This document shows positions 1 through 64,000 of a stretch of DNA of 64,000 nucleotides, piece by piece (position 1 is the stretch's first letter; every line of letters begins with the position of its first letter). The notes under the pieces were generated by a model that had not been told where the DNA came from, ran no database searches, and saw only the letters and a list, made by a program, of their open reading frames with translations. Position numbers and translations under genes: made by a program. The DNA comes from Actinomycetota bacterium (lineage in GTDB: Bacteria > Actinomycetota > Actinomycetes > Actinomycetales > Microbacteriaceae). The stretch covers positions 1 to 64,000 of the forward strand of contig JAAFHT010000003.1 in assembly GCA_013297625.1 (NCBI GenBank), written 5' to 3'.

Positions 1-814
1 GCGCGAGAGCCCAGGGTCCGATCGGCAGGTGCCCCATCGACAGCCCGCCAATGAGCGAGGCGATGGCCCAGATGCCGAACAAGATCCCGGCCTCTGTGCC
101 ACCCTCGCCGAACACCGCAACGACTCCGACCTCGATCGACGCCGCCGACCCGATGAGCAAGAAGCCGCACACGGTCGCCAAGAGCACGGCGCGGTTCTTG
201 AGCACGACGCCGATGCGCCGACGACTGAGCGGAATGCGCACCTTGCCGACCTCGGGGCTCGCGATAAACCACACGCCGCCACCCACGAGAAACACGCCGG
301 CAACCGCGATTGCCACGACGCTCGACACTTGCGTCGCGAGCAGCACGGTGATGAACGGCCCCATGATCCAGATGATCTCTTGCGCCGAGGCATCGAGCGA
401 GAAGAGCGGAGTGAGCTGCTTGCCGGTCACCATTTTCGGATAAATGGTGCGCACGGCCGGCTGAATGGGCGGCGTCGAGATGCCCACAACGAATCCCACG
501 ATCATGTATGCCCACAGCGGCATCAGGGCGAACGCGATGAGCCCGATGCCCGTGCTGCACACGATGAGCGTGATCGTGAGCACCGGGCGCATTCCCCAGC
601 GGCCCATCCACCGACTCGTGAGGGGGCCCGCTATGGCTTGGCCAACACTGGTCGCCGCGAGCACGAGCCCCGCCGCGCCGTACGAGTCGAAGATCTTCTC
701 GATGTGAATGAGAAAGGCGAGCGAGATCATGCCCGAGGGCAACCGAGCGGTCAGCTGCGCAGAAATAATGCGCGCCACGCCCGGCGTCTTCAGCAGGTCG
801 ATGTATCCACTCAC
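1..814 (-). CDS. MFS transporter (3' part truncated by window edge)
   Basis: Reverse strand from GTG at 814 reads MSGYIDLLKTPGVARIISAQLTARLPSGMISLAFLIHIEKIFDSYGAAGLVLAATSVGQAIAGPLTSRWMGRWG..., an MFS-type hydrophobic protein; the + strand ORFs listed here are antisense. Confidence 0.8.
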   Translation of the reverse strand, partial: MSGYIDLLKTPGVARIISAQLTARLPSGMISLAFLIHIEKIFDSYGAAGLVLAATSVGQAIAGPLTSRWMGRWGMRPVLTITLIVCSTGIGLIAFALMPLWAYMIVGFVVGISTPPIQPAVRTIYPKMVTGKQLTPLFSLDASAQEIIWIMGPFITVLLATQVSSVVAIAVAGVFLVGGGVWFIASPEVGKVRIPLSRRRIGVVLKNRAVLLATVCGFLLIGSAASIEVGVVAVFGEGGTEAGILFGIWAIASLIGGLSMGHLPIGPWALA

Positions 815-932
815 AAGGTCTTCAGCCTACGGCGTGCGCGTGACCCCGGCTGAGGCGCGGGTTTTGGCACGGATGCACCGCTCACGCGCACAATTCACGG
901 CGTTTTCGCGGCCTCTCACGGCGTGTCGGTGC

Positions 933-983
933 TTGCCCACAGGCTGTGCATAAGTCGCGCAACTTATGCACAGCTGTGGACGA
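933..983. promoter_or_regulatory. Cluster of four DnaA-box-like 9-mers
   Basis: TTGCCCACA (933-941,+), TTATGCACA (945-953,-), TTATGCACA (964-972,+), TCGTCCACA (975-983,-); each is one mismatch from TTATCCACA or TTGTCCACA. Inner pair forms a perfect 11-bp inverted repeat TGTGCATAAGT/ACTTATGCACA. Confidence 0.5.
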
Positions 984-988
984 CACGC

Positions 989-1036
989 CCACTACATCTT
1001 GGGTGTGAACTTTGTCAGACCCCCGATATATAGTGA
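989..1036. promoter_or_regulatory. Tandem NrdR boxes
   Basis: CCACTACATCTTGGGT (989-1004) and CCCCGATATATAGTGA (1021-1036) match acaCwAtATaTwGtgt; starts are 32 bp apart, the usual NrdR spacing; located upstream of nrdA. Confidence 0.8.
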
Positions 1037-1065
1037 TGAGACCGCGGCAGGGGAACACCGCGGTT

Positions 1066-1090
1066 AGCCCGGAATTCCGGGCTTTTTCTG
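1066..1090 (+). terminator. Terminator-like hairpin in the nrdA leader
   Basis: Perfect palindrome AGCCCGGAATTCCGGGCT followed by TTTTCTG, between the NrdR boxes and the nrdA start. Confidence 0.45.
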
Positions 1091-1159
1091 ACAATTCCGC
1101 GGCGTGAGCCGCACGCGAGAGACACGCGCCGACGAGGGCGCACGAGGGAGAGTGGGCAC

Positions 1160-3640
1160 GTGAGCATCACCGTTGTGAAGCGCGATGGAAGCCGTGAGCC
1201 GTACGACGCCAACAAGATCAACCTGGCGATCGAGCGCGCGGCCGAAGGTCTGCCTGACCAGGTCGCGTGGGTGACGCAAATCGCGAGCGAGCTCGAGCTC
1301 ACGCTCTTCGATGGCATCTCGACCCAGCAGCTTGACGAAGCCGTCATTCAGGTCGCGCTGCAGAACGTGAAAGACGACCCGGCGTTCGACGTTGTGGCAG
1401 CCCGTCTGCTGCTCAAGACCATCTACAAGCGCGTGCTCGGTGACTACGAGAACGAAGCCGAGCTGCGCGAGCTGCACCGCGCCCACTTCGCGGGCTACAT
1501 CCGCCAGGGTGTCGACGAAGTTCTTCTCGACTCGCGTTTTCCCGACCTGTTCGACCTCGACGCCCTCGCCGACGTACTCAACCCCGCGCACGACGAGTTG
1601 CTCAAGTACATCGGTGTCGTCACGCTCAACAACCGCTACGGCATCAAGGCGCGCAACGGCGAGCCGCTCGAAACGCCTCAATACTTCTGGATGCGCGTGG
1701 CCATGGGCCTGTCGCTCAACGAGGCCAATCCCACCAAGCACGCCATCGCCTTCTACGAGAAGATGTCGAAGCTCGAGTACCTCGCCGCGGGCTCGACGCT
1801 CGTCAACGCGGGCACGAGCTACCCCCAGCTCTCGAACTGCTTCGTCATGGAGATGCAAGACGACATCGAGCACATCGCCAAGAGCGTGCGCGACGTCATG
1901 TGGCTCACCAAGGGCACGGGCGGCATCGGCCTGGCCGTGACCAAGCTGCGCGCCCAGGGTTCGCCCATCCGTTCTAACAACACGACCTCGACCGGTCCGA
2001 TCCCCTTCATGCACACGATCGACTCGGTGCTGCGCGCCGTGAGCCGTGGTGGCAAGAAGTTCGGTGCCCTGTGCTTCTACATGGAGAACTGGCACATGGA
2101 CTTCCCCGAGTTCCTCGACCTGCGTCAGAACTCGGGTGACCCCTACCGCCGCACGCGCACCGCCAACACCGCGGTGTGGATCAGCGACGAGTTCATGAAG
2201 CGCGTGCAAAACGACGACGACTGGTACCTGTTCGACCCGCTCGAGGTGTCTGACCTCAACGAGCTCTACGGCAAAGAGTTCTCGAAGCGCTACGCCGAAT
2301 ACGTGGCCATGGCCGAGCGCGGCGAAATGCACATGTTTAAGAAGATGGGCGCGCGCGAGCAGTTCAAGCAGATTCTCATCTCGCTGCAGTCGACGAGCCA
2401 CCCGTGGCTGACGTGGAAAGACACGATCAACAACCGCGCCATCAACAACAACACGGGCACGATCCACCTCTCGAACCTCTGCACCGAGATCTGCCTTCCG
2501 CAAGACCGCGACAACATCTCGGTCTGCAACCTCGCTTCGATCAACCTCTCGCAGCACTTCATTGACGGCGCGAGCGGCCGAGCGGCCATCGACTGGGCGA
2601 AGATCGACGAGAGTGCTCGCCTGGCTGTGCGTCAGCTCGACAACCTCATCGACATCACGGTGTCGAGCGTTGACGAGGCCGACCACGCCAACCAGAACAA
2701 CCGGGCCATCGGCCTCGGCGTCATGGGCTTCACCGACATCGTCGAGCGCTTGGGCTACTCGTACGACTCGGAAGAGTCGTTCGACCTCATCGACGAGATC
2801 ATGGAGCACGTCTCGTACGCGGCCATCGACGAGTCGACCGAGCTGGCGAAAGAGCGTGGCTCGTACGCCAACTTCGAGGGCAGCCGCTGGTCGCAGGGCC
2901 TCGTGCCGCTCGACACGATCGACCTCACCGAGGCCGACCGGGGCATCGAGGTGCAGGTCAACCGCACCACGCGTCTCGACTGGGACGCCCTGCGCGTCAA
3001 GGTCAAGGGCGGAATGCGCAACGCGACGCTCATGGCCATCGCGCCCACGGCATCCATTGGTCTCGTCGCCGGAACCACGCCGGGCCTCGACCCGCAGTTC
3101 TCGCAGATCTTTAGCCGCTCGACGAGCTCGGGCAAGTTCCTCGAGGTCAACCGCAACCTCGTGAACGCGCTGCAGGTTCACGGTCTGTGGGAGCGCGTGC
3201 GCGAAGACATTCTGCGTAGCCAGGGTGACATTCAGGGCATCTCGGCGATTCCGGATGACATCAAGGCCACGTTCAAGACGAGCTTCCAGCTTTCGCCCTA
3301 CGCCTTCCTTGAGGTGGCGGCGCGTGCCCAGAAGTGGATCGACCAGGCGATCAGCCGCAACATGTACCTCGAGACGCGCGATGTCGACGAGATGATCGAC
3401 ATCTACTCGTCAGCGTGGAAGAAGGGCGTGAAGACGACCTACTACCTGCACATGAAGCCGCGCCACACGGCCGAGCAGTCGACCGTCAAGGTCAACAAGG
3501 CCGAGGCCATCAACGCTGACGCGAGCAGCGCCCCGAAGAAGGGCTTCGGCTCGGCGGTGTCGGCCGCTCCGGCGGAAACCGCAAGCGCAGCTCCGCGTAA
3601 AGGCTTCGGCTTCGGCGGCGCCGTGAAGGCGGGGGAGTGA
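1160..3640 (+). CDS. nrdA: Ribonucleoside-diphosphate reductase, alpha subunit
   Basis: 826 aa; N-terminal ATP-cone (ITVVKRDGSREPYDANKINLAIERA), RNR barrel motifs (NLCTEICLP, SVCNLASINLS, ATLMAIAPTASIG). No CxxC at its own C-terminus. Confidence 0.97.
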   Translation: MSITVVKRDGSREPYDANKINLAIERAAEGLPDQVAWVTQIASELELTLFDGISTQQLDEAVIQVALQNVKDDPAFDVVAARLLLKTIYKRVLGDYENEAELRELHRAHFAGYIRQGVDEVLLDSRFPDLFDLDALADVLNPAHDELLKYIGVVTLNNRYGIKARNGEPLETPQYFWMRVAMGLSLNEANPTKHAIAFYEKMSKLEYLAAGSTLVNAGTSYPQLSNCFVMEMQDDIEHIAKSVRDVMWLTKGTGGIGLAVTKLRAQGSPIRSNNTTSTGPIPFMHTIDSVLRAVSRGGKKFGALCFYMENWHMDFPEFLDLRQNSGDPYRRTRTANTAVWISDEFMKRVQNDDDWYLFDPLEVSDLNELYGKEFSKRYAEYVAMAERGEMHMFKKMGAREQFKQILISLQSTSHPWLTWKDTINNRAINNNTGTIHLSNLCTEICLPQDRDNISVCNLASINLSQHFIDGASGRAAIDWAKIDESARLAVRQLDNLIDITVSSVDEADHANQNNRAIGLGVMGFTDIVERLGYSYDSEESFDLIDEIMEHVSYAAIDESTELAKERGSYANFEGSRWSQGLVPLDTIDLTEADRGIEVQVNRTTRLDWDALRVKVKGGMRNATLMAIAPTASIGLVAGTTPGLDPQFSQIFSRSTSSGKFLEVNRNLVNALQVHGLWERVREDILRSQGDIQGISAIPDDIKATFKTSFQLSPYAFLEVAARAQKWIDQAISRNMYLETRDVDEMIDIYSSAWKKGVKTTYYLHMKPRHTAEQSTVKVNKAEAINADASSAPKKGFGSAVSAAPAETASAAPRKGFGFGGAVKAGE

Positions 3641-3645
3641 TACTG

Positions 3646-3753
3646 ATGAACCCCACCGCAACCCAGTCCAGCACCACTAGCTACACCGCTCCGTTCACCT
3701 ACGAGGTTCCGATCGACCCGATGGACGAGCTGCAGTGCGAGAGCTGCCAATAG
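3646..3753 (+). CDS. 35-aa ORF resembling the detached C-terminal redox tail of class I RNR alpha
   Basis: MNPTATQSSTTSYTAPFTYEVPIDPMDELQCESCQ*; GGGGGAG upstream of ATG; CxxC near the C-terminus; -1 frame relative to nrdA. Not in the ORF track (too short). Confidence 0.75.
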   Translation: MNPTATQSSTTSYTAPFTYEVPIDPMDELQCESCQ

Positions 3754-3823
3754 GCAGCGCTCGCACCATCCACCCCACACACCTCTCAATCCCGCACCAC
3801 ACATCAGAAAGCGCGAAACGATC

Positions 3824-4807
3824 ATGGGAATCCTCGGAACCGGAATCCAAGAGGGCCTGCTGCTGAAGCCGGTCACGTACAAGTGGGCTATGGACCTTTA
3901 CGACCAGGCTGTTGCCAACACCTGGTTCCCCAACGAGATTCAGCTCGGTGAAGACATCGCCGACTTCAAGAAGATGAGCGACGAAGAGCGTCACGCCATC
4001 ACCTTCTTGATGTCGTACTTCAACCCCAACGAGCTGCTCGTCAACAAGGCCCTCGCGTTCGGTGTTTACCCCTACGTCAAGGCTCCCGAGGCGCACCTCT
4101 ACCTCGCGAAGCAAATGTGGGAAGAAGCGAACCACTGCATGAGCTTCGAGTACGTGCTCGAGACCTTCCCGATCGACCGCGCTGCTGCGTACGACAGCCA
4201 CGTCGACGTGCCGTCGATGGCGCGCAAAGAAGAGTTCGAGGTCAAGTTCATTCGTCGCATGACGGAAGACACGCTCGACATCACGACGACCGAGGGCAAG
4301 CAAGACTTCATCCGCAACCTCGTGGCCTACAACGTGATTCTCGAGGGCATCTGGTTCTACTCGGGCTTCATGGTCGCGCTGTCGTTCCGTCAGCGCAACC
4401 TGCTGCGCAACTTCGGTTCGCTCGTCGACTGGATCGTGCGCGACGAGAGCCTGCACCTCAAGTTCGGCATCAACCTGATTCTCACGGTGCTCGAAGAGAA
4501 CCCCGACTTGCAGACGCCCGAGTTCGCGGCCGAGATTCGCCAGATGATTCTCGACGCCGTTGAGATGGAAGAGGCGTACAACCACGACCTGCTCCCCAAC
4601 GGCATCTTGGGTCTCAACGCCAACTACATCAACCAGTACGTCAAGTACTTGGCCGACCGTCGCCTCGAAGAGCTCGGCTTCGAGCCCGAGTACAACGTGT
4701 CGAACCCGGCGAAGTGGATGGCAACGGCGAACGACACCCTGCAGCTCGTCAACTTCTTCGAGTCGACGAACACCTCGTACGAGGTCAACGCCAAGACCTC
4801 GGCCTAG
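3824..4807 (+). CDS. nrdB: Ribonucleoside-diphosphate reductase, beta subunit
   Basis: 327 aa; motifs WEEANHCMSFEYVLE, RDESLHLKFG, EMEEAYNHDLLP. Confidence 0.96.
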   Translation: MGILGTGIQEGLLLKPVTYKWAMDLYDQAVANTWFPNEIQLGEDIADFKKMSDEERHAITFLMSYFNPNELLVNKALAFGVYPYVKAPEAHLYLAKQMWEEANHCMSFEYVLETFPIDRAAAYDSHVDVPSMARKEEFEVKFIRRMTEDTLDITTTEGKQDFIRNLVAYNVILEGIWFYSGFMVALSFRQRNLLRNFGSLVDWIVRDESLHLKFGINLILTVLEENPDLQTPEFAAEIRQMILDAVEMEEAYNHDLLPNGILGLNANYINQYVKYLADRRLEELGFEPEYNVSNPAKWMATANDTLQLVNFFESTNTSYEVNAKTSA

Positions 4808-4851
4808 CTCCGGCGGCAACGCCCTTTCCCGCCCCCCAAAGACCGCGGCCC

Positions 4852-6636
4852 GTGTCCTACGCAGATCTGCTCTTCATCGGAGGAGTCGTCTACGTGGGGC
4901 CGGGCCGCGGCTCTGTTTCTGGCGGTTTTGCTGCGCCGGCGCGCCTCGAGGTCGCGGTCGTCGACGGCCGCATCGCGGCGGTGGATGCTGACCTCAGTGC
5001 GTGGCGCGGCCCCGACACCGAGGTGGTCGATTTGGCGGGCGGGATGCTGCACGCGGGTTTCGTCGACGCCCACATCCACCCCATCCAGGGCGGACTCGAG
5101 CGGCTCGGCTGCGATCTGAGCGCGGGCTCCTCGGCTGAAGACTCCGCGCGGCTCATCACGGAGTACGCCCAGCTCAATCCTCCGCGCGGCTGCGACGCCT
5201 CGCGCGCCTGGATCACGGGCGGCGGCTGGGCGATGAGTGCCTTCGCGGGCGGCACGCCGAGTGCCGCGCAGCTCGATGCGATCGAGCCAATCCGCCCTGT
5301 CTTTCTCTACAACCGCGACCACCACGGTGCGTGGGCCAACTCGGCCGCGCTCGCGCTCGCGGGCATCACCGCCGACACCCCCGACCCCGCCGACGGCCGC
5401 ATCGAGCGGCTGCCCGACGGCAGTCCGCAGGGCACGCTGCACGAGGGTGCTGCCTCCCTCGTCGCCGCGGTCGCGCCGGCAGCGACGCCCGACGACGAGT
5501 TCGCCGCCCTGCTCGAAGCGCAGCGCTACGCCCACAGCTTCGGCGTCACGGCCTGGCAAGACGCCATCGTGGGCGACTACTTCGGCGCGAGCGACACCGC
5601 GCTCGTCTACCGCCGCGCGCTCGCGGAGGGGCGATTGACCGTCGACGTCGTCGGCGCGTTGTGGTGGGATCGCGCTCGCGGTGTCGAGCAAGTGCCCGAG
5701 CTCGTCGCGCGCCGCGAGGCGCATGCGGCCGAACTCGGGCCCGCCTCCCGCTTCCGGCTCAGTGCCGTCAAGATCATGGCCGACGGGGTCGTCGAGAACG
5801 GCACGGCGGCGATGCTCGAGCCGTACCTGGTTCTCGATGGTGCGGCGCCGAGCGAGCATCCGACGGGCATTGCATTCGTCGGCGGGCAGGCGCTCACCGA
5901 CGCGATCGTCGCCCTCGACGCGGCTGGATTCAGCGCTCACGTGCACGTCATCGGCGACCGCGCTGTGCGTGACGCGCTCAACGCCTTCGAGGCGGCTGCG
6001 GCGATAAACGCGTGGTCAGAGCGCCCGTCGACGGATGTCCGCCGTCACCACCTCGCGCACCTCCAGTTCGTGCATCCCGACGACGTCGCGCGCTTCGCCG
6101 CCCTCGGGGTGACCGCCAACATGCAGGCGCTGTGGGCGTGCAACGAGCCCCAGATGCGCGAGCTCACGGTGCCGCTCGTCGGCCCCGAGCGCGCGGAGAC
6201 GCAGTACCCCTTCGCGAGCATCCTGCGCGTGGGCGCCGGTGCGGGCGCCGGTGCCGGCGACGACGCCACGGCGACGGATGCGCGCCCGCGCCTGTGCGCC
6301 GGCAGCGACTGGCCCGTCTCGACCCCCGACCCCTGGCAGGCCATCCACGTCGCGGTCAACCGCACGCTGCCCGCCGACGACCCCGAGTACGACTCCGAAC
6401 CCCTGCTCGCGCACGAAGCGCTGACCCTCGCCGAGGCGCTCGACGCCTACACCGCGGGCTCGGCGTTCATCAACGGGCGCGGGCCGGGCGACGCGCACGT
6501 CACGGGCGTCATCGAGGTCGGGGCAGTCGCTGACCTCGCGGCGACCGACCGCGACCCGTTCGCGGGGCCGGCGGAGAGCATCCACGCGACGAAGAATGTC
6601 GGCACGTGGGTGGCCGGCCGTCGCGTCTTCGGCTGA
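4852..6636 (+). CDS. Amidohydrolase family protein (YtcJ-like metal-dependent hydrolase)
   Basis: GTG start VSYADLLFIGGVVYVGPG; FVDAHIHPIQGG, GGGWAMSAF, HVHVIGDRAVRDALNAFE, CAGSDWPVSTPDPW. Confidence 0.88.
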   Translation: MSYADLLFIGGVVYVGPGRGSVSGGFAAPARLEVAVVDGRIAAVDADLSAWRGPDTEVVDLAGGMLHAGFVDAHIHPIQGGLERLGCDLSAGSSAEDSARLITEYAQLNPPRGCDASRAWITGGGWAMSAFAGGTPSAAQLDAIEPIRPVFLYNRDHHGAWANSAALALAGITADTPDPADGRIERLPDGSPQGTLHEGAASLVAAVAPAATPDDEFAALLEAQRYAHSFGVTAWQDAIVGDYFGASDTALVYRRALAEGRLTVDVVGALWWDRARGVEQVPELVARREAHAAELGPASRFRLSAVKIMADGVVENGTAAMLEPYLVLDGAAPSEHPTGIAFVGGQALTDAIVALDAAGFSAHVHVIGDRAVRDALNAFEAAAAINAWSERPSTDVRRHHLAHLQFVHPDDVARFAALGVTANMQALWACNEPQMRELTVPLVGPERAETQYPFASILRVGAGAGAGAGDDATATDARPRLCAGSDWPVSTPDPWQAIHVAVNRTLPADDPEYDSEPLLAHEALTLAEALDAYTAGSAFINGRGPGDAHVTGVIEVGAVADLAATDRDPFAGPAESIHATKNVGTWVAGRRVFG

Positions 6637-6668
6637 GCTGGAAACGTCGAGAACTCCTCCACGCCAAA

Positions 6669-6685
6669 GTGCTACCGTGTAGCAC
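6669..6685. promoter_or_regulatory. Operator-like palindrome upstream of antitoxin
   Basis: GTGCTAC-CGT-GTAGCAC, perfect 7-bp arms, ending directly against the ATG at 6686. Confidence 0.6.
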
Positions 6686-6982
6686 ATGGAACGGATCGGG
6701 GTGCGCGAGCTGCGGCAGAACGCGAGCAAGTACCTTGACCGCGTGAAGCAGGGCGAGTCGATCGAGGTCACCGAGCGCGGGGTTCCTATCGCGGTCCTCG
6801 GTCCCGTGCCGACGGAAAAGAAGTCGCGCGTGCAAGAACTGATTGACCAAGGGCTCATGACGCCGGGGCGCGGTGACGTCGCGGCGTGGCTTGCCGCGAA
6901 TCCCCCCATTGCGATCAAGCCGGATTACAGCGGCCCCTCGATCGCAGACATTCTCGATGAGCAGCGCGGGGAACGGCTCTAG
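6686..6982 (+). CDS. Type II toxin-antitoxin antitoxin, Phd/YefM-like
   Basis: MERIGVRELRQNASKYLDRVKQGESIEVTERGVPIAVLGP; directly abuts a PIN toxin ORF. Confidence 0.9.
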   Translation: MERIGVRELRQNASKYLDRVKQGESIEVTERGVPIAVLGPVPTEKKSRVQELIDQGLMTPGRGDVAAWLAANPPIAIKPDYSGPSIADILDEQRGERL

Positions 6983-7405
6983 GTGCTCTATCTCGAAACC
7001 TCCGCCGTGGTGAAGTTGCTGCTACTTGAGAAGGAATCCATGGCGCTGCGGGCCTACATCGGCGATCGGGGCTGGGCATCCAGTGCCCTCCTCCGAACCG
7101 AGTTGCCTCGCGCCCTCGTTCGAGTCGAACCCTCCCTCGTGCCGCGAGCGATCGACTTGCTCGCGCAGGTCAGCCTGCTGGTCATCGACAACCACGTGCT
7201 CGACACGGCAGCGCGGCTGTCGCCGCCATCATTGCGCAGCCTCGACGCGATTCACCTCGCCAGCGCACTGGAGCTTCGCGACGAGCTGACCGCGTTCGTC
7301 GCGTACGACGATCGTCTGCTGGCCGCGGCATCGGCGCTGGGGATGCCGATCGCATCGCCCTTTCCCGAGGCCGGGGCGCCAGATCTCGACGTTTCCTCTC
7401 GATAG
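6983..7405 (+). CDS. PIN-domain toxin, VapC family
   Basis: MLYLETSAVVKLLLLEKES ... LRSLDAIHLASALEL ... FVAYDDRLLAAA; PIN acidic residues present. Confidence 0.9.
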   Translation: MLYLETSAVVKLLLLEKESMALRAYIGDRGWASSALLRTELPRALVRVEPSLVPRAIDLLAQVSLLVIDNHVLDTAARLSPPSLRSLDAIHLASALELRDELTAFVAYDDRLLAAASALGMPIASPFPEAGAPDLDVSSR

Positions 7406-7431
7406 ACGCCTTGCTCGGGTATCCTCCCCGC

Positions 7432-8084
7432 ATGACGAATTGGTCCCTCCGCGCCGCGGCAACTCTTGCCTCCGCAGTCGCCGTCGCTGCCGTGGTGACC
7501 GGCTGTTCTAGCGCGGGCCCAGCCCTGCCGCCACCCCCCCGCAACTGTCTGAGCAAGAGACGAGTGCGGCGTATGCCGAGCTGCTTGAGCAGTCGTGGCA
7601 GGGAGTTGGATCTCAGTTTCCGGATGCTGTGCGCCCCGATGTCGACCTCGTGCGCTTCATCGATCCGTCGGAGTGGGCCGAGGTCATGGTCGAGTGCCTC
7701 GTCGATCAGGGCGTCGACGCCAAGGTCAGCAATGACGGTCAGGGTGGTTTCGAGAGCCAAGGGGTCGTCGGCCAAGAGATGTCGATGGAAATCGCCCGTT
7801 ATGTCTGCGACGCGAAGTACCCCATGGACCCGACCCTGACACAACCTCCGACCGACGCCGAGCTCGACTATCTCTACGACTACTTTGTCGACGTGCTCAA
7901 CCCCTGCCTTGAGCGCGAGGGGATCGACGTCATTGAGCCTCCCTCTCGCCAGGCGTTCAAGGATTCCCTGCGGAGCCCCGATTCCTGGTCGCCGTACCTG
8001 GCCGTCGACATTCGCGGCCAAGACGAGTGGACACGTTTGAATCGAACCTGCCCACAGAGTCCGCCGGGCTTTCGCGGGTCATGA
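7432..8084 (+). pseudogene. Lipoprotein with frameshift at a C7 tract (or slippage/sequencing indel)
   Basis: Lipobox signal MTNWSLRAAATLASAVAVAAVVTGCSS in one frame up to CCACCCCCCCGCAACTG (7531-7547); continuation QLSEQETSAAYAELLEQSWQGVGSQFPDAVRPDVDLVRFIDPSEWAEVMVECLVDQG... in another. One extra C restores one frame. Confidence 0.75.
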
Positions 8085-8104
8085 CGCCACGGGTGGACCG
8101 TGTT

Positions 8105-9220
8105 TCATGGGACTCGAAGCTCCGTCAGCGGGTCACGTCGAGCAGCGGCCAGCGCCGGGATCACCGCGGCGATCGCCCCCACGGCGACCGCGAGCAGTGC
8201 GACGGCCGCGAAGAAGTCGAGCCCCGGTAGGGGGTCGCCGGTGGCGGCGAGGCCGATGGCGGCGGCCGCGCATCCGATGATCGCTCCTATCGCGCTGAGC
8301 ACCGCCACTTGCGTCAGCAAGAGCCCGACGATGAGGCCTTGGGATGCGCCAAGGGCGCGGCGGCGTCCGAAATCTTTGCGACGTAGCATCACGAGGCCGT
8401 AGAGGATCGCCGCGACGAGCACGGCAGTGAGCGCGAAGATGATGATGACGAGGTTGCGGCCGAAGCTGCCAAGTTGGCCCTCGATGAGTCCGCGCAGGGT
8501 CGCGAGGCTCTCGCTCGTCGAGATCGTGACGGTCGTGACGTCGTCGATGGCGAGCACAGACTGCACGGCGCGCGAGACGGGCGCGACGAGGTCGGGACGC
8601 TCGGCGATGACGACGAGCACGCTGACTGGGCCTGGGGTCTCCGGAGTCTGCGGGATCATGACGAGCGGCTCGAGAAACTGCAGGTAATCGGGCACATCGA
8701 AACGCCCCATGATCGCGTACTCACCCCCGCTGACCGCGGTGACACCGCCGACCGCGTCGGGCATGCCGAGCGCGTCGAGAGCGGCGGCGGATGCCCAAGC
8801 CGACCGATTCTCGATCGCCGAGGTCGCCGGTATGCCGATCGAGGTGAGGTCGGCCGCCCATACGGTGCGCACGGGCACGCGGGTGGCGTCGTCGAACGCC
8901 GCGTTCTGCACGTCGGTGGCGGCGCCGAACGCTCCGGCCCATTCGATGCCGTCGAGGCTTGCGAGGCGGTCGAGCACGGTGGCGTCGAGGCCCGAGGCGG
9001 GTTCGGCGCGCACGATGATCGAACGGGTGCCGGCCGAGTCGATCGAGCTGATGACAGACTGCTCGGCCCCGACCGTGCGGCCGGTGGTGAGGAGCACGGT
9101 TGCGCACATGCCCGCAACCATGATGATGGTCACGATCGAGGCGACGGGTTGCGCCCATGAGGTGGCGAGCGCCTCGCGCACGACGGCCAGCCACCGCGCC
9201 GTGCGCAGCTGGCCGGTCAC
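8105..9220 (-). CDS. ABC transporter permease (FtsX/MacB-like)
   Basis: 371 aa with N-terminal TM, extracellular domain, then three TM helices; VMLRRKDFGRRRALGASQGLI motif. Confidence 0.88.
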   Translation of the reverse strand: MTGQLRTARWLAVVREALATSWAQPVASIVTIIMVAGMCATVLLTTGRTVGAEQSVISSIDSAGTRSIIVRAEPASGLDATVLDRLASLDGIEWAGAFGAATDVQNAAFDDATRVPVRTVWAADLTSIGIPATSAIENRSAWASAAALDALGMPDAVGGVTAVSGGEYAIMGRFDVPDYLQFLEPLVMIPQTPETPGPVSVLVVIAERPDLVAPVSRAVQSVLAIDDVTTVTISTSESLATLRGLIEGQLGSFGRNLVIIIFALTAVLVAAILYGLVMLRRKDFGRRRALGASQGLIVGLLLTQVAVLSAIGAIIGCAAAAIGLAATGDPLPGLDFFAAVALLAVAVGAIAAVIPALAAARRDPLTELRVP

Positions 9221-9849
9221 AGTTCGATCCTCCGGTCGCAGCGGGCGACGAGCGCGGGGTCGTGGGTGACGACAATGACCGTGGCACCCGAGTGCGCTTG
9301 GGCGTGGAAGGCGTCGACCACGATGTCGGCCGAGGCCGGGTCAAGGTTGCCCGTGGGTTCGTCGGCGAGCAGGATGCGCGGGTCGTTCAGCAGCGCCCGG
9401 CACAGCGCGATGCGTTGCGCTTGACCCCCGGATACTTGCCCGGGTTTCGCGCTCGCGCGCAGCTCCACCCCGAACTGCGCCATCAGCTCGCGGGCGCGGC
9501 CCTGGGCCTCAGCGCGCGGCTCGCCCCGATAGAGGGCGGTCTCGACCACGTTGTCGATGACGGTGCGGGTGGGGTCGAGCGCGGCATCCTGAAACACGAA
9601 CCCGAACAGCGAGGCGCGCAGGTGCGCTCGTCGCGCGTCGCCGAGGCCGGCGACGCTGTCGCCCTCGATGAGCACCTCGCCATCTCCCGGCTTAAGCATG
9701 AGGCCCAGCAGGTAGAGCAGCGTCGACTTGCCGCGACCAGAGGGCCCGGTGACGGCGACAACTTCACCGGCGTCGAAGCGCGCAGACCAATCGGTGAGGA
9801 TGGGCGCGTCGCGGTCGTAGCCGAACGTGATGCCGCGCGCCTCAATCAC
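9217..9849 (-). CDS. ABC transporter ATP-binding protein (LolD/MacB-like)
   Basis: VIEARGITFGYDRDAPILTDW..., Walker A GPSGRGKST, signature VSGGQAQR, LLADEPTGNLD. Confidence 0.93.
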   Translation of the reverse strand: MIEARGITFGYDRDAPILTDWSARFDAGEVVAVTGPSGRGKSTLLYLLGLMLKPGDGEVLIEGDSVAGLGDARRAHLRASLFGFVFQDAALDPTRTVIDNVVETALYRGEPRAEAQGRARELMAQFGVELRASAKPGQVSGGQAQRIALCRALLNDPRILLADEPTGNLDPASADIVVDAFHAQAHSGATVIVVTHDPALVARCDRRIEL

Positions 9850-9851
9850 GC

Positions 9852-10961
9852 TCAGCCCTCGGTGGCGGGAACGCGCACGCGAGTGCCTGCGTCTACGCCC
9901 TCGATGATCGAGAGGCCGCGGGCGCTCGTGACCACGGTCACCGGATACTCGATGCCCTCGCCGTCGATCACGACGATCGACCCGTCGGCCTTCGACAACA
10001 GGGCGGCGCTCGGCACCGTGAGGCCCGTGACGCTTTCGACGATGACGATGCGCGAGGTCAAGAACGACTGACCGGTGACGGGCACTTGCGCGCACTCGTC
10101 GGCGCACACCGCGGCGTCGTCGGCGCCGGAGAGCAGCACGCGGATTCCGTTGTTCTCATCGGTCACCCGATCGACCACGAACCCTTCCCAGGCCGAACCC
10201 TCGGGGCTCGTGATCTCGACGCGGGTGCCGGTGGGCATGAGTGCCGCTTGCGCATCGGTCACGGGCACGAAGAAGGAGGGGGATGCGCCGAGGCCCTGCA
10301 CGACGGCCTCGCCTCCGCTGAGCGATGCGCCTCGAGTGACAAGTTTGGTGTCGAGAGCGACCCGGGTGGGCAGGGTGGGCACGTAGATGATGTCGCCCGC
10401 CTGCACGACGCCGTCTGGCGGCTGACCGAGCGACTTCTGCCAGGCCCGCACCGCGGCCGTGGTCGACCATCGAAACTGACCATCGACCGCGCCGCTGTAG
10501 TGGCCGAGAGCGGTCAGCAGCTGCTGCAGCTGCACGACGTCTTGCCCGGAGACACCGCTCGACAGTGAACGGAACGCCGGAATCGCACCTTGCCCGACGA
10601 CGACGGGCCGCAAGTTCACCGAGTAGAGCGTCGTGCCAGACGTGACTTCGGCGCCCGCGGCGATGTCGACGGTCGTGACGGTGCCGCCCGCGAGGTTCGA
10701 GCCGACCGGGGCGGGAGTCCACTCCGCCACGGTGTTGAGCATGATGCTCGACCCGACCTCACCCGTGACGACTTCGGCGGTAGTGAACTCGGTGGAGGCG
10801 AGAACGTCTTGCGGCGGTGTGAGCACCGTGGCGGATGCCCAGCCGATCGCCGCGCCCGCGACGAGCACTCCCGCGCCGATCGCCAGTGGTCGAACCCATC
10901 GGCGCGGTGCTCGCTCCACGTCGCTCATGTCGCTCCCGTCTGGTTCGACGTGAGCCTTCAC
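9852..10961 (-). CDS. Periplasmic-adaptor-like protein with peptidoglycan-binding domain
   Basis: N-terminal TM; PG_binding_1-like VSGQDVVQLQQLLTALGHYSGAVDGQFRWSTTAAVRAWQKSLG; adjacent to ABC ATPase/permease. Confidence 0.82.
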   Translation of the reverse strand: MKAHVEPDGSDMSDVERAPRRWVRPLAIGAGVLVAGAAIGWASATVLTPPQDVLASTEFTTAEVVTGEVGSSIMLNTVAEWTPAPVGSNLAGGTVTTVDIAAGAEVTSGTTLYSVNLRPVVVGQGAIPAFRSLSSGVSGQDVVQLQQLLTALGHYSGAVDGQFRWSTTAAVRAWQKSLGQPPDGVVQAGDIIYVPTLPTRVALDTKLVTRGASLSGGEAVVQGLGASPSFFVPVTDAQAALMPTGTRVEITSPEGSAWEGFVVDRVTDENNGIRVLLSGADDAAVCADECAQVPVTGQSFLTSRIVIVESVTGLTVPSAALLSKADGSIVVIDGEGIEYPVTVVTSARGLSIIEGVDAGTRVRVPATEG

Positions 10962-11039
10962 CCACTGTCGAGAGTTGATGCGTGCTTAGCTTAGGCGTCC
11001 GGGGGGCACTGGCTCCGGCGCGGAGAGGAGAACGCACGG

Positions 11040-11678
11040 ATGAAAGTGTTCTCCGCGAGCTTGTCGCTGACGTCGGCGTTGCTGCTGACGGTGGCATTGG
11101 CCGGATGCTCCAACGATGTTCGGCCGCCCGAACTGCCCGACTACTCCCCTGCAGACCTCGACGCGCAGACGGCGGCAGACAACCAGCGAGCGCTCGATGC
11201 CCTCCTTAGTGACTTTCCTGACGCCGAGGTGCCCGAGGTCGACTAGGTGCGGCTCGTCACGCTCGAAGAGTGGCCCTTCGCTATCGCCGAGTGCCTGAAC
11301 GCTCAAGGCTTCGTCGCGACGGCAGTAGACGGGGGCTTGAGCTCGGCGGCGCCCACCGGCTAAGAGATGCCCTACGCGATCGCGTACTACGTCTGCTCGG
11401 TTGAGTACCCGATCAACCCGCGCCAGATGGTGCCTCTGGTCGAGGACCAGATCAGGTACCTCTACGACTACTACACGACTCTCATGACTCCGTGCCTCGA
11501 GGCGGAAGGCTAAGAGGTGCCGGAACCGCCGAGCCGGCAGACGTTCGTGTCGACGTATGGTCAGCCCGGATCCTGGGCGCCCTACACACTCGTGGCCGAA
11601 GCGGTGAGCTCGCAGGAGGAGTGGGACAGGATCAACCGACAGTGCACTCAGACACCGGCGGAGTTGTACGGCGGTTGA
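11040..11678 (+). pseudogene. Lipoprotein gene with three in-frame stop codons and no frameshift
   Basis: MKVFSASLSLTSALLLTVALAGCSN...EVD*VRLVTLEEWPFAIAECLNAQG...PTG*EMPYAIAYYVCSVEYPINP...LEAEG*EVPEPPSRQTFVSTYGQPGSWAPYTLV...; one frame throughout, stops TAG 11244, TAA 11361, TAA 11511; colinear with the 7432-8084 product. Confidence 0.85.
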
Positions 11679-11684
11679 CCTCCG

Positions 11685-11735
11685 TTAGCCGCTGAGCTGC
11701 CCGCGGATGCGCTGCACCGAGATCGGGCCCTGCGT
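11685..11735 (-). pseudogene. Remnant of a second hrpA 3' end
   Basis: Reverse strand reads QGPISVQRIRGQLSG*; hrpA itself ends QSPISVQRIRKQLRG*. Shared block CTGCACCGAGATCGGG. Confidence 0.8.
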
Positions 11736-11895
11736 CTTTCGGTGGGCCTGGCGGGGCTCGTGGTGGCATCTGCGGATGACTCAATTCTGAGTCGTGGGTT
11801 ACGGTCGCTAACGACGCAGAATTCGCTGGGTCGGTAGGCCCACTGCCCGGCGTGGAAGTGTTTCCCTGCTTTCGAATCCGACCGCTGAGTGAGGG

Positions 11896-11924
11896 TTGAC
11901 GGAACGTCCTGTCTATCGTAAAGT
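11896..11924 (+). promoter_or_regulatory. Sigma70-like promoter
   Basis: TTGACG - 17 bp - TAAAGT, about 50 bp upstream of ATG 11976. Confidence 0.5.
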
Positions 11925-11975
11925 TGAGTAAAGATAACCATTCTGCGCCAGTCTCTTCAGCGATAGGAGCAAATC

Positions 11976-12299
11976 ATGCGAGCAGTTAACAAGCGAGTGC
12001 TTAGTTCGGTATGCGCGCTAAGCCTAGGGGCCGCAATTCTTCTGATTGGCGCTACGCCTGCGAACGCTGACGCGAGTGGATCCAAGTACTGCAGCGGTTC
12101 CGCCTTCCCTACTCTCTTCACCTACTCGACGGCACAGGTGCAACACATCCACCAGAATGCCAACCGCGCTGGAGATCGAAGCTCGCGCTTTTCGCCTCCT
12201 GGTCCCACCAACTTCACTACACGGGCGGCATGGAATTCTGACCTGTGGTACGTGAGCGGTACCGACGTTGCGGCATATCGGTCGGTCTATTGCTCTTGA
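11976..12299 (+). CDS. Small secreted protein of unknown function
   Basis: 107 aa with Sec signal peptide (LSLGAAILLIGATPANA) and two Cys in the mature part; promoter and RBS-like GGAG upstream. Confidence 0.7.
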   Translation: MRAVNKRVLSSVCALSLGAAILLIGATPANADASGSKYCSGSAFPTLFTYSTAQVQHIHQNANRAGDRSSRFSPPGPTNFTTRAAWNSDLWYVSGTDVAAYRSVYCS

Positions 12300-12337
12300 C
12301 TGGTTCTTCGCCTCGACGTGAGAAATCGGTTCAACGT

Positions 12338-12868
12338 TTGGCGGGATACGCGGCTCAGATAGCTCTTCTCGCCATCGCCCTTTCCGCGTGCACTACTGTG
12401 ACGGATCCGCTTGAGCTGGAGTATCAGAATCTCGATCTGAACGACCTAGCTGCGAACGCACGTGAGGTTGTGGACTGCGTCAGGGACGCAACAGGCTACG
12501 AAGTGACCGCAGGCTCTGACGGCAGCGTGGGTTACACGTCTGAGCAAGTCCCTGTTGAGCAGGCAAACATCGTTGACGCTGCAATTCCTGCTTGCTTCGA
12601 ACAACTTGGGTTCATCTCTTCCGGTCCGTTGAGCGTTGAGCAGCTCAAACGCCTATATCGTTTGCAGATCATCGCAAAGGAATGCCTGGCAAGTGAGGGG
12701 TTTAGTACGTCGGATACCCCTTCCGAGCAGGTCTTCATCGACACGTGGAACACTCCAAATCTTTGGGCTCCATGGGCAGAGATGGGTCGATACGAGCTGA
12801 CCGTTCAAGAATTCCAAGATCTCCTAAGCACCTGCCCCGACCCTGCTTCATTCCCGCCTGAGGAGTGA
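12338..12868 (+). CDS. Lipoprotein, intact third member of the 7432/11040 family
   Basis: AAQIALLAIALSACTT lipobox; CVRDATGYEV..., KECLASEGF, PSEQVFIDTW...LWAPWAEMG, LLSTCPDP have the same order and spacing as the other two. Start (TTG) uncertain. Confidence 0.7.
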   Translation: MAGYAAQIALLAIALSACTTVTDPLELEYQNLDLNDLAANAREVVDCVRDATGYEVTAGSDGSVGYTSEQVPVEQANIVDAAIPACFEQLGFISSGPLSVEQLKRLYRLQIIAKECLASEGFSTSDTPSEQVFIDTWNTPNLWAPWAEMGRYELTVQEFQDLLSTCPDPASFPPEE

Positions 12869-13002
12869 ACAGTCCCGCGTCCAGGAGAAGACGTTGACAC
12901 CCTGAGCCTGAAATGCCTTGCGTCGCTGGCGCTGACCGTCCCGTGGGCTCGGGGTTCACGACCTGCCGAAGCCCGAAACTTCACTCTATGGTCGATCGGC
13001 GG

Positions 13003-16000
13003 CTACCCTCTGAGTTGCTTGCGGATCCGCTGCACCGAGATCGGGCTCTGCGCGCCGAGCGGCTGCGCGAAGAGCGAGAGGCGCAGCTCCTCGAGCATCC
13101 AGCGGGCCTCGCGGATGCGGGGCTCGGGGTCAGCGCTGAGCGGCAGCGTGCCGCCCGCCGCGGTGTAGAGCTCGACGGCTTGTTGCACCTCGAGCATCCA
13201 GGCGCGGTCGCGGCCGAGGTTGTCGGCGAGGCGTTCGACGCGGTGGATGATGCCGCGCAGGTAGATGACGAGCCGGGGGAGGCGAGCGAGGCCCGTGCGT
13301 CCGATGAATCCGTCGTGCACGAGCGCGTTGAGTTGTTCGCGCGCGTCAGCGAGGGGGGCCATCAACTGCAGACTCGAGCTGCGCGCGATGAGCACGTCGA
13401 CCTCGCGCGCCGCCGCCAGCACGGCCGCGGTCGTCGCGACGATACCAAACAAGCGGTCGGGCAGGCCGGCGTTGACGCGGTCGCGCAGAGACTCGAAGGA
13501 AGCGCGATTCCACGGAAGGGCATCCGGAGTGTCAGAGAGTTCTTCGTCGATCACGGCACGCAACGCATCGTCGATGAGCGCGGCGGTCGAGCGGTAGGGC
13601 GACGCGCCGAGGCTGAGCTTCTCGGCACTCGTGAGGTGCTCTTGGATGTACGCGAGCGGTGACGGAACCCCCAGCTGCACGAGCCGGCGAACTCCCGCAC
13701 GGTGCGCGGCCACCTGGTCGGCGACCGAGGTCTGCAGTCGGATCGCGACCGAGCTGCCCTCGTCGACGAGCGCGGGGTAGGCGCGAATCGTGGTGTCGCC
13801 GCGGCGCATGTCGAGCTGCCGGGGCAGGGTGCCGCCACCGCCGTCGCCGCCCGACCCCTTGCCGATGGTGTCGTCCCAGGCCGTGATGCCACCGCGCTCG
13901 ATCGGGCTCTTCGCCGCGGCCGTCGCCACGCGAGCGACCGAGTCGCGACCGCGCTCGCGCAACTTCTGCTGCAGTGCCGTGAGGTCGGTGCCGCGCGCAA
14001 GCTTGCTGCCGCGCTCGTCGACGACCGCGTAGCCCATGCGCAAGTGCGGGGGCAGCCGGTCGAGGTCGAAGTCGTCGGGCTCGACGGGCGTGTAGGTCTG
14101 GCGGCGAATCTCGGTGGCGAGAAACTCGGTGATCGAGAGCTCGCGCAGGTCGGCTCCGGGTGGCACGGCGGCGAGCAGCTTCGCGGCCCAGTCGGCGGCG
14201 GGCACGACGTTGCGGCGAATGGCCTTTGGCAGCGTCTTGAGCAGGGCAGTCACGAGCTCGAGCCGCAAGCCCGGAACGAGCCAGTCGAACCCCGCCGTGT
14301 CGAGCCGGGGCAGCAGCGGCAGCGGCACGGTGACGGTGACGCCGTCGTCGGCGGCACCGGGCTCGAAGCGGTATCCGACACTGAGCGTCTGATCGCCCAG
14401 CGTGAGCCGCGTCGGGTACGAACCGTCGTCGGCCGGCAGCTGCTCGGCCTCGACGAGGTCGTCGCGCGTGAGGGTGAGGGCTTCGGGATGCTGCTTCAGG
14501 GCATCCCGCCACCACCGCTCGAAGCGGCGCACGTCGGTGACGTCGGCGGGAATGCGGTGCTCGAAGAACTCCACGATTTTCTCGTCGTCGAGCAAGATGT
14601 CGCGGCGGCGGCTGCGTTCTTCGAGCTGCTCGAGCTCGCGGCGCACGCGCGCGTTGTCGCGCAGAAACGCGGTGAAGCGCTTGTCGAGTCGGGAGGTATC
14701 CCACTCGCCCTCGACGAGCGCGTGGCGAATGAACAGCTCACGCGCGAGGGCCGGATCGATGCGGCTCAGTTGCGCGCGCCGCCGCGGGATGATCGGCACC
14801 CCGAACAGCGTCACCTTCTCGTCAACCACCGCAGCGCCTTGGCGTTTCTCCCAGCGCGGCTCGCTGTGCGAGCGCTTGGCGAGCTCGCCCGCGAGGGGCT
14901 CAGCCCACGCCGGGTCGATGACCGCGACGTTGCGCGCAAACAGTCGACTGGTCTCGACGAGCTCGGCGGCCATGACGGCGTCGGGCTGCTTCTTCGCGAG
15001 TCCGGAGCCCGGGTAGAGCACGAAGCGGCGCTGGCGTGCGCCGAGGTAGTCGCGCTTCGCGGCGTCTTTCAGGCCGATGTGACTGAGGAGGCCGGAGAGG
15101 ATCGCCTTGTGGATGGCCGTGGCGTCGGCGCCGCTCTCGCCATCGGAGGCGTGCTTGCCGACGCCTTTGGTCTGTCTCCTGATCTGCCTTTCGACGTCGG
15201 CCCACTCGCGAATGCGCAGGTAGTTGAGAAACTCGCTGCGCACCTCCTTGCGGAACTGGTTGCCGCTGAGCTCTTTCTGCCGGCGCTGCAGGTGGTTCCA
15301 GAGGTTGAGCAGCGTGATGAAGTCGCTCGTCGGGTCGCGGAACCGATTGTGCAGCTGATCGGCTCGCTCGCGCTTCTCGACCGGTCGTTCACGCGGGTCT
15401 TGGATGCTCAGCCCCGCGACAATCGCAATGACCTCCCGCGCGACCCCGAGCTTCTGGGCCTCGACGACCATGCGCGCGTAGCGCGGGTCAAGCGGCAGTT
15501 GGGCGATCTCGCGGCCGACGCGCGTGATGCGGTGCGCGCCACGCTGCTCGCCGCTGCCGCCCGCTGCTCGTTCTACAGCGCCAAGCTCCAGGAGCAGGTC
15601 GAGCCCATCGGCGATGCCGCGCTTATCGGGCGGCTGAAGAAACGGAAAGCTCTCGATGTCGCCGAGACCGAGCGAGATCATCTGCAGAATGACGGCCGCG
15701 AGGTTGGTGCGAAGAATCTCGGGGTCGGTGTACTCGGGCCGCTTCGTGTAGTCGAGCTCGCTGTAGAGCCGAATCGCGATGCCGTCGCTCGTGCGCCCCG
15801 AGCGACCCGACCGCTGGTTGGCGCTCGCCTGTGAGATCGGCTCGATCGGCAGCCGCTGAACCTTCGAGCGCGCGCTGTAGCGGCTGATGCGAGCAGTACC
15901 CGTGTCGACGACGTACCGAATGCCCGGCACGGTCAGGCTCGTCTCAGCAACGTTGGTCGCCAGAACAATCCGCCGACGGATGCCTGCGGGCGCCCGCTCG

Positions 16001-16959
16001 AACACCCGGTGCTGCTCGGCCGCACTCAGCCGGCCATACAGCGGAAGCACCTCGGTGCCCGCGCCGCGCAGCCCCTGGCGCGCGAGGTGCCCGGTGAGGG
16101 CATCCGCCGCGTCACGAATCTCGTTCTCGCCGCTGAAGAACACCAGCACGTCGCCGTCGCCTTCGCGGCCGAGCTCGTCGACCGCGGCGATGACGCCCTC
16201 GATCATGTCGATGGCCTCGCCGGGGGTCGACGGGCCGTCGGCCTCATCATCGTCGGGGTCGGTGAGGTTCTCCGTGTCGGCCCCGTCAGGGACGAGCGGC
16301 CGGTAGCGCACCTCGACCGGGAACGTGCGCCCGCTCACTTCGATGATCGGCGCGGGTGTGCCCTGCGCATCCACGAAGTGCTTCGCGAAGCTCTCGGGGT
16401 CGATCGTGGCGGAGGTGATGATGAGCTTGAGTTCGGGGCGGCGGGGGAGCAGCTGCTTGAGGTATCCGAGCAAGAAGTCGATCGTGAGGCTGCGCTCGTG
16501 GGCTTCGTCGATGATGATCGCGTCGTAGTTTTTGAGCTCGCGGTCACCCCGAAGCGCCGCGAGCAAGATGCCGTCGGTCATGAGCGTGACGCGCGTGTTC
16601 TTGCTCACCTGGTCGGTGAAGCGCACCTTGTAGCCGACGAGCCCGCCCAGCTCGGAGCCGAGTTCTTCGGCGACGCGCTCAGCGATCGTGCGCGCGGCGA
16701 TGCGCCGCGGCTGCGTGTGCGCGATGCTCGCGCGCCCGAGCTCGAGCAAAATCTTCGGCAGCTGCGTCGTCTTGCCCGACCCCGTCTCGCCCGCGACGAT
16801 GACGACCTGGTTGTCACGAATGGCGGCGGCGATGTCGTCGCGTCGCTGCGACACCGGCAGGTCGGGCGGGTAGTGGATGCGCAGCGTCTCGCGTTCGCGT
16901 TCCGCAGTCGCCGACGGCGCCGACGTATCGGCTGGTGGGGTCTCGGCGGGCAGAGTCAT
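13003..16959 (-). CDS. hrpA: ATP-dependent RNA helicase HrpA
   Basis: 1318 aa DEAH helicase: GETGSGKTTQLPKI, DEAHERS, SATID, QRSGRSGR, long HrpA C-terminal domain. Confidence 0.96.
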   Translation of the reverse strand: MTLPAETPPADTSAPSATAERERETLRIHYPPDLPVSQRRDDIAAAIRDNQVVIVAGETGSGKTTQLPKILLELGRASIAHTQPRRIAARTIAERVAEELGSELGGLVGYKVRFTDQVSKNTRVTLMTDGILLAALRGDRELKNYDAIIIDEAHERSLTIDFLLGYLKQLLPRRPELKLIITSATIDPESFAKHFVDAQGTPAPIIEVSGRTFPVEVRYRPLVPDGADTENLTDPDDDEADGPSTPGEAIDMIEGVIAAVDELGREGDGDVLVFFSGENEIRDAADALTGHLARQGLRGAGTEVLPLYGRLSAAEQHRVFERAPAGIRRRIVLATNVAETSLTVPGIRYVVDTGTARISRYSARSKVQRLPIEPISQASANQRSGRSGRTSDGIAIRLYSELDYTKRPEYTDPEILRTNLAAVILQMISLGLGDIESFPFLQPPDKRGIADGLDLLLELGAVERAAGGSGEQRGAHRITRVGREIAQLPLDPRYARMVVEAQKLGVAREVIAIVAGLSIQDPRERPVEKRERADQLHNRFRDPTSDFITLLNLWNHLQRRQKELSGNQFRKEVRSEFLNYLRIREWADVERQIRRQTKGVGKHASDGESGADATAIHKAILSGLLSHIGLKDAAKRDYLGARQRRFVLYPGSGLAKKQPDAVMAAELVETSRLFARNVAVIDPAWAEPLAGELAKRSHSEPRWEKRQGAAVVDEKVTLFGVPIIPRRRAQLSRIDPALARELFIRHALVEGEWDTSRLDKRFTAFLRDNARVRRELEQLEERSRRRDILLDDEKIVEFFEHRIPADVTDVRRFERWWRDALKQHPEALTLTRDDLVEAEQLPADDGSYPTRLTLGDQTLSVGYRFEPGAADDGVTVTVPLPLLPRLDTAGFDWLVPGLRLELVTALLKTLPKAIRRNVVPAADWAAKLLAAVPPGADLRELSITEFLATEIRRQTYTPVEPDDFDLDRLPPHLRMGYAVVDERGSKLARGTDLTALQQKLRERGRDSVARVATAAAKSPIERGGITAWDDTIGKGSGGDGGGGTLPRQLDMRRGDTTIRAYPALVDEGSSVAIRLQTSVADQVAAHRAGVRRLVQLGVPSPLAYIQEHLTSAEKLSLGASPYRSTAALIDDALRAVIDEELSDTPDALPWNRASFESLRDRVNAGLPDRLFGIVATTAAVLAAAREVDVLIARSSSLQLMAPLADAREQLNALVHDGFIGRTGLARLPRLVIYLRGIIHRVERLADNLGRDRAWMLEVQQAVELYTAAGGTLPLSADPEPRIREARWMLEELRLSLFAQPLGAQSPISVQRIRKQLRG

Positions 16960-17054
16960 GAGCCTTCCAGTCTAGAGTCGCGACCCCCTCGCCGCCCCAC
17001 CCGCTGTCCGGCCCTCCACATCCCAGCGACGCCACCGGCACCCCCACTCTTCTT

Positions 17055-17090
17055 GTGTGAAACCGCCTTGACGTCAATACGGCTTCACAC
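17055..17090. promoter_or_regulatory. 36-bp dyad operator upstream of ArsR-type regulator
   Basis: GTGTGAAACCG-cct-TGACGTCA-ata-CGGCTTCACAC; 10/11 arm match centred on TGACGTCA, 7 bp before ATG 17098. Confidence 0.65.
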
Positions 17091-17097
17091 TCGCCGA

Positions 17098-17496
17098 ATG
17101 CATTTGCTGTATCTGTTGGGGCATCCGATTCGGTGGCGCATCGTTGAGATTCTGGCGAGCGGCGAGCACACGGCGGGTGAGCTGTGTCAGGCGATCGTCG
17201 CCGAGCGTCGCGTCGAGAGAACCGCCGTGTCGTATCACTTGAGGGTGCTCACCGAGGCAGAGATCATTTCCGCGCGCCCGTCGTGGTCGTCGATCGTCTA
17301 CCGGATGCACCCCCGACTCATCGGGGCACTCTCGCTCATCACGCAAGGCCTCATTGAGAAGCGTGATGGCGCGCGGTACGACGACATCGTCCTGCGGGAT
17401 GACGTCGACACGATCCATGAGCGCTTGTTGCGGCCAGACGCCCGCCTGCTCGATTGCTGGTGTATACGAAAGATCAGCGTGATCCGCAATATCTAG
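17098..17496 (+). CDS. ArsR-family HTH transcriptional regulator
   Basis: MHLLYLLGHPIRWRIVEILASGEHTAGELCQAIVAERRVERTAVSYHLRVLTEAEII. Confidence 0.8.
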   Translation: MHLLYLLGHPIRWRIVEILASGEHTAGELCQAIVAERRVERTAVSYHLRVLTEAEIISARPSWSSIVYRMHPRLIGALSLITQGLIEKRDGARYDDIVLRDDVDTIHERLLRPDARLLDCWCIRKISVIRNI

Positions 17497-17510
17497 CGAA
17501 GAAGGCACCC

Positions 17511-17522
17511 AATGTATACATT
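17511..17522. promoter_or_regulatory. GntR-type operator candidate
   Basis: Perfect palindrome AATGTATACATT just upstream of the GntR gene; second half-like TGTATACG at 17461. Confidence 0.5.
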
Positions 17523-17528
17523 AGGAAG

Positions 17529-18260
17529 ATGACGGTGGATGCGGCGGTGCGGTTAGAAGCGTCGCCGTCGGCGCGCACAGCCGCTGACCGTGCGTTCGAC
17601 GCTTTGCGAGCGGAGATCGTTGAGGGCGAGCTCGCCGCCGGCGCCCCGCTGACGGAGGTCGAGCAGGCGAGCCGGCTTGGAGTCAGTCGCACTCCTGTGC
17701 GCGAAGCCTTCGCGCGGCTCATCGCCGCGGGGCTCGCGACCGAGCGCGGTCCGCGCACTCTCGTCGTGAGCGACATCGAGCCCGACGACGTCACGGCCCT
17801 CTTCGAGCTGCGCACGGCCCTCGACGAGCAGGCCGCGCGAATCGCCGCGCGTGTGTGCGCCGCGGCAGGTGCAGGCGAGCGCTTCGCCGAGCTCGCAACC
17901 CGATTCGCGGCGGTCGACCGTGCGGCGCTTGCCGCGGACGACCCGCAGCGCCACGCCTACTACGCCCTCGTCGCCGAGTTCGACGCGGCGCTCGACGAGA
18001 GCCTGAGCGGCAGTCCGTACCTGGGCGCTGCAATCCAGAGCACGCGCGTGCACCTTGCTCGCGTGCGACGCCTCGCTCGCGCCGACGACCAACGCCTCGC
18101 GCAGAGTGCCGCGGAACACGCAGCCATCGCCCGCGCCATCGCTGACGGCGACCCCGAACGCGCGGCCGCCGCGACTCGGTTGCACCTGCACGAAGCCCTC
18201 ACGAGCATCCACGCCCACCTGCCGCGCAGCGGCGATGACCGCACCCAGGAGAAAAAATGA
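17529..18260 (+). CDS. GntR-family regulator (FCD type), likely prp regulator
   Basis: [47 protein letters not shown]-terminal FCD-like; first gene of prp cluster. Confidence 0.88.
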
Positions 18261-19768
18261 CCACGACCCACACCGTGCGCACCTACAAGAGCAGCGAGCC
18301 GCTCGCCGCGAACGACCAGCTCGCCGGCAAACTCGCGGCGCTCGCCGCCGAGCAAAGCCGCCCGCTCGACGAGAAGAGCGTCGACATGGTCATCAACCGC
18401 GTCATCGACAACGCGTCCGTCGCCGTCGCAAGCCTCGATCGCGACCCCGTCATCAGCGCGCGCGGGCAAGCTGAAGCGCACCCCTACGCCCCGGGCGCCA
18501 CGGTGTTCGGGCTGGCGGCAGACAAAAAAGTCAGCCCCGAGTGGGCAGCCTGGGCCAACGGCGTCGCCGTGCGCGAGCTCGACTACCACGACACCTTCCT
18601 CGCCGCCGACTACTCGCACCCCGGCGACAACATCCCGCCGATCCTCGCCGTCGCCCAGCACACCAGCGCCGACGGAGTGCAGCTTCTCAAGGGGCTGCTG
18701 ACCGGCTACGAGATCCAGATCGACCTCGTGCGCGCCATCTGCCTGCACGAGCACAAGATCGACCACGTCGCCCACCTCGGCCCGAGCGCCGCCGCTGGCA
18801 TCGGCACGCTGCTGGGTCTCGACCAAGCCACGATCTTCCAGGCCATTGGTCAAGCACTGCACACGACGACCGCCACGCGCCAGTCGCGCAAGGGCGAGAT
18901 CTCGACCTGGAAGGCGCACGCCCCCGCCTTCGCCGGCAAGATGGCCGTCGAGGCCGTCGACCGGGCGATGCGCGGCCAGACCAGCCCGAGCCCCATCTAT
19001 GAGGGCGAAGACGGGTTCATCGCGTGGCTGCTCAGCGGGCCGGATGCTCGCTACGAAGTTCCGCTGCCTGACGGCACGGAACCGCTCACGGGCATCCTCG
19101 ACAGCTACACGAAAGAGCACTCGGCGGAGTACCAGGCGCAGGCCTGGATCGACCTCGCACGCCGCCTCGGCACCGAGCGCCCCGAGCTGCGCGACCCCGC
19201 GAACATCGAGAAGATCGTGCTGCACACGAGCCACCACACGCACTACGTCATTGGCTCCGGCGCGAACGATCCGCAGAAGTACGACCCGACGGCGAGCCGC
19301 GAGACGCTCGACCACTCGATTCCGTACATCGTCGCCGTCGCGCTGCAAGACGGAGCCTGGCACCACGTCGACTCCTACGCACCCGAGCGCGCGGCCCGGC
19401 CCGACACCGTGGCGCTGTGGCAGAAGATCACGACCACGGAAGACAAAGAGTGGACGCGCCGCTACCACTCCCTCGACTTGAGCGAGAAGGCTTTCGGCGG
19501 CCGCATCGAGATCGAGCTGACCGACGGCACGCGCGTGGTCGACGAGATCGCCGTCGCCGACGCGCACCCGCTGGGCGCGCGGCCCTTTGGTCGCGCCGAA
19601 TACGTCGGCAAGTTCCGGATGCTCGCGGAGGGCATCCTGAGCCCCAACGAGATGGACCGCTTCCTCGATGTTGCCCAGCGCCTGCCCGAGCTGACTCCCG
19701 CCGAGCTTGGCGGCCTCACCGTGACGGCCGCCCGGCCACTGCCCGCAGCCCCGAAGGGACTCTTCTGA
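18257..19768 (+). CDS. prpD: 2-methylcitrate dehydratase (MmgE/PrpD)
   Basis: 503 aa, [27 protein letters not shown]; next to prpB and prpC. Confidence 0.93.
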
Positions 19769-20664
19769 TGCTCTCGACTTCTACGACGCCGAGCCAGCGC
19801 CGCCAAGCCTTTCGCGCGGGGCTCGCGAGCGGGCGCCTGCAGGTGCTGCCGGGCGCGTTTACGCCGCTCAGCATCCGTCTCATCGAAGACAAAGGATTCG
19901 ACGGCGCCTACATTTCGGGAGCCGTCATGGCTGCCGAGCTGGGCCTGCCCGACATCGGCCTGACGACTCTCAGCGAGGTCGCCCAGCGCGCGCACCAGAT
20001 CAGCCGCATGAGCGACCTGCCGACGCTCGTCGACGCCGACACCGGATTCGGCGAGCCCATGAACGTGGCCCGAACGGTGCACGAGCTCGAAGACGCCGGC
20101 GTTGCGGGTCTGCACCTCGAAGACCAGGTCAACCCCAAGCGCTGCGGGCACCTCGACGGCAAGGCCGTCGTTGACCTCGACACGGCGGTCAAGCGCATTC
20201 GCGCCGCAGTCGATGCGCGCCGCGACGCCGACCTCGTCATCATGGCCCGCACCGACATTCGCGGGGTGGAAGGACTCGACGCCGCGATCGATCGAGCCAA
20301 GGCGCTCGAGGCCGCGGGTGCCGACGCGATCTTCCCCGAAGCGATGGCGAGCCTCGACGAGTTCGCCGCGATGCGCAAGGCCGTGAGCGTGCCGATCTTG
20401 GCCAACATGACCGAGTTCGGCAAGAGCGCGCTCTTCACGCACGAGCAGCTCGCCGACGTGGGCGTCAACCTCGTCATTCACCCCGTCTCTCTGCTGCGCA
20501 TCGCCTTCGGCGCGATCGAGCGGGGATTGGATGCTCTGCAATCGACCGGAACCCTCGACGGCGAGGTCGCGGGCATGCAGACTCGGGGGAGGCTCTACGA
20601 GCTGCTCGATTACGAGGCGTACAACGCCTTCGACGACGGCATCTTCACCTATAGCGGCCGCTAA
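19768..20664 (+). CDS. prpB: Methylisocitrate lyase
   Basis: DADTGFGEPMNVARTVHELEDAGVAGLHLEDQVNPKRCGHLDGK. Confidence 0.95.
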   Translation: MLSTSTTPSQRRQAFRAGLASGRLQVLPGAFTPLSIRLIEDKGFDGAYISGAVMAAELGLPDIGLTTLSEVAQRAHQISRMSDLPTLVDADTGFGEPMNVARTVHELEDAGVAGLHLEDQVNPKRCGHLDGKAVVDLDTAVKRIRAAVDARRDADLVIMARTDIRGVEGLDAAIDRAKALEAAGADAIFPEAMASLDEFAAMRKAVSVPILANMTEFGKSALFTHEQLADVGVNLVIHPVSLLRIAFGAIERGLDALQSTGTLDGEVAGMQTRGRLYELLDYEAYNAFDDGIFTYSGR

Positions 20665-20710
20665 ACGCGGTCTGGCCCGACACGGGCCGCTAGTCCCCAG
20701 GAGGGCAATC

Positions 20711-21844
20711 ATGACTGAGACAGAGATTCGCAAGGGCCTCGCCGGCGTCGTCGTCGACACGACCGCCATCAGCAAGGTCAACCCCGAGTCGAACTCGCTG
20801 CTCTATCGCGGCTACCCCGTGCAGCAGCTCGCCGAGCGCTGCACCGCCGAAGAGGTTACCTACCTGCTGTGGCACGGCGAGTTGCCGACCGCGGCCCAGC
20901 TGGCTGAGTTTGAGACGCTCGAGCGTTCGCTGCGTCCGCTCAACCCCACGGTGAAACACACGATGGATGCGCTGCCCCTCGCCGCACACCCCATGGACGT
21001 CGTGCGCACCGCCGTGAGCGTGCTCGGCGCCCTCGATGAGTCACTCACGACCGACGGCACGTGGATCGACGGTGAGCTGACGCTTGAGCGCAGCATCCGT
21101 CTGTGGGCGCAGCTTCCGGCGATCGTGGCCTATGCCCAGCGACGGATGCGCGGCCAACACCTCGTCGAGCCGCGCGACGACCTCGGCTACTCGGCGAACT
21201 TCTTGCACATGACGTTTGGCGGAGTGCCCGACTTGGTCGTCGTCAACGCTTTCGACGTGTCGATGATTCTCTACGCCGAGCACTCGTTCAACGCCTCGAC
21301 GTTCACGGCGCGCGTCATCGCCTCAACGCTCAGCGACGTCTACTCGGCGGTCACGGGCGCGATCGGCGCGCTGAAGGGCCCACTGCACGGGGGAGCAAAC
21401 GAAGCCGTCATGCACGTCTTCCGCAAGGTCGGCACGGCGGATGCTGCTGCCGCGTGGCTCGCCGAATCTCTCGCCGCAAAGCGCAAGATCATGGGTTTTG
21501 GCCACCGGGTCTACAAGAACGGCGACTCGCGCGTTCCCACGATGAAGGCTGCCCTCGAAACCCTCGTCGAGCACTACGAGCGGCCCGAGGTGCTTGATCT
21601 CTACGACGCGCTCGAAAAGGCCATGGACGACGCAAAGGGCATCAAGCCCAACCTCGATTACCCCTCGGGCCCGGCCTATGACCTCATGGGTTTCGACACC
21701 GAGATCTTTACGCCGCTCTTCATCGCCGCGCGCGTCACGGGCTGGACGGCCCACGTGCGTGAGCAGCTCGCGGCGAACGCGCTGATTCGCCCGCTCAGTC
21801 TCTACACGGGGCCCGACGAGCGCGTTGTTCCCTCAGGCAACTAG
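20711..21844 (+). CDS. prpC: 2-methylcitrate synthase
   Basis: Citrate synthase fold: GPLHGGANEAVMHV, IMGFGHRVYKNGDSRVPTMK; in prp cluster. Confidence 0.94.
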   Translation: MTETEIRKGLAGVVVDTTAISKVNPESNSLLYRGYPVQQLAERCTAEEVTYLLWHGELPTAAQLAEFETLERSLRPLNPTVKHTMDALPLAAHPMDVVRTAVSVLGALDESLTTDGTWIDGELTLERSIRLWAQLPAIVAYAQRRMRGQHLVEPRDDLGYSANFLHMTFGGVPDLVVVNAFDVSMILYAEHSFNASTFTARVIASTLSDVYSAVTGAIGALKGPLHGGANEAVMHVFRKVGTADAAAAWLAESLAAKRKIMGFGHRVYKNGDSRVPTMKAALETLVEHYERPEVLDLYDALEKAMDDAKGIKPNLDYPSGPAYDLMGFDTEIFTPLFIAARVTGWTAHVREQLAANALIRPLSLYTGPDERVVPSGN

Positions 21845-21858
21845 GCGAGGATGACCTC

Positions 21859-22701
21859 ATGACTGACGCGATCCCCACTCCGTACCTCACGCTCAACGAC
21901 GGCCACCGCATCCCGCAGTTCGGACTCGGGGTGTGGCAGATCGACGACGACGAGGCGCAGCGCGTCGTGAGCGAGGCGCTTGAGGTGGGCTACCGCCACA
22001 TCGACACCGCGCGCGTCTACAAGAACGAGGCCGGCGTTGGTCGGGCAATCGCCGCGTCGGGCATTCCGCGCGACGAGCTCTTCATTACAACCAAGCTCTG
22101 GAACAGTGACCAGGGTCGCGACACCGTGCGCCCCGCGGCCGAAGCGAGCCTCGAGCGGCTGGGTCTCGAGCAGGTTGACCTGTACCTCATCCACTGGCCC
22201 TCGCCGAAGTATGGCAAGCACGTGGAGTCGTGGGAGGCCATGATCGAGGTGCGCGAGGCCGGGCTCGCCCGCTCGATCGGCGTCTCGAACTTCATGCAGG
22301 CACACCTCGACGACGTTGCCGCGGCCACCGACGTTGTGCCCGCGGTCAACCAGGTCGAGCTGCACCCCGCCTTTCAGCAACGCGACTTGCGGGCGTATCA
22401 AGAACCGAAGGGCATCCACACCGAGTCATGGAGCCCCCTCGGTAGCGCGCAGTATGACCTCGCCGAGCTGCCGGGCTTCGCCGCCATCGCTGAGCGCCAC
22501 GGCAAAACCGTGCAGCAGGTTGCGATCCGTTGGCACCTGCAAGAGGGCCTCATCGTGTTCCCGAAGACGGTGCGCCGCGAACGGATGCTCGAGAACGCCG
22601 CCGTCTTCGACTTCGAGCTCTCGGCCGACGACATGGCGACGATCGCCGCGTGCGACCGCGACCAGCGCGTCGGAGCGCACCCCCTCAACACCGACTTCTA
22701 G
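21859..22701 (+). CDS. Aldo/keto reductase (2,5-diketo-D-gluconate reductase-like)
   Basis: IPQFGLGVWQIDDDEAQRVVSEALEVGYRHIDTARVYKNEAGVGRAI; IHWPSP; GVSNF. Confidence 0.93.
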   Translation: MTDAIPTPYLTLNDGHRIPQFGLGVWQIDDDEAQRVVSEALEVGYRHIDTARVYKNEAGVGRAIAASGIPRDELFITTKLWNSDQGRDTVRPAAEASLERLGLEQVDLYLIHWPSPKYGKHVESWEAMIEVREAGLARSIGVSNFMQAHLDDVAAATDVVPAVNQVELHPAFQQRDLRAYQEPKGIHTESWSPLGSAQYDLAELPGFAAIAERHGKTVQQVAIRWHLQEGLIVFPKTVRRERMLENAAVFDFELSADDMATIAACDRDQRVGAHPLNTDF

Positions 22702-22709
22702 GCGGCCCT

Positions 22710-23162
22710 GTGCAGCTGCGGCCGTGGCGCATCACCGCGTGGTGGGTCAAGACCCTCTACGTGGCGATTGTGCTGTTGGTTTCGTGGCCACTGGACTTTC
22801 TTCTCCGATGGATCGCCCTGCCGGTCGAACTCGTCGCTCTTTTCTCCTTTGCCATGGTGATGGTGGCGATCGTCATCGGTGCGCGCGTTTTTCGTGTGCG
22901 CGGGGAGAGCACTGTGCCCCGGCCGTGGTGGCAGTTCACAGGTCGGCCTCGGTTGAGCTTCGTGGTCGGATGGGCGTGCGTTGCCGCGATGGCCGTGTAT
23001 GTCATCACGGCCCCCGAGAGCGAGTTCACCCTCGGAGAAGACGTCATCTCATTCCTCGCCTACGCGGTCATTGGGGCTGCGTACTTCACGTCGGGCGTGC
23101 GATTGCGGCGACGCGGGGATGCGCCAGCCGATGGTCCCTTCGACGCGAGTGCGAAACCCTAG
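22710..23162 (+). CDS. Membrane protein of unknown function
   Basis: GTG start, VQLRPWRITAWWVKTLYVAIVLLVSWPLDFLLRWIALPVELVALFSFAMVMVAIV; several TM helices. Confidence 0.7.
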   Translation: MQLRPWRITAWWVKTLYVAIVLLVSWPLDFLLRWIALPVELVALFSFAMVMVAIVIGARVFRVRGESTVPRPWWQFTGRPRLSFVVGWACVAAMAVYVITAPESEFTLGEDVISFLAYAVIGAAYFTSGVRLRRRGDAPADGPFDASAKP

Positions 23163-23187
23163 GGCGCTTCGCTTCACTTCGCTTCAC

Positions 23188-23242
23188 TTCAACGGACTCG
23201 GAAGTTAACGAGGAAAGATCGTGAACCTCCGAGTCCGTTGAA
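23188..23242. repeat. 19-bp inverted repeat between convergent genes
   Basis: TTCAACGGACTCGGAAGTT ... AACCTCCGAGTCCGTTGAA, 18/19 complementary, 17-nt loop; preceded by tandem CTTCGCTTCA copies. Confidence 0.75.
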
Positions 23243-23339
23243 GGAGCCGCCGGCACATTGGTCGAAGGGATGCGGGCTGGGGAAACCACACGGCGGAAAC
23301 CGGGCGCGGGATGCGGGGGCGTGCGGTCTGTGGCTGGCG

Positions 23340-24179
23340 CTAGAGGACAACCTCGGTGCGCACACCCAGCGGCGTGTGCGCAAGCAGCGGGCCGCCTGCG
23401 GGAGACTCGAGGCCGGCGAACTCACGCTCGAGGGCGTCGCGGCCCTCGCTGAAGTGCGTCCACTGGTCGACGTGCAGCCCGATCACGCGGCGCGCGCCGA
23501 GCGTGAGTGCAGCGGCGCGGGCGCGCTGGGCGGTGAGGGTGAGGGGCGCGTCGATATCGTCGACGCGCGCGGCTCCGGCGAACAAGAGCGCAGCATCCAC
23601 CGTCCCATAGCGCGCGACGATCGCCTCGACAACCGAAACCTCCGAGTTGTCGCCCGAGACGTAGACCGTGGGGTGGCCGGGCGCCGTGAGCAAGAAGCCG
23701 CAGACCGGCCCGAGTCGCTCGGCCCACTCGTCGGGGCCGTGCTGTGCGGGCAGCGCATGAACTCGAGCACCTGGCGGTGCCTCGGCAGCAACCGCGTCGC
23801 CGACGATGACGGCGTCGTCGAGCGCGATGCTCTCGTCGTCGGCGAGCCCGATCACGCGCGCTGACCCGCCGCGCGCGGCGAGGTCCTCGGCGCCGACGGG
23901 CGTCGTGACAACCAGTGGCAGGGTGAGCGAGAGCTCACGCCCGAGCAGGTCGAGGTTGTCTTCGTGGTGGTGGTGCGACACGAGGGCGGCGTCGATGGGT
24001 CCGAGCGCTGCGAACGCCACGGCGGGCCCGTCGGTCTTCTCGAGGTCGTCGGGGTCGGGGCCATAGCGCTGCGGCTCGTCAAAGGTCGGGTCGAGCAGTA
24101 AGCGCAGACCCGCCCACTCGAGCAGGGCGGTGGGGCCGCCGACGACCGTGACGGCGATGGATGCGGTGCTCGAATTCAT
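23340..24179 (-). CDS. Metallo-beta-lactamase-fold hydrolase
   Basis: GPIDAALVSHHHHEDNLDLLGRE; VYVSGDNSEV; RVIGLHVDQWTHFSEG. Confidence 0.88.
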   Translation of the reverse strand: MNSSTASIAVTVVGGPTALLEWAGLRLLLDPTFDEPQRYGPDPDDLEKTDGPAVAFAALGPIDAALVSHHHHEDNLDLLGRELSLTLPLVVTTPVGAEDLAARGGSARVIGLADDESIALDDAVIVGDAVAAEAPPGARVHALPAQHGPDEWAERLGPVCGFLLTAPGHPTVYVSGDNSEVSVVEAIVARYGTVDAALLFAGAARVDDIDAPLTLTAQRARAAALTLGARRVIGLHVDQWTHFSEGRDALEREFAGLESPAGGPLLAHTPLGVRTEVVL

Positions 24180-24224
24180 GCTGCGACCCTAGCCGCGCAT
24201 CCCGCACCAATGCCGTACGCGCGC

Positions 24225-24779
24225 CTAACCGCCGACGCGGCCCAACCAGGTGGCGACGGCGCCTGAGTGGCCGACGAGCACGGTGTAGTAGATCGCATAG
24301 ATGGCCATGCCCGCCGCGATGACCGAGATGGCAATGCGCACCGGCAGCCAGGCGCGCGAGGGCATCGCTTCCGTGGTCGTCGCGACACGGGATGCCCGGG
24401 CCGAGAGCTCAGACACAACCGCCCAAATCACGCCCAGGGCGAGCGTGATGCCCGCCACGAGGGGCAGGTTCTCTCCGAGTTCTTCGTGTACTTCGGGTTC
24501 ACCGACACGTTCTGAGAGCGCCTCGCCCGACTCGGCCGCGATCCACGCGGCGAGGGATCCCACGGCGAGGGCCGCAACAACTCCCCAGCGCACCAGCACG
24601 TGTACGCGCGGCAAGACCATGACGATGATGAGCGCGAACGCGGCCACCGGAAGAACCACGACCGCGACGTGCACAATCAGCGGGTGCACGGGCAAACCGC
24701 CGACAAGATCGAACATCCCCCCGCCCTCGGTAGGCGAAGTGAGGGAGGGGGAAAGGAGTGGAGCCAACAGAGTGGTCAT
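24225..24779 (-). CDS. DUF2231-like membrane protein
   Basis: FDLVGGLPVHPLIVHVAVVVLPVAAFALI with four TM helices. Confidence 0.75.
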   Translation of the reverse strand: MTTLLAPLLSPSLTSPTEGGGMFDLVGGLPVHPLIVHVAVVVLPVAAFALIIVMVLPRVHVLVRWGVVAALAVGSLAAWIAAESGEALSERVGEPEVHEELGENLPLVAGITLALGVIWAVVSELSARASRVATTTEAMPSRAWLPVRIAISVIAAGMAIYAIYYTVLVGHSGAVATWLGRVGG

Positions 24780-24838
24780 GTGCCGACGCTAGCCCTTCGC
24801 GAGGGCGTTGTCGCAGTGCCGAAAGCCCCGAGTCGCGT

Positions 24839-25405
24839 TTAGCGCAGTTGCTTCTTGGCCGAGATGACCCCGGTGTCGAAGCCCATGAGGTGGAGGCCGC
24901 CGTGAAAGCGCGCGTGCTCGACCTTGATGCAGCGGTCCATCACGACGGTCAGGCCCTTCGACTCGCCATAGATCGCGGCCTCTTCGTTCCAGATGCCGAG
25001 CTGCACCCACACGGTCGAGGCGCCGACGGCGAGCACGTCGTCGATGACCGAGGGAATGTCGCTGCCCTTGCGAAACACGTCGACGATGTCGGGCACTTCG
25101 GGTAGCGAAGCGAGATCGGGGTAGGCGGGTTGGCCCAAGATCTCGGTCGCGTTCGGGTTGACGAAGTACACGCGGTAGTCGCTCGACTGCTGCAGGTAGG
25201 TGCCCACGAAGTACGAACTGCGGGCGGGGTTGGGCGAGGCGCCGACGATCGCAATGCTCTTCGCGCGGCGCAAGATGGCGAGCCGCTCTTTCGCCGACGG
25301 CCCCACCCAGGTGCGCTGCGACTTCAGCAGTTTCGCCAGCGGGGAGCTCGCCGGGATGTCGCACGTGAGCCCGTTGGCGAGGGTGACGGTCGCGGTGTCG
25401 GTCAT
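24839..25405 (-). CDS. CoA-binding protein
   Basis: KSIAIVGASPNPARSSYFVGTYLQQ...GQPAYPDLASLPEVPDIVDVFR...VMDRCIKVEHAR. Confidence 0.9.
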   Translation of the reverse strand: MTDTATVTLANGLTCDIPASSPLAKLLKSQRTWVGPSAKERLAILRRAKSIAIVGASPNPARSSYFVGTYLQQSSDYRVYFVNPNATEILGQPAYPDLASLPEVPDIVDVFRKGSDIPSVIDDVLAVGASTVWVQLGIWNEEAAIYGESKGLTVVMDRCIKVEHARFHGGLHLMGFDTGVISAKKQLR

Positions 25406-26703
25406 GCCGAGGCTCCCTTCAGCGCGGCGTCGAGCGCCTGGTCGAGGTCGAAGATGATGTCGTCGGCGTCTTCGATGCCCACCGAGAGGCGCACGAGGCC
25501 CGGGTGCACGCCGCCGTCGACGAGTTGCTGCTCGGTGAGCTGCGCGTGCGTGGTCGAGGCGGGGTGAATGATGAGCGTCTTCGCGTCGCCGATGTTGGCG
25601 AGGTGGCTCGCGAGGTTCACGTTCTCGATGAGGCCTTGGCCAACGGCGCGGCCGCCCTTGACGACGAAGCCGAATACCGAGCTCGGGCCGAGCGGCAGGT
25701 ACTGCGCCGCGCGCGCGTGGTGGCGGTGCGAGGGCAGGCCGGCCCAGTTGACCGTCTCGATGCGCGGGTCGGCCTCGAGCCACTCGGCGACGCGGCGCGC
25801 GTTGTCGACGTGCGCTTGCATGCGGTACGGCAAGGTCTCGACGCCCTGAGCGAGCAAGAAGGCCGAGTGCGGAGCGAGCGCTGGGCCGATGTCGCGCAGC
25901 TGCTCGGCGCGCAATCGCGTGAGAAAGGCGTATTCGCCGAAGTTGCCGTACCAGGTGAGGCCGCCGTAGTGGGCGACGGTCTCTTCGAAGAGCGGAAAGT
26001 TGTGGTTCGACCAGTCGAAGCGCCCCGACTCGACGACGACACCGCCGAGGGTCGTGCCGTGGCCTCCCAAGAACTTCGTGGCCGAGTGCACGACGACGTC
26101 GGCTCCCCACTCGATTGGGCGGCACAGGTAGGGCGTGGCGATCGTCGAGTCGATGATGAGCGGCAGGTTCGCGGCGTGCGCCACGTCGGCGAGGCCTGCG
26201 ATGTCGGCGATGTCGCCGCTCGGGTTCGCGATGGTCTCGGCGAAGACGAGCTTGGTGCGGCCCGGGATGATCGCCGCGGCATAATCGGCCGGGTTATCGC
26301 TCGCGACAAAGGTCGTCTCGACCCCGAACCGGCGAAGCGTCACATCGAGCTGCGTGACCGATCCGCCGTAGAGGTTCGACGAGGCGACGATGTGGTCGCC
26401 CGCACCCGCGAGCGACGCGAAGGTGACGAACTGCGCACTGAGGCCGCTCGAGGTGGACACGGCTCCGAGTCCACCCTCGAGGCTGGCCACGCGCTCTTCG
26501 AAGCTCGCGACCGTGGGGTTCGCGAGGCGACTGTAGATGTTGCCGTATTTCTGCAGGGCGAACCGGGCCGCAGCATCCTCTGTCGAATCGAACACAAAGG
26601 CGCTCGACTGGTAGATCGGCAGGGCGCGCGCGCCCGTCGCCGAGTCGGGAACATTGCCGGCGTGCACGGCGCGCGTGCGGAAGCCATAGTCGCGGTCGGC
26701 CAT
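25402..26703 (-). CDS. metY: O-acetylhomoserine aminocarboxypropyltransferase
   Basis: 433 aa Cys/Met metabolism PLP enzyme; HSATKFLGGHGTTLGGVVVESG, QLTEQQLVDGGVHPGLVRLSVGIED. Confidence 0.92.
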   Translation of the reverse strand: MADRDYGFRTRAVHAGNVPDSATGARALPIYQSSAFVFDSTEDAAARFALQKYGNIYSRLANPTVASFEERVASLEGGLGAVSTSSGLSAQFVTFASLAGAGDHIVASSNLYGGSVTQLDVTLRRFGVETTFVASDNPADYAAAIIPGRTKLVFAETIANPSGDIADIAGLADVAHAANLPLIIDSTIATPYLCRPIEWGADVVVHSATKFLGGHGTTLGGVVVESGRFDWSNHNFPLFEETVAHYGGLTWYGNFGEYAFLTRLRAEQLRDIGPALAPHSAFLLAQGVETLPYRMQAHVDNARRVAEWLEADPRIETVNWAGLPSHRHHARAAQYLPLGPSSVFGFVVKGGRAVGQGLIENVNLASHLANIGDAKTLIIHPASTTHAQLTEQQLVDGGVHPGLVRLSVGIEDADDIIFDLDQALDAALKGASA

Positions 26704-26829
26704 ACCCTCAGGCTAGCCGGGAGCTTCGATTGGCGCCGGGGCGGGCGTTATGCGACGTAATCTTCGCGTTTTCGCCGTCGTGTCATCGTGCGCTTGCGGA
26801 AGGAGACATAGTAATAATACAATGCCTGC

Positions 26830-28077
26830 ATGACGACGGATGCTCAGCCCGCACCCCTGCCATCGCCCCAGGCCCCGACTGCTCGGGCCGATCGCGCTCT
26901 TCCGCCCGACATCGCCCGTGGCCTTGTGCTGCTCGGCATTGCGGTCGCGAACGTGCCCTTCTTCTTGTACGGCCGCGAACTCGGCCTTCTCGTCAAGCCG
27001 GTGACGGACGCCACGGCCGACCCCTGGGTCAATGCCCTCGTGGCGACGCTCGCCGACAACCGCAGCTACCCGCTCTTCGCGTTGCTCTTCGGCTACGGCC
27101 TCACACAGTTGCTCACGCGCGAGCAGGCGCGCGGAACCGAGTGGCCCGACGCGCGCCGTCTGCTGTTGCGCCGCAACGCGTGGCTCATCGCTTTCGGTGC
27201 CGCCCACGGTGTGCTGTTGTTCTTCGGCGACATTCTCGGCACCTACGGCCTGCTCGGCCTCGCGCTCGTGTTGCTCATTCGGGCCTCGGGGCGCACGCTC
27301 GCGATCGTCGGCTGGCTGTCGTTCGGCTTTCTCATCATCGTGGGTGCGCTCGAAGGGTTGAGCGGCCTGTTGGCGCAGTTTGGTGGAGCGGCGGCGCCGA
27401 GTGCGGCACTGTTCAACTCGGCGGGTGCCGAGACCTATCCGGCTGCCGTGCTCGCGCGACTCGGCGAGTGGACGCTCGGCATGATCTCGGTGCCCTTCGG
27501 TGGCCTGGGTCTGCTCGCTCCGATGATTCTGGGCATGTGGGCGGCGCGCTACCGGGTGCTCGAGCAGCCCCTGAAGCACCGCCGCGCACTCGTGCTCGTT
27601 GCCGGCATCGGCATCCCTGTGTCGGTGCTCGGCGCCCTGCCGATCGCGCTTGCTCTGCTCGGCGTCATCGAACTCTCGGTGATCGCGGAACCGTTCGCGG
27701 CCATGCTGCACGCGGCTACGGGCGCCGTGGGTGGTGCCGCCTACGTGGCGCTCATCGCTCTCATCGTGGGCGGGCGCGGCCCCGGCCGTGAGCTCGGCAG
27801 TCCTACGGCTAAGCCGCGCGGGCCCATCTCACGAATGTTCGCGGCCCTCGGGCAGCGGTCGCTCAGTGGCTACCTCACCCAGTCGCTCGTGTTCGTCATC
27901 GTGTTCGCGCCCTACGGGTTCGGGCTCGGCGCGACCGCGAGCGTCGCCGAGGCCACCCAGATTGCCGTCATCACGTGGCTCGCCACTCTCGTGATCGCGA
28001 ACATTCTGGCGGCGGTCAACCGCTCGGGCCCGGCCGAATGGTTGCTGCGCCGGGCGGTGTACGGGCGGCGGGGGTAG
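26830..28077 (+). CDS. DUF418-domain (YeiB-like) membrane protein
   Basis: PDIARGLVLLGIAVANVPFF; LGQRSLSGYLTQSLVF. Confidence 0.85.
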   Translation: MTTDAQPAPLPSPQAPTARADRALPPDIARGLVLLGIAVANVPFFLYGRELGLLVKPVTDATADPWVNALVATLADNRSYPLFALLFGYGLTQLLTREQARGTEWPDARRLLLRRNAWLIAFGAAHGVLLFFGDILGTYGLLGLALVLLIRASGRTLAIVGWLSFGFLIIVGALEGLSGLLAQFGGAAAPSAALFNSAGAETYPAAVLARLGEWTLGMISVPFGGLGLLAPMILGMWAARYRVLEQPLKHRRALVLVAGIGIPVSVLGALPIALALLGVIELSVIAEPFAAMLHAATGAVGGAAYVALIALIVGGRGPGRELGSPTAKPRGPISRMFAALGQRSLSGYLTQSLVFVIVFAPYGFGLGATASVAEATQIAVITWLATLVIANILAAVNRSGPAEWLLRRAVYGRRG

Positions 28078-28114
28078 GCGCCGACCCCTTCCGTGGACCC
28101 CTCTGTTCACGCGA

Positions 28115-29662
28115 TCAGATCCACGTGGGCATCCAGTACCGCAGCTGAATGAGTTCGATTGGGGTCGGGATGCCCGTCCACAGCGGCAGAAAGAACGCAC
28201 TCACGGCGAGCAAGAACAGCATGAGCATGAGCACGATGGTTGCGCCGAACGCGCGCCGCGGAGCGGGGTCGTCGGGCTGACCGAGCACGCGACCGAGCAG
28301 CATCGTCAGGGCCAGCACGAGAAACGGCGTGATGACGATCGTGTAGAAGAAGAACATCGTGCGCTCGGGGTAGAGCAGCCACGGCAGCCAGCCGGCGAAG
28401 ACCCCCGTGAGCACGACGGCGATGGCCCAGCCGTGGGCGGGGAGGGTCGGGCCGGTGAGGCCGCGCATCCGTCGAACGGCGAGGGCGATCAGGAGCGCGA
28501 GAATAGTGATCACGGCCGCGACTGACCCCCACCAGATGAACGGGTTGGGAATGCCCGTGATGGCCTCGGCCGTGCCGTTGCCGAGGTCGTTGTAGTGCAT
28601 GTAGGTCGGCCGCAGCAGCAGCGGCCAGCCGATCGCCGGAGCCTCGTAGTTGTGCGGGCTTGACTCGTTGACGTGGTACCCGTAGATGGCGGTCTGGTAC
28701 TCCCACCAGTTCTGCAGGACGTCGGGCAGGCTGCCGAAGACGCCCGGCAATCGGTTGTCGTCGGTGACCTCACGGGTGCGGCCATAGCCGCCCGTCGTCA
28801 CGAACCAGCCCCACCACGTGAGTAAGTGCGCGGCGACCGCTCCCGGAATCATGAGCACGAATGAGACGGGCGCTTGCCGCAGAAGTGTGCCGCTCGCCCA
28901 GATCGCGACTCCGGCCTGTCGCCGGTCGATGGCATCGGCGACGACGGTCAGCACGGCGAAGGCGGCGAGCAGGTAGAGGGCGCTCCACTTCACACCGGCC
29001 GCGAGGCCAAAGGTGATGCCGGCCGCGAAGAGCCAGGGCCGGTTCCAGAACGCCGGACCCCAGTCGGTCGATCGCGGGGGGTCGGATTCGCGTCGGCGCG
29101 CAAGCCACGCGTCGAGCGAGCGACGAACGTCTCGTCGGTCGAGCACGACGAAGATCACGGCGAGCACGATGAGCAGGGCGAGAATGCCGTCGAGCAGCGC
29201 GACGCGACTCATGACGATGGCATTGCCGTCGATCGCGATCAGCAGACCCGCGATGCCGGTGAGCACAAGCCGCGAGAACAGCAAGTGGGCAAGCAGCATG
29301 ACGAGCCCGACGAGCACGACGCCGGCCACGGCAGTGCCGAGTCGCCAACTGGCGGAGTTCTCGGGGCCGAGTGCGCCGAGGCCGAGCGCGATGATCCATT
29401 TGCCGAGTGGGGGATGCGCAATGAATGAGGCGAGTTCGCTCGGGCTGCCGGGCGTGCCCGCTGCCCACAACTCGTTCGCCCCGTCGGGCCAGCGCCCCTC
29501 GTAGCCGAGTTGGCGCAGCGATTCGGCGTCTTTCACGTAGTAGGTCTCGTCAAAGACGAGCTCGCCGGGATGCTCAATGCCGATGAGTCGCGTCGCCGCA
29601 GCCACCCCGAGCACAGCCGCGGGAACGGCAACACTGAGCACGCGGCGCCGAGCATCGTTCAC
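28115..29662 (-). CDS. Protein O-mannosyltransferase (dolichyl-phosphate-mannose type)
   Basis: RLIGIEHPGELVFDETYYVKDAESL, IAHPPLGKWIIALG; 515 aa multi-TM; divergent from rsmI. Confidence 0.92.
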   Translation of the reverse strand: MNDARRRVLSVAVPAAVLGVAAATRLIGIEHPGELVFDETYYVKDAESLRQLGYEGRWPDGANELWAAGTPGSPSELASFIAHPPLGKWIIALGLGALGPENSASWRLGTAVAGVVLVGLVMLLAHLLFSRLVLTGIAGLLIAIDGNAIVMSRVALLDGILALLIVLAVIFVVLDRRDVRRSLDAWLARRRESDPPRSTDWGPAFWNRPWLFAAGITFGLAAGVKWSALYLLAAFAVLTVVADAIDRRQAGVAIWASGTLLRQAPVSFVLMIPGAVAAHLLTWWGWFVTTGGYGRTREVTDDNRLPGVFGSLPDVLQNWWEYQTAIYGYHVNESSPHNYEAPAIGWPLLLRPTYMHYNDLGNGTAEAITGIPNPFIWWGSVAAVITILALLIALAVRRMRGLTGPTLPAHGWAIAVVLTGVFAGWLPWLLYPERTMFFFYTIVITPFLVLALTMLLGRVLGQPDDPAPRRAFGATIVLMLMLFLLAVSAFFLPLWTGIPTPIELIQLRYWMPTWI

Positions 29663-29734
29663 TGGAACATCGTAGGCCGAGCATCCGCCCTGCGCTCGGC
29701 TCTCGCTCCGCAGGGGCGGTGGGAGGATGGGCGC

Positions 29735-30550
29735 ATGATCGTTCTTGCCGCGACGCCCATTGGCAATCTCGGCGACGCGAGTCGGCGGCTCGTCGAGGCG
29801 CTCGAGTCAGCGACCGTGATCGTGGCAGAAGACACTCGCACGGCTGTGCACCTGATGCGCGCCCTGGGCGTTGAGAACCGCCCGCAGCTCATGCCCCTGC
29901 ACGAGCACAACGAACGGGAGAAGTCCGCCGAGCTCGTTGCGCTTGCGCGCGAGACCGACGTGCTCGTGCTGACCGACGCTGGCATGCCCTCCGTGAGCGA
30001 CCCCGGGTTCGTGCTCGTCGAGACCGCGATTGCCGCCGGAGTTGCGGTCACCGCGCTGCCGGGGCCGAGCGCGGTGCTGACGGCCCTCGTGCTGAGCGGT
30101 CTGCCGACCGACCGCTTCGTGTTCGAAGGCTTTTTGCCGCGCAAGGGTCGCGCCGGGGCGCTGAAAGCACTCACGACCGAGCCGCGCACGCTCGTGTTTT
30201 TCGAGGCTCCGCACCGCATTGCCGCGGCGCTCGCCGACGCGCGGGATGCGATGGGCCCTGATCGCCGGGCCGCCGTCTGCCGTGAGCTCACCAAGAAGTT
30301 CGAAGAGATCGCGCGCGGAACCCTCGCCGAGCTCGCCGACCGCTTCGCCGAGGGCGCTCGCGGCGAGATCGTGCTCGTCATCGAGGGAGCGCCGGCACGG
30401 TCATCCGATCTGCCGACCGCTCTCGCCGAGGTCGCCGACCGTGTGGCGGCGGGCGAGCGATTGAAGGATGCTGCTGCCGCTGTCGCCGCCGCGACCGGGC
30501 TCGGCACCCGCGAGCTCTACGAGGCGGCGCTCGCCGCCCGTCGCAACTGA
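29735..30550 (+). CDS. rsmI: 16S rRNA (cytidine1402-2'-O)-methyltransferase
   Basis: MIVLAATPIGNLGDASRRLVEAL, EDTR, GMPSVSDPGFVLV, GFLPRKGR. Confidence 0.95.
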   Translation: MIVLAATPIGNLGDASRRLVEALESATVIVAEDTRTAVHLMRALGVENRPQLMPLHEHNEREKSAELVALARETDVLVLTDAGMPSVSDPGFVLVETAIAAGVAVTALPGPSAVLTALVLSGLPTDRFVFEGFLPRKGRAGALKALTTEPRTLVFFEAPHRIAAALADARDAMGPDRRAAVCRELTKKFEEIARGTLAELADRFAEGARGEIVLVIEGAPARSSDLPTALAEVADRVAAGERLKDAAAAVAAATGLGTRELYEAALAARRN

Positions 30551-30566
30551 GGGCGACAGCGCTGAC

Positions 30567-31043
30567 CTAGTCGCAGGTATCGCGCAGGTCGAGCGTGACG
30601 GGGGCGCCCTGCTCGTCGCCGTCGACCGTGAGCTGCAGGCCGTCGACGCGGCCCTCGGCCGAACCGGTGCGCTCGACCTCGACGCCCACGTAGGCCGCTT
30701 CGCCCGGCTCAATGGCGGTCTGGTCGAGGTCGACTCCGCCGACGCTGCCGCGGCCGCTCGACTCGAACAGCACGGCTGTCGAGCGGGCATCCTCATTGAT
30801 CGCAATGAAGCGGTCGATAATCTCGACGCCCGATGACTCGAGTAGCTCGACGCCCGCGATCACAATCGCTTCGTCGGATGAGTTCGAGACGCCGATGGCG
30901 ATCGTTCCCGAGTCGCCCGCGAGACAGCCCGAGAGGTTACCGAGCGGATCACTTGGTGATCCGCTGCACGAAGCGAGAAGAATCGTGACGAGTGCGGGCA
31001 CAGAGACAGCGAGAACAGCGCGACGGGGAAGCACGAGTTCCAC
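30567..31043 (-). CDS. Putative lipoprotein
   Basis: AVSVPALVTILLASCSGS lipobox; 158 aa. Confidence 0.75.
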   Translation of the reverse strand: MELVLPRRAVLAVSVPALVTILLASCSGSPSDPLGNLSGCLAGDSGTIAIGVSNSSDEAIVIAGVELLESSGVEIIDRFIAINEDARSTAVLFESSGRGSVGGVDLDQTAIEPGEAAYVGVEVERTGSAEGRVDGLQLTVDGDEQGAPVTLDLRDTCD

Positions 31044-31052
31044 GCTACGCGC

Positions 31053-31598
31053 TCAGCCAAGGTGCGTGCCGCACCGCGACCATGGCGGCACGAAGCCGAC
31101 GGTGGCGTCGGCCACGCTCGTGGCCGAGAACCAGCCGTCGTCGTAGCGCAAGCGCAAGCCGCGTAAACCTGCGTAGTCGGTGTAGTCCTTCGCGTGCAGC
31201 TCGACCACAATCTCGACCGTTGACCGCGGCTCAATGATCGTGCCCTCGATGGGGGAGCGATCACGCCAGAGGTCCACTTGCTCGGTCGAGAGCTCACCGC
31301 CCGGGGCAAAGCCGAACGATGAGTAGGCGTTCGGCACGGGAACGACATTGATGTCGGCGACCGTGGCGTTGTCGAGTTCGACGACACGGGCATCCCGAAG
31401 AATGACGCTGCGGCCAGTGTCATTCGTCACGGTGATGCCAATGAGGGCGAGATAGCCCTCTGTTGTTGTCTGCGTGGCAAAGCAACGCTCGGCGAGCCCG
31501 CCGAAGATCGTGAGCGGAGGCGCGCCAACACACCCGCTGAGCGTGGCGACGACCGCCATGCTCACGAGACCCCCTGCGAAGAACCTAGAGATCCTCAC
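31053..31598 (-). CDS. Putative lipoprotein
   Basis: GTG start VRISRFFAGGLVSMAVVATLSGCVG lipobox; tandem with the previous lipoprotein gene. Confidence 0.75.
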   Translation of the reverse strand: MRISRFFAGGLVSMAVVATLSGCVGAPPLTIFGGLAERCFATQTTTEGYLALIGITVTNDTGRSVILRDARVVELDNATVADINVVPVPNAYSSFGFAPGGELSTEQVDLWRDRSPIEGTIIEPRSTVEIVVELHAKDYTDYAGLRGLRLRYDDGWFSATSVADATVGFVPPWSRCGTHLG

Positions 31599-31652
31599 GG
31601 GGGCAATGCTACCGCGTAACCGAGCCAAGCGCGCCGGTAGGCTGGCACCACT

Positions 31653-33227
31653 ATGGCCGCAGCCGACCGCTTCTATATCGCCACCCCGATCTTCTACGTC
31701 AACGACGTTCCACACATCGGGCACGCCTACACCGAGGTGGCCGCCGACGTGCTCGCGCGCTGGCACCGGCAGTCGGGCGTCGACACGTGGTCGCTCACCG
31801 GTACCGACGAGCACGGCCAGAAGATTCTGCGCACGGCCGTCGCCAACGGCGTGACGCCGCAAGAGTGGGCCGACAAGCTCGTCGACTCAGCGTGGAAGCC
31901 CCTGCTCGACACGATCGATATCGCCAACGATGACTTCATTCGCACGACCGAGCCACGGCACGAAAAGGTCGTGCAGCAGTTCTTGCAGAAGCTCTACGAC
32001 ACCGGATTCATCACCGAGGGCGAGTACGAGGGCTACTACTGCGTCGGCTGTGAGGAATACAAGCAGAACGACGACCTTGTCGATGGCGCGGGAGAGTTTG
32101 CCGGTCAGCGGGTGTGCGCCATCCACGGTCGCCCCATCGAAGTGCTCAAGGAGAAGAACTACTTCTTCGCGCTCAGCACCTTTCAGCAGAAACTGCTCGA
32201 CCTCTACGAATCGCAGCCCGACTTCATTCAGCCGCCGAGCCTGCGCAACGAGATCATAAGCTTCGTGCGGCGCGGCCTCGACGACCTCTCGATCTCGCGC
32301 CAGAGTTTCGACTGGGGCGTGCGGATTCCGTGGGACGACAGTCATGTCACCTATGTGTGGTTCGACGCGCTGCTCAACTACATCAGCGCCATCGGCTGGG
32401 GCAGCGACGACGTGAACTTTGCACGGCGCTGGCCGGCCGTGCAGCTCGTCGGCAAAGACATTGCGCGCTTCCACGCGGTCATTTGGCCGGCCATGCTCAT
32501 GGCGGCCGACCTGCAGCCGCCGGCCCGCGTTTTCGGTCACGGCTGGCTGCTCGTCGGCGGCGAGAAGATGTCGAAGTCGAAGCTCACGGGCATCGCTCCG
32601 CACCAGATCACCGACGTGTTCGGCAGCGACGCCTTCCGCTACTACTTCATGAGCGCCATCAACTTTGGCCAAGACGGCTCATTCAGTTGGGAAGACCTTT
32701 CGGCCCGCTACCAGGCTGAGCTCGCCAACGGCTTTGGCAACCTCGCCTCGCGCGTCATCGCGATGGTCGGCAAGTATTGCGACGGCGTCGTGCCCGCTGC
32801 CACTGACGTGACCGCCGCCGAGTTGGGCATTCAGAAGACCGTGGCGGATGCCGTGGTCACCGCCCAGCGCGCCATCGACACCTTCGCCATCCACGATGCC
32901 ATCGCGGCAGTCTGGACGATCGTCGACGAGCTCAACGGCTACATCACGTTGCAAGAGCCGTGGAAGGTTGCGAAAGATCCGGCGCTGGAGGCACGCCTCC
33001 ACACGATTCTGTACACCGCGGCCGAGGGGCTGCGGGCGCTGGCCGTGTTGCTCTCGCCCGTGACGCCGCAGGCCGCCCAAAAGTTGTGGGTCGCGCTCGG
33101 GGCCGAGCCGGCGCTCGGCGGGTTGCTCGCGCAGAACATCCCGAACGCGGGCGAGTGGGGTCAGCTGCCCGCCGGCACGCAGACGCAGCCGCTCGAGGCG
33201 CTGTTTCCGCGCATCGAGACCGAATAG
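31653..33227 (+). CDS. metG: Methionyl-tRNA synthetase
   Basis: TPIFYVNDVPHIGHAYTEVAADV; GGEKMSKSKLTG (KMSKS). Confidence 0.97.
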   Translation: MAAADRFYIATPIFYVNDVPHIGHAYTEVAADVLARWHRQSGVDTWSLTGTDEHGQKILRTAVANGVTPQEWADKLVDSAWKPLLDTIDIANDDFIRTTEPRHEKVVQQFLQKLYDTGFITEGEYEGYYCVGCEEYKQNDDLVDGAGEFAGQRVCAIHGRPIEVLKEKNYFFALSTFQQKLLDLYESQPDFIQPPSLRNEIISFVRRGLDDLSISRQSFDWGVRIPWDDSHVTYVWFDALLNYISAIGWGSDDVNFARRWPAVQLVGKDIARFHAVIWPAMLMAADLQPPARVFGHGWLLVGGEKMSKSKLTGIAPHQITDVFGSDAFRYYFMSAINFGQDGSFSWEDLSARYQAELANGFGNLASRVIAMVGKYCDGVVPAATDVTAAELGIQKTVADAVVTAQRAIDTFAIHDAIAAVWTIVDELNGYITLQEPWKVAKDPALEARLHTILYTAAEGLRALAVLLSPVTPQAAQKLWVALGAEPALGGLLAQNIPNAGEWGQLPAGTQTQPLEALFPRIETE

Positions 33228-33236
33228 TCGATCGCG

Positions 33237-34211
33237 ATGACCGGGCAGACTGACCCGCTTGATCCGCATGTGCGTGCGCGCTCGACCATGGAAGGTTCGA
33301 CGCGCGATCTGAGCTACCCGCCGAGCCCTGAGCCGCTTGCGGTCGCCGTCTACGACAACCACACGCACCTCGAGATCGCCGACGGTGAGAACCCGTTGCA
33401 CTACCGCGAGCACCTCGATCGGGCCTCCGAGGTCGGCGTGCGGGGCGTCGTGCAGGTCGGCACCGACGTGCTCACGAGCCGCTGGTCGGCCGCGGTCGCG
33501 GCGCGCGAGCCTCGGGTGCTTGCCGCGGTCGCCATCCACCCCAATGAGGCTCCGGCGCTCGCCGAATCGGGCGAGTTGGATGCCGCTCTCGCGGTCATCG
33601 ACGAGCTCGCCGCGCAGCCCCGCGTGGTCGCCATCGGTGAGACGGGCCTCGACTACTTCCGCACCGAGCCGGGCAGTGGACGCGACGCGCAACTCGCCGC
33701 CTTCGAAGCCCACATCGCCATCGCGAAGAAGCACGGCCTGGCGTTGCAGATTCACGACCGCGACGCGCACGACGACATCGTGGCGACGCTGCTGCGCGTG
33801 GGTGCGCCGGAGCGCACGGTCTTTCACTGCTTCAGTGGGGGAGTCGAGCTCGCGCGCGCGTGCGCCGAGCACGGGTGGTACGCGAGCATGGCCGGCACGG
33901 TGACGTTCAAGAACGCCCACAATCTGCGCGAGGCGCTTGAGGTGCTGCCGCGCTCACTCGTGCTCGTCGAGACCGACGCGCCGTTCTTGACTCCGCACCC
34001 CTATCGCGGTCGGCCGAACGGCCCCTACCTGTTGCCCCACACCGTGCGCGCGATCGCCGAGCACCTGGGCGCCGACGTCGATGAGTTCTCCGCCCAGCTG
34101 AGTGCGAACACCGAGCTCGTCTACGGCTCGTGGGACGCGCACCCGGTTGCTGCGGCCGCCGACGTGCCCGGCAACCCGCTCGATCTCAGCGCGACGGCGG
34201 GCGAGCGATGA
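33237..34211 (+). CDS. TatD-family deoxyribonuclease
   Basis: YDNHTHLEI; AIGETGLDYFR; VFHCFSGG; VETDAPFLTPHPYRGRPNGPY. Confidence 0.94.
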   Translation: MTGQTDPLDPHVRARSTMEGSTRDLSYPPSPEPLAVAVYDNHTHLEIADGENPLHYREHLDRASEVGVRGVVQVGTDVLTSRWSAAVAAREPRVLAAVAIHPNEAPALAESGELDAALAVIDELAAQPRVVAIGETGLDYFRTEPGSGRDAQLAAFEAHIAIAKKHGLALQIHDRDAHDDIVATLLRVGAPERTVFHCFSGGVELARACAEHGWYASMAGTVTFKNAHNLREALEVLPRSLVLVETDAPFLTPHPYRGRPNGPYLLPHTVRAIAEHLGADVDEFSAQLSANTELVYGSWDAHPVAAAADVPGNPLDLSATAGER

Positions 34212-35059
34212 ACGCCCTGCTCGGCCCCGCCGAAGTGCGTGACCTCGCGGCTCTCCTCGACGTCATGCCCACCAAGAAGCTCGGCCAGAACTTTGTGCAC
34301 GACGCCAACACCGTGCGGCGCATCGTGCAGACCGCGGCGCTGGAACCGGGGGAGCCCGTGCTCGAGGTGGGCCCGGGGCTGGGCTCGCTGACGCTCGGAC
34401 TGCTCGAGGCGGGGCATCCGGTCGTCGCCATCGAAGTGGATGCTCGCCTCGCCACCCAGCTGCCCCTCACGGTCGCCCAGCTACAGCCCGAAGCCGCGCT
34501 CGCCGTGGTCACCGCCGACGCGCTGCGCGTGTCATCGGTTCCCGATGCCCCGGGCGGCCTGCGCCCCACGGCTCTCGTCGCCAACTTGCCCTACAACATC
34601 TCGGTGCCCGTGCTGCTGCACCTGCTTGCTCTCGAGCCCGGGATTCGTCGTGTGCTCGTCATGGTGCAAGCCGAAGTCGGGCACCGGCTCGCCGCCGAAC
34701 CCGGTTCGAAGGTCTATGGCGGTCCGTCGATCAAGGCCGCCTGGTACGGGCGCTGGCGCGTCGAGGGCCAGGTGAGCCGTCAGGTGTTCTGGCCCGTGCC
34801 GAACGTCGATTCGGTGCTCGTGGGCATGACTCGGCACGAGGTTCCCGGCACCGAGGCCGAGCGACTGCGCATGGGCGAGCTCGTCGACGCCGCGTTTGGG
34901 CAGCGTCGCAAGATGCTGCGGCAGGCGCTGAGCGAACTCTTCGGCTCGTCGGCGGCCGCGACGGCCGCGCTCGAGTCGGCGGGGCTCGACCCTACCGCTC
35001 GGGGCGAGATGCTCGGACTCCCCGAGTTTTTGCGGCTGGCTCGGGCCGCGCCGGCGTGA
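34208..35059 (+). CDS. rsmA: 16S rRNA dimethyladenosine transferase
   Basis: PTKKLGQNFVHDANTVRRIV; EVGPGLGSLTLGLLE; ANLPYNISVPV. Confidence 0.96.
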   Translation: MNALLGPAEVRDLAALLDVMPTKKLGQNFVHDANTVRRIVQTAALEPGEPVLEVGPGLGSLTLGLLEAGHPVVAIEVDARLATQLPLTVAQLQPEAALAVVTADALRVSSVPDAPGGLRPTALVANLPYNISVPVLLHLLALEPGIRRVLVMVQAEVGHRLAAEPGSKVYGGPSIKAAWYGRWRVEGQVSRQVFWPVPNVDSVLVGMTRHEVPGTEAERLRMGELVDAAFGQRRKMLRQALSELFGSSAAATAALESAGLDPTARGEMLGLPEFLRLARAAPA

Positions 35060-36057
35060 GCGCAACGTCCGTCGTTCGCCCTCTTCGCCCGTTATCGGCA
35101 CCCGCAACGACGGTGATCGTGCTCACTGGCATCGGCGCGGGCGCTCTCGTGGGGGCGCTGGTTCCCGCGGCGGCCGGGGTGCCCGATGCCGTGGTGTTGG
35201 CGGTCGTGGCCGTCGCCATCGGAGTGACCCTGGTGGATGTTCCGCTCGCGTCGTTCGGCCGCGCCGTGCTCGATCGGCGCTTCTTGATTGCCGTGCTGTT
35301 GCTCAACGTGGCCGTGTCGCCCGCGCTCGTCTATGTGCTGAGCCGCGTGGTGGTGACCGACCCTGACCTGCAGGCCGGGTTGCTGTTGTTGTTGCTCGCC
35401 CCCGGCGTCGGGCTTGTGGCGGCTTTCGTTCGACGAGCGGGCGGTGCAGTCGAAAGCTTGCTGAGCGTCGCGCCGGTGTTGCTGGTGTTGCAGGTCGTCA
35501 CGGTGCCGGGCTTCATGTTGCTCTTTACCGCGAGCGAGAACTTTCTCAGCCTCGATGGCTCGCGCTTGCCGGTTGCCGTGCTCGCGGGAATCGTTGCCCC
35601 CGCCGCGGTGGTGACGGCGCTGCAACTCGTGGGCGTGCGTCGGCCGCGTCTCGCGGCCGGGCTTCGCCGCGGAGCCACGTTCACCGCTCCCGCCACCGCC
35701 CTCGCCGCCGGGTTCGTTGCCGCCGTGCTCATCCCGCGCGCGGGCGAGCGCATCGAGCTGCTCGAAGCCGTCGCGCCGCTCATCGGTGTCTACCTCATCG
35801 TGCTCACGCCTCTTGGCATTCTCGTGGGCACGGCCTTCGGCCTGCCGCTCTCGCAGGTGCGCGCGGTCGCGTTCAGTGGCGGCGCTCGCAACGGGCTACT
35901 CGTGCTGCCGATCGCCCTCGCGTTTCCCGACGGCTTTGCCGTAGTCGCCCTCGTGGTCGTGCTGGGGATGGCGATTGAGATCATCGGCTTGGGCATTTAC
36001 GGACTCGTCGTGCCGAGCGTGACGGCACAGTCGCGGAGCGTGCTCACCCCCGAATGA
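35056..36057 (+). CDS. Arsenite efflux/bile-acid:sodium symporter-like transporter
   Basis: About ten TM helices; VTLVDVPLASFGRAVLDRRFLIAVLLLNVAVSPALV; ALQLVGVRRPRLAAGLRRG. Confidence 0.75.
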   Translation: MSATSVVRPLRPLSAPATTVIVLTGIGAGALVGALVPAAAGVPDAVVLAVVAVAIGVTLVDVPLASFGRAVLDRRFLIAVLLLNVAVSPALVYVLSRVVVTDPDLQAGLLLLLLAPGVGLVAAFVRRAGGAVESLLSVAPVLLVLQVVTVPGFMLLFTASENFLSLDGSRLPVAVLAGIVAPAAVVTALQLVGVRRPRLAAGLRRGATFTAPATALAAGFVAAVLIPRAGERIELLEAVAPLIGVYLIVLTPLGILVGTAFGLPLSQVRAVAFSGGARNGLLVLPIALAFPDGFAVVALVVVLGMAIEIIGLGIYGLVVPSVTAQSRSVLTPE

Positions 36058-36487
36058 GAGCGAGCGCTACGGCAAGGACTTCTTCAGGCGGCTGGGTCGC
36101 GTCGACCTCGATCGTTGCCATTCGTCGCAAGAGCGGCTCGACTGTCTGAAAGTAGTCGGTGATCTCCGCTCGGTCGGCCGCGTTCCGTCCGTAGGTATTG
36201 TCTGTGCGTTGCGCGACGCGGTCCAGAATGACCGAGAGTGGCGCCGAAAGCAGCACGATGTGATCGAAGCGGTCGGCAATCTCGGCCTGGTTGTCGACTG
36301 TGCCGGATACCGCGATGGTGTCATGAGCATCGAGGTGTTCGCTCATGCGGTGGAGGTCCCACCGACCGTCGTGGAGCGTCCAGCCGCCGTAGTCGGTGTC
36401 GAGGATGGCATAGCCATGTGCAGCGAGCCCGTTTAGCAACGTCGACTTTCCCGTGCCTGACATGCCCGTTACCAAGAGCCTCACCAT
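36044..36487 (-). CDS. P-loop kinase-like protein
   Basis: MVRLLVTGMSGTGKSTLLNGLAAHGY (Walker A). Confidence 0.8.
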   Translation of the reverse strand: MVRLLVTGMSGTGKSTLLNGLAAHGYAILDTDYGGWTLHDGRWDLHRMSEHLDAHDTIAVSGTVDNQAEIADRFDHIVLLSAPLSVILDRVAQRTDNTYGRNAADRAEITDYFQTVEPLLRRMATIEVDATQPPEEVLAVALALIRG

Positions 36488-36509
36488 CGCTCGAGACTAG
36501 GCGGTCTCG

Positions 36510-37694
36510 CTAGGCGCGCTCGAGCAGGGTGATGACTTCGAAGTGCGTCGACTGCGGAAACATGTCGAGCACGCGCGCCCGCCGCAGCCGGTAGCCCGGC
36601 ATGACGGTGAGGTCGCGCGCGAGCGACTCGGCGTTGCAGCTGCTGTAGATCACGTGCTGCGGGCCGCGCCTCTGCAGCCACTCGGCGAGATCGCCGCCCA
36701 GGCCGCGCCGCGGAGGGTTGACGATCACAAGCTCGGGCACTTCTGTCGCCGCGAGAGCGAACGCCGTGGCGTCGGCCGGAATGAACCGGATGCGCTGCCG
36801 GTCACTCTCGGCCGGGTACCGCGCGTCGCGGGCCAGCTCGGCGCTCGCCACGGCGTCAGGCGCGGCTTCAACCCCGAGCACCGACCGCGTTGCCCTTCGG
36901 GGTACCCCTGCTCGGTCTGTCGCGTCGCCCGCTGGCGACGCGCAGTGCAGCGCGAACCCGCCGACCCCGCAGTACAGATCCCACACCGAGCGGGGGTCGA
37001 GCTCGTCGACCCACTCGCGCGCTTGCGTATAGAGCGCCGCGGCGATCGCGGTGTTGGTCTGCACGAAGCTCTGCGGCCGCACCCGCAGCTCGAGGTCGTT
37101 GACCGTGAACGGCAGCACCGCCTGCTCGGTGAGCACGTGCTCGACCTCGCCTTCGAGCACGGCCTTGTGCTCGGGGTGCAGGTTCGCGGTCACGACGAGT
37201 AGCTGCGGAAGGGCATCCTGCAGCCACGGCAACACGTCACGCACCCGCGCGACCGATTCTTCAGACCGCACCACGAACCGCACCATGAGCGCACCACTCG
37301 GGGCTTCCGTGACAATGAGGTGTTTGAGCACACCCGAGCGAGCCGGAACATCGTAGGGCTCGAGCCCCGCCCGCGTGATCGCGGCGATAAGACTCGGGAA
37401 CGCGGCGAGGATGCCCGGCGCGATGATGCCGCAGGTGCGCAGATCGACTCCCCGCCCGGCCCCGTCGAGAATGCCGAGGGTTGGCGCGGCGACCGTGCCG
37501 CCGACGACCATTTTGGCCTTGGCGCGAAAGCCGCTCTCGTCGCTGGCCACGGGTGGCAACCAGTGCGCATCCGCCCCAAACGGTGTCAGCAGCCCCTGAG
37601 CGAGCGCCACTTTCTCGGCCACCTGCTCGAGGTAGGGCTGGCCCATGAGCGTGCACGAGCGGCAGAGCCCGGCGTCGAAGTAGTCGCACTGCAT
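36510..37694 (-). CDS. rlmC: 23S rRNA (uracil-C5)-methyltransferase, RlmC-like
   Basis: MQCDYFDAGLCRSCTLMGQPYLEQ Fe-S Cys motif; DLYCGVGGFALHCA; VNPPRRGLG; IYSSCNAESLARDL. Confidence 0.9.
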   Translation of the reverse strand: MQCDYFDAGLCRSCTLMGQPYLEQVAEKVALAQGLLTPFGADAHWLPPVASDESGFRAKAKMVVGGTVAAPTLGILDGAGRGVDLRTCGIIAPGILAAFPSLIAAITRAGLEPYDVPARSGVLKHLIVTEAPSGALMVRFVVRSEESVARVRDVLPWLQDALPQLLVVTANLHPEHKAVLEGEVEHVLTEQAVLPFTVNDLELRVRPQSFVQTNTAIAAALYTQAREWVDELDPRSVWDLYCGVGGFALHCASPAGDATDRAGVPRRATRSVLGVEAAPDAVASAELARDARYPAESDRQRIRFIPADATAFALAATEVPELVIVNPPRRGLGGDLAEWLQRRGPQHVIYSSCNAESLARDLTVMPGYRLRRARVLDMFPQSTHFEVITLLERA

Positions 37695-37735
37695 GGTGGG
37701 CCCAGGCTAATGCTCCAGCAACATAGGCTGGAGCC

Positions 37736-38671
37736 ATGAGCACGGGGGCAACAGACCGAGTGGTGCATGTGCGAGCACCCGGCAAGATCAACGTGTTCAT
37801 GAAGGTCGGCTCGCTGCTCGACGATGGCTACCACGAGGTCGCCACGGCCTATCAGGCCATCTCCCTCTACGAAGAGGTCTACGCGCGGCCAGCCGATGAC
37901 TTCTCGGTGCGCTTCAGTGGCCCCATCGACACGAGCGGACTCGCGACCGACGGCTCGAACCTCGCGATCAAGGCGGCCCGATTGCTCGCACGTGCGGCCG
38001 ACTACCGCGGGGGAGTCGCGCTCGAGATCGAAAAGCATGTGCCCATCGCGGGCGGCATGGGCGGTGGGTCGGCGGATGCCGCGGCCACCCTCGTCGCGTG
38101 TGACCACCTGTGGGGCACCAACGTGGGCCGTGACGAGCTGCACGAGTTGGCTGCCCAGCTGGGGGCGGATGTGCCTTTCGCGCTCATGGGCGGCACGGCC
38201 GTCGGTACGGGTCGCGGCGACCGCCTCTCGCCCGCTCTCGCGCAAGGCACGTTTCACTGGGTGCTCGCGCTCGCCGATGACGGTCTCAGCACTCCGCAGG
38301 TCTACGCCGAACTCGACCGGCACCGTGAGCGGCACGTGCACGACATCGCTCCGGCGCCCGAGCAGCCCATGGTCGACGTCGAGGTGCTGCAAGCCCTGCG
38401 GGCCGGCGATGCGCACCAGTTGGCCGAGTATCTCTACAACGACTTGCAGGCGCCCGCGCTGCACTTGCAGCCGAGCCTTGCGGCGACGCTCGAACTCGGA
38501 GAACTGCAGGGTGCTCTCGCCGGGCTCGTGTCAGGCTCAGGACCGACGGTGGCGTTTCTGGCCGCCGATCACGATTCGGCGATCGACCTGCAGGTCGCGC
38601 TTAGTGCGTCTCGCTTGACGGCTCTTCGTGCGACGGGGCCGGTTCACGGCGCACGGGTGATCTCAGGCTGA
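37736..38671 (+). CDS. ispE: 4-(cytidine 5'-diphospho)-2-C-methyl-D-erythritol kinase
   Basis: [42 protein letters not shown]. Confidence 0.95.
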
Positions 38672-39170
38672 GCCCAATCAGGCTCAACAGCACCATGGCG
38701 ATCGCGCCGCCGACGAGCGCGATGTCAGCGACGTTGCCCACGAAGAATCCGAAGTAGTCGATGAAGTCGACGATCTCGCCCCGTGCGAAGCCCGGCTCGC
38801 GAAACAGTCGGTCGCCGAGGTGGCTGATCGCGCCCCCGAGCATCGCGCCTGCCGCGAGCGCCCATGGCACACTCGAGATGCGCGAGACGAAGATGGCGAT
38901 GCCCACGACCGCGAGCGCCGCAACAATCGTGAGAATCCAAGTGAACTCGCCGCCGATGCCGAAGGCGGCGCCCGGGTTGTAGACGAGTCGCCACTGAATC
39001 GCTTCGCCGATCACGGGCACGGGCACACCCACCTCGAGCGTGGCTTCTGCCCAGAACTTCGTGCCCTGGTCGAACAGAATGATGGCGGCCGCCCACAGCA
39101 ACGTGAACGGCAGAACCTTCCGGATGGGTCGGGTCTCGATCGCGTGATGGTGGGCTGTGTGCTCGTGCAT
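38601..39170 (-). CDS. lspA: Lipoprotein signal peptidase II
   Basis: [61 protein letters not shown]. Confidence 0.93.
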
Positions 39171-39223
39171 GCTTCCATTCTGCCCGGTCGAGGCACCCCT
39201 GCCGCGCGCCGTAGTCTCGACGA

Positions 39224-41041
<1,818 letters not shown>

Positions 41042-41047
41042 GCCGCG

Positions 41048-41482
41048 CTACTTGGTCATCCCGATGAGCAGGTCGAGTCGGTAGCCGCTCTTCTTGGTGT
41101 GCACGACGGCGACGGGAATGCGCGGCTGCTGGCCGCGGCCGTCGAGCCGGCGCACTGCTTCGTCGTAAATGCTTTCGAGCCCGCGAGGAATCACGCCGAC
41201 GACTCCGCTGACGCGGCGACCGGAGAAGATGCGCACCTCGATCGGGGCGTCGACGCGCTCGTCGTCGATACCGCGCGCGGGCGTAGCGGTGGCGATGAGC
41301 TCGGGGTTTTCTTCGGTCAGCGCGGCCAGCTCGTCTTGGTAGGGGTCGCTATTCGCGAGGCGAATCGTGACCTTCTTGTTCTTGGGCACGAGCACGCCGA
41401 CATAGTCAGCGAACGAGCCCGAACCGCGGTCATCTTTGGGCAGGCTCTCGTCGCCCAGGCCCGACTTCGTGAACAGTCCCAT
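41048..41482 (-). CDS. Hypothetical protein (HIRAN-like?)
   Basis: 144 aa, VRIFSGRRVSGVVGVIPRGLESIYDEAVRRL; family uncertain. Confidence 0.65.
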   Translation of the reverse strand: MGLFTKSGLGDESLPKDDRGSGSFADYVGVLVPKNKKVTIRLANSDPYQDELAALTEENPELIATATPARGIDDERVDAPIEVRIFSGRRVSGVVGVIPRGLESIYDEAVRRLDGRGQQPRIPVAVVHTKKSGYRLDLLIGMTK

Positions 41483-41535
41483 GCGGCGATGGTAGTCGGC
41501 AGTGCCGAGGTTGGCGCGGCATCTACGATGAGAGG

Positions 41536-41934
41536 GTGACTGAGCCTCTCGACGCGATCGCCATTGCGGCCGAGGCTTTTGCGTGGCTCACCCTGCCCGT
41601 TGGCATCATCCTTCTGATCTCGGGGTTCGCCCGTCGCTCGTGGGCCCAGCGCTACCGCCCGGCGAGGGCGGTCATCGCGACCGTGCACGAGCACGACGTG
41701 AAGCTGCGCTGGTTCGGCGACGGGGGAGCCGTGCACGAGAGTGCATCGCCGCTCACGGGCGCCACTCCGGCGGTGGGCGATGCGCGCACGGTGTGGGTGC
41801 ATCCCTCTCGCCCTGAATCGCCGCGCCTGGATGACCCGGCGCACGACGGCCGCGCGCTGCTCATGCTCGGCGCCATTCTGGCTGGCGTCGGCGTGATCGC
41901 CGTGGTCGTCTCGAACTTGCTGCCGTTCTTCTAA
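41536..41934 (+). CDS. Small membrane protein, DUF3592-like
   Basis: N- and C-terminal TM helices flanking a small beta-rich domain. Confidence 0.6.
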   Translation: MTEPLDAIAIAAEAFAWLTLPVGIILLISGFARRSWAQRYRPARAVIATVHEHDVKLRWFGDGGAVHESASPLTGATPAVGDARTVWVHPSRPESPRLDDPAHDGRALLMLGAILAGVGVIAVVVSNLLPFF

Positions 41935-41954
41935 CGGCCGCCTCGCGAGCGGCG

Positions 41955-42464
41955 CTACAGCTCGCCGGCCTCGTCATCGAAATCGGTGCTGAGCGTTCGC
42001 AGCAGCCCGGCGAGCTTCTCTTGGTCGGCGCGGCTCAGCCGCTGCAACAGTGCCTCTTCGTTCACCATGAGGGCGTCCATCGCACGATCGACCCGCACGC
42101 GGCCTTCGACGGTCATGCGCACGCGGATGCTCCGCCCATCATTCGGGTCGGTGCGCCGTTCGACGAGCTCACGAGTCGTGAGCCGGTCGATGCGGTTGGT
42201 CATGGTGCCGCTCGACACGAGTGTTTGTTGCAGCAGCGCCTTGGGGCTCAACTCGTAGGGCTTGCCCGCGCGGCGCAGCGCCGAGAGCACGTCGAACTCC
42301 CACGACTCAAGATCAGAGGCCGCAAACGCTTGCTTGCGCGCCAGGTCAAGGTGCCGTGCCAAGCGGCTGACGCGTGACAGCACCTGCAGCGGCTCAACAT
42401 CAAGCTCGGGCCGTTCACGGCGCCACGCCGCGACGATGCGGTCGACTTCGTCGCGGGCGGTCAT
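41955..42464 (-). CDS. MarR-family transcriptional regulator
   Basis: LESWEFDVLSALRRAG...LVSSGTMTNRIDRLTTRELVERRTDPNDGRSIRVRMT. Confidence 0.92.
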   Translation of the reverse strand: MTARDEVDRIVAAWRRERPELDVEPLQVLSRVSRLARHLDLARKQAFAASDLESWEFDVLSALRRAGKPYELSPKALLQQTLVSSGTMTNRIDRLTTRELVERRTDPNDGRSIRVRMTVEGRVRVDRAMDALMVNEEALLQRLSRADQEKLAGLLRTLSTDFDDEAGEL

Positions 42465-42602
42465 GTGTCCATTATCTCGGGCGAGCGGCTGAGAGCCGTT
42501 CGAGTAGTGGCTGTGCTCGCACCTGCGGGCGGGCATCCCGCGCCCATCCGTCACAGAAGGCCGCCCGCGCTCTGGCAGACTAGACGCGCGCGTTTCGCGC
42601 GA

Positions 42603-42674
42603 TCCGCCTTGGTGTAACGGCAGCACGACAGCCTTTGGAGCTGTTAGGTCCAGGTTCGAATCCTGGGGGCGGAG
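42603..42674 (+). tRNA. tRNA-Gln (anticodon TTG)
   Basis: TCCGCCT/GGGCGGA acceptor, anticodon stem ACAGC-CTTTGGA-GCTGT, T-loop GGTTCGAATCC. Confidence 0.95.
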
Positions 42675-42963
42675 CAACGCAGTGCGTTGCTCCGCGCGAC
42701 CACTTGCCCGCACGTTTGGTGCCGTTCGTCGCATCTGGTGCTCGACGTTTCGCACCAAACGCGAAAAACCTCACCACGCGAGGGCGTCGGGCCGCGCATA
42801 CGCGCACGGCGCGAATCGTGCGGCCGCGAACGACCTGCGCCAGAATGGGCGCAGCGGTTCGACGGCGCCCGCACCACGGGATCCTGCGCGCCGTTGACCC
42901 ACCCCCGGCCGAGCAGCTGCCCCACCCGTGGCAGTGCCGGCTGGCCCGTGCCAAGGAGCCGCC

Positions 42964-44475
42964 GTGAGCATCCCCATCGCCCTCGCTACCCCGCTCGCCG
43001 AGCGCGCGTTCATCTCGGCCCTCGACCTGTTCAAGGTGGGCATCGGCCCATCGAGCTCGCACACGGTCGGCCCGCTGCGCGCTGCGCGTGCCTTCGTGGA
43101 TGGGCTGGGCGACCGGCTCGACCAGGTCGCGAGCGTCGAGTGCGTGCTGTTCGGCTCGCTCGGTTCGACGGGAGTCGGCCACGGCACCCCCGGCGCAGTT
43201 CTCGCGGGATTGAGCGGATGCGCGGTCGAGACCGTTACGCGCGATGACGTCGAGCGCGTGGTCGCCGATGCTGCGAACGGGATTCTGCGCCTCGGTGGCA
43301 CGCACCTCATCACGATCGTGCCGACGGTCGACGCGGTGTCCGGCGCGGTGCGGGCAACGGGAGCCACTTCCTCGGCTGAGGCCGAGAGCAGCACGGCCAG
43401 CGCGGCCAGCGGCACGGCCGGCGCGCCGGCCGCGGCCGCGTGGCTGCGCTTCGCTCCGCGCGAGCTTAAGCCGCGGCATCCGAACGCCCTGACTCTCACG
43501 GCGCGCGATGCCGCTGGCACCGTGCTCGCCGACGAGACCTACTACTCGGTCGGCGGTGGTTTCGTCGAGCGTGATGGTGATGACGGTGACGCGAGCGAGT
43601 CGACGACCGTGCCGTACCGCTTTGACACGGCTGACGAGCTGTTGCGGTTGTGCCGCGAACACGGGCTCAGCATCGCGCAGCTCGCGCGCGCGAACGAGGC
43701 CGCTGTGCGCGGTGAGGCGGCAACCAGTGTGGCCCTGCGCACAATCGCGCGCGCGATGGACGACTGCATTGACGCGGGCCTCTCGAGCACGGGCATCTTG
43801 CCCGGGGGGCTGAAGGTTCCGCGTCGGGCGGCGGGCATGGCCGACAACTTGCGTGCTCTCGACGCGCAGCCGACGCGTGACACGAGCCTCGAGTGGCTGC
43901 AGGCCTACGCCATCGCCGTGAACGAAGAGAACGCCGCGGGTGGTCGCGTTGTGACCGCCCCGACGAATGGCGCCGCGGGCATCATCCCCGCCGTCATGCG
44001 GCACGCGATCGACGTCATTGGTGTGGCCGACGCCGATGTCGCGCGCGAAGAGTTCTTGCTTGTCGCCGCCGTCATGGGCGCGCTCATCAAGTCGAACGCA
44101 AGCATCTCGGGTGCCGAGGCGGGGTGCCAGGGCGAGGTCGGCTCAGCCGCGTCCATGGCCGCCGCGGGCTTTGCGCACCTGCTCGGCGCCACGAACGAGC
44201 AGATCGAAAACGCCGCCGAAATCGCCATGGAACACTCGCTCGGCCTCACGTGCGACCCGGTCGCCGGTCTCGTGCAAATGCCGTGCATCGAGCGCAACGC
44301 CATCGGAGCGGGCAAGGCCGTGGCCGCCGCCCGCATGGCCATGCACGGCGACGGCACGCACCTCATCAGCTTCGACACCGTCGTGCAGACCATGCGGCAG
44401 ACGGGCGACGACATGTCGCGCAAGTACAAAGAGACGAGCGAGGGCGGCCTAGCCGTCAACTTCGTCGAGTGCTAG
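42964..44475 (+). CDS. sdaA: L-serine ammonia-lyase
   Basis: DLFKVGIGPSSSHTVGPLRAA; GAEAGCQGEVGSAASMAAAG; CDPVAGLVQMPCIERNAIGA. Confidence 0.95.
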   Translation: MSIPIALATPLAERAFISALDLFKVGIGPSSSHTVGPLRAARAFVDGLGDRLDQVASVECVLFGSLGSTGVGHGTPGAVLAGLSGCAVETVTRDDVERVVADAANGILRLGGTHLITIVPTVDAVSGAVRATGATSSAEAESSTASAASGTAGAPAAAAWLRFAPRELKPRHPNALTLTARDAAGTVLADETYYSVGGGFVERDGDDGDASESTTVPYRFDTADELLRLCREHGLSIAQLARANEAAVRGEAATSVALRTIARAMDDCIDAGLSSTGILPGGLKVPRRAAGMADNLRALDAQPTRDTSLEWLQAYAIAVNEENAAGGRVVTAPTNGAAGIIPAVMRHAIDVIGVADADVAREEFLLVAAVMGALIKSNASISGAEAGCQGEVGSAASMAAAGFAHLLGATNEQIENAAEIAMEHSLGLTCDPVAGLVQMPCIERNAIGAGKAVAAARMAMHGDGTHLISFDTVVQTMRQTGDDMSRKYKETSEGGLAVNFVEC

Positions 44476-44567
44476 GGCACTCGCATCATGCACGTCGAGT
44501 GCTGAGCCGAGCGAGGGTGCCGCGCGATCAGGCACGCGCGAGCATCCACCGCTGACACAATGGACGC

Positions 44568-46019
44568 ATGACCGACTCGCGCCTCGCCATCATCGTGCTC
44601 GCCGCTGGGCAGGGCACGCGCATGAAGTCGCAGACGCCCAAGGTGCTGCACCCGCTCGCCGGCGTTCCGCTCATCGGGCATGTACTCGCGACTGCTCGCG
44701 CCCTCGGCCCGGCGCATGTTGTCGCCGTCGTGCGTCACGAGCGCGACCGCGTCGCCGAGGCGATTTCTGCGCTGGATGCTCACGCGATCATCGCCGACCA
44801 AGATGAGATTCCCGGCACGGGTCGGGCCGTTGAGGCGGCGCTCGCCGCTTTGCCCGCCGACTTCGACGGCGACGTGCTCGTGGTGTCGGGCGACGTTCCG
44901 TTGCTCGATGCGGTAACGCTCGCCGACCTCGTCGATCGGCACCGTCGCCACGAGGCCGCGGCTACGGTGCTGAGCGCCGTGCTCGACGACGCCACCGGCT
45001 ACGGCCGCATCGTGCGCAACGACTCCGGTGCGCTCGACCGCATCGTCGAGCAGAAAGACGCGAGCGAGCTCGAGCGTGCGCTCACCGAGATCAACTCGGG
45101 CACCTACGTGTTTCGCAGTGCGCCCCTGCGCGACAAGCTCGCGCTTGTGTCGACCGACAACGCGGCGCAAGAGAAGTACCTCACCGACGTCATCGGCCTG
45201 TTGCGCGGCGATGGTCACTCCGTCGAGGCGTTGCCCGCCGGCCAGAGCTGGCTCGTTGCGGGGGTCAATGACCGCGTGCAGTTGAGCGACGCGGCCTTGC
45301 GGCTCAACGCGATGATCGTGCGCGGCTGGCAGCTTGCGGGCGTCACGATTAGCGACCCCGCGAGCGTGTGGATCGACCGCACCGTCTCGCTCGACGAAGA
45401 CGCCGAAGTGCTGCCGGGCACCCAACTCAAGGGCGCGACGTCGATTGCGCGCGGCGCCGTGGTGGGGCCCGAAACGACACTCGTCGACTGTGAGGTAGGG
45501 GAGGGTGCTCGCGTGAGCCGCACCGACGGCACGCTCGCGGTGATCGGTGCGGGAGCATCCGTCGGCCCCTTCGCCTACTTGCGCCCCGGCACCGTCATTG
45601 GCGAAAAGGGCAAGGTCGGCACGTTCGTCGAGACGAAGAACACCACGCTCGGCGCTGGCGCCAAAGTGCCGCACCTCTCGTACATCGGCGACACCACGGT
45701 CGGCGAGGGCACCAACATCGGGGCCGGCACGATCACCGCCAACTACGACGGCGTCAACAAACACCGCACCGACGTGGGCGCACACGCCCGCACGGGCTCA
45801 CACAACGTATTCGTAGCCCCCGTTAGGATTGGCGACGGAGCGTACACGGGAGCAGGAACGGTCGTCCGCAAAGATGTCCCGGCCGGCGCCCTGGCAGTGA
45901 ATGTGGCCCCTCAGCGCAACGTCGAACGCTGGGTGGCCGCCAACCGCCCGGGAACAGCTGCGGCTGAGGCAGCTGCGGCGGCATCCGCCGACACTGAATC
46001 TGACCCCGAGACCGCGTAG
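44568..46019 (+). CDS. glmU: Bifunctional GlcNAc-1-P uridyltransferase/glucosamine-1-P acetyltransferase
   Basis: IVLAAGQGTRMKSQTPKVLHPLAG; left-handed beta-helix C-terminus. Confidence 0.96.
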   Translation: MTDSRLAIIVLAAGQGTRMKSQTPKVLHPLAGVPLIGHVLATARALGPAHVVAVVRHERDRVAEAISALDAHAIIADQDEIPGTGRAVEAALAALPADFDGDVLVVSGDVPLLDAVTLADLVDRHRRHEAAATVLSAVLDDATGYGRIVRNDSGALDRIVEQKDASELERALTEINSGTYVFRSAPLRDKLALVSTDNAAQEKYLTDVIGLLRGDGHSVEALPAGQSWLVAGVNDRVQLSDAALRLNAMIVRGWQLAGVTISDPASVWIDRTVSLDEDAEVLPGTQLKGATSIARGAVVGPETTLVDCEVGEGARVSRTDGTLAVIGAGASVGPFAYLRPGTVIGEKGKVGTFVETKNTTLGAGAKVPHLSYIGDTTVGEGTNIGAGTITANYDGVNKHRTDVGAHARTGSHNVFVAPVRIGDGAYTGAGTVVRKDVPAGALAVNVAPQRNVERWVAANRPGTAAAEAAAAASADTESDPETA

Positions 46020-46065
46020 CCGACCAGCACATCAGCGTCGCCTCGGCGGCAGAAGGCGGGACCTC

Positions 46066-47043
46066 ATGGCCAGCATCAAGATCACCGGCCAGAAGCGCCT
46101 CGTCATCGTGACCGGCCGCTCGCACCCCACGCTCGCGCACGAGGTCGCGGAGTACCTGCAGACCGACGTCGTGCACACCGACGCTCGCACCTTTGCCAAC
46201 GGCGAGATCTACGCGCGCTACGACGAGAGCGTGCGCGGTTGCGACGCCTTCGTCATTCAGTCGCACGCGGCGCCCATCAACGAGGCGCTCATGGAGCAAC
46301 TGATCATGGTGGATGCCCTCAAGCGTGCGTCTGCCAAGCGCATCACCGTGGTCGCACCCTTTTACCCCTACGCCCGCCAAGACAAGAAGGGCCGCGGCCG
46401 CGAACCCATTTCGGCCCGACTCGTTGCCGACCTCTACAAGGCCGCGGGCGCCGACCGCATCATGAGCGTCGACCTGCACGCCGCGCAGATTCAGGGCTTC
46501 TTCGACGGCCCCGTCGACCACCTGTTTGCCATGCCCGTGCTGCTCGATCACTTTCAGAAGCAGCTCGACCCCTCAACGCTCACGGTCGTCTCGCCCGACA
46601 TGGGCCGCGTGCGGGTCGCCGACATCTGGAGCGACAAGCTCGGCGCGCCGCTCGCGATCATTCACAAGCGCCGTGACCCGCGCGTGCCCAACCAGGTCTC
46701 GGTGCACGACATCGTCGGTGAAGTCGAGGGCCGCGTGTGCCTCATTGTCGACGACATGATCGACACGGGTCGCACGATCGTCAAGGCGGCCGAAGCGCTC
46801 AAGAAGAACGGCGCGACGGCTGTGGTGGTCGCCGCAACGCACGCCGTGTTCAGCGACCCCGCCTTCGAGATCTTGCAGGATGCCGCGGTCGACCAGGTCG
46901 TCGTCACAGACACCCTGCCCGTTCCGGCCGAAAAGCGCTGGGACCGCCTCACGGTGCTCTCGATCGCCCCGCTCATCGCGCGCGCGATTCACGAGGTGTT
47001 CGACGATGGGTCGGTCACCTCAATGTTTGATGGCGCCGCCTAA
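46066..47043 (+). CDS. prs: Ribose-phosphate pyrophosphokinase
   Basis: FPYARQDKK-like FYPYARQDKKGRGREPISARLVADL; CLIVDDMIDTGRTIVKAAEAL. Confidence 0.96.
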   Translation: MASIKITGQKRLVIVTGRSHPTLAHEVAEYLQTDVVHTDARTFANGEIYARYDESVRGCDAFVIQSHAAPINEALMEQLIMVDALKRASAKRITVVAPFYPYARQDKKGRGREPISARLVADLYKAAGADRIMSVDLHAAQIQGFFDGPVDHLFAMPVLLDHFQKQLDPSTLTVVSPDMGRVRVADIWSDKLGAPLAIIHKRRDPRVPNQVSVHDIVGEVEGRVCLIVDDMIDTGRTIVKAAEALKKNGATAVVVAATHAVFSDPAFEILQDAAVDQVVVTDTLPVPAEKRWDRLTVLSIAPLIARAIHEVFDDGSVTSMFDGAA

Positions 47044-47070
47044 CCTCCACGCTCCGTTCGACGGCGCGTT

Positions 47071-47841
47071 CTAGAACACCGAGGGCTCGTTCGCGGGCCC
47101 GATGTAGCAGCTGCTCGCGTCGTTCACTTCGACCCACCCTGCGCTTGCGGCACCGAACTCATCGGCGAGTGGCGTGCGCTCAAAGCTGCACTCCGAGAAC
47201 GTCACTCCGGCGCCAGCCGTGAAGCCCCAGGTGTGCTGGGCCCAGCGGTTGTTGAACGTGTCGAGCGTCAGGGTGTCGTCGGGAATGCCCGCAAAGAAGG
47301 CGCCGCGCCCGGGCCCGATCGAGAACTTCTCTTGCACACACGCCAGCTCGCCGGTCGAGGCATCCGACTGGATCATGCCGCGCGCCGACATGTAGACGTT
47401 GTCGGCAGAGGGGCGGTAACCGACACGAGCATCTGCGGGCCACTCGACCGTTGAGTCTGCGGGAGGAATCGCCGTCACTTGCATGCGCGTAAAGCTCCAC
47501 GCCTCGGCCGCAAAGATGGCGTTGGTCAGGGTGGCTCCGCAGTCGTTGATGACATTGGTGTTGATCGTCTGGCTGCCGGGGTATTCGTGCGAGAGCGATC
47601 GATGCACCATTCCCTCAACCGACAGCTGGGCACCGTTCTCAGCGGTAGCGAGCACCCGCACAAACAGAGTGGCGTCGGGCTCGGGAGGGTTCGGAGTCAA
47701 TGAGGGTGCTGGCTCGGGTTGCGTCGCGAGTTCAGTCGGGCTCGGTGAGGGGGCCGCGGAGTCGCCGGGAGTGCATCCCGACAGAACCGCAATGGTGACG
47801 AGGCCAAGGCTGAGTGCGGCCAGCGTGATGCGAGTGCTCAT
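47071..47841 (-). CDS. Putative lipoprotein
   Basis: LGLVTIAVLSGCTPGDSAAPSPSP lipobox and Pro-rich linker. Confidence 0.8.
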   Translation of the reverse strand: MSTRITLAALSLGLVTIAVLSGCTPGDSAAPSPSPTELATQPEPAPSLTPNPPEPDATLFVRVLATAENGAQLSVEGMVHRSLSHEYPGSQTINTNVINDCGATLTNAIFAAEAWSFTRMQVTAIPPADSTVEWPADARVGYRPSADNVYMSARGMIQSDASTGELACVQEKFSIGPGRGAFFAGIPDDTLTLDTFNNRWAQHTWGFTAGAGVTFSECSFERTPLADEFGAASAGWVEVNDASSCYIGPANEPSVF

Positions 47842-48115
47842 GGTCTGCGATCGTCGGGCATTCACGTGAACTGCTCGCGACGGCCGCGCAAACAACGGGC
47901 ACACGCACGCTCGACAGTCGCCGATGGTTGGCGATACCCCAGCGGGTGACGACGACCGCGAGGCGCGAGCGTCGATACCTACTGTTCACCTTGCCGAGTG
48001 TCGTTGTACGTGTTGTCGACTGTGCGCGTTCGGCATCAGATCTTTGACTCAGGACCACGCAGCACCCGATCGTCGACGCTGCTGTTGGTCGCACCCGAGC
48101 AAGAAAGTTCGCCCC

Positions 48116-48607
48116 ATGTCGCTTGGACCCCGTGTGGTCTTCGTGCGGTTTCTCGACGACGAGAGCCCCAAACTGAAGCCCTGGATCGCCCACGCGTCGA
48201 GCGTTCTCAGCGCCGACTCGCGATCGATGCCCGCTGCTACCCCGGGCACCTCGGGCGAGGGCAGTGCGGTGTGGCACTTGGTGTCGGCCAATAATCGCGA
48301 GCTTGCGCGAGGGGTGGGCGTTCACGCGACGTTCGAGCAGGCGCGCACGCACGCCGAGCGCGTTGTGGCCGCGGGATCGAACCTGGTCATTGAGCCTGTC
48401 AGCGAGCCTGCGCGTGGCGTCTACGGCTGGTACGCATCGGTTGATGGCGAGCCGGTCATGACGTGCGCGCGCTGGTACGTCACCGACCGTGACCGTCGCC
48501 ACTCCGCTGAACTGGCAGCGCGATCGATCGCGGTTGCCGTCTTGCTCGCCGGCTCTCGATTGACCGACCCCACTCTCATGGGAGGTCGCCGTGGAGCCGC
48601 GGACTGA
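48116..48607 (+). CDS. Uncharacterised protein heading the pst locus
   Basis: MSLGPRVVFVRFLDDESPKLKPWIAHASSVLS...; 3' end overlaps pstC start by 17 nt, suggesting translational coupling. Confidence 0.7.
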   Translation: MSLGPRVVFVRFLDDESPKLKPWIAHASSVLSADSRSMPAATPGTSGEGSAVWHLVSANNRELARGVGVHATFEQARTHAERVVAAGSNLVIEPVSEPARGVYGWYASVDGEPVMTCARWYVTDRDRRHSAELAARSIAVAVLLAGSRLTDPTLMGGRRGAAD

Positions 48608-49607
48608 CCGCATCGTCATTGACGGCGTGAGCGACGGGCCGCGAACGCTTTCTTCGGTCGTCGATCGACCGGATGCTGTGTTCCGGTGGATCGCGCGCAG
48701 CGGCGGCACGATCGTCGTCACCGTCATGACCCTTGTCGGGCTCTTCTTGCTTATCCGCGGGTTTGAGGCGATTCAGTTTGCGGGGCCCGCCTTCGTCATC
48801 GAACAGGCGTGGGACCCGAACTCGGGCAAGTTCGGCATCGCGGCCGTCTTCTTGGGCACTGTCTTCATCGCACTCACGGCCATCTTCTTTGCGCTGCCGC
48901 TCTCGTTCGGCACCGCACTCTACATCAGTGAGTACGCACCGCAGCGGCTCAAGCCGTTCCTGATCACGACGGTTGACCTCATGGCGGCAATTCCCAGCAT
49001 CGTGTACGGGCTGTGGGGCTTCTTCTTCCTGTCGCCGCTCATCCTTCCGCTCTCGCAATGGCTGGCCACCTACATCGGCCCGTGGTTTCCGCCGTTCGCG
49101 GTCGCGGGCTTTGACCCCAACGACCCCCTGGCGACCCCGACGATCTTCTCGGCGTCGACCTTCATTGCCGGCATCGTCGTGGCCCTCATGGTCGCTCCGA
49201 TCACGAGCTCGATCATGCGCGAGGTCTTCCAGCAGGCCCCACTCGGAGAGCGGGAGGGCGCGCTTGCTCTCGGGGCCACCAAGTGGGGCATGATCACGAG
49301 CGTCGTGATCCCCTACGGCCGAGGCGGAATCATCGGCGGAACGATGCTCGGCCTGGGCCGCTCGCTCGGCGAGACCATCGCGGTCTTCCTCATCATTTCG
49401 CCGGTGTTTGTCATCCAGCCACAGATTCTCGAAAAGGGCGGCAACTCCATTTCGGCGCTCATCGCACTGCGCTACAACGAAGCCTCTGCCTTCGAGATTT
49501 CCGCGCTCATGGCGGCCGGTCTCGCCTTGTTCATCGTCACGCTCATCATCAACTTCGGTGCCTCGACCATCGTGGCGCGCAGTCGATCCGGAAGCGTGGG
49601 CGACTAA
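48591..49607 (+). CDS. pstC: Phosphate ABC transporter permease PstC
   Basis: AIPSIVYGLWGFFFLSPL; REVFQQAPLGEREGALALGATKWGMI; RSLGETIAVFLI. Confidence 0.94.
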   Translation: MEPRTDRIVIDGVSDGPRTLSSVVDRPDAVFRWIARSGGTIVVTVMTLVGLFLLIRGFEAIQFAGPAFVIEQAWDPNSGKFGIAAVFLGTVFIALTAIFFALPLSFGTALYISEYAPQRLKPFLITTVDLMAAIPSIVYGLWGFFFLSPLILPLSQWLATYIGPWFPPFAVAGFDPNDPLATPTIFSASTFIAGIVVALMVAPITSSIMREVFQQAPLGEREGALALGATKWGMITSVVIPYGRGGIIGGTMLGLGRSLGETIAVFLIISPVFVIQPQILEKGGNSISALIALRYNEASAFEISALMAAGLALFIVTLIINFGASTIVARSRSGSVGD

Positions 49608-49632
49608 TGGCCGCGACGAGGGAGCACTGCTC

Positions 49633-50976
49633 GTGACCGACGTAATCGAACGCCCGAATGCTCACGGTAGTGATGACGAGCGCGACGCCGTTGACGGAGA
49701 ACCAGCAGCTCGTTCTCCTCGCACCTGGACGCGCACAGACACGCCAACGCCCGCCTCGGCACCCGAGCTGCGCCGTTCGACAGCAACTATTCGCTCGATC
49801 GACGTCATTCGACTGATCGGATCAGCACTCGCAGCGGTCGCATTGACCTCGTGGTTGTTCTTCTATGCGCTGCCGCTCGAAGGCGAACTGGGCTTTGTTC
49901 TCGTCTCGTACGGCTTTTTCTTGCTGTTCTTCGGCATCTTGACGGCGTTCGATGAGAACCGCCCGACGGTGCGCGATCGCCTGGCGAGCGTCGTGATGCA
50001 TTCGCTGGCCTTCTTGCTCCTGCTGGCGCTCTTCTCGGTCGTGGTCTACACGACCCTGCGAGGGCTCGAACCTCTCGGGATTCCGACGTTCTTTCCGAAC
50101 TTCTACCTAGAAGACATGAGTAACGCGGGCCCCCTTGATGGCCTTGATCGCGGCGGCGTGGCGCATGCCATCGTGGGCACGCTGATCATGATCACAATCG
50201 CGCTCATTCTCACGGTTCCGCTGGGCATTCTCACGGCCGTGTTTCTCACCGAGTACCCGGGTCGGTTCTCGCGATTCGTTCGAACGGTGGTCGAAGCCAT
50301 GACCGCCTTGCCGTCAATCGTCGCTGGCCTCTTTGTGTACGCGATCATCGTGCAGTTCGGCCTTACTCGCTCGGGCTTTGCCGCCGCGTGTGCGATCACC
50401 GTGATGATGCTGCCGATCGTCGTGCGGTCGGCCGATGTCGTCTTGCGCCTCGTGCCGTCGAGCCTGAAGGAGGCGGCGCGCGCTCTGGGAGCATCCACGT
50501 GGCGCACCGTCTGGACGGTCACGATTCCGACGGCTCGCTCGGGGCTCACCACTGCCGTGATCTTGGGAACAGCTCGGGGAATTGGCGAGACCTCGCCCGT
50601 TCTTCTCACCGCCGGCGCCACAACGTTCTTCAACTTCAACCCCTTCAGCGGCCCCATGACGTCGTTGCCGCTAACCACCTTCACGTTCATCAAGTCGCCT
50701 GAGCTCAACTTCATCGCTCGTGGATTCGGCACCGCCGTTGTGCTCATGGCTCTCGTTGTGATCTTGTTCGTGATCGCCCGTGCCATCGGCGGACGCGGCC
50801 CGGGCCAGCTCAGCGCGCGACAACAGCGTGCCCGCACGCAGGCGTCGCGCATCGACGACTACCGATTCCGTGCTCGCGAGCTGGGAATCACTCCGCCTCA
50901 GGCGGTGAGCCCGTTCGAACGACTCAAGCGGCTCATACCAATGCCCGCACGACGAAGGGTCACCCCTCATGACTAA
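49633..50976 (+). CDS. pstA: Phosphate ABC transporter permease PstA with N-terminal extension
   Basis: MTALPSIVAGLFVYAII; KEAARALGASTWRTVWTVTIPTARSGLTTAVILGTARGIGETSPVL; about 130 aa N-terminal extension with extra TM helices. Confidence 0.92.
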   Translation: MTDVIERPNAHGSDDERDAVDGEPAARSPRTWTRTDTPTPASAPELRRSTATIRSIDVIRLIGSALAAVALTSWLFFYALPLEGELGFVLVSYGFFLLFFGILTAFDENRPTVRDRLASVVMHSLAFLLLLALFSVVVYTTLRGLEPLGIPTFFPNFYLEDMSNAGPLDGLDRGGVAHAIVGTLIMITIALILTVPLGILTAVFLTEYPGRFSRFVRTVVEAMTALPSIVAGLFVYAIIVQFGLTRSGFAAACAITVMMLPIVVRSADVVLRLVPSSLKEAARALGASTWRTVWTVTIPTARSGLTTAVILGTARGIGETSPVLLTAGATTFFNFNPFSGPMTSLPLTTFTFIKSPELNFIARGFGTAVVLMALVVILFVIARAIGGRGPGQLSARQQRARTQASRIDDYRFRARELGITPPQAVSPFERLKRLIPMPARRRVTPHD

Positions 50977-52708
50977 CCCTGGGATGCGTGGCGTTCGCGC
51001 CGCGATCGCCCTCGCCCTCGTAGCCAGTGTGGGCCTCGGGCCCGCCGTCGCTCAGGCTTCGCCCGCGCGCGCGGTGGGAATCGTCTACCAGCCCATTGAG
51101 GGTGCCGGGTCAACGTGGTCGGCAAATGCACTGCAGCAGTGGGTGCGCAACGTCTTCGACAACTACCGCTGGAAGATCTCGTACAACGACCAGGGCTCGT
51201 CGGCGGGCCGACAGTTGTTTGCTCAAGGGACGACCGACTTCGGCGTCTCAGAGATTCCCTACGCTCTCGCGAACAGCGACAGCCCTGACCCGCGGCCCGC
51301 TCGTCAGTTCGCGTACATCCCCATCGTCGCCGGTGGAACCGCGTTCATGTACAACCTCGTCATCGGAGGGCAGCGGGTTACCAACCTTCGCCTCTCGGGC
51401 GAGACCGTCGCGAAGATCTTCACCGGAGTCATCACCAAGTGGAACGATCCGGCGATCGCCGCCGACAACCCCAAACTTGCGCTTCCGGCGACGACGATCG
51501 TTCCTGTCGTTCGTTCTGATGGGTCGGGTACGACGGCCCAATTGACGGCATGGATGCGCGCTCAGCATCCGGCGATCTGGAACGCCTATTGCGCCAAAGC
51601 GGGTCGGTCGAACTGTGGAATCACCTCGAACTACCCCGTCATTCCCGGCTCGGCTTTCTTGGCCCAGCAGGGGTCGAATCAGGTTGCCAGCACGGTAGCG
51701 AAGAACAGTTCGGTCGGGGCCATTACCTACGTTGAGGCCTCGTACGCGATCAACGCCCGCTTCCCCGTGGCGAAGCTGCTCAACGCGGCCGGCTTCTACA
51801 CCGAGCCGACGGCCTCGAATGTTGCGGTGTCGCTGCTGTCGGCCGTGATCAACAACGACCCGAACTCGCAGGAGTACCTCACCGCCAACCTGAGCCCGGT
51901 CTACAACAGCAAAGACCCTCGGGTGTATCCGTTGTCGTCGTACTCGTACATCATCGTGCCGACGGCGATCGAAGGAAACTTCACGCTCGATAAGGGGCTC
52001 ACGCTCGCCGATTTTGTGTCGTACTTCTTGTGCGAAGGGCAGCAGCAGGCCGAAGTTCTTGGCTACTCGCCCTTGCCGATCAACCTGGTTCAAGGAGGCC
52101 TTGAACAGGCTCAGTTGATCCCCGGCGGGGATCCGCAGAACAAGAACGTCTCGACGTGCAATAACCCGACGTTCTCACCAGACGGCACGAACAAGCTCGC
52201 CAATGAGGCACCGCAGCCTCAGGCCTGTGACAAGAAAGGCCCCGACCAGTGCTTGACCGGTACGGGTGGCGCCTCGGGAACTCCCACCGTCGGTAGTGGC
52301 ACCACAAACCTGGGAACAGGCGGCACCGGTGGAGGCGAGTCGGGCGAAGACGGTGACAACAGCGACGGTCTTGGGTCGGTCGGTGATGGCGAGACCGTGG
52401 GACTCGGCGGCGGCAGCAAGATCGTGACCGGAACGCCGCTCACGCTCGATTCGCGGGGGATCGAACCCCACGTGCTGGTGCTCATGATTCTGGCCACTCT
52501 CGTGGCTTTGTCGGCAGTTTTGTTGCCGCCGATCATCGCTCGTCGCCGGGCTGCGCTCGCTCTCGCCGCACCGGTCGGTTCCATTCCGCGCGCCGCCACT
52601 CAGCCTCGTGGCTCCCCGTACACGCGACGACCATCGATGCCAAAAATTCACCTACCCGCCCGCTTTACAAAATTCGGCCGTGCGACTGCGCCGGGTGAGG
52701 ACTCTTAG
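50969..52708 (+). CDS. pstS: PstS-type phosphate-binding protein with C-terminal TM anchor
   Basis: EGAGSTWSANALQQW, TDFGVSEIPYAL, VRSDGSGTTAQLTAWM; Gly-rich linker then HVLVLMILATLVALSAVLLPPIIARR; no lipobox Cys. Confidence 0.9.
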   Translation: MTNPGMRGVRAAIALALVASVGLGPAVAQASPARAVGIVYQPIEGAGSTWSANALQQWVRNVFDNYRWKISYNDQGSSAGRQLFAQGTTDFGVSEIPYALANSDSPDPRPARQFAYIPIVAGGTAFMYNLVIGGQRVTNLRLSGETVAKIFTGVITKWNDPAIAADNPKLALPATTIVPVVRSDGSGTTAQLTAWMRAQHPAIWNAYCAKAGRSNCGITSNYPVIPGSAFLAQQGSNQVASTVAKNSSVGAITYVEASYAINARFPVAKLLNAAGFYTEPTASNVAVSLLSAVINNDPNSQEYLTANLSPVYNSKDPRVYPLSSYSYIIVPTAIEGNFTLDKGLTLADFVSYFLCEGQQQAEVLGYSPLPINLVQGGLEQAQLIPGGDPQNKNVSTCNNPTFSPDGTNKLANEAPQPQACDKKGPDQCLTGTGGASGTPTVGSGTTNLGTGGTGGGESGEDGDNSDGLGSVGDGETVGLGGGSKIVTGTPLTLDSRGIEPHVLVLMILATLVALSAVLLPPIIARRRAALALAAPVGSIPRAATQPRGSPYTRRPSMPKIHLPARFTKFGRATAPGEDS

Positions 52709-52709
52709 C

Positions 52710-55394
52710 GTGTCGACCGTGTCAACCACCTCACAGCCCTCTCAGCGTGCGCGCCGACGCGTTGCGTTAGGCCGCGTTGCGTTCGCGACGATTGCGGCCG
52801 TGAGCTTTGGGGGCCTTGTGGCGGGAGCCCCCGCGGCACCGGCCGCGGCGGCAGCGCCGACGCCGATCACGATCGCGTGGGATGGCGACACCTCTTCTGC
52901 TGCGAGCTTTCAGCCGACGCGCGACCCCGCGAGCCCGCACTACTCCGAGATGCGCAACATCACTGTGACGGTGAGCCAAACGACGAACATTGGCGATCAA
53001 GCGATTCGCGTGAATGTGGCCGGGTTCGCTGGCACCCGGTCAGCGATCTCTGAGGGTGTCCAGAACGGCGCCAACTTCGTTCAGGCCATGCAGTGTTGGG
53101 GTGACGACCCCAATGCGGCAGACTTCGTCGAGAGCTGCCAATGGGGCGGCCGATTGCCCACCGTGCTCGGCAACGCCGTCTACTTCGACAACGCCTTCCG
53201 CGTGTCGACGAAGGACTACACCCCGACCCCGGCGACCGCCTACGACAACCCGTTCGTCACCGTCAGCGGCGCGGTCGTGACGGCTAAAGCAAACCTCGAC
53301 AGCGCGGGGCGCACGTTTAACCCGATTCTGAGCTACTTCAGCCCCTCGACGACCAACGAGGTACCGCTCGCGCGAATCGGCGCGGATGGCACGGGCTATT
53401 TCGACTTCGAGACTCAGTCGTCGAGCCAGTCGCCGCACTTGGGGTGTGGCGATGCGGGGCAATTGCGCTGCTGGCTCGTCATCGTGCCTCGCGGAACGAA
53501 GTTCGGCGGCGGCGAGAATGGTTCCGACCCGACCGACTGCAGTGACCTGACCAACCGCTTTGGCGTTTCGTACACCTACGGCCAAGCCGCCACGATTCAA
53601 GGCGGAAGCCCGGTCAACCCGAAGTGTGACTACTTCGAGAACCGCATTGTCGTGCCGCTTGACTTCACGCCCACAGCGGTGTCGTGCCCGTCAGGGGCCC
53701 CCGAGTTTCGTGTGTCTGGTTCGCAATTCATGATCTCGGCCATGAGTTCGTGGCAGCCCTCGCTCTGCCAAGAGGTCGGTAGCACCTTCAGCTTTGCGAC
53801 CAACCCTGATGGAGTGGCACGGGCCCAATTGCTCGAAGAGCGCTCGGGCTCGCCTGAGCTCATCTACAGCGGGTATCCGGTGACGAGCGCAGAACTGCCG
53901 ACCGTCGACGAGCGAACGCTCTTCACCAAAACGGCGTTTGAGTACGTTCCCATCGCGGTCTCGAGCATGGTCATTGCGTACAACGCAGAGTTTGCCAACG
54001 GCCGTCAAGAGAGTTTGGTCATCACTCCGCGCCTCATGGCCAAGCTCTTGACGCAGTCGTACTCGTTCACCGTGCCGCAGTCGACCGCGACGCCGACGCA
54101 GGCGATTGCGCACCTGTCGGCGGCCGCGCGCGGCTACAACTACTGGTCGACCGACCCCGACTTTCGCGCGGCAAACCCCAGCAACTGGCAAAACTTCGAA
54201 CAGCAGACCCCGAGCATCGTCCTCCCGGGGCCGGCTGCCGCTGACGGAATCAAGCAGGTCTGGCGATGGATTCTGGCAGACCAGGATGCCGTGGCCTTCC
54301 TTAACGGAACCCCCGACCCCTGGGGAATGACGGTCAATCCCTACTACCTGCCGCGGACCGCGACGAACCTCATCCCCTGGTACTACGACGCGAGCCTGAA
54401 CTACCTGCCCACGCCGACAACGCGTCAGGTGGGTCAAGTGAACATCGACGGCAGCCCACTGCAGATCAGCACCACCGTTCTCGACACCTTCCCCAAAGAT
54501 GACGGCAGCTTGCTGCCGTTCGAGCTCTCGCAGACGAACGGTACGAGCCGTTACGACACGATTCAGTTCGCCCCGTACGCCATTGACTACCTCGCGGCGG
54601 CGCGTCAGGCGTTCCGTGGCGACCCCAACTCGCGGGTGTTGTGGGATGCCAACCGCATCAATGACGCCGGTAACTTCGGCGCCTGGATCAGCACGGGTGT
54701 GCAAGACGCCGGGGCGCGGTTCATGATCGCTGTCACCGACTCCGCCAATGCGGCGCGGTATGGCTTGACGACCGCCCAGCTCACGCCCTCCAACACGACG
54801 ACTCCGGTTTCGAGCACGGCCGAGACGATGACGGCGGCACTTGCGGCCCTCTCGCCCACGTCGCTCGATGCCGTCTTGCAGGTCGACCCCGCGAAGGTGA
54901 CGGGAAACGCGTACCCCCTCACGATGGTGACCTACGCCGGAGTCAACCTGACGAAGTCGACCCCAGCATCCCGAACCACCATGACCGGCATGCTGCAGCA
55001 AATCACGACGACGGGCCAAGTGCAGGGAACCGCGCTTGGCCAACTGCCGGTCGGATACGTTCCCTTGACGGCCGAGTTGACGACGAAAGCGGCGGCGGCA
55101 ACCAGCCGCATTCAGTCGTGGACCCCGCCCAAGGCGCCCTCACCCACGCCGAGTTCGAACTCGAACTCCAACTCTTCATCGAACTTCCCGACTCTTGACG
55201 ACGAAGGCGGCTCGGGCGTCGAGCCCGGCGTTGACCCCGAGCTCACTCCCGGTGTCGATGAATTGTCAGAAGACCGCACGCCCGAATCGACGTCGGGGGT
55301 GCTCAACGGCGGTCTCGCGGTTTCGCTCGTGGTCGGCCTACTCGGCTTCGTCTTTGCCCCGGGCATCTTGCGCGGCGGAGGTCTGTTCTTCTAA
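52710..55394 (+). CDS. Large secreted, C-terminally anchored substrate-binding-like protein
   Basis: 894 aa from GTG; signal sequence, SNSNSNSSSN linker, C-terminal TM (LAVSLVVGLLGFVFAPGIL); periplasmic-binding-like segments (FVPIAVSSMVIAYN-type YVPIAVSSMVIAYNAEF, MAKLLTQSY). Confidence 0.75.
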   Translation: MSTVSTTSQPSQRARRRVALGRVAFATIAAVSFGGLVAGAPAAPAAAAAPTPITIAWDGDTSSAASFQPTRDPASPHYSEMRNITVTVSQTTNIGDQAIRVNVAGFAGTRSAISEGVQNGANFVQAMQCWGDDPNAADFVESCQWGGRLPTVLGNAVYFDNAFRVSTKDYTPTPATAYDNPFVTVSGAVVTAKANLDSAGRTFNPILSYFSPSTTNEVPLARIGADGTGYFDFETQSSSQSPHLGCGDAGQLRCWLVIVPRGTKFGGGENGSDPTDCSDLTNRFGVSYTYGQAATIQGGSPVNPKCDYFENRIVVPLDFTPTAVSCPSGAPEFRVSGSQFMISAMSSWQPSLCQEVGSTFSFATNPDGVARAQLLEERSGSPELIYSGYPVTSAELPTVDERTLFTKTAFEYVPIAVSSMVIAYNAEFANGRQESLVITPRLMAKLLTQSYSFTVPQSTATPTQAIAHLSAAARGYNYWSTDPDFRAANPSNWQNFEQQTPSIVLPGPAAADGIKQVWRWILADQDAVAFLNGTPDPWGMTVNPYYLPRTATNLIPWYYDASLNYLPTPTTRQVGQVNIDGSPLQISTTVLDTFPKDDGSLLPFELSQTNGTSRYDTIQFAPYAIDYLAAARQAFRGDPNSRVLWDANRINDAGNFGAWISTGVQDAGARFMIAVTDSANAARYGLTTAQLTPSNTTTPVSSTAETMTAALAALSPTSLDAVLQVDPAKVTGNAYPLTMVTYAGVNLTKSTPASRTTMTGMLQQITTTGQVQGTALGQLPVGYVPLTAELTTKAAAATSRIQSWTPPKAPSPTPSSNSNSNSSSNFPTLDDEGGSGVEPGVDPELTPGVDELSEDRTPESTSGVLNGGLAVSLVVGLLGFVFAPGILRGGGLFF

Positions 55395-55408
55395 CCCCCA
55401 CACAGCTT

Positions 55409-55487
55409 CTTTCGGGCACCGCTCCGACCCGAAAGGAAACCCCCCACTGAACCGGAAAGCACAGTGAGGGGCTAGTCCATAGGGACT
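55409..55487 (+). other. Three consecutive hairpins in intergenic region
   Basis: CTTTCGGG/CCCGAAAG (55409-55435), CCCCCCACTG/CAGTGAGGGG (55440-55471), AGTCC/GGACT (55474-55487). Confidence 0.5.
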
Positions 55488-55527
55488 CAACTACCGGAGA
55501 AAGTTACCAAAAGAAGGTTGGAACCTG

Positions 55528-56616
55528 ATGCACAAGCACACGAAGCTGCGCTTCGGCGTAGTTGCAGCGCTCGCTGTCGCGGCGCTCACTTTCGGTACGG
55601 CGGCGCCGGCATTTGCCGACCCCGACCCGTTGGGCCCGCCGAAGCAGCTCAACGGTACTGGCTCCGACACGACGCAAGACGTCATGAGCGGCGTCGCGAG
55701 CGTTGTCACTAACATCGGAAACTGGGATGCCGTGCCCGCGGGCAGCAGCATCACCGTTGACGGCACGACGTTCAGCCGGCCGATTGGCTCGACCGCGGGC
55801 ATCCGCGCACTCAGCTCGTCGATTCGCGGCATCGCCTACGCTGGCACGACGCTTCCGGTCGGCACCCTCGACTTTGCTCGTGCTTCGGCGCTGCGCAGCG
55901 AAGCCGGCACCGAGTTGACCTACATCCCGTTCGCGCGTGACGCGGTCACCATTGCCATGAACATCTCGAGCGACTTCCCGAAGGATGTCGCGCTCGGTGC
56001 TGCAGGCCAGGCCACCAACCTGTTCACGCTGCGCAACATCTACCTCGGCACCGTCACCTCGTTCATCGACAGCGCCGGCAACACGGTCACCATCCGTCCG
56101 TTGCTGCCGCAGGCGAACTCGGGAACCCGCACCTACTGGGTGAGCGTTCTCGGCACCACCGAGGCCGCGCTGACCGCGGGTGGCCGCGCCACCGACCTGG
56201 GCAACACGGTGCAAGAGCACGACGGTACCTTCTTGACGCGCGATGGCGACATCGTTCCGTTCTCGGTCGGTCAGTGGTTGGCGCAGAGCAACAACCGCTC
56301 GCTGCCCACGGCCGTTGTTGAGCGTCGCGGCCAGGCCGTTCTCGGCAGCATCGACACTGTCAAGCCGATCATCTACGACGGTACGACGATCACGACGAAC
56401 CCGGACTTCCTTCCGAGCCGTCTGGTCTACAACGTCGTCGAGACCCGTGCGCTCACCACGAGCACCCCGTCGGCCAACGACCTCGCCATTCGTGCGGCGT
56501 TCGCCGGTTCGACGTCGGCCGTGTGTGCAGCGCAGACGCAGATCAAGCAGTACGGCTTCGCCACCATCGGCTCGCAGTGCGGCAGCACCACGACGCAGCG
56601 CGGCTACGTCAACTAA
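55528..56616 (+). CDS. Secreted PstS-like substrate-binding protein without anchor
   Basis: Signal peptide ...TFGTAAPAFADPDP; LNGTGSDTTQDVMSGV; QANSGTRTYWVSVLGT; 362 aa. Confidence 0.75.
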   Translation: MHKHTKLRFGVVAALAVAALTFGTAAPAFADPDPLGPPKQLNGTGSDTTQDVMSGVASVVTNIGNWDAVPAGSSITVDGTTFSRPIGSTAGIRALSSSIRGIAYAGTTLPVGTLDFARASALRSEAGTELTYIPFARDAVTIAMNISSDFPKDVALGAAGQATNLFTLRNIYLGTVTSFIDSAGNTVTIRPLLPQANSGTRTYWVSVLGTTEAALTAGGRATDLGNTVQEHDGTFLTRDGDIVPFSVGQWLAQSNNRSLPTAVVERRGQAVLGSIDTVKPIIYDGTTITTNPDFLPSRLVYNVVETRALTTSTPSANDLAIRAAFAGSTSAVCAAQTQIKQYGFATIGSQCGSTTTQRGYVN

Positions 56617-56661
56617 TCCCTGCTCAACGCTCGAAACAACAAGAAAGAGTTACGAGACAAC

Positions 56662-57972
56662 ATGAAACTCATGAAAAAGGCCGCTTCTGTGGCCCTCGCC
56701 AGTGCGCTGGTCGTGGTTGGCCTGAGCGCTGCTCAGCCGGCCTTGGCCGACCAGATCCCGGGTACCCTCACCCTGGTCAGCGGCAACGGCTCCAGCGGAG
56801 CTTCTCTGAATGGTTCGAACACGGACACCTACTTCCTGAACTCCGTCGCGACCAGCGTCGGCGCTCCGGTCGGGTTCCGTGCCGCCAGCACCAGCCAGAT
56901 TTTCCAGGGCGGCGTGCTGGTTGGAAACATCTCCAACCTGCGCACGACTTCGATGGCAGTGACGGCGGGAACGAACGGTCTTGACGGCAACCCTGCCCTC
57001 ATGGACCGCTCGGTCATCGCTACGAACAACTTCGTGAGCAACAAGAAGCTGGACAACGCGGCACTCTCGACCCTCGTCTCGGGCCCGTTCGAGTACCGCT
57101 ACTACTTCCACGCCTCGAGCACCTCGCTTGACCTGGTCAACGACAAGTACCTGTCGATCACGTTGAACTACAACGCGACCGCTGGAACCTGGAGCCTTCC
57201 GGTCTCGGCTACGGCGACGGCCACCTCGCTCACCGCGAGCGCCTCGGGCACGAACGTCACCCTCGCGGCGACGGTCACCCCCTCGGGCACCGCGGGCAAC
57301 GTGGTGTTCCGCGAGGGTGCGACCACTGTCGCGACCGTCGTGAACGCTGCGGGTACCGTCAGCACGACCCTCACGGGCGTGTCGAACGGTCCGCACACCT
57401 ACACGGCCCAGTTCGTGCCGACCAACGCCACGCTGTTCACGGGCTCAACCTCGGGCACCGCATCGGTCACGGTCGGCAGCCAGCCGGCCCCCGCGACCGT
57501 CACGGGTGACATCACCGTGCAGGTTGCCAACGGTGTTGGCGGCGGCGCTCTCGTGCTGACGGCTTCGTCGCTCACGGCGAACCTCGGCTCGGTCGTCAAC
57601 TCGGGTGGAACGCTTAACGCCTCGGGCACCGTCACCGCTGTGGTCGACGACTCGCGTCAGGCTGGCGCTGCGGCGTTCTCGCTGACCGGCCAGGTGAGCG
57701 ACTTCACCGCTCCGGGTGGGCTCGTGCTCAGCTCGAGCTACCTCGGCTGGACCCCCACCGTGACCGGTGTGGGAACGGGCGGTGCTGTCGTTACGTCGTC
57801 GTCGTCGGCGACTGGCGGCCTCAAGGTTGCGCGCGTGTGGGCGACGGGCACCCCGTCGGCCGCTGACCCGCAGCCGACCACCACCAACGCGTCGGCCCTG
57901 CTGCAGCTGCGGGCCCCGCTCAACACCGCGCCCGGCAACTACTCGGCGCTGCTGACGGTGACCCTCACCTAA
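56662..57972 (+). CDS. Secreted Ig-like repeat protein with WxL-like C-terminal domain
   Basis: Signal peptide; Ig-like VTLAATVTPSGTAGNVVFREGATTVATVVNAAGTVSTTLTGVSNGPHTYTAQFVPTN; C-terminus VTAVVDDSRQAGAAAFSLTGQVSDFT...YLGWTPTV...LQLRAPLNTAPGNYSALLTVTLT. Confidence 0.7.
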   Translation: MKLMKKAASVALASALVVVGLSAAQPALADQIPGTLTLVSGNGSSGASLNGSNTDTYFLNSVATSVGAPVGFRAASTSQIFQGGVLVGNISNLRTTSMAVTAGTNGLDGNPALMDRSVIATNNFVSNKKLDNAALSTLVSGPFEYRYYFHASSTSLDLVNDKYLSITLNYNATAGTWSLPVSATATATSLTASASGTNVTLAATVTPSGTAGNVVFREGATTVATVVNAAGTVSTTLTGVSNGPHTYTAQFVPTNATLFTGSTSGTASVTVGSQPAPATVTGDITVQVANGVGGGALVLTASSLTANLGSVVNSGGTLNASGTVTAVVDDSRQAGAAAFSLTGQVSDFTAPGGLVLSSSYLGWTPTVTGVGTGGAVVTSSSSATGGLKVARVWATGTPSAADPQPTTTNASALLQLRAPLNTAPGNYSALLTVTLT

Positions 57973-58118
57973 GCACCTGCACCACCGTGGCGGGCTGGGC
58001 GGATTCGTGACCGCTCAGCCCGCTGCGGGCATTCGTGCGACTTGGACTACCCGGCTCGCGCACCCCGTGTTTCTCTTCCGTCAACCTGTTGCACGCTTTC
58101 TGATGATTGGTTCATGCA

Positions 58119-59309
58119 ATGCGTTTCCCCGCCGCTTATGCCTCTGCCACTGTCGTTCTGAGCCTTGCGCTCGCGCTCGTGGGAATCGGCGCCGCCGCCG
58201 CTCCTACTGGCCCCCTGCAGCAAGCCGAGGGAGACGTCACCTGGAGTGTTCAACCCGCCAACACCGTCAACGGCACGCGCACGCAGTTCGAGTACTCGAC
58301 TGACCCGGGTACGCAAGTCGTTGACTATGTGGTCGTCTCTAATCGCGGCACGACCGCCGCCGAGTTCGCGATCTATGCCACCGATGCGACCAACGATGTT
58401 GAGACCGGAGCCTTCGGCCTTCTGCCGAGCAACGAGCCCCCCGTCGACATGGGTTCGTGGATCACCATGGATGTTGAGTCGGTCACTCTCGAGCCCGGCC
58501 AGGCGAGCACCATCCCCTTCAATCTTCTGATTCCGTCTGACGCCACCCCGGGCGACCACGTGGCGGGAATCATCGCCTCGATCACAACCACGGCCGATGA
58601 CGACGGCACGACCGTCAGTCTCGAACAGCGGGTCGGCGCTCGGGTCTACCTTCGCGTCTCAGGCGACGTCGCAGCGTCAGCCGAAGTCTCGGGTGTCACG
58701 ACGACCTTTACCCCCGAACTCAACCCCTTCGCCTTTGGTCGGCTCACGCTCGACTACTCCGTGCGCAACACCGGCAACGTGCGCATGGATGTCGTGCAAG
58801 ACGTGCAGATCACCGGCCCGTTTGGCATTCCCCTGGCGACCATCACGCCTCAGCCGCTCGTCGACCTCTTGCCGAGACAGACCGTCGGCGTCTCAGCAGA
58901 CGTTCCGCAAATCGCGGCCTTGTTCCTGGCCTTCTCCACCATCACGGTCACCCCCGGCCCGTTGGGGTCGGCCGAGGCCCCCGCCGTCGAAGACAGTGAG
59001 ACGGCGGTCGAGACCGCGACTCCTGAACCGACGGATGCCCCCGCAGAGCTCGACCCCACCGCAGCTCCTCCCATTGACGCCTCGAACCTCGACGATCGTG
59101 TCGACTTCATCCCGGTGACGGCGGGAGCAACCACGCTCACTGTTTCGTGGACGCTCCTCCTGCTCGTCGTGATCATCGGAGGCGTCGCGTTCCTCGCCGT
59201 TCGCTACGTGGCGAACACGCGCGAGCAGATGTACGCCGCGATCGATGAAGCGGCGGCAGCAGCGCGCGAAGAGGCGTTGGCGTCGGCAAACAAGGCGAAC
59301 GAAAAGTGA
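58119..59309 (+). CDS. DUF916 (WxL-interacting) family protein with C-terminal TM
   Basis: VTWSVQPANTVNGTRTQFEYSTDPGTQVVDYVVVSNRGTTAAEFAIYATDA...LEPGQASTIPFNLLIPSDATPGDHVAGIIAS; TM LLLLVVIIGGVAFLAVRYV. Confidence 0.8.
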   Translation: MRFPAAYASATVVLSLALALVGIGAAAAPTGPLQQAEGDVTWSVQPANTVNGTRTQFEYSTDPGTQVVDYVVVSNRGTTAAEFAIYATDATNDVETGAFGLLPSNEPPVDMGSWITMDVESVTLEPGQASTIPFNLLIPSDATPGDHVAGIIASITTTADDDGTTVSLEQRVGARVYLRVSGDVAASAEVSGVTTTFTPELNPFAFGRLTLDYSVRNTGNVRMDVVQDVQITGPFGIPLATITPQPLVDLLPRQTVGVSADVPQIAALFLAFSTITVTPGPLGSAEAPAVEDSETAVETATPEPTDAPAELDPTAAPPIDASNLDDRVDFIPVTAGATTLTVSWTLLLLVVIIGGVAFLAVRYVANTREQMYAAIDEAAAAAREEALASANKANEK

Positions 59310-60022
59310 CGGTCACCTCGGTAACGACGACGCTGTCGTTGGCCACGGTCGCGCTCGCGCTCGCGCTCGTCACTACGGCGAGTGTCGCGGCCACGGCTGC
59401 GACACCCCCTCCCTCGGAGGGCCCGATTACGGTGGTCGTGCCGGCGACATCGTCACCGAGCCCGTCGCCGAGCAGCACGGGAACACGTGGAGGCGGGTCG
59501 ACGGGCGCGTCGGGCGAGACCCCCGACGACGTCGTCGCCGGAGCGCCGACGTGCGCGGCGTCGAACGCTGATGGTTCGCCCACCCCCGCGGCAACGCCGA
59601 AAGACGATGCTCGTGTACTGGCGGTCGACCGCGAACGGCTGATTGCCGGCGAGTGGATCATCACGCGGTCGTCTGACTTCACGCGCGGCGAGAAGGTTCA
59701 GATTGTGATGTATCCCGGAGCAGTGGTGATCGGGAGTTTCACGGTCGATGCTCCAACGGGTTTCGCGGCGCGATTCCGCATTCCTAATGAAACCTTGGTG
59801 GGGCAGTACTCTCTCGAGGCGACAGGCTGGGCCTCGTGCGCGGTTGCCAACAACGTCGTCACGATCGTCAGTGGCCCCGCGCCCACCCCGGCATCAGTCG
59901 TGTGGTGGCCGTACGCCGTGCTCGGCTCACTCAGCTTGGGCTTTGTGTCGCTCGTCTTCGCCTTCCGCGCCCAGATCGCTCTGTGGTTCGCGGCTTCTGC
60001 GGCATCGGTCTCGGTTCGATGA
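59306..60022 (+). CDS. Secreted protein with Pro/Ser/Gly linker and C-terminal TM
   Basis: Signal peptide, SSPSPSPSSTGTRGGGSTG linker, Ig-like domain, TM YAVLGSLSLGFVSLVFAFRAQI. Confidence 0.7.
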   Translation: MTVTSVTTTLSLATVALALALVTTASVAATAATPPPSEGPITVVVPATSSPSPSPSSTGTRGGGSTGASGETPDDVVAGAPTCAASNADGSPTPAATPKDDARVLAVDRERLIAGEWIITRSSDFTRGEKVQIVMYPGAVVIGSFTVDAPTGFAARFRIPNETLVGQYSLEATGWASCAVANNVVTIVSGPAPTPASVVWWPYAVLGSLSLGFVSLVFAFRAQIALWFAASAASVSVR

Positions 60023-60996
60023 CCGCAGTTTCTGACGAGGAGCGCACGGTCGCCCCGCCCAGCCCAGCGGCTCGACCTCCGCTGCCTTTTTGGCTGCGCA
60101 AGCGCCCGAAGCGGGTTCGGCCCCGCAAACCTGCACCGACCCCTCGAGATGTGCGGTGGTGGGTTGGTGTTGTCTGGCTCGTGTTGTCGGCAATTCTGTT
60201 GGGATTCGTCGCCCACGTCTCGCTCGTGGGTTCGCTGCATCACGCACGCTCGCAGTTCACGCTGTACCAAGAATTGCGATCGAGTTTGGCCCTGGCAACG
60301 GCCCCGCTCGGCCAACTTGACGTCGACGGTGTCTTGGTGCCTGAAGGCACGCCGATCGGTGTGCTCGTGATCGAGACCGACACCGTGTCTCTCAGCGAGG
60401 TCTTCGTGCAGGGAACGACGGCCGAGGTGCTCACTCTCGGACCTGGTCACCGGCGCGACACTGTCATGCCCGGCCAGGTCGGCACGAGCGTGATCATGGG
60501 GCGTCAAGCGACCTTCGGTGGGCCGTTCGGCTCGCTGAGCTTGCTCCGGACCGGTGACGAGATCACGGTCATTACCGGGCAAGGAGCGTCAACCTTCGAG
60601 GTCATCGGGCTGCGCCGCGAGGGCGAACTCTTGCCGATTCCGCTCGATGAGGGAGAGGGCCGACTCGAGCTCATTACGGCTGACGGAACCCCGTTCGTTC
60701 CCTCCGGTGCTCTGCACATCGATGCCGACCTCGTCGGTGAAGCGTTCGAGGCGCCGTCGCCGGTCTTCACCAAAGAAGTTCTCGAGCCCTCGGAGTTTGC
60801 CATGGTCACCGACGTGTCGGGCCTGATTCCGACACTGTTCTGGGCCCAGTTGCTCTTCGCCGCCATCGTCGTGATTCGGTGGGTGCGATCGCGCTGGGGC
60901 ATTTGGCAAACCTGGATCATTGCGACCCCCGTGGTCTTGGCCCTCGGCGCAGCTACCGCGAGCAGCGCCATGACCCTCTTCCCCAACCTGCTCTAG
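60019..60996 (+). CDS. Sortase-fold membrane protein lacking catalytic His and Cys
   Basis: N-terminal [46 protein letters not shown] and [10 protein letters not shown] align with class E-type sortase GPGHxxxTxxPGxxGNxxxxAHRxTYGxPF...GD and LxLTTC. Confidence 0.75.
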
Positions 60997-61009
60997 TTCG
61001 GAGACGACC

Positions 61010-61981
61010 ATGACCGACAGCCCCCAGACCGTGACTGATGACGCCGTGACTGAATCGACCGAGCCGATCGACGAGCAACCTCAGAGCGACATTCCCGAAG
61101 AGACGAAACCGCTCGACGTCGATTCGGCGACCGCGACGCGTGAGCTCACCATGCCGAACCCGGTTGTGGGCGACGACCTTGAGCGCATTCTCGCGCCCGC
61201 GGCGGAGCTGGCCGAACTTGAGGCCCGCCAGATTTCGGCGTGGTTTGGAGAGCGCAAGGTGCTCGACCGCGTCGATCTCACGATGGAGGCGGGCAAGATC
61301 ACGGCACTCATTGGGCCTTCGGGTTGTGGCAAATCGACGTTCTTGCGCATCCTGAACCGCATGCACGAAATGGTGCCGTCGGCATCGCTTGCCGGTGAGG
61401 TGTTGCTCGACGGTGAAGACATCTACGGCGCCACTCGTCGGCTCACGCAGGCTCGCCGCGATATCGGCATGGTGTTCCAGAAGCCCAATCCTTTTCCGGC
61501 CATGTCGATCTACGACAACGTCATTGCCGGCCTCAAGCTCACGGGCATCAAGGCCAGCAGAGACGTCAAAGACGCCCTCGTTGAGTCGAGCTTGATCAAG
61601 GCGGGGCTCTGGAAAGAGGTGCGCGACCGACTGCGGCAGCCCGGTGGCGGCTTGTCGGGTGGCCAACAGCAGCGTCTCTGCATCGCTCGCTCGCTCGCTG
61701 TTCGGCCACGCGTGCTGCTCATGGACGAGCCGTGTTCGGCCCTCGACCCCACATCGACTCGCGTCATTGAAGAGACGATGCTCGAGCTGGCGAAAGAGGT
61801 CACGATCGTCATCGTGACCCACAACATGCAGCAAGCTCAGCGGGTTTCCGACAACTGCGCATTCTTCTTGGCTGCGCAAGGCACCCCCGGATTGATCGTC
61901 GAACAGGGCGACACGGGAGTCATGTTCGATAGCCCCACCGACTCACGCACCTTCGACTACGTCAACGGTCGATTCGGGTAG
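61010..61981 (+). CDS. pstB: Phosphate ABC transporter ATPase PstB with acidic N-terminal extension
   Basis: [73 protein letters not shown]. Confidence 0.95.
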
Positions 61982-61984
61982 GTC

Positions 61985-62650
61985 GTGAACGCGACCGACG
62001 ATCCGTTCCGCGCGGTTCACCGCGCGCATCGTCGGGTTGTCTGGGCGCGCACTTTCGGTGCGGCCGCGATCGTTGCCATCGGTGTGAGCCTGGTTTCGCT
62101 GGCGGATGCTGCGCCGGTGTCGAGCGATACTGTGGCCGCGGCATCCACCCCCGGGGTCTTGGTCGCGCCAGGGCCGCATGCATCGTCAGCGCCCGCGCCA
62201 GCTGCGGTCGATGAGGTGCCCGCTTTCGCGCCGTTGCCCGAGGCTCCGGCGGCCGCGATAGCGGAACCCGCTGCACCGCTCGAGCCTGCCGCGGCTCTTC
62301 TCGACGGCGGCCCATGGCAGATCACGATTGACACCGTCGGGTACCAAGCCGAGATCGACGCGTGCTTGTGGGTGCGCATGAACCTTGGCGGCCCGGCGCC
62401 GATCGTCGGAGCCCACAACTACTGTGGCGGCGGAATCGTGCTCGACATGATGATCGGTGAGACCGTCACGCTCGCGGGCACCGAACTGGATGGTACGTAC
62501 GTCGTGACGGAGGCCCGCGACGCGCGAGTCGGAGAATCCGCCCGCGGGGCAACCGCAGGCATGGCGGCCGACGTGATTCTGCAGACCTGTTATTGGGATA
62601 GTGACGGCCGACTACGGCTCGTGGGGCTCACCCCGGCCGCGGCGAACTAG
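61985..62650 (+). CDS. Secreted sortase-like protein
   Basis: N-terminal TM, Ala/Pro linker, then WQITIDTVGYQAEIDACLWV...PIVGAHNYCGGGIVLDMMIGETVTL...DVILQTCYWDSDGRLRLVGLTP; His, TxC-like Cys and Arg in sortase order. Confidence 0.6.
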   Translation: MNATDDPFRAVHRAHRRVVWARTFGAAAIVAIGVSLVSLADAAPVSSDTVAAASTPGVLVAPGPHASSAPAPAAVDEVPAFAPLPEAPAAAIAEPAAPLEPAAALLDGGPWQITIDTVGYQAEIDACLWVRMNLGGPAPIVGAHNYCGGGIVLDMMIGETVTLAGTELDGTYVVTEARDARVGESARGATAGMAADVILQTCYWDSDGRLRLVGLTPAAAN

Positions 62651-63492
62651 GGGTTGCAGTAGTCGCACCACATCGGGTCGGCCCCGGCGCTCGCGTCGCG
62701 CAGTCGTGTGGCGCGGTGACCACAGCTCGGGCAACCGTCGACGTCGGCGAGAGTCATGTCGGTCGCGAGGCCACAGTCGCGGCAGGGCATCCCGGGCAGT
62801 CGCTCGACGACCCAGAATCCGGGGCCCTCGCACTCGGGGCACGTCGAGGCGAGCTTCGCCGCGAGGTCGGCGGCGGCCTCGGCGATGCGCGCCATGCGGC
62901 GAGGGTTGCGGTGGGCCCGCAAGTCGAGCTCGACGAACACCGAACCCGTGGCCGATTCGGCCTGGGCGGCGGCGAAGGCCTCGCTGAGGGCATCCGTCGT
63001 CGTGATGTCCTTTCGCACGCGGGGGTCGTCGGGGTTGTCTGGCCGCACGACGAAGCCATGATCGACAAAGCTCTCACGCTCGGCGAAGGCCGATGCTTCG
63101 GCAAACGACGAGGTCAGCAGGTGCGCGTAGGGGGCGGGGCCGTCGGCGACACCGACAACCTCAATGCCGCGCGCGCGGTCGACGAGCACGATGAGCTCGA
63201 CGTTACGGTCGACGAACCCGAGCATCGGGTGCCGGTCGACCGAGCCCTCGCTGCCGAGGCCGACGTCGGCACCGCTTAGCTCGATAGCCAGCTCTGCTTT
63301 GCGCCTGGCCGCCTCAAGCTGGCTGCCGGCGCGCGGCACCTCGCGCGTGAAGGTGCCGAGGGTGTCGGTGTCGAAGCCGAGGGCGCGCTCGACGGTGCAG
63401 CCGAGCGCGCCCTCGAGCGCAGGCGCAATGACCCGCTCTTTGCCGTGTTGCGTGAGCAGTGCGAAGCGCCGACCCCGATACTCGTCACTCAC
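62647..63492 (-). CDS. DUF6671-like protein with C-terminal zinc-ribbon Cys pairs
   Basis: MSDEYRGRRFALLTQHGKERVIAPALEGALGCTVER; CPECEGPGFWVVERLPGMPCRDCG...CPSCGH...WCDYC. Confidence 0.7.
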   Translation of the reverse strand: MSDEYRGRRFALLTQHGKERVIAPALEGALGCTVERALGFDTDTLGTFTREVPRAGSQLEAARRKAELAIELSGADVGLGSEGSVDRHPMLGFVDRNVELIVLVDRARGIEVVGVADGPAPYAHLLTSSFAEASAFAERESFVDHGFVVRPDNPDDPRVRKDITTTDALSEAFAAAQAESATGSVFVELDLRAHRNPRRMARIAEAAADLAAKLASTCPECEGPGFWVVERLPGMPCRDCGLATDMTLADVDGCPSCGHRATRLRDASAGADPMWCDYCNP

Positions 63493-63517
63493 CGGTCACC
63501 GCCAACCAATTGCCGGG

Positions 63518-64000
63518 CTAGCCCAGAACGAGTTCGCGAATCGCCGCTTCGAACACCTCGTGGTGAGCATCAACGTCGGCGCGCGTCGTCATGGGCGCCA
63601 TGAGCGCCATGTTGTGGAACGGCGTGAGCATGATGCCGCGGTTGACGAGGAAGAGGTGCAAGAAGTCTTCGAGCTCGCCGTCGGCCGCCTCAGCCGCGAG
63701 GGTGCCGTTGATCGGGTAGGGCCGCGCGAAGCGGTACTCGGCGCGTGCCCCGAGCTGGTTGATCGCCCACGGCAGGTCGTAGCGATCGAAGAGCTCATTG
63801 ACGCCGTCGGTGAAGTACGTCGCGGTGTCGATCATGTGCGCGAAGGCCTCATCGGTGAGCACGTGCTCGAGCGTCGCGCGCATGGCCGCGACCGAGAGCG
63901 GGTTGCCCGCGAGGGTGCCGCCGACGCCGCCCATGTCGACGAGGTCGAGGTCGGTGCGGGCGAGCGCGCGCTCGGCGAACTCGGCCGACAGCCCGTAGGC
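63518..64000 (-). CDS. Class III PLP aminotransferase (C-terminal part; runs off window)
   Basis: Reverse frame open to window edge: AYGLSAEFAERALARTDLDLVDMGGVGGTLAGNPLSVAAMRATLEHVL... Confidence 0.8.
   Translation of the reverse strand, partial: AYGLSAEFAERALARTDLDLVDMGGVGGTLAGNPLSVAAMRATLEHVLTDEAFAHMIDTATYFTDGVNELFDRYDLPWAINQLGARAEYRFARPYPINGTLAAEAADGELEDFLHLFLVNRGIMLTPFHNMALMAPMTTRADVDAHHEVFEAAIRELVLG

Follow-up and report, generated by a model that had tools for sequence, protein, structure and literature searches.

A divergent WxL/WxLIP-type gene pair lies within a recurring actinobacterial Pst-type operon that also encodes a dead sortase-like protein and extends to Streptomyces. In lactic-acid bacteria, WxL proteins and their WxLIP partners are a known pair for surface display; the operon setting is a larger point here than the pair itself. 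The two genes, which we call P0001 and P0006, lie in a 64,000-nt stretch of a Microbacteriaceae genome (the window). In our reading, P0006 probably tethers P0001 non-covalently, as the surface part of an accessory Pst importer. Anchored in the membrane through its C-terminal helix, P0006 would capture the WxL-like C-terminal domain of P0001 with its Ig-like DUF916 half. P0001 would be held, non-covalently, at the membrane–wall interface, with its N-domain and Ig domain displayed. Together the two genes would make up a cassette occupying a variable ‘display’ slot beside three phosphate-type binding proteins, the dead sortase-like protein and PstB, and the display protein would probably organise PBP3, a secreted binding protein, or keep it close to the permease.

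A WxL-like/DUF916 gene pair within a Pst-type operon

The initial annotation had placed an Ig-containing, WxL-like protein gene ahead of a DUF916 gene inside a pst operon. Both open reading frames were recovered in that order, Pfam and NCBIfam profiles confirmed the Pst neighbours, and the Pst-type operon recurs in many genera. The cluster comprises the following features.

48591–49607, plus strand: pstC permease (TIGR02138, 256 bits; cut-off 196)
50030–50976, plus strand: pstA permease (start approximate, inside the ORF 49408–50976)
50969–52708, plus strand: PstS with a C-terminal transmembrane (TM) segment (Pfam, NCBIfam)
52713–55394, plus strand: bigPBP, a large PstS-like protein with a C-terminal TM segment (start codon uncertain; the ORF list starts at 52608)
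55528–56616, plus strand: PBP3, a secreted PBP_like_2 protein without an anchor of its own
56662–57972, plus strand: P0001, secreted, with an N-domain followed by an Ig domain (Big_3-like) and, at the C-terminus, a WxL-like domain (the last at about 57463–57969)
57640–57711, plus strand: motif-1 region of P0001 (VDDSRQAGAAAFSLTGQVSDFT; D-x-R kept, W replaced by F)
57934–57969, plus strand: motif-2 region of P0001 (GNYSALLTVTLT; G-x-Y kept, W replaced by V)
58119–59309, plus strand: P0006, DUF916/WxLIP-like, with two Ig-like domains, a C-terminal TM helix and a cytoplasmic helix
59306–60022, plus strand: P0003, a small secreted protein with a C-terminal TM segment, overlapping the stop of the DUF916 gene
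60019–60996, plus strand: pseudo-sortase related to class E, flanked by TM segments (Arg for the catalytic His, Ala for the Cys, zero cysteines)
61010–61981, plus strand: PstB-type ATPase (TIGR00972, 336 bits; cut-off 343)
61985–62650, plus strand: final ORF of the cluster, whose secreted product recurs in three close relatives

From pstC to this final ORF the cluster is tightly packed and runs entirely on the plus strand, with a gap of 146 nt between P0001 and P0006. The latter probably starts at the ATG at 58119 rather than at the TTG at 58107, where the ORF list begins. Neighbourhood comparison showed P0003 to accompany WxL-type slot content.

As in the PstSCAB importer, homologues of PstC, PstA, PstB and PstS lie together, PstC scoring above its equivalog cut-off and PstB and PstS slightly below theirs. 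PstS resembles solved PstS proteins and has kept a phosphate motif of the SDGSGTT type; PBP3 and bigPBP match phosphate-binding proteins only weakly. We infer phosphate to be the substrate. Unlike PstSCAB, the operon carries three binding proteins, two of them C-terminally TM-anchored, as well as the display slot and the pseudo-sortase. Since the same genome holds another pstC/pstA locus (contig C125), the window operon is a second, accessory Pst-type operon. The bigPBP ORF (window 52608–55394) encodes conserved cysteines and a C-terminal TM segment; only its C-terminal part is PstS-like, and it served as an operon marker.

P0006 resembles solved WxLIP proteins

P0006 (396 aa) scored just above the cut-off of the Pfam WxLIP_PGBD/DUF916 profile (PF06030; 27.5 versus 27.3 bits, E 3.5e-6), and the same profile matched 17 of the 18 members of the P0006 alignment. 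Compared with the solved WxLIP of Enterococcus faecium (EfmWxLIP1), the P0006 family profile gave an E-value of 1e-6. An AF2 model (mean pLDDT 84) comprised two Ig-like domains and, after a stretch of low confidence, a long helix at the C-terminus (residues 344–395); the C-terminus consists of a hydrophobic TM segment followed by a charged, basic tail predicted to be helical and cytoplasmic. Both Foldseek and VIA-align ranked E. faecium WxLIP first for this model (9i25_C, Z 16.8 with 237 aligned residues and an rmsd of 5.3; 9i1y_A, Z 16.1; next row, 11.8), in an alignment that spans both Ig-like domains. As modelled, P0006 has the two-domain Ig-like fold of solved WxLIP, with which it also shares a signal peptide and a C-terminal TM segment. 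The profile score, the structural match and the modelled helix bear out the earlier description of a DUF916 protein with a C-terminal TM segment.

Unlike Bacillota WxLIP, the second domain of P0006 is not recognisable by sequence as DUF3324 (no Pfam match; hhalign 0.2%). The motif NQIDKxxxYFDLK of WxLIP proteins (PMC10599100) is absent, NGTRTQFEYSTDPG standing in its place. We refer to P0006 as ‘WxLIP-like’ and not as a member of the family.

The C-terminal domain of P0001 derives from WxL domains

In P0001 (436 aa) a signal peptide is followed by an N-terminal domain, an Ig domain resembling Big_3 and the WxL-like domain (about residues 268–435). The WxL-like domain, the last ~165 residues, occupies the C-terminal position of a secreted protein, and all aligned relatives terminate at motif 2. 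P0001 has neither of the WxL tryptophans, carrying F-S-L and V-T-L in place of W-x-L, and the Pfam WxL profile (PF13731) gave no match at E-values up to 10 for the domain and up to 1 for the whole protein. By its defining motif the domain is strictly not a WxL domain, and we name it ‘WxL-like’ rather than counting it as a member.

The missing Pfam match is not decisive, given a profile–profile comparison and the matches of relatives. Relatives of the C-terminal domain, aligning over ~165 residues, were gathered from genomes of the same family, and 8 of 22 matched Pfam WxL directly (best E 4e-5). For Bacillota, a plasmid collection was queried with a WxL-type consensus, used as bait only, which led to a set of 12 WxL domains from plasmid records, two of them from unannotated ORFs. 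When the 22 actinobacterial domains were compared with these 12, hhalign returned a probability of 92% (E 5.7e-7 for this single comparison) over 135 columns, and with 34 sequences 96% (E 4.4e-9); 40 column shuffles reached at most 0.4% and reversed profiles 0.1%. The alignment is colinear to the final residue and holds D-x-R...(W)-x-L and Y-x3-L-T-(W)-x-L both in register. This similarity exceeds chance and supports common ancestry of the P0001 C-terminal domain with Bacillota WxL domains; the domain is WxL-derived. The initial annotation's WxL-like C-terminal segment thus stands as a matter of homology, given the clean controls, and falls short on the two tryptophans and the Pfam match; of the two families it had named for an HMM search, DUF916 came out above its cut-off and WxL stayed silent on P0001.

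Across the alignment, the motif-1 tryptophan occurs in 71 of 74 domains and the motif-2 tryptophan in 0 of 74 (the window copy being counted more than once), and an LGW-x-P motif marks the actinobacterial WxL-like branch. Shared with Bacillota WxL domains are the D-x-R ahead of motif 1 and, in motif 2, the Y. The two motifs lie 94 residues apart in P0001, whereas in Bacillota the spacing is about 68 or 106 (PMC9772566). Two other leads were dropped: a weak profile match of the domain to the solved WxL chain 9i25_A (E 0.22) vanished with a larger alignment and is not counted as evidence, and Pfam WxL matches on contig C140 of the same genome fell in ORFs that on reading look like low-complexity frames.

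Structural searches bear on how the two proteins might interact. By its PDB title, 9I25 is a complex of WxLIP with a long WxL protein, and AF2 predictions for the E. faecium system insert a WxLIP strand into WxL (PMC10599100). With full-length P0001 as the query, the Ig domain dominated the Foldseek and VIA-align matches, and 9i25_A was not listed, an absence that says nothing either way; the best structural match of the C-terminal domain was the pilin domain of CfaE (Z 8.4). Behind WxLIP, fimbrial chaperones (Z about 10–11) came next among the structures matching P0006 over both domains, and the entry 6k73 holds both kinds of chain. Together with the predicted strand insertion, these matches could indicate a membrane-bound chaperone, P0006 completing the WxL-like fold in donor-strand style and then releasing P0001 rather than anchoring it. 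However, the Z values are within the range of common Ig-like arrangements and the cluster showed neither an usher gene nor a polymer gene, so that we regard release after folding as quite improbable.

The two genes are paired across genomes

That a WxL-like gene and a DUF916 gene belong together, as first proposed from their adjacency in the window, held up at larger scale. Among 149 genomes of the same family, DUF916 was found in 47, the WxL-like domain in 45 and both in 45, a co-occurrence with P 3e-36 when the kinship of the genomes is ignored. A WxL-like domain lay within 2.5 kb of 78 of the 83 DUF916 genes, and in 75 of these 78 loci it was upstream on the same strand. On the scale of the phylum (396 genomes), 34 of the 35 genomes with a WxL-like domain also had DUF916, which is the commoner of the two (91 of 396 Actinomycetota genomes, about a quarter). 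The window carries one WxL-like gene at its locus, and the relative L104 carries two. Within the family, many pairs lie outside pst operons, joined to other large secreted proteins, for instance phosphoesterase-like ones (named by eye).

In five non-pst loci (L069, L070, L071, L076 and L080), WxL-like domains are fused to metallophosphoesterase-like secreted proteins beside DUF916 genes. Ang-2 neighbourhoods likewise list metallophosphatases together with DUF916 (PMC12537917).

The arrangement shares with the WxL/WxLIP clusters of Bacillota (csc; E. faecium locus A; 9I25 and 9I1Y) a gene for a C-terminal WxL-type protein beside a DUF916 gene. It differs from them in that both tryptophans are lost in P0001, that one WxL-like protein is encoded instead of a small and a large one, and that the cluster lacks an LPxTG partner and an active sortase and sits in a Pst-type operon. 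The open-access literature, to which the search was confined apart from a minority of subscription papers, held nothing on point about actinobacterial WxL clusters, sortases in Pst operons or pseudosortases.

The operon is conserved and its display slot exchangeable

A scan of named genomes with bigPBP yielded 385 relatives, and the neighbourhoods of the best 80 of these 385, to which all locus counts below refer, revealed the conserved order pstC-pstA-pstS-bigPBP-PBP3-[slot]-pseudosortase-pstB. It occurs in Microbacteriaceae, Cellulomonas, Curtobacterium, Micromonosporaceae, Streptosporangiaceae, Streptacidiphilus and Streptomyces, as well as in Myceligenerans, Hamadaea and others; a Jiangella contig shows the order as far as the slot. 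Across the 61 complete loci, the slot contained a WxL-like and a DUF916 gene in 20, a P0001-type N-domain protein without WxL in six, WxL only in one, DUF916 only in one and neither in 33. Several N-domain slot proteins end in LAKTG, LPTTG, LALTG, LANTG or LAATG, followed by a TM segment and a basic tail (the LAxTG/LPTTG proteins at L131, L132, L142, L144 and L158 are of this kind). The slot is therefore exchangeable, holding the WxL-like/DUF916 pair or LxxTG-anchored proteins, or standing empty beside an Ig-tailed PBP3, and the LAxTG/LPTTG proteins suggest that a sortase anchor and a WxL/DUF916 anchor replace one another.

The same slot also bears on whether the cell wall is involved. P0006 and P0001 might form a stable extracellular complex in which P0006 merely ties P0001 to the membrane and P0001 serves the transporter as an accessory ectodomain, with no role in the wall. 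Such an arrangement would suit the TM helix and basic helical cytoplasmic tail of P0006, the loss of the signature tryptophans from P0001, and the finding that Pfam detected no known peptidoglycan-binding domain apart from the DUF916 match. Yet the proteins with LxxTG-type sortase signals that occupy the slot elsewhere suggest that wall attachment is useful there, and we hold a purely membrane-bound complex to be possible but the less probable state of affairs. Our preferred reading, a non-covalent tether, would place P0001 in contact with the wall.

PBP3 differs with the content of the slot: in ‘neither’ loci it is about 720 aa long (median ORF 721, some contigs being incomplete) and ends in Ig repeats, and in loci with a separate display protein it is about 386 aa long and without an anchor. 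This pattern of fusion and fission is our main ground for proposing PBP3 as the working partner of the slot protein.

The pair might, on the other hand, be a mobile cassette for the cell surface, unconnected with phosphate uptake, that merely hitch-hikes in this operon. Within the family it often occurs away from pst operons, it was absent from the two same-genus genomes sampled, and a midpoint-rooted DUF916 tree requires the setting to have switched between pst and non-pst three times or more. Against mere hitch-hiking stand the fixed place, flanked by PBP3 and the pseudo-sortase, that the pair occupies in 20 of the 61 complete operons, the clustering of pst-linked DUF916 proteins mostly in one clade, and the covariation of PBP3 architecture with slot content, which together make it rather unlikely to our minds.

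A predicted non-catalytic sortase relative adjoins pstB

The product encoded between P0003 and PstB is sortase-like by Pfam (E 5e-9) and scores 57 bits against the NCBIfam class E profile, far below its cut-off of 160. By sequence it resembles the solved class E sortases 5go5 and 5cuw, sharing the sortase fold by profile but, unlike them, lacking the catalytic His and Cys. The alignment puts Arg at the catalytic His, as in all 71 aligned sequences. At the catalytic Cys site, placed via a TLxTC-like motif, 63 of the 71 have Ala and the remainder Gly, Thr or Ser, with Cys in none; the window protein contains no cysteine at all. The gene adjoins pstB in 61 of 63 loci, Streptomyces included. Two other sortase-domain genes lie elsewhere in the genome. 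In the two same-genus genomes the best matches to the pseudo-sortase profile were weak (E about 1e-7; the window copy gave 1.7e-155), which is the level that ordinary sortases should reach. We infer a non-enzymatic scaffold or binding role for this family, which is arguably more novel than the WxL/WxLIP-type pair.

More broadly, the operon might represent a widespread ‘wall-integrated’ Pst importer of Actinomycetota, in which an exchangeable anchor organises the secreted binding proteins, the dead sortase acts beside the transporter as a docking subunit without enzymatic activity, and phosphate capture starts in the wall; we offer this as speculation and judge it unlikely in this full form. 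Should the tethering reading be true, WxL/WxLIP-type non-covalent display would not be special to gut Bacillota and host contact, but a modular means of anchoring, fitted by free-living actinobacteria to an importer of nutrients. The dead sortase family beside pstB and the DUF916 proteins of Actinomycetota would likewise gain a role open to testing.

Two minor observations concern the flanks of the operon. The product of the final ORF (61985–62650) has no family match and has homologues only in the relatives L098, L101 and L104; it contains ‘GAHN’ and ‘LQTC’ segments whose spacing is slightly reminiscent of sortase His and Cys. On the other side, glmU-prs lies near the operon with a MarR-type gene close by, both in the window (42603–47043) and in another genus (L064).

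Follow-up and report, generated by a model that had tools for sequence, protein, structure and literature searches.

A protein homologous to the class E sortases but devoid of their catalytic residues is encoded within a phosphate transporter (pst) operon at 60019..60996 (+) of the window, the whole stretch of 64,000 nucleotides that was analysed. Sortases are the enzymes that attach proteins to the bacterial cell wall; the protein described here, designated F, is on the evidence of its sequence a pseudoenzyme in which complete loss of the triad has become fixed across a family, and no activity would be expected of it in vitro. With a probability of roughly 0.6, we read F as a triad-less class-E-like sortase that was recruited to the Pst operon as a non-catalytic part, where it likely offers a docking groove for A, a PstS-like protein encoded in the same operon. 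A search of the literature, most subscription papers excepted, found no natural pseudosortase and no sortase-like protein in a pst operon.

Sortase homology and membrane architecture

The F gene runs from an ATG at 60019 to a stop ending at 60996 as an intact frame of 325 codons, and 13 bases separate its end from pstB. The product carries three predicted transmembrane (TM) helices and a sortase domain at about residues 105-240, and its assignment to the sortases is well above chance. The Pfam family PF04203 (Sortase) matches F at 36.5 bits (cut-off 26.6) and is matched in 10 of 10 orthologues; comparison with PDB sequences retrieves class E sortases at 5.6e-8; and HHalign, comparing profiles built from 71 F homologues and from ordinary class E sortases, returns 99.4% and 1e-21. 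The score with the NCBIfam class E model NF033747 (57.6 bits) lies under the curated cut-off of 160. Structure prediction, which the preliminary description had proposed as a check of the sortase fold, bears that fold out: the best 50 PDB matches of the AlphaFold2 model in Foldseek are sortases only (probability 1.00), the model being of moderate confidence overall (pLDDT 72, pTM 0.48) and at about 80-93 over most of the sortase domain.

Fold and clear sequence homology are common to F and the class E sortase SrtE1 of Streptomyces coelicolor (PMC5148588; PDB 5go5/5go6; NF033747), and F has in common with class E sortases the conserved segment GxGH...T..PGQ.G and the N-terminal membrane anchor. 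Unlike SrtE1, F lacks the catalytic His, Cys and Arg, has a shorter beta6/beta7 loop and an Arg in place of Tyr229, and carries two additional C-terminal TM helices. The latter pair (60820..60993, +) ends in a conserved PNL(L) motif that serves as a family signature. A single N-terminal helix and the C-terminal pair are predicted to anchor F in the membrane, and the sortase barrel would lie outside it.

Loss of the triad and history of the family

The triad of SrtE1 comprises His251, Cys320 and Arg329, and Tyr229 of the beta3/beta4 loop contacts the substrate (PMC5148588). The corresponding residues of F are Arg162 (codon cgt, 60502..60504, +), Ala221 (gct, 60679..60681, +), Ala231 (60709..60711, +) and Arg145, respectively. 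The preliminary description had called F a pseudo-sortase with His and Cys replaced; R162 and A221 confirm this, and both segments quoted there are present, LELITADG being the one that holds A221 and the other the one that holds R162. The third triad residue, Arg, which that account did not mention, is lost as well (A231). Its statement that no Cys is available to compensate extends to the entire protein of 325 aa, which is free of Cys, and a compensating Cys is thus ruled out.

Conservation was assessed in 71 distinct, non-redundant F homologues and 22 ordinary sortases. At position 162, that of the catalytic His, Arg is found in 70 of the 71 homologues and Lys in one, compared with His in 22/22 ordinary sortases. 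Position 221, that of the catalytic Cys, is occupied by Ala (63), Ser (4), Gly (3) or Thr (1), and position 231, that of the catalytic Arg, by Val (37), Ala (17), Ile (12), Leu (3) or Thr (2). The orthologue comparison suggested for R and A accordingly returned Arg/Lys at 162 in 71/71 and Ala/Ser/Gly/Thr at 221 in 71/71; a Cys within the sortase domain occurs in 0/71. The position of SrtE1 Tyr229 holds Arg in 58/71 homologues, with Tyr not among the six commonest residues, as against Tyr in 21/22 ordinary sortases. Constants specific to the F family, again across the 71 homologues, are R146, Q153, G187-Q188-G189, R199, D235-A236 and the C-terminal P-N-L.

Gapless automatic alignments set the Cys column on D222 of F. 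The beta7 strand reads L-T-(L/M)-T-(S/T/A)-C in sortases and L-T-L-V-T-A in the F family; the diverged, pst-linked sequence L166 reads LTTSNPEYLASERLVV, the active sequence L167 reads LTTCHPRFSARQRLIVV, and L165 reads LVTSDG. This strand pattern, together with TTSNP in L166 and VTSDG in L165, places the Cys column on 221, and the nucleophilic Cys is missing from F in either register (221 or D222).

A search of the phylum recovered, from other actinobacterial classes, class-E-like sortases with three TM helices that share the C-terminal helices of F and in which His, Cys and Arg are all intact. The examples L167, L168, L169, L171, L172 and L173 retain GHRTT, the Cys motif and the Arg, possess the two C-terminal TM helices seen in F, show no pst operon around them in any of the six examined, and fall across the branch that separates the pst-linked F clade. 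The pst-linked F sequences themselves form one clade (99/92), whose earliest branch, with active sortases as the outside group, is L166. There, the F gene (8938-9837) encodes GRRTTYG (His to Arg) and TTSNP (Cys to Ser) with the catalytic Arg kept, and judging from these motifs L166 looks like a transitional form. The simplest history would be that a three-TM sortase was recruited once to a pst operon, and that His and Cys were lost early and the Arg and substrate-related features later. Both kinds occur side by side in genome G727 (the active-site-intact L173 and the pst-linked pseudo form L165) and in G796 (the intact L171 and the pseudo form L156).

The extended pst operon and its inheritance

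The preliminary description had placed an intact F gene within an operon, which stands given the 325-codon frame, the purifying selection described below and its retention in the operon; the surroundings, which it left unnamed, are those of a phosphate transporter. The genes of the window run in one direction in the order pstC, pstA, pstS, A, B, C, D, E, F, pstB and H, and several of them overlap or nearly touch. The permease gene pstC (48591..49607, +) scores 256 bits with TIGR02138, over the cut-off; the second permease gene, pstA (49408..50976, +, the longest open frame, with the true start probably past 49607), is assigned from a second TIGR02138-related match at 49990-50790 and from the homologous gene in pst operons. 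The phosphate-binding protein PstS (50969..52708, +) has a C-terminal TM helix, as does the PstS-like A of about 890 aa (52608..55394, +), for which TIGR00975 is matched in 8/9 members and the C-terminal part of which resembles Mycobacterium tuberculosis PstS1 (2.7e-6). A also has a long, unannotated N-terminal region, as well as conserved Cys residues. Downstream lie the genes for B (55528..56616, +), a secreted protein resembling periplasmic binding proteins (PF12849, 1.3e-8) that ends in Ig-like repeats where operons are compact; for C (56662..57972, +), a secreted protein assigned by sequence from a WxL-like YLGWTP motif and without a match in a Pfam search; for D (58107..59309, +), which resembles WxL-interacting proteins (DUF916), has a C-terminal TM helix and just passes the PF06030 cut-off (27.5 versus 27.3 bits); and for E (59306..60022, +), a secreted or membrane protein whose stop is overlapped by the start of F by 4 bases. 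The ATPase gene pstB (61010..61981, +) scores 336 bits with TIGR00972, just under the cut-off of 343.

All four standard components of the Pst transporter (PstSCAB) are thus encoded, and beyond these the F operon adds A, B and F and often C, D and E. Streptomyces-type PHO boxes consist of GTTCACC repeats. Three matches of this type were counted, under the chance mean of 5.5, and provide no evidence for such a box. Another PstC/PstA-like permease pair is found on a different contig of the same genome (G000; C125:21017-22961), so the F operon is probably not the only phosphate system of this genome.

At every homologue with readable flanks, F adjoins pst genes. Flanks were read at 18 loci and at 20 diverse loci, most of them in other families of the class, and in further classes; in the 18 and 20 loci, a few of which end at contig ends, F is accompanied by pst genes and by A and/or B, with pstB not detected beside F in L111 and L114. 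Where the gene order is rearranged, F still adjoins A in most operons, whereas pstB and B shift. Searches of one set of 300 Microbacteriaceae genomes detected F in 60 and A in 64, and the 64 include all 60 F genomes, so that within this set F is always accompanied by A; the four genomes with A only are draft assemblies in which the contig of A stops before the expected place of F. A was not clearly identifiable in the transitional L166. As a matter of gene content, the co-inheritance of F and A indicates a shared pathway and not physical contact.

The genes for the WxL-like and DUF916-like proteins (56662-59309, +) sit inside an actinobacterial phosphate operon, and the WxL-like gene is present in two tandem copies in L033. 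The preliminary description had looked to WxL/DUF916-like proteins for binding partners. The likeness to that system consists of the WxL-like motif of C and the marginal PF06030 match of D; in contrast to it, F persists in operons in which no D homologue was detected (L037, L040, L045, L047, L115, L121 and L124), and WxL/DUF916 proteins are accordingly rejected as obligate or defining partners, A being present in 60/60 of the Microbacteriaceae genomes with F. At a separate locus, L146, an ordinary one-TM sortase that retains its His is separated by about 2 kb from a DUF916-like gene encoded on the opposite strand (5004-5594 and 2054-2908).

Possible roles of F

F is probably a structural or receptor part of the phosphate transporter. 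In the favoured reading, F would have joined the extended Pst operon, lost its triad and been retained as a non-catalytic component, its remodelled former active-site groove most likely holding a partner protein, foremost the PstS-like A. The groove would be lined by the invariant or near-invariant R162, R146, R199 and D235 together with the TGQG turn, and docking to F could keep extracellular phosphate-binding proteins near the PstC/PstA permease. Signals of the LPXTG type are unlikely ligands, since no C-terminal sorting signal was recognisable among the operon proteins, the substrate-contacting Tyr is replaced and the beta6/beta7 loop is shorter.

A possible, if rather unlikely, role is that of an anion or phosphate receptor, in which the conserved R146, R162 and R199, at or close to the former active site, would bind phosphate, or else a phosphorylated cell-wall polymer, and either signal its presence to the transporter or hand it over. 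The specificity of the Arg set to the F family, the phosphate operon around it and the positive charge kept at the His position (Arg in 70, Lys in one of 71) are in keeping with this proposal, although the equally conserved D235 could neutralise one Arg. The fuller version, wherein a sortase barrel was converted from peptide ligase to receptor of phosphate or a phosphopolymer and its Arg cluster hands the anion or a signal to a PstS-like protein and PstCA, we regard as unlikely.

More doubtful still is a role of F as regulator or partner of an active sortase, be it the product of H or the housekeeping class E sortase that the same genome also holds. H (61985..62650, +) starts four bases past pstB and encodes a likely divergent sortase of 221 aa with conserved AHN...LQTC motifs. 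Its relatives conserve AHN-x-CGG and LQ(T/S)C, and an Arg-like residue is present too; searches of Pfam and NCBIfam did not recognise H, HHalign against SrtE returned 2.8%, and the AlphaFold model is of low confidence (47.7), with best 50 matches that are weak and all sortases, so the identification rests on the motifs and on these consistent weak Foldseek matches. Such a pairing would fit the sortase-like His and Cys motifs of H and the distance of a few kb between H and F in several Microbacteriaceae, but H occurs in 14 of 300 genomes, compared with 60 of 300 for F, and is too rare to be the general partner of F. Moreover, after pstB several loci have another gene, lytic transglycosylase-like by eye, and the operon is without a recognisable sorting signal.

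Very improbable is a retained activity based on other chemistry, with Thr/Ser220 or a Ser at 221 as the nucleophile. A Thr or Ser stands at 220 in 69/71 homologues, and a Ser at the Cys position in the early-branching L165, L166 and L127; nevertheless, 162 offers no His, small or hydrophobic residues replace the catalytic Arg, and 221 is Ala in 63/71. The hydroxyl at 220 is likely structural, as active sortases likewise have Ser, Thr or Ala just before the Cys.

The F gene is, by the measure of its substitution rates, under purifying selection: dN/dS is about 0.06-0.08 in two pairs (dN 0.0085 and dS 0.111 for the window F and L031; dN 0.039 and dS 0.64 for the F genes of L038 and L039), and synonymous change per site exceeds non-synonymous change more than 10-fold. 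Decay of a sortase gene, or an artefact of assembly, as the disappearance of every catalytic residue might suggest, has a negligible probability as an account of F and was dropped, given 71 distinct homologues that are intact and share these substitutions, a dN/dS below 0.1 and the conserved operon position. The preliminary description had preferred a scaffold or receptor role to decay; decay is excluded, and a scaffold or receptor would be the best remaining explanation.

The F operon points to a larger, hitherto undescribed form of the Pst transporter with extra parts at the cell surface. Where F proteins carry the Pfam label "sortase", several actinobacterial classes seem to hold a non-working cell-wall ligase. 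Lastly, the traceable series from active sortase through Cys-to-Ser replacement to loss of the triad would allow the conversion of an enzyme into a binding module to be tested directly.
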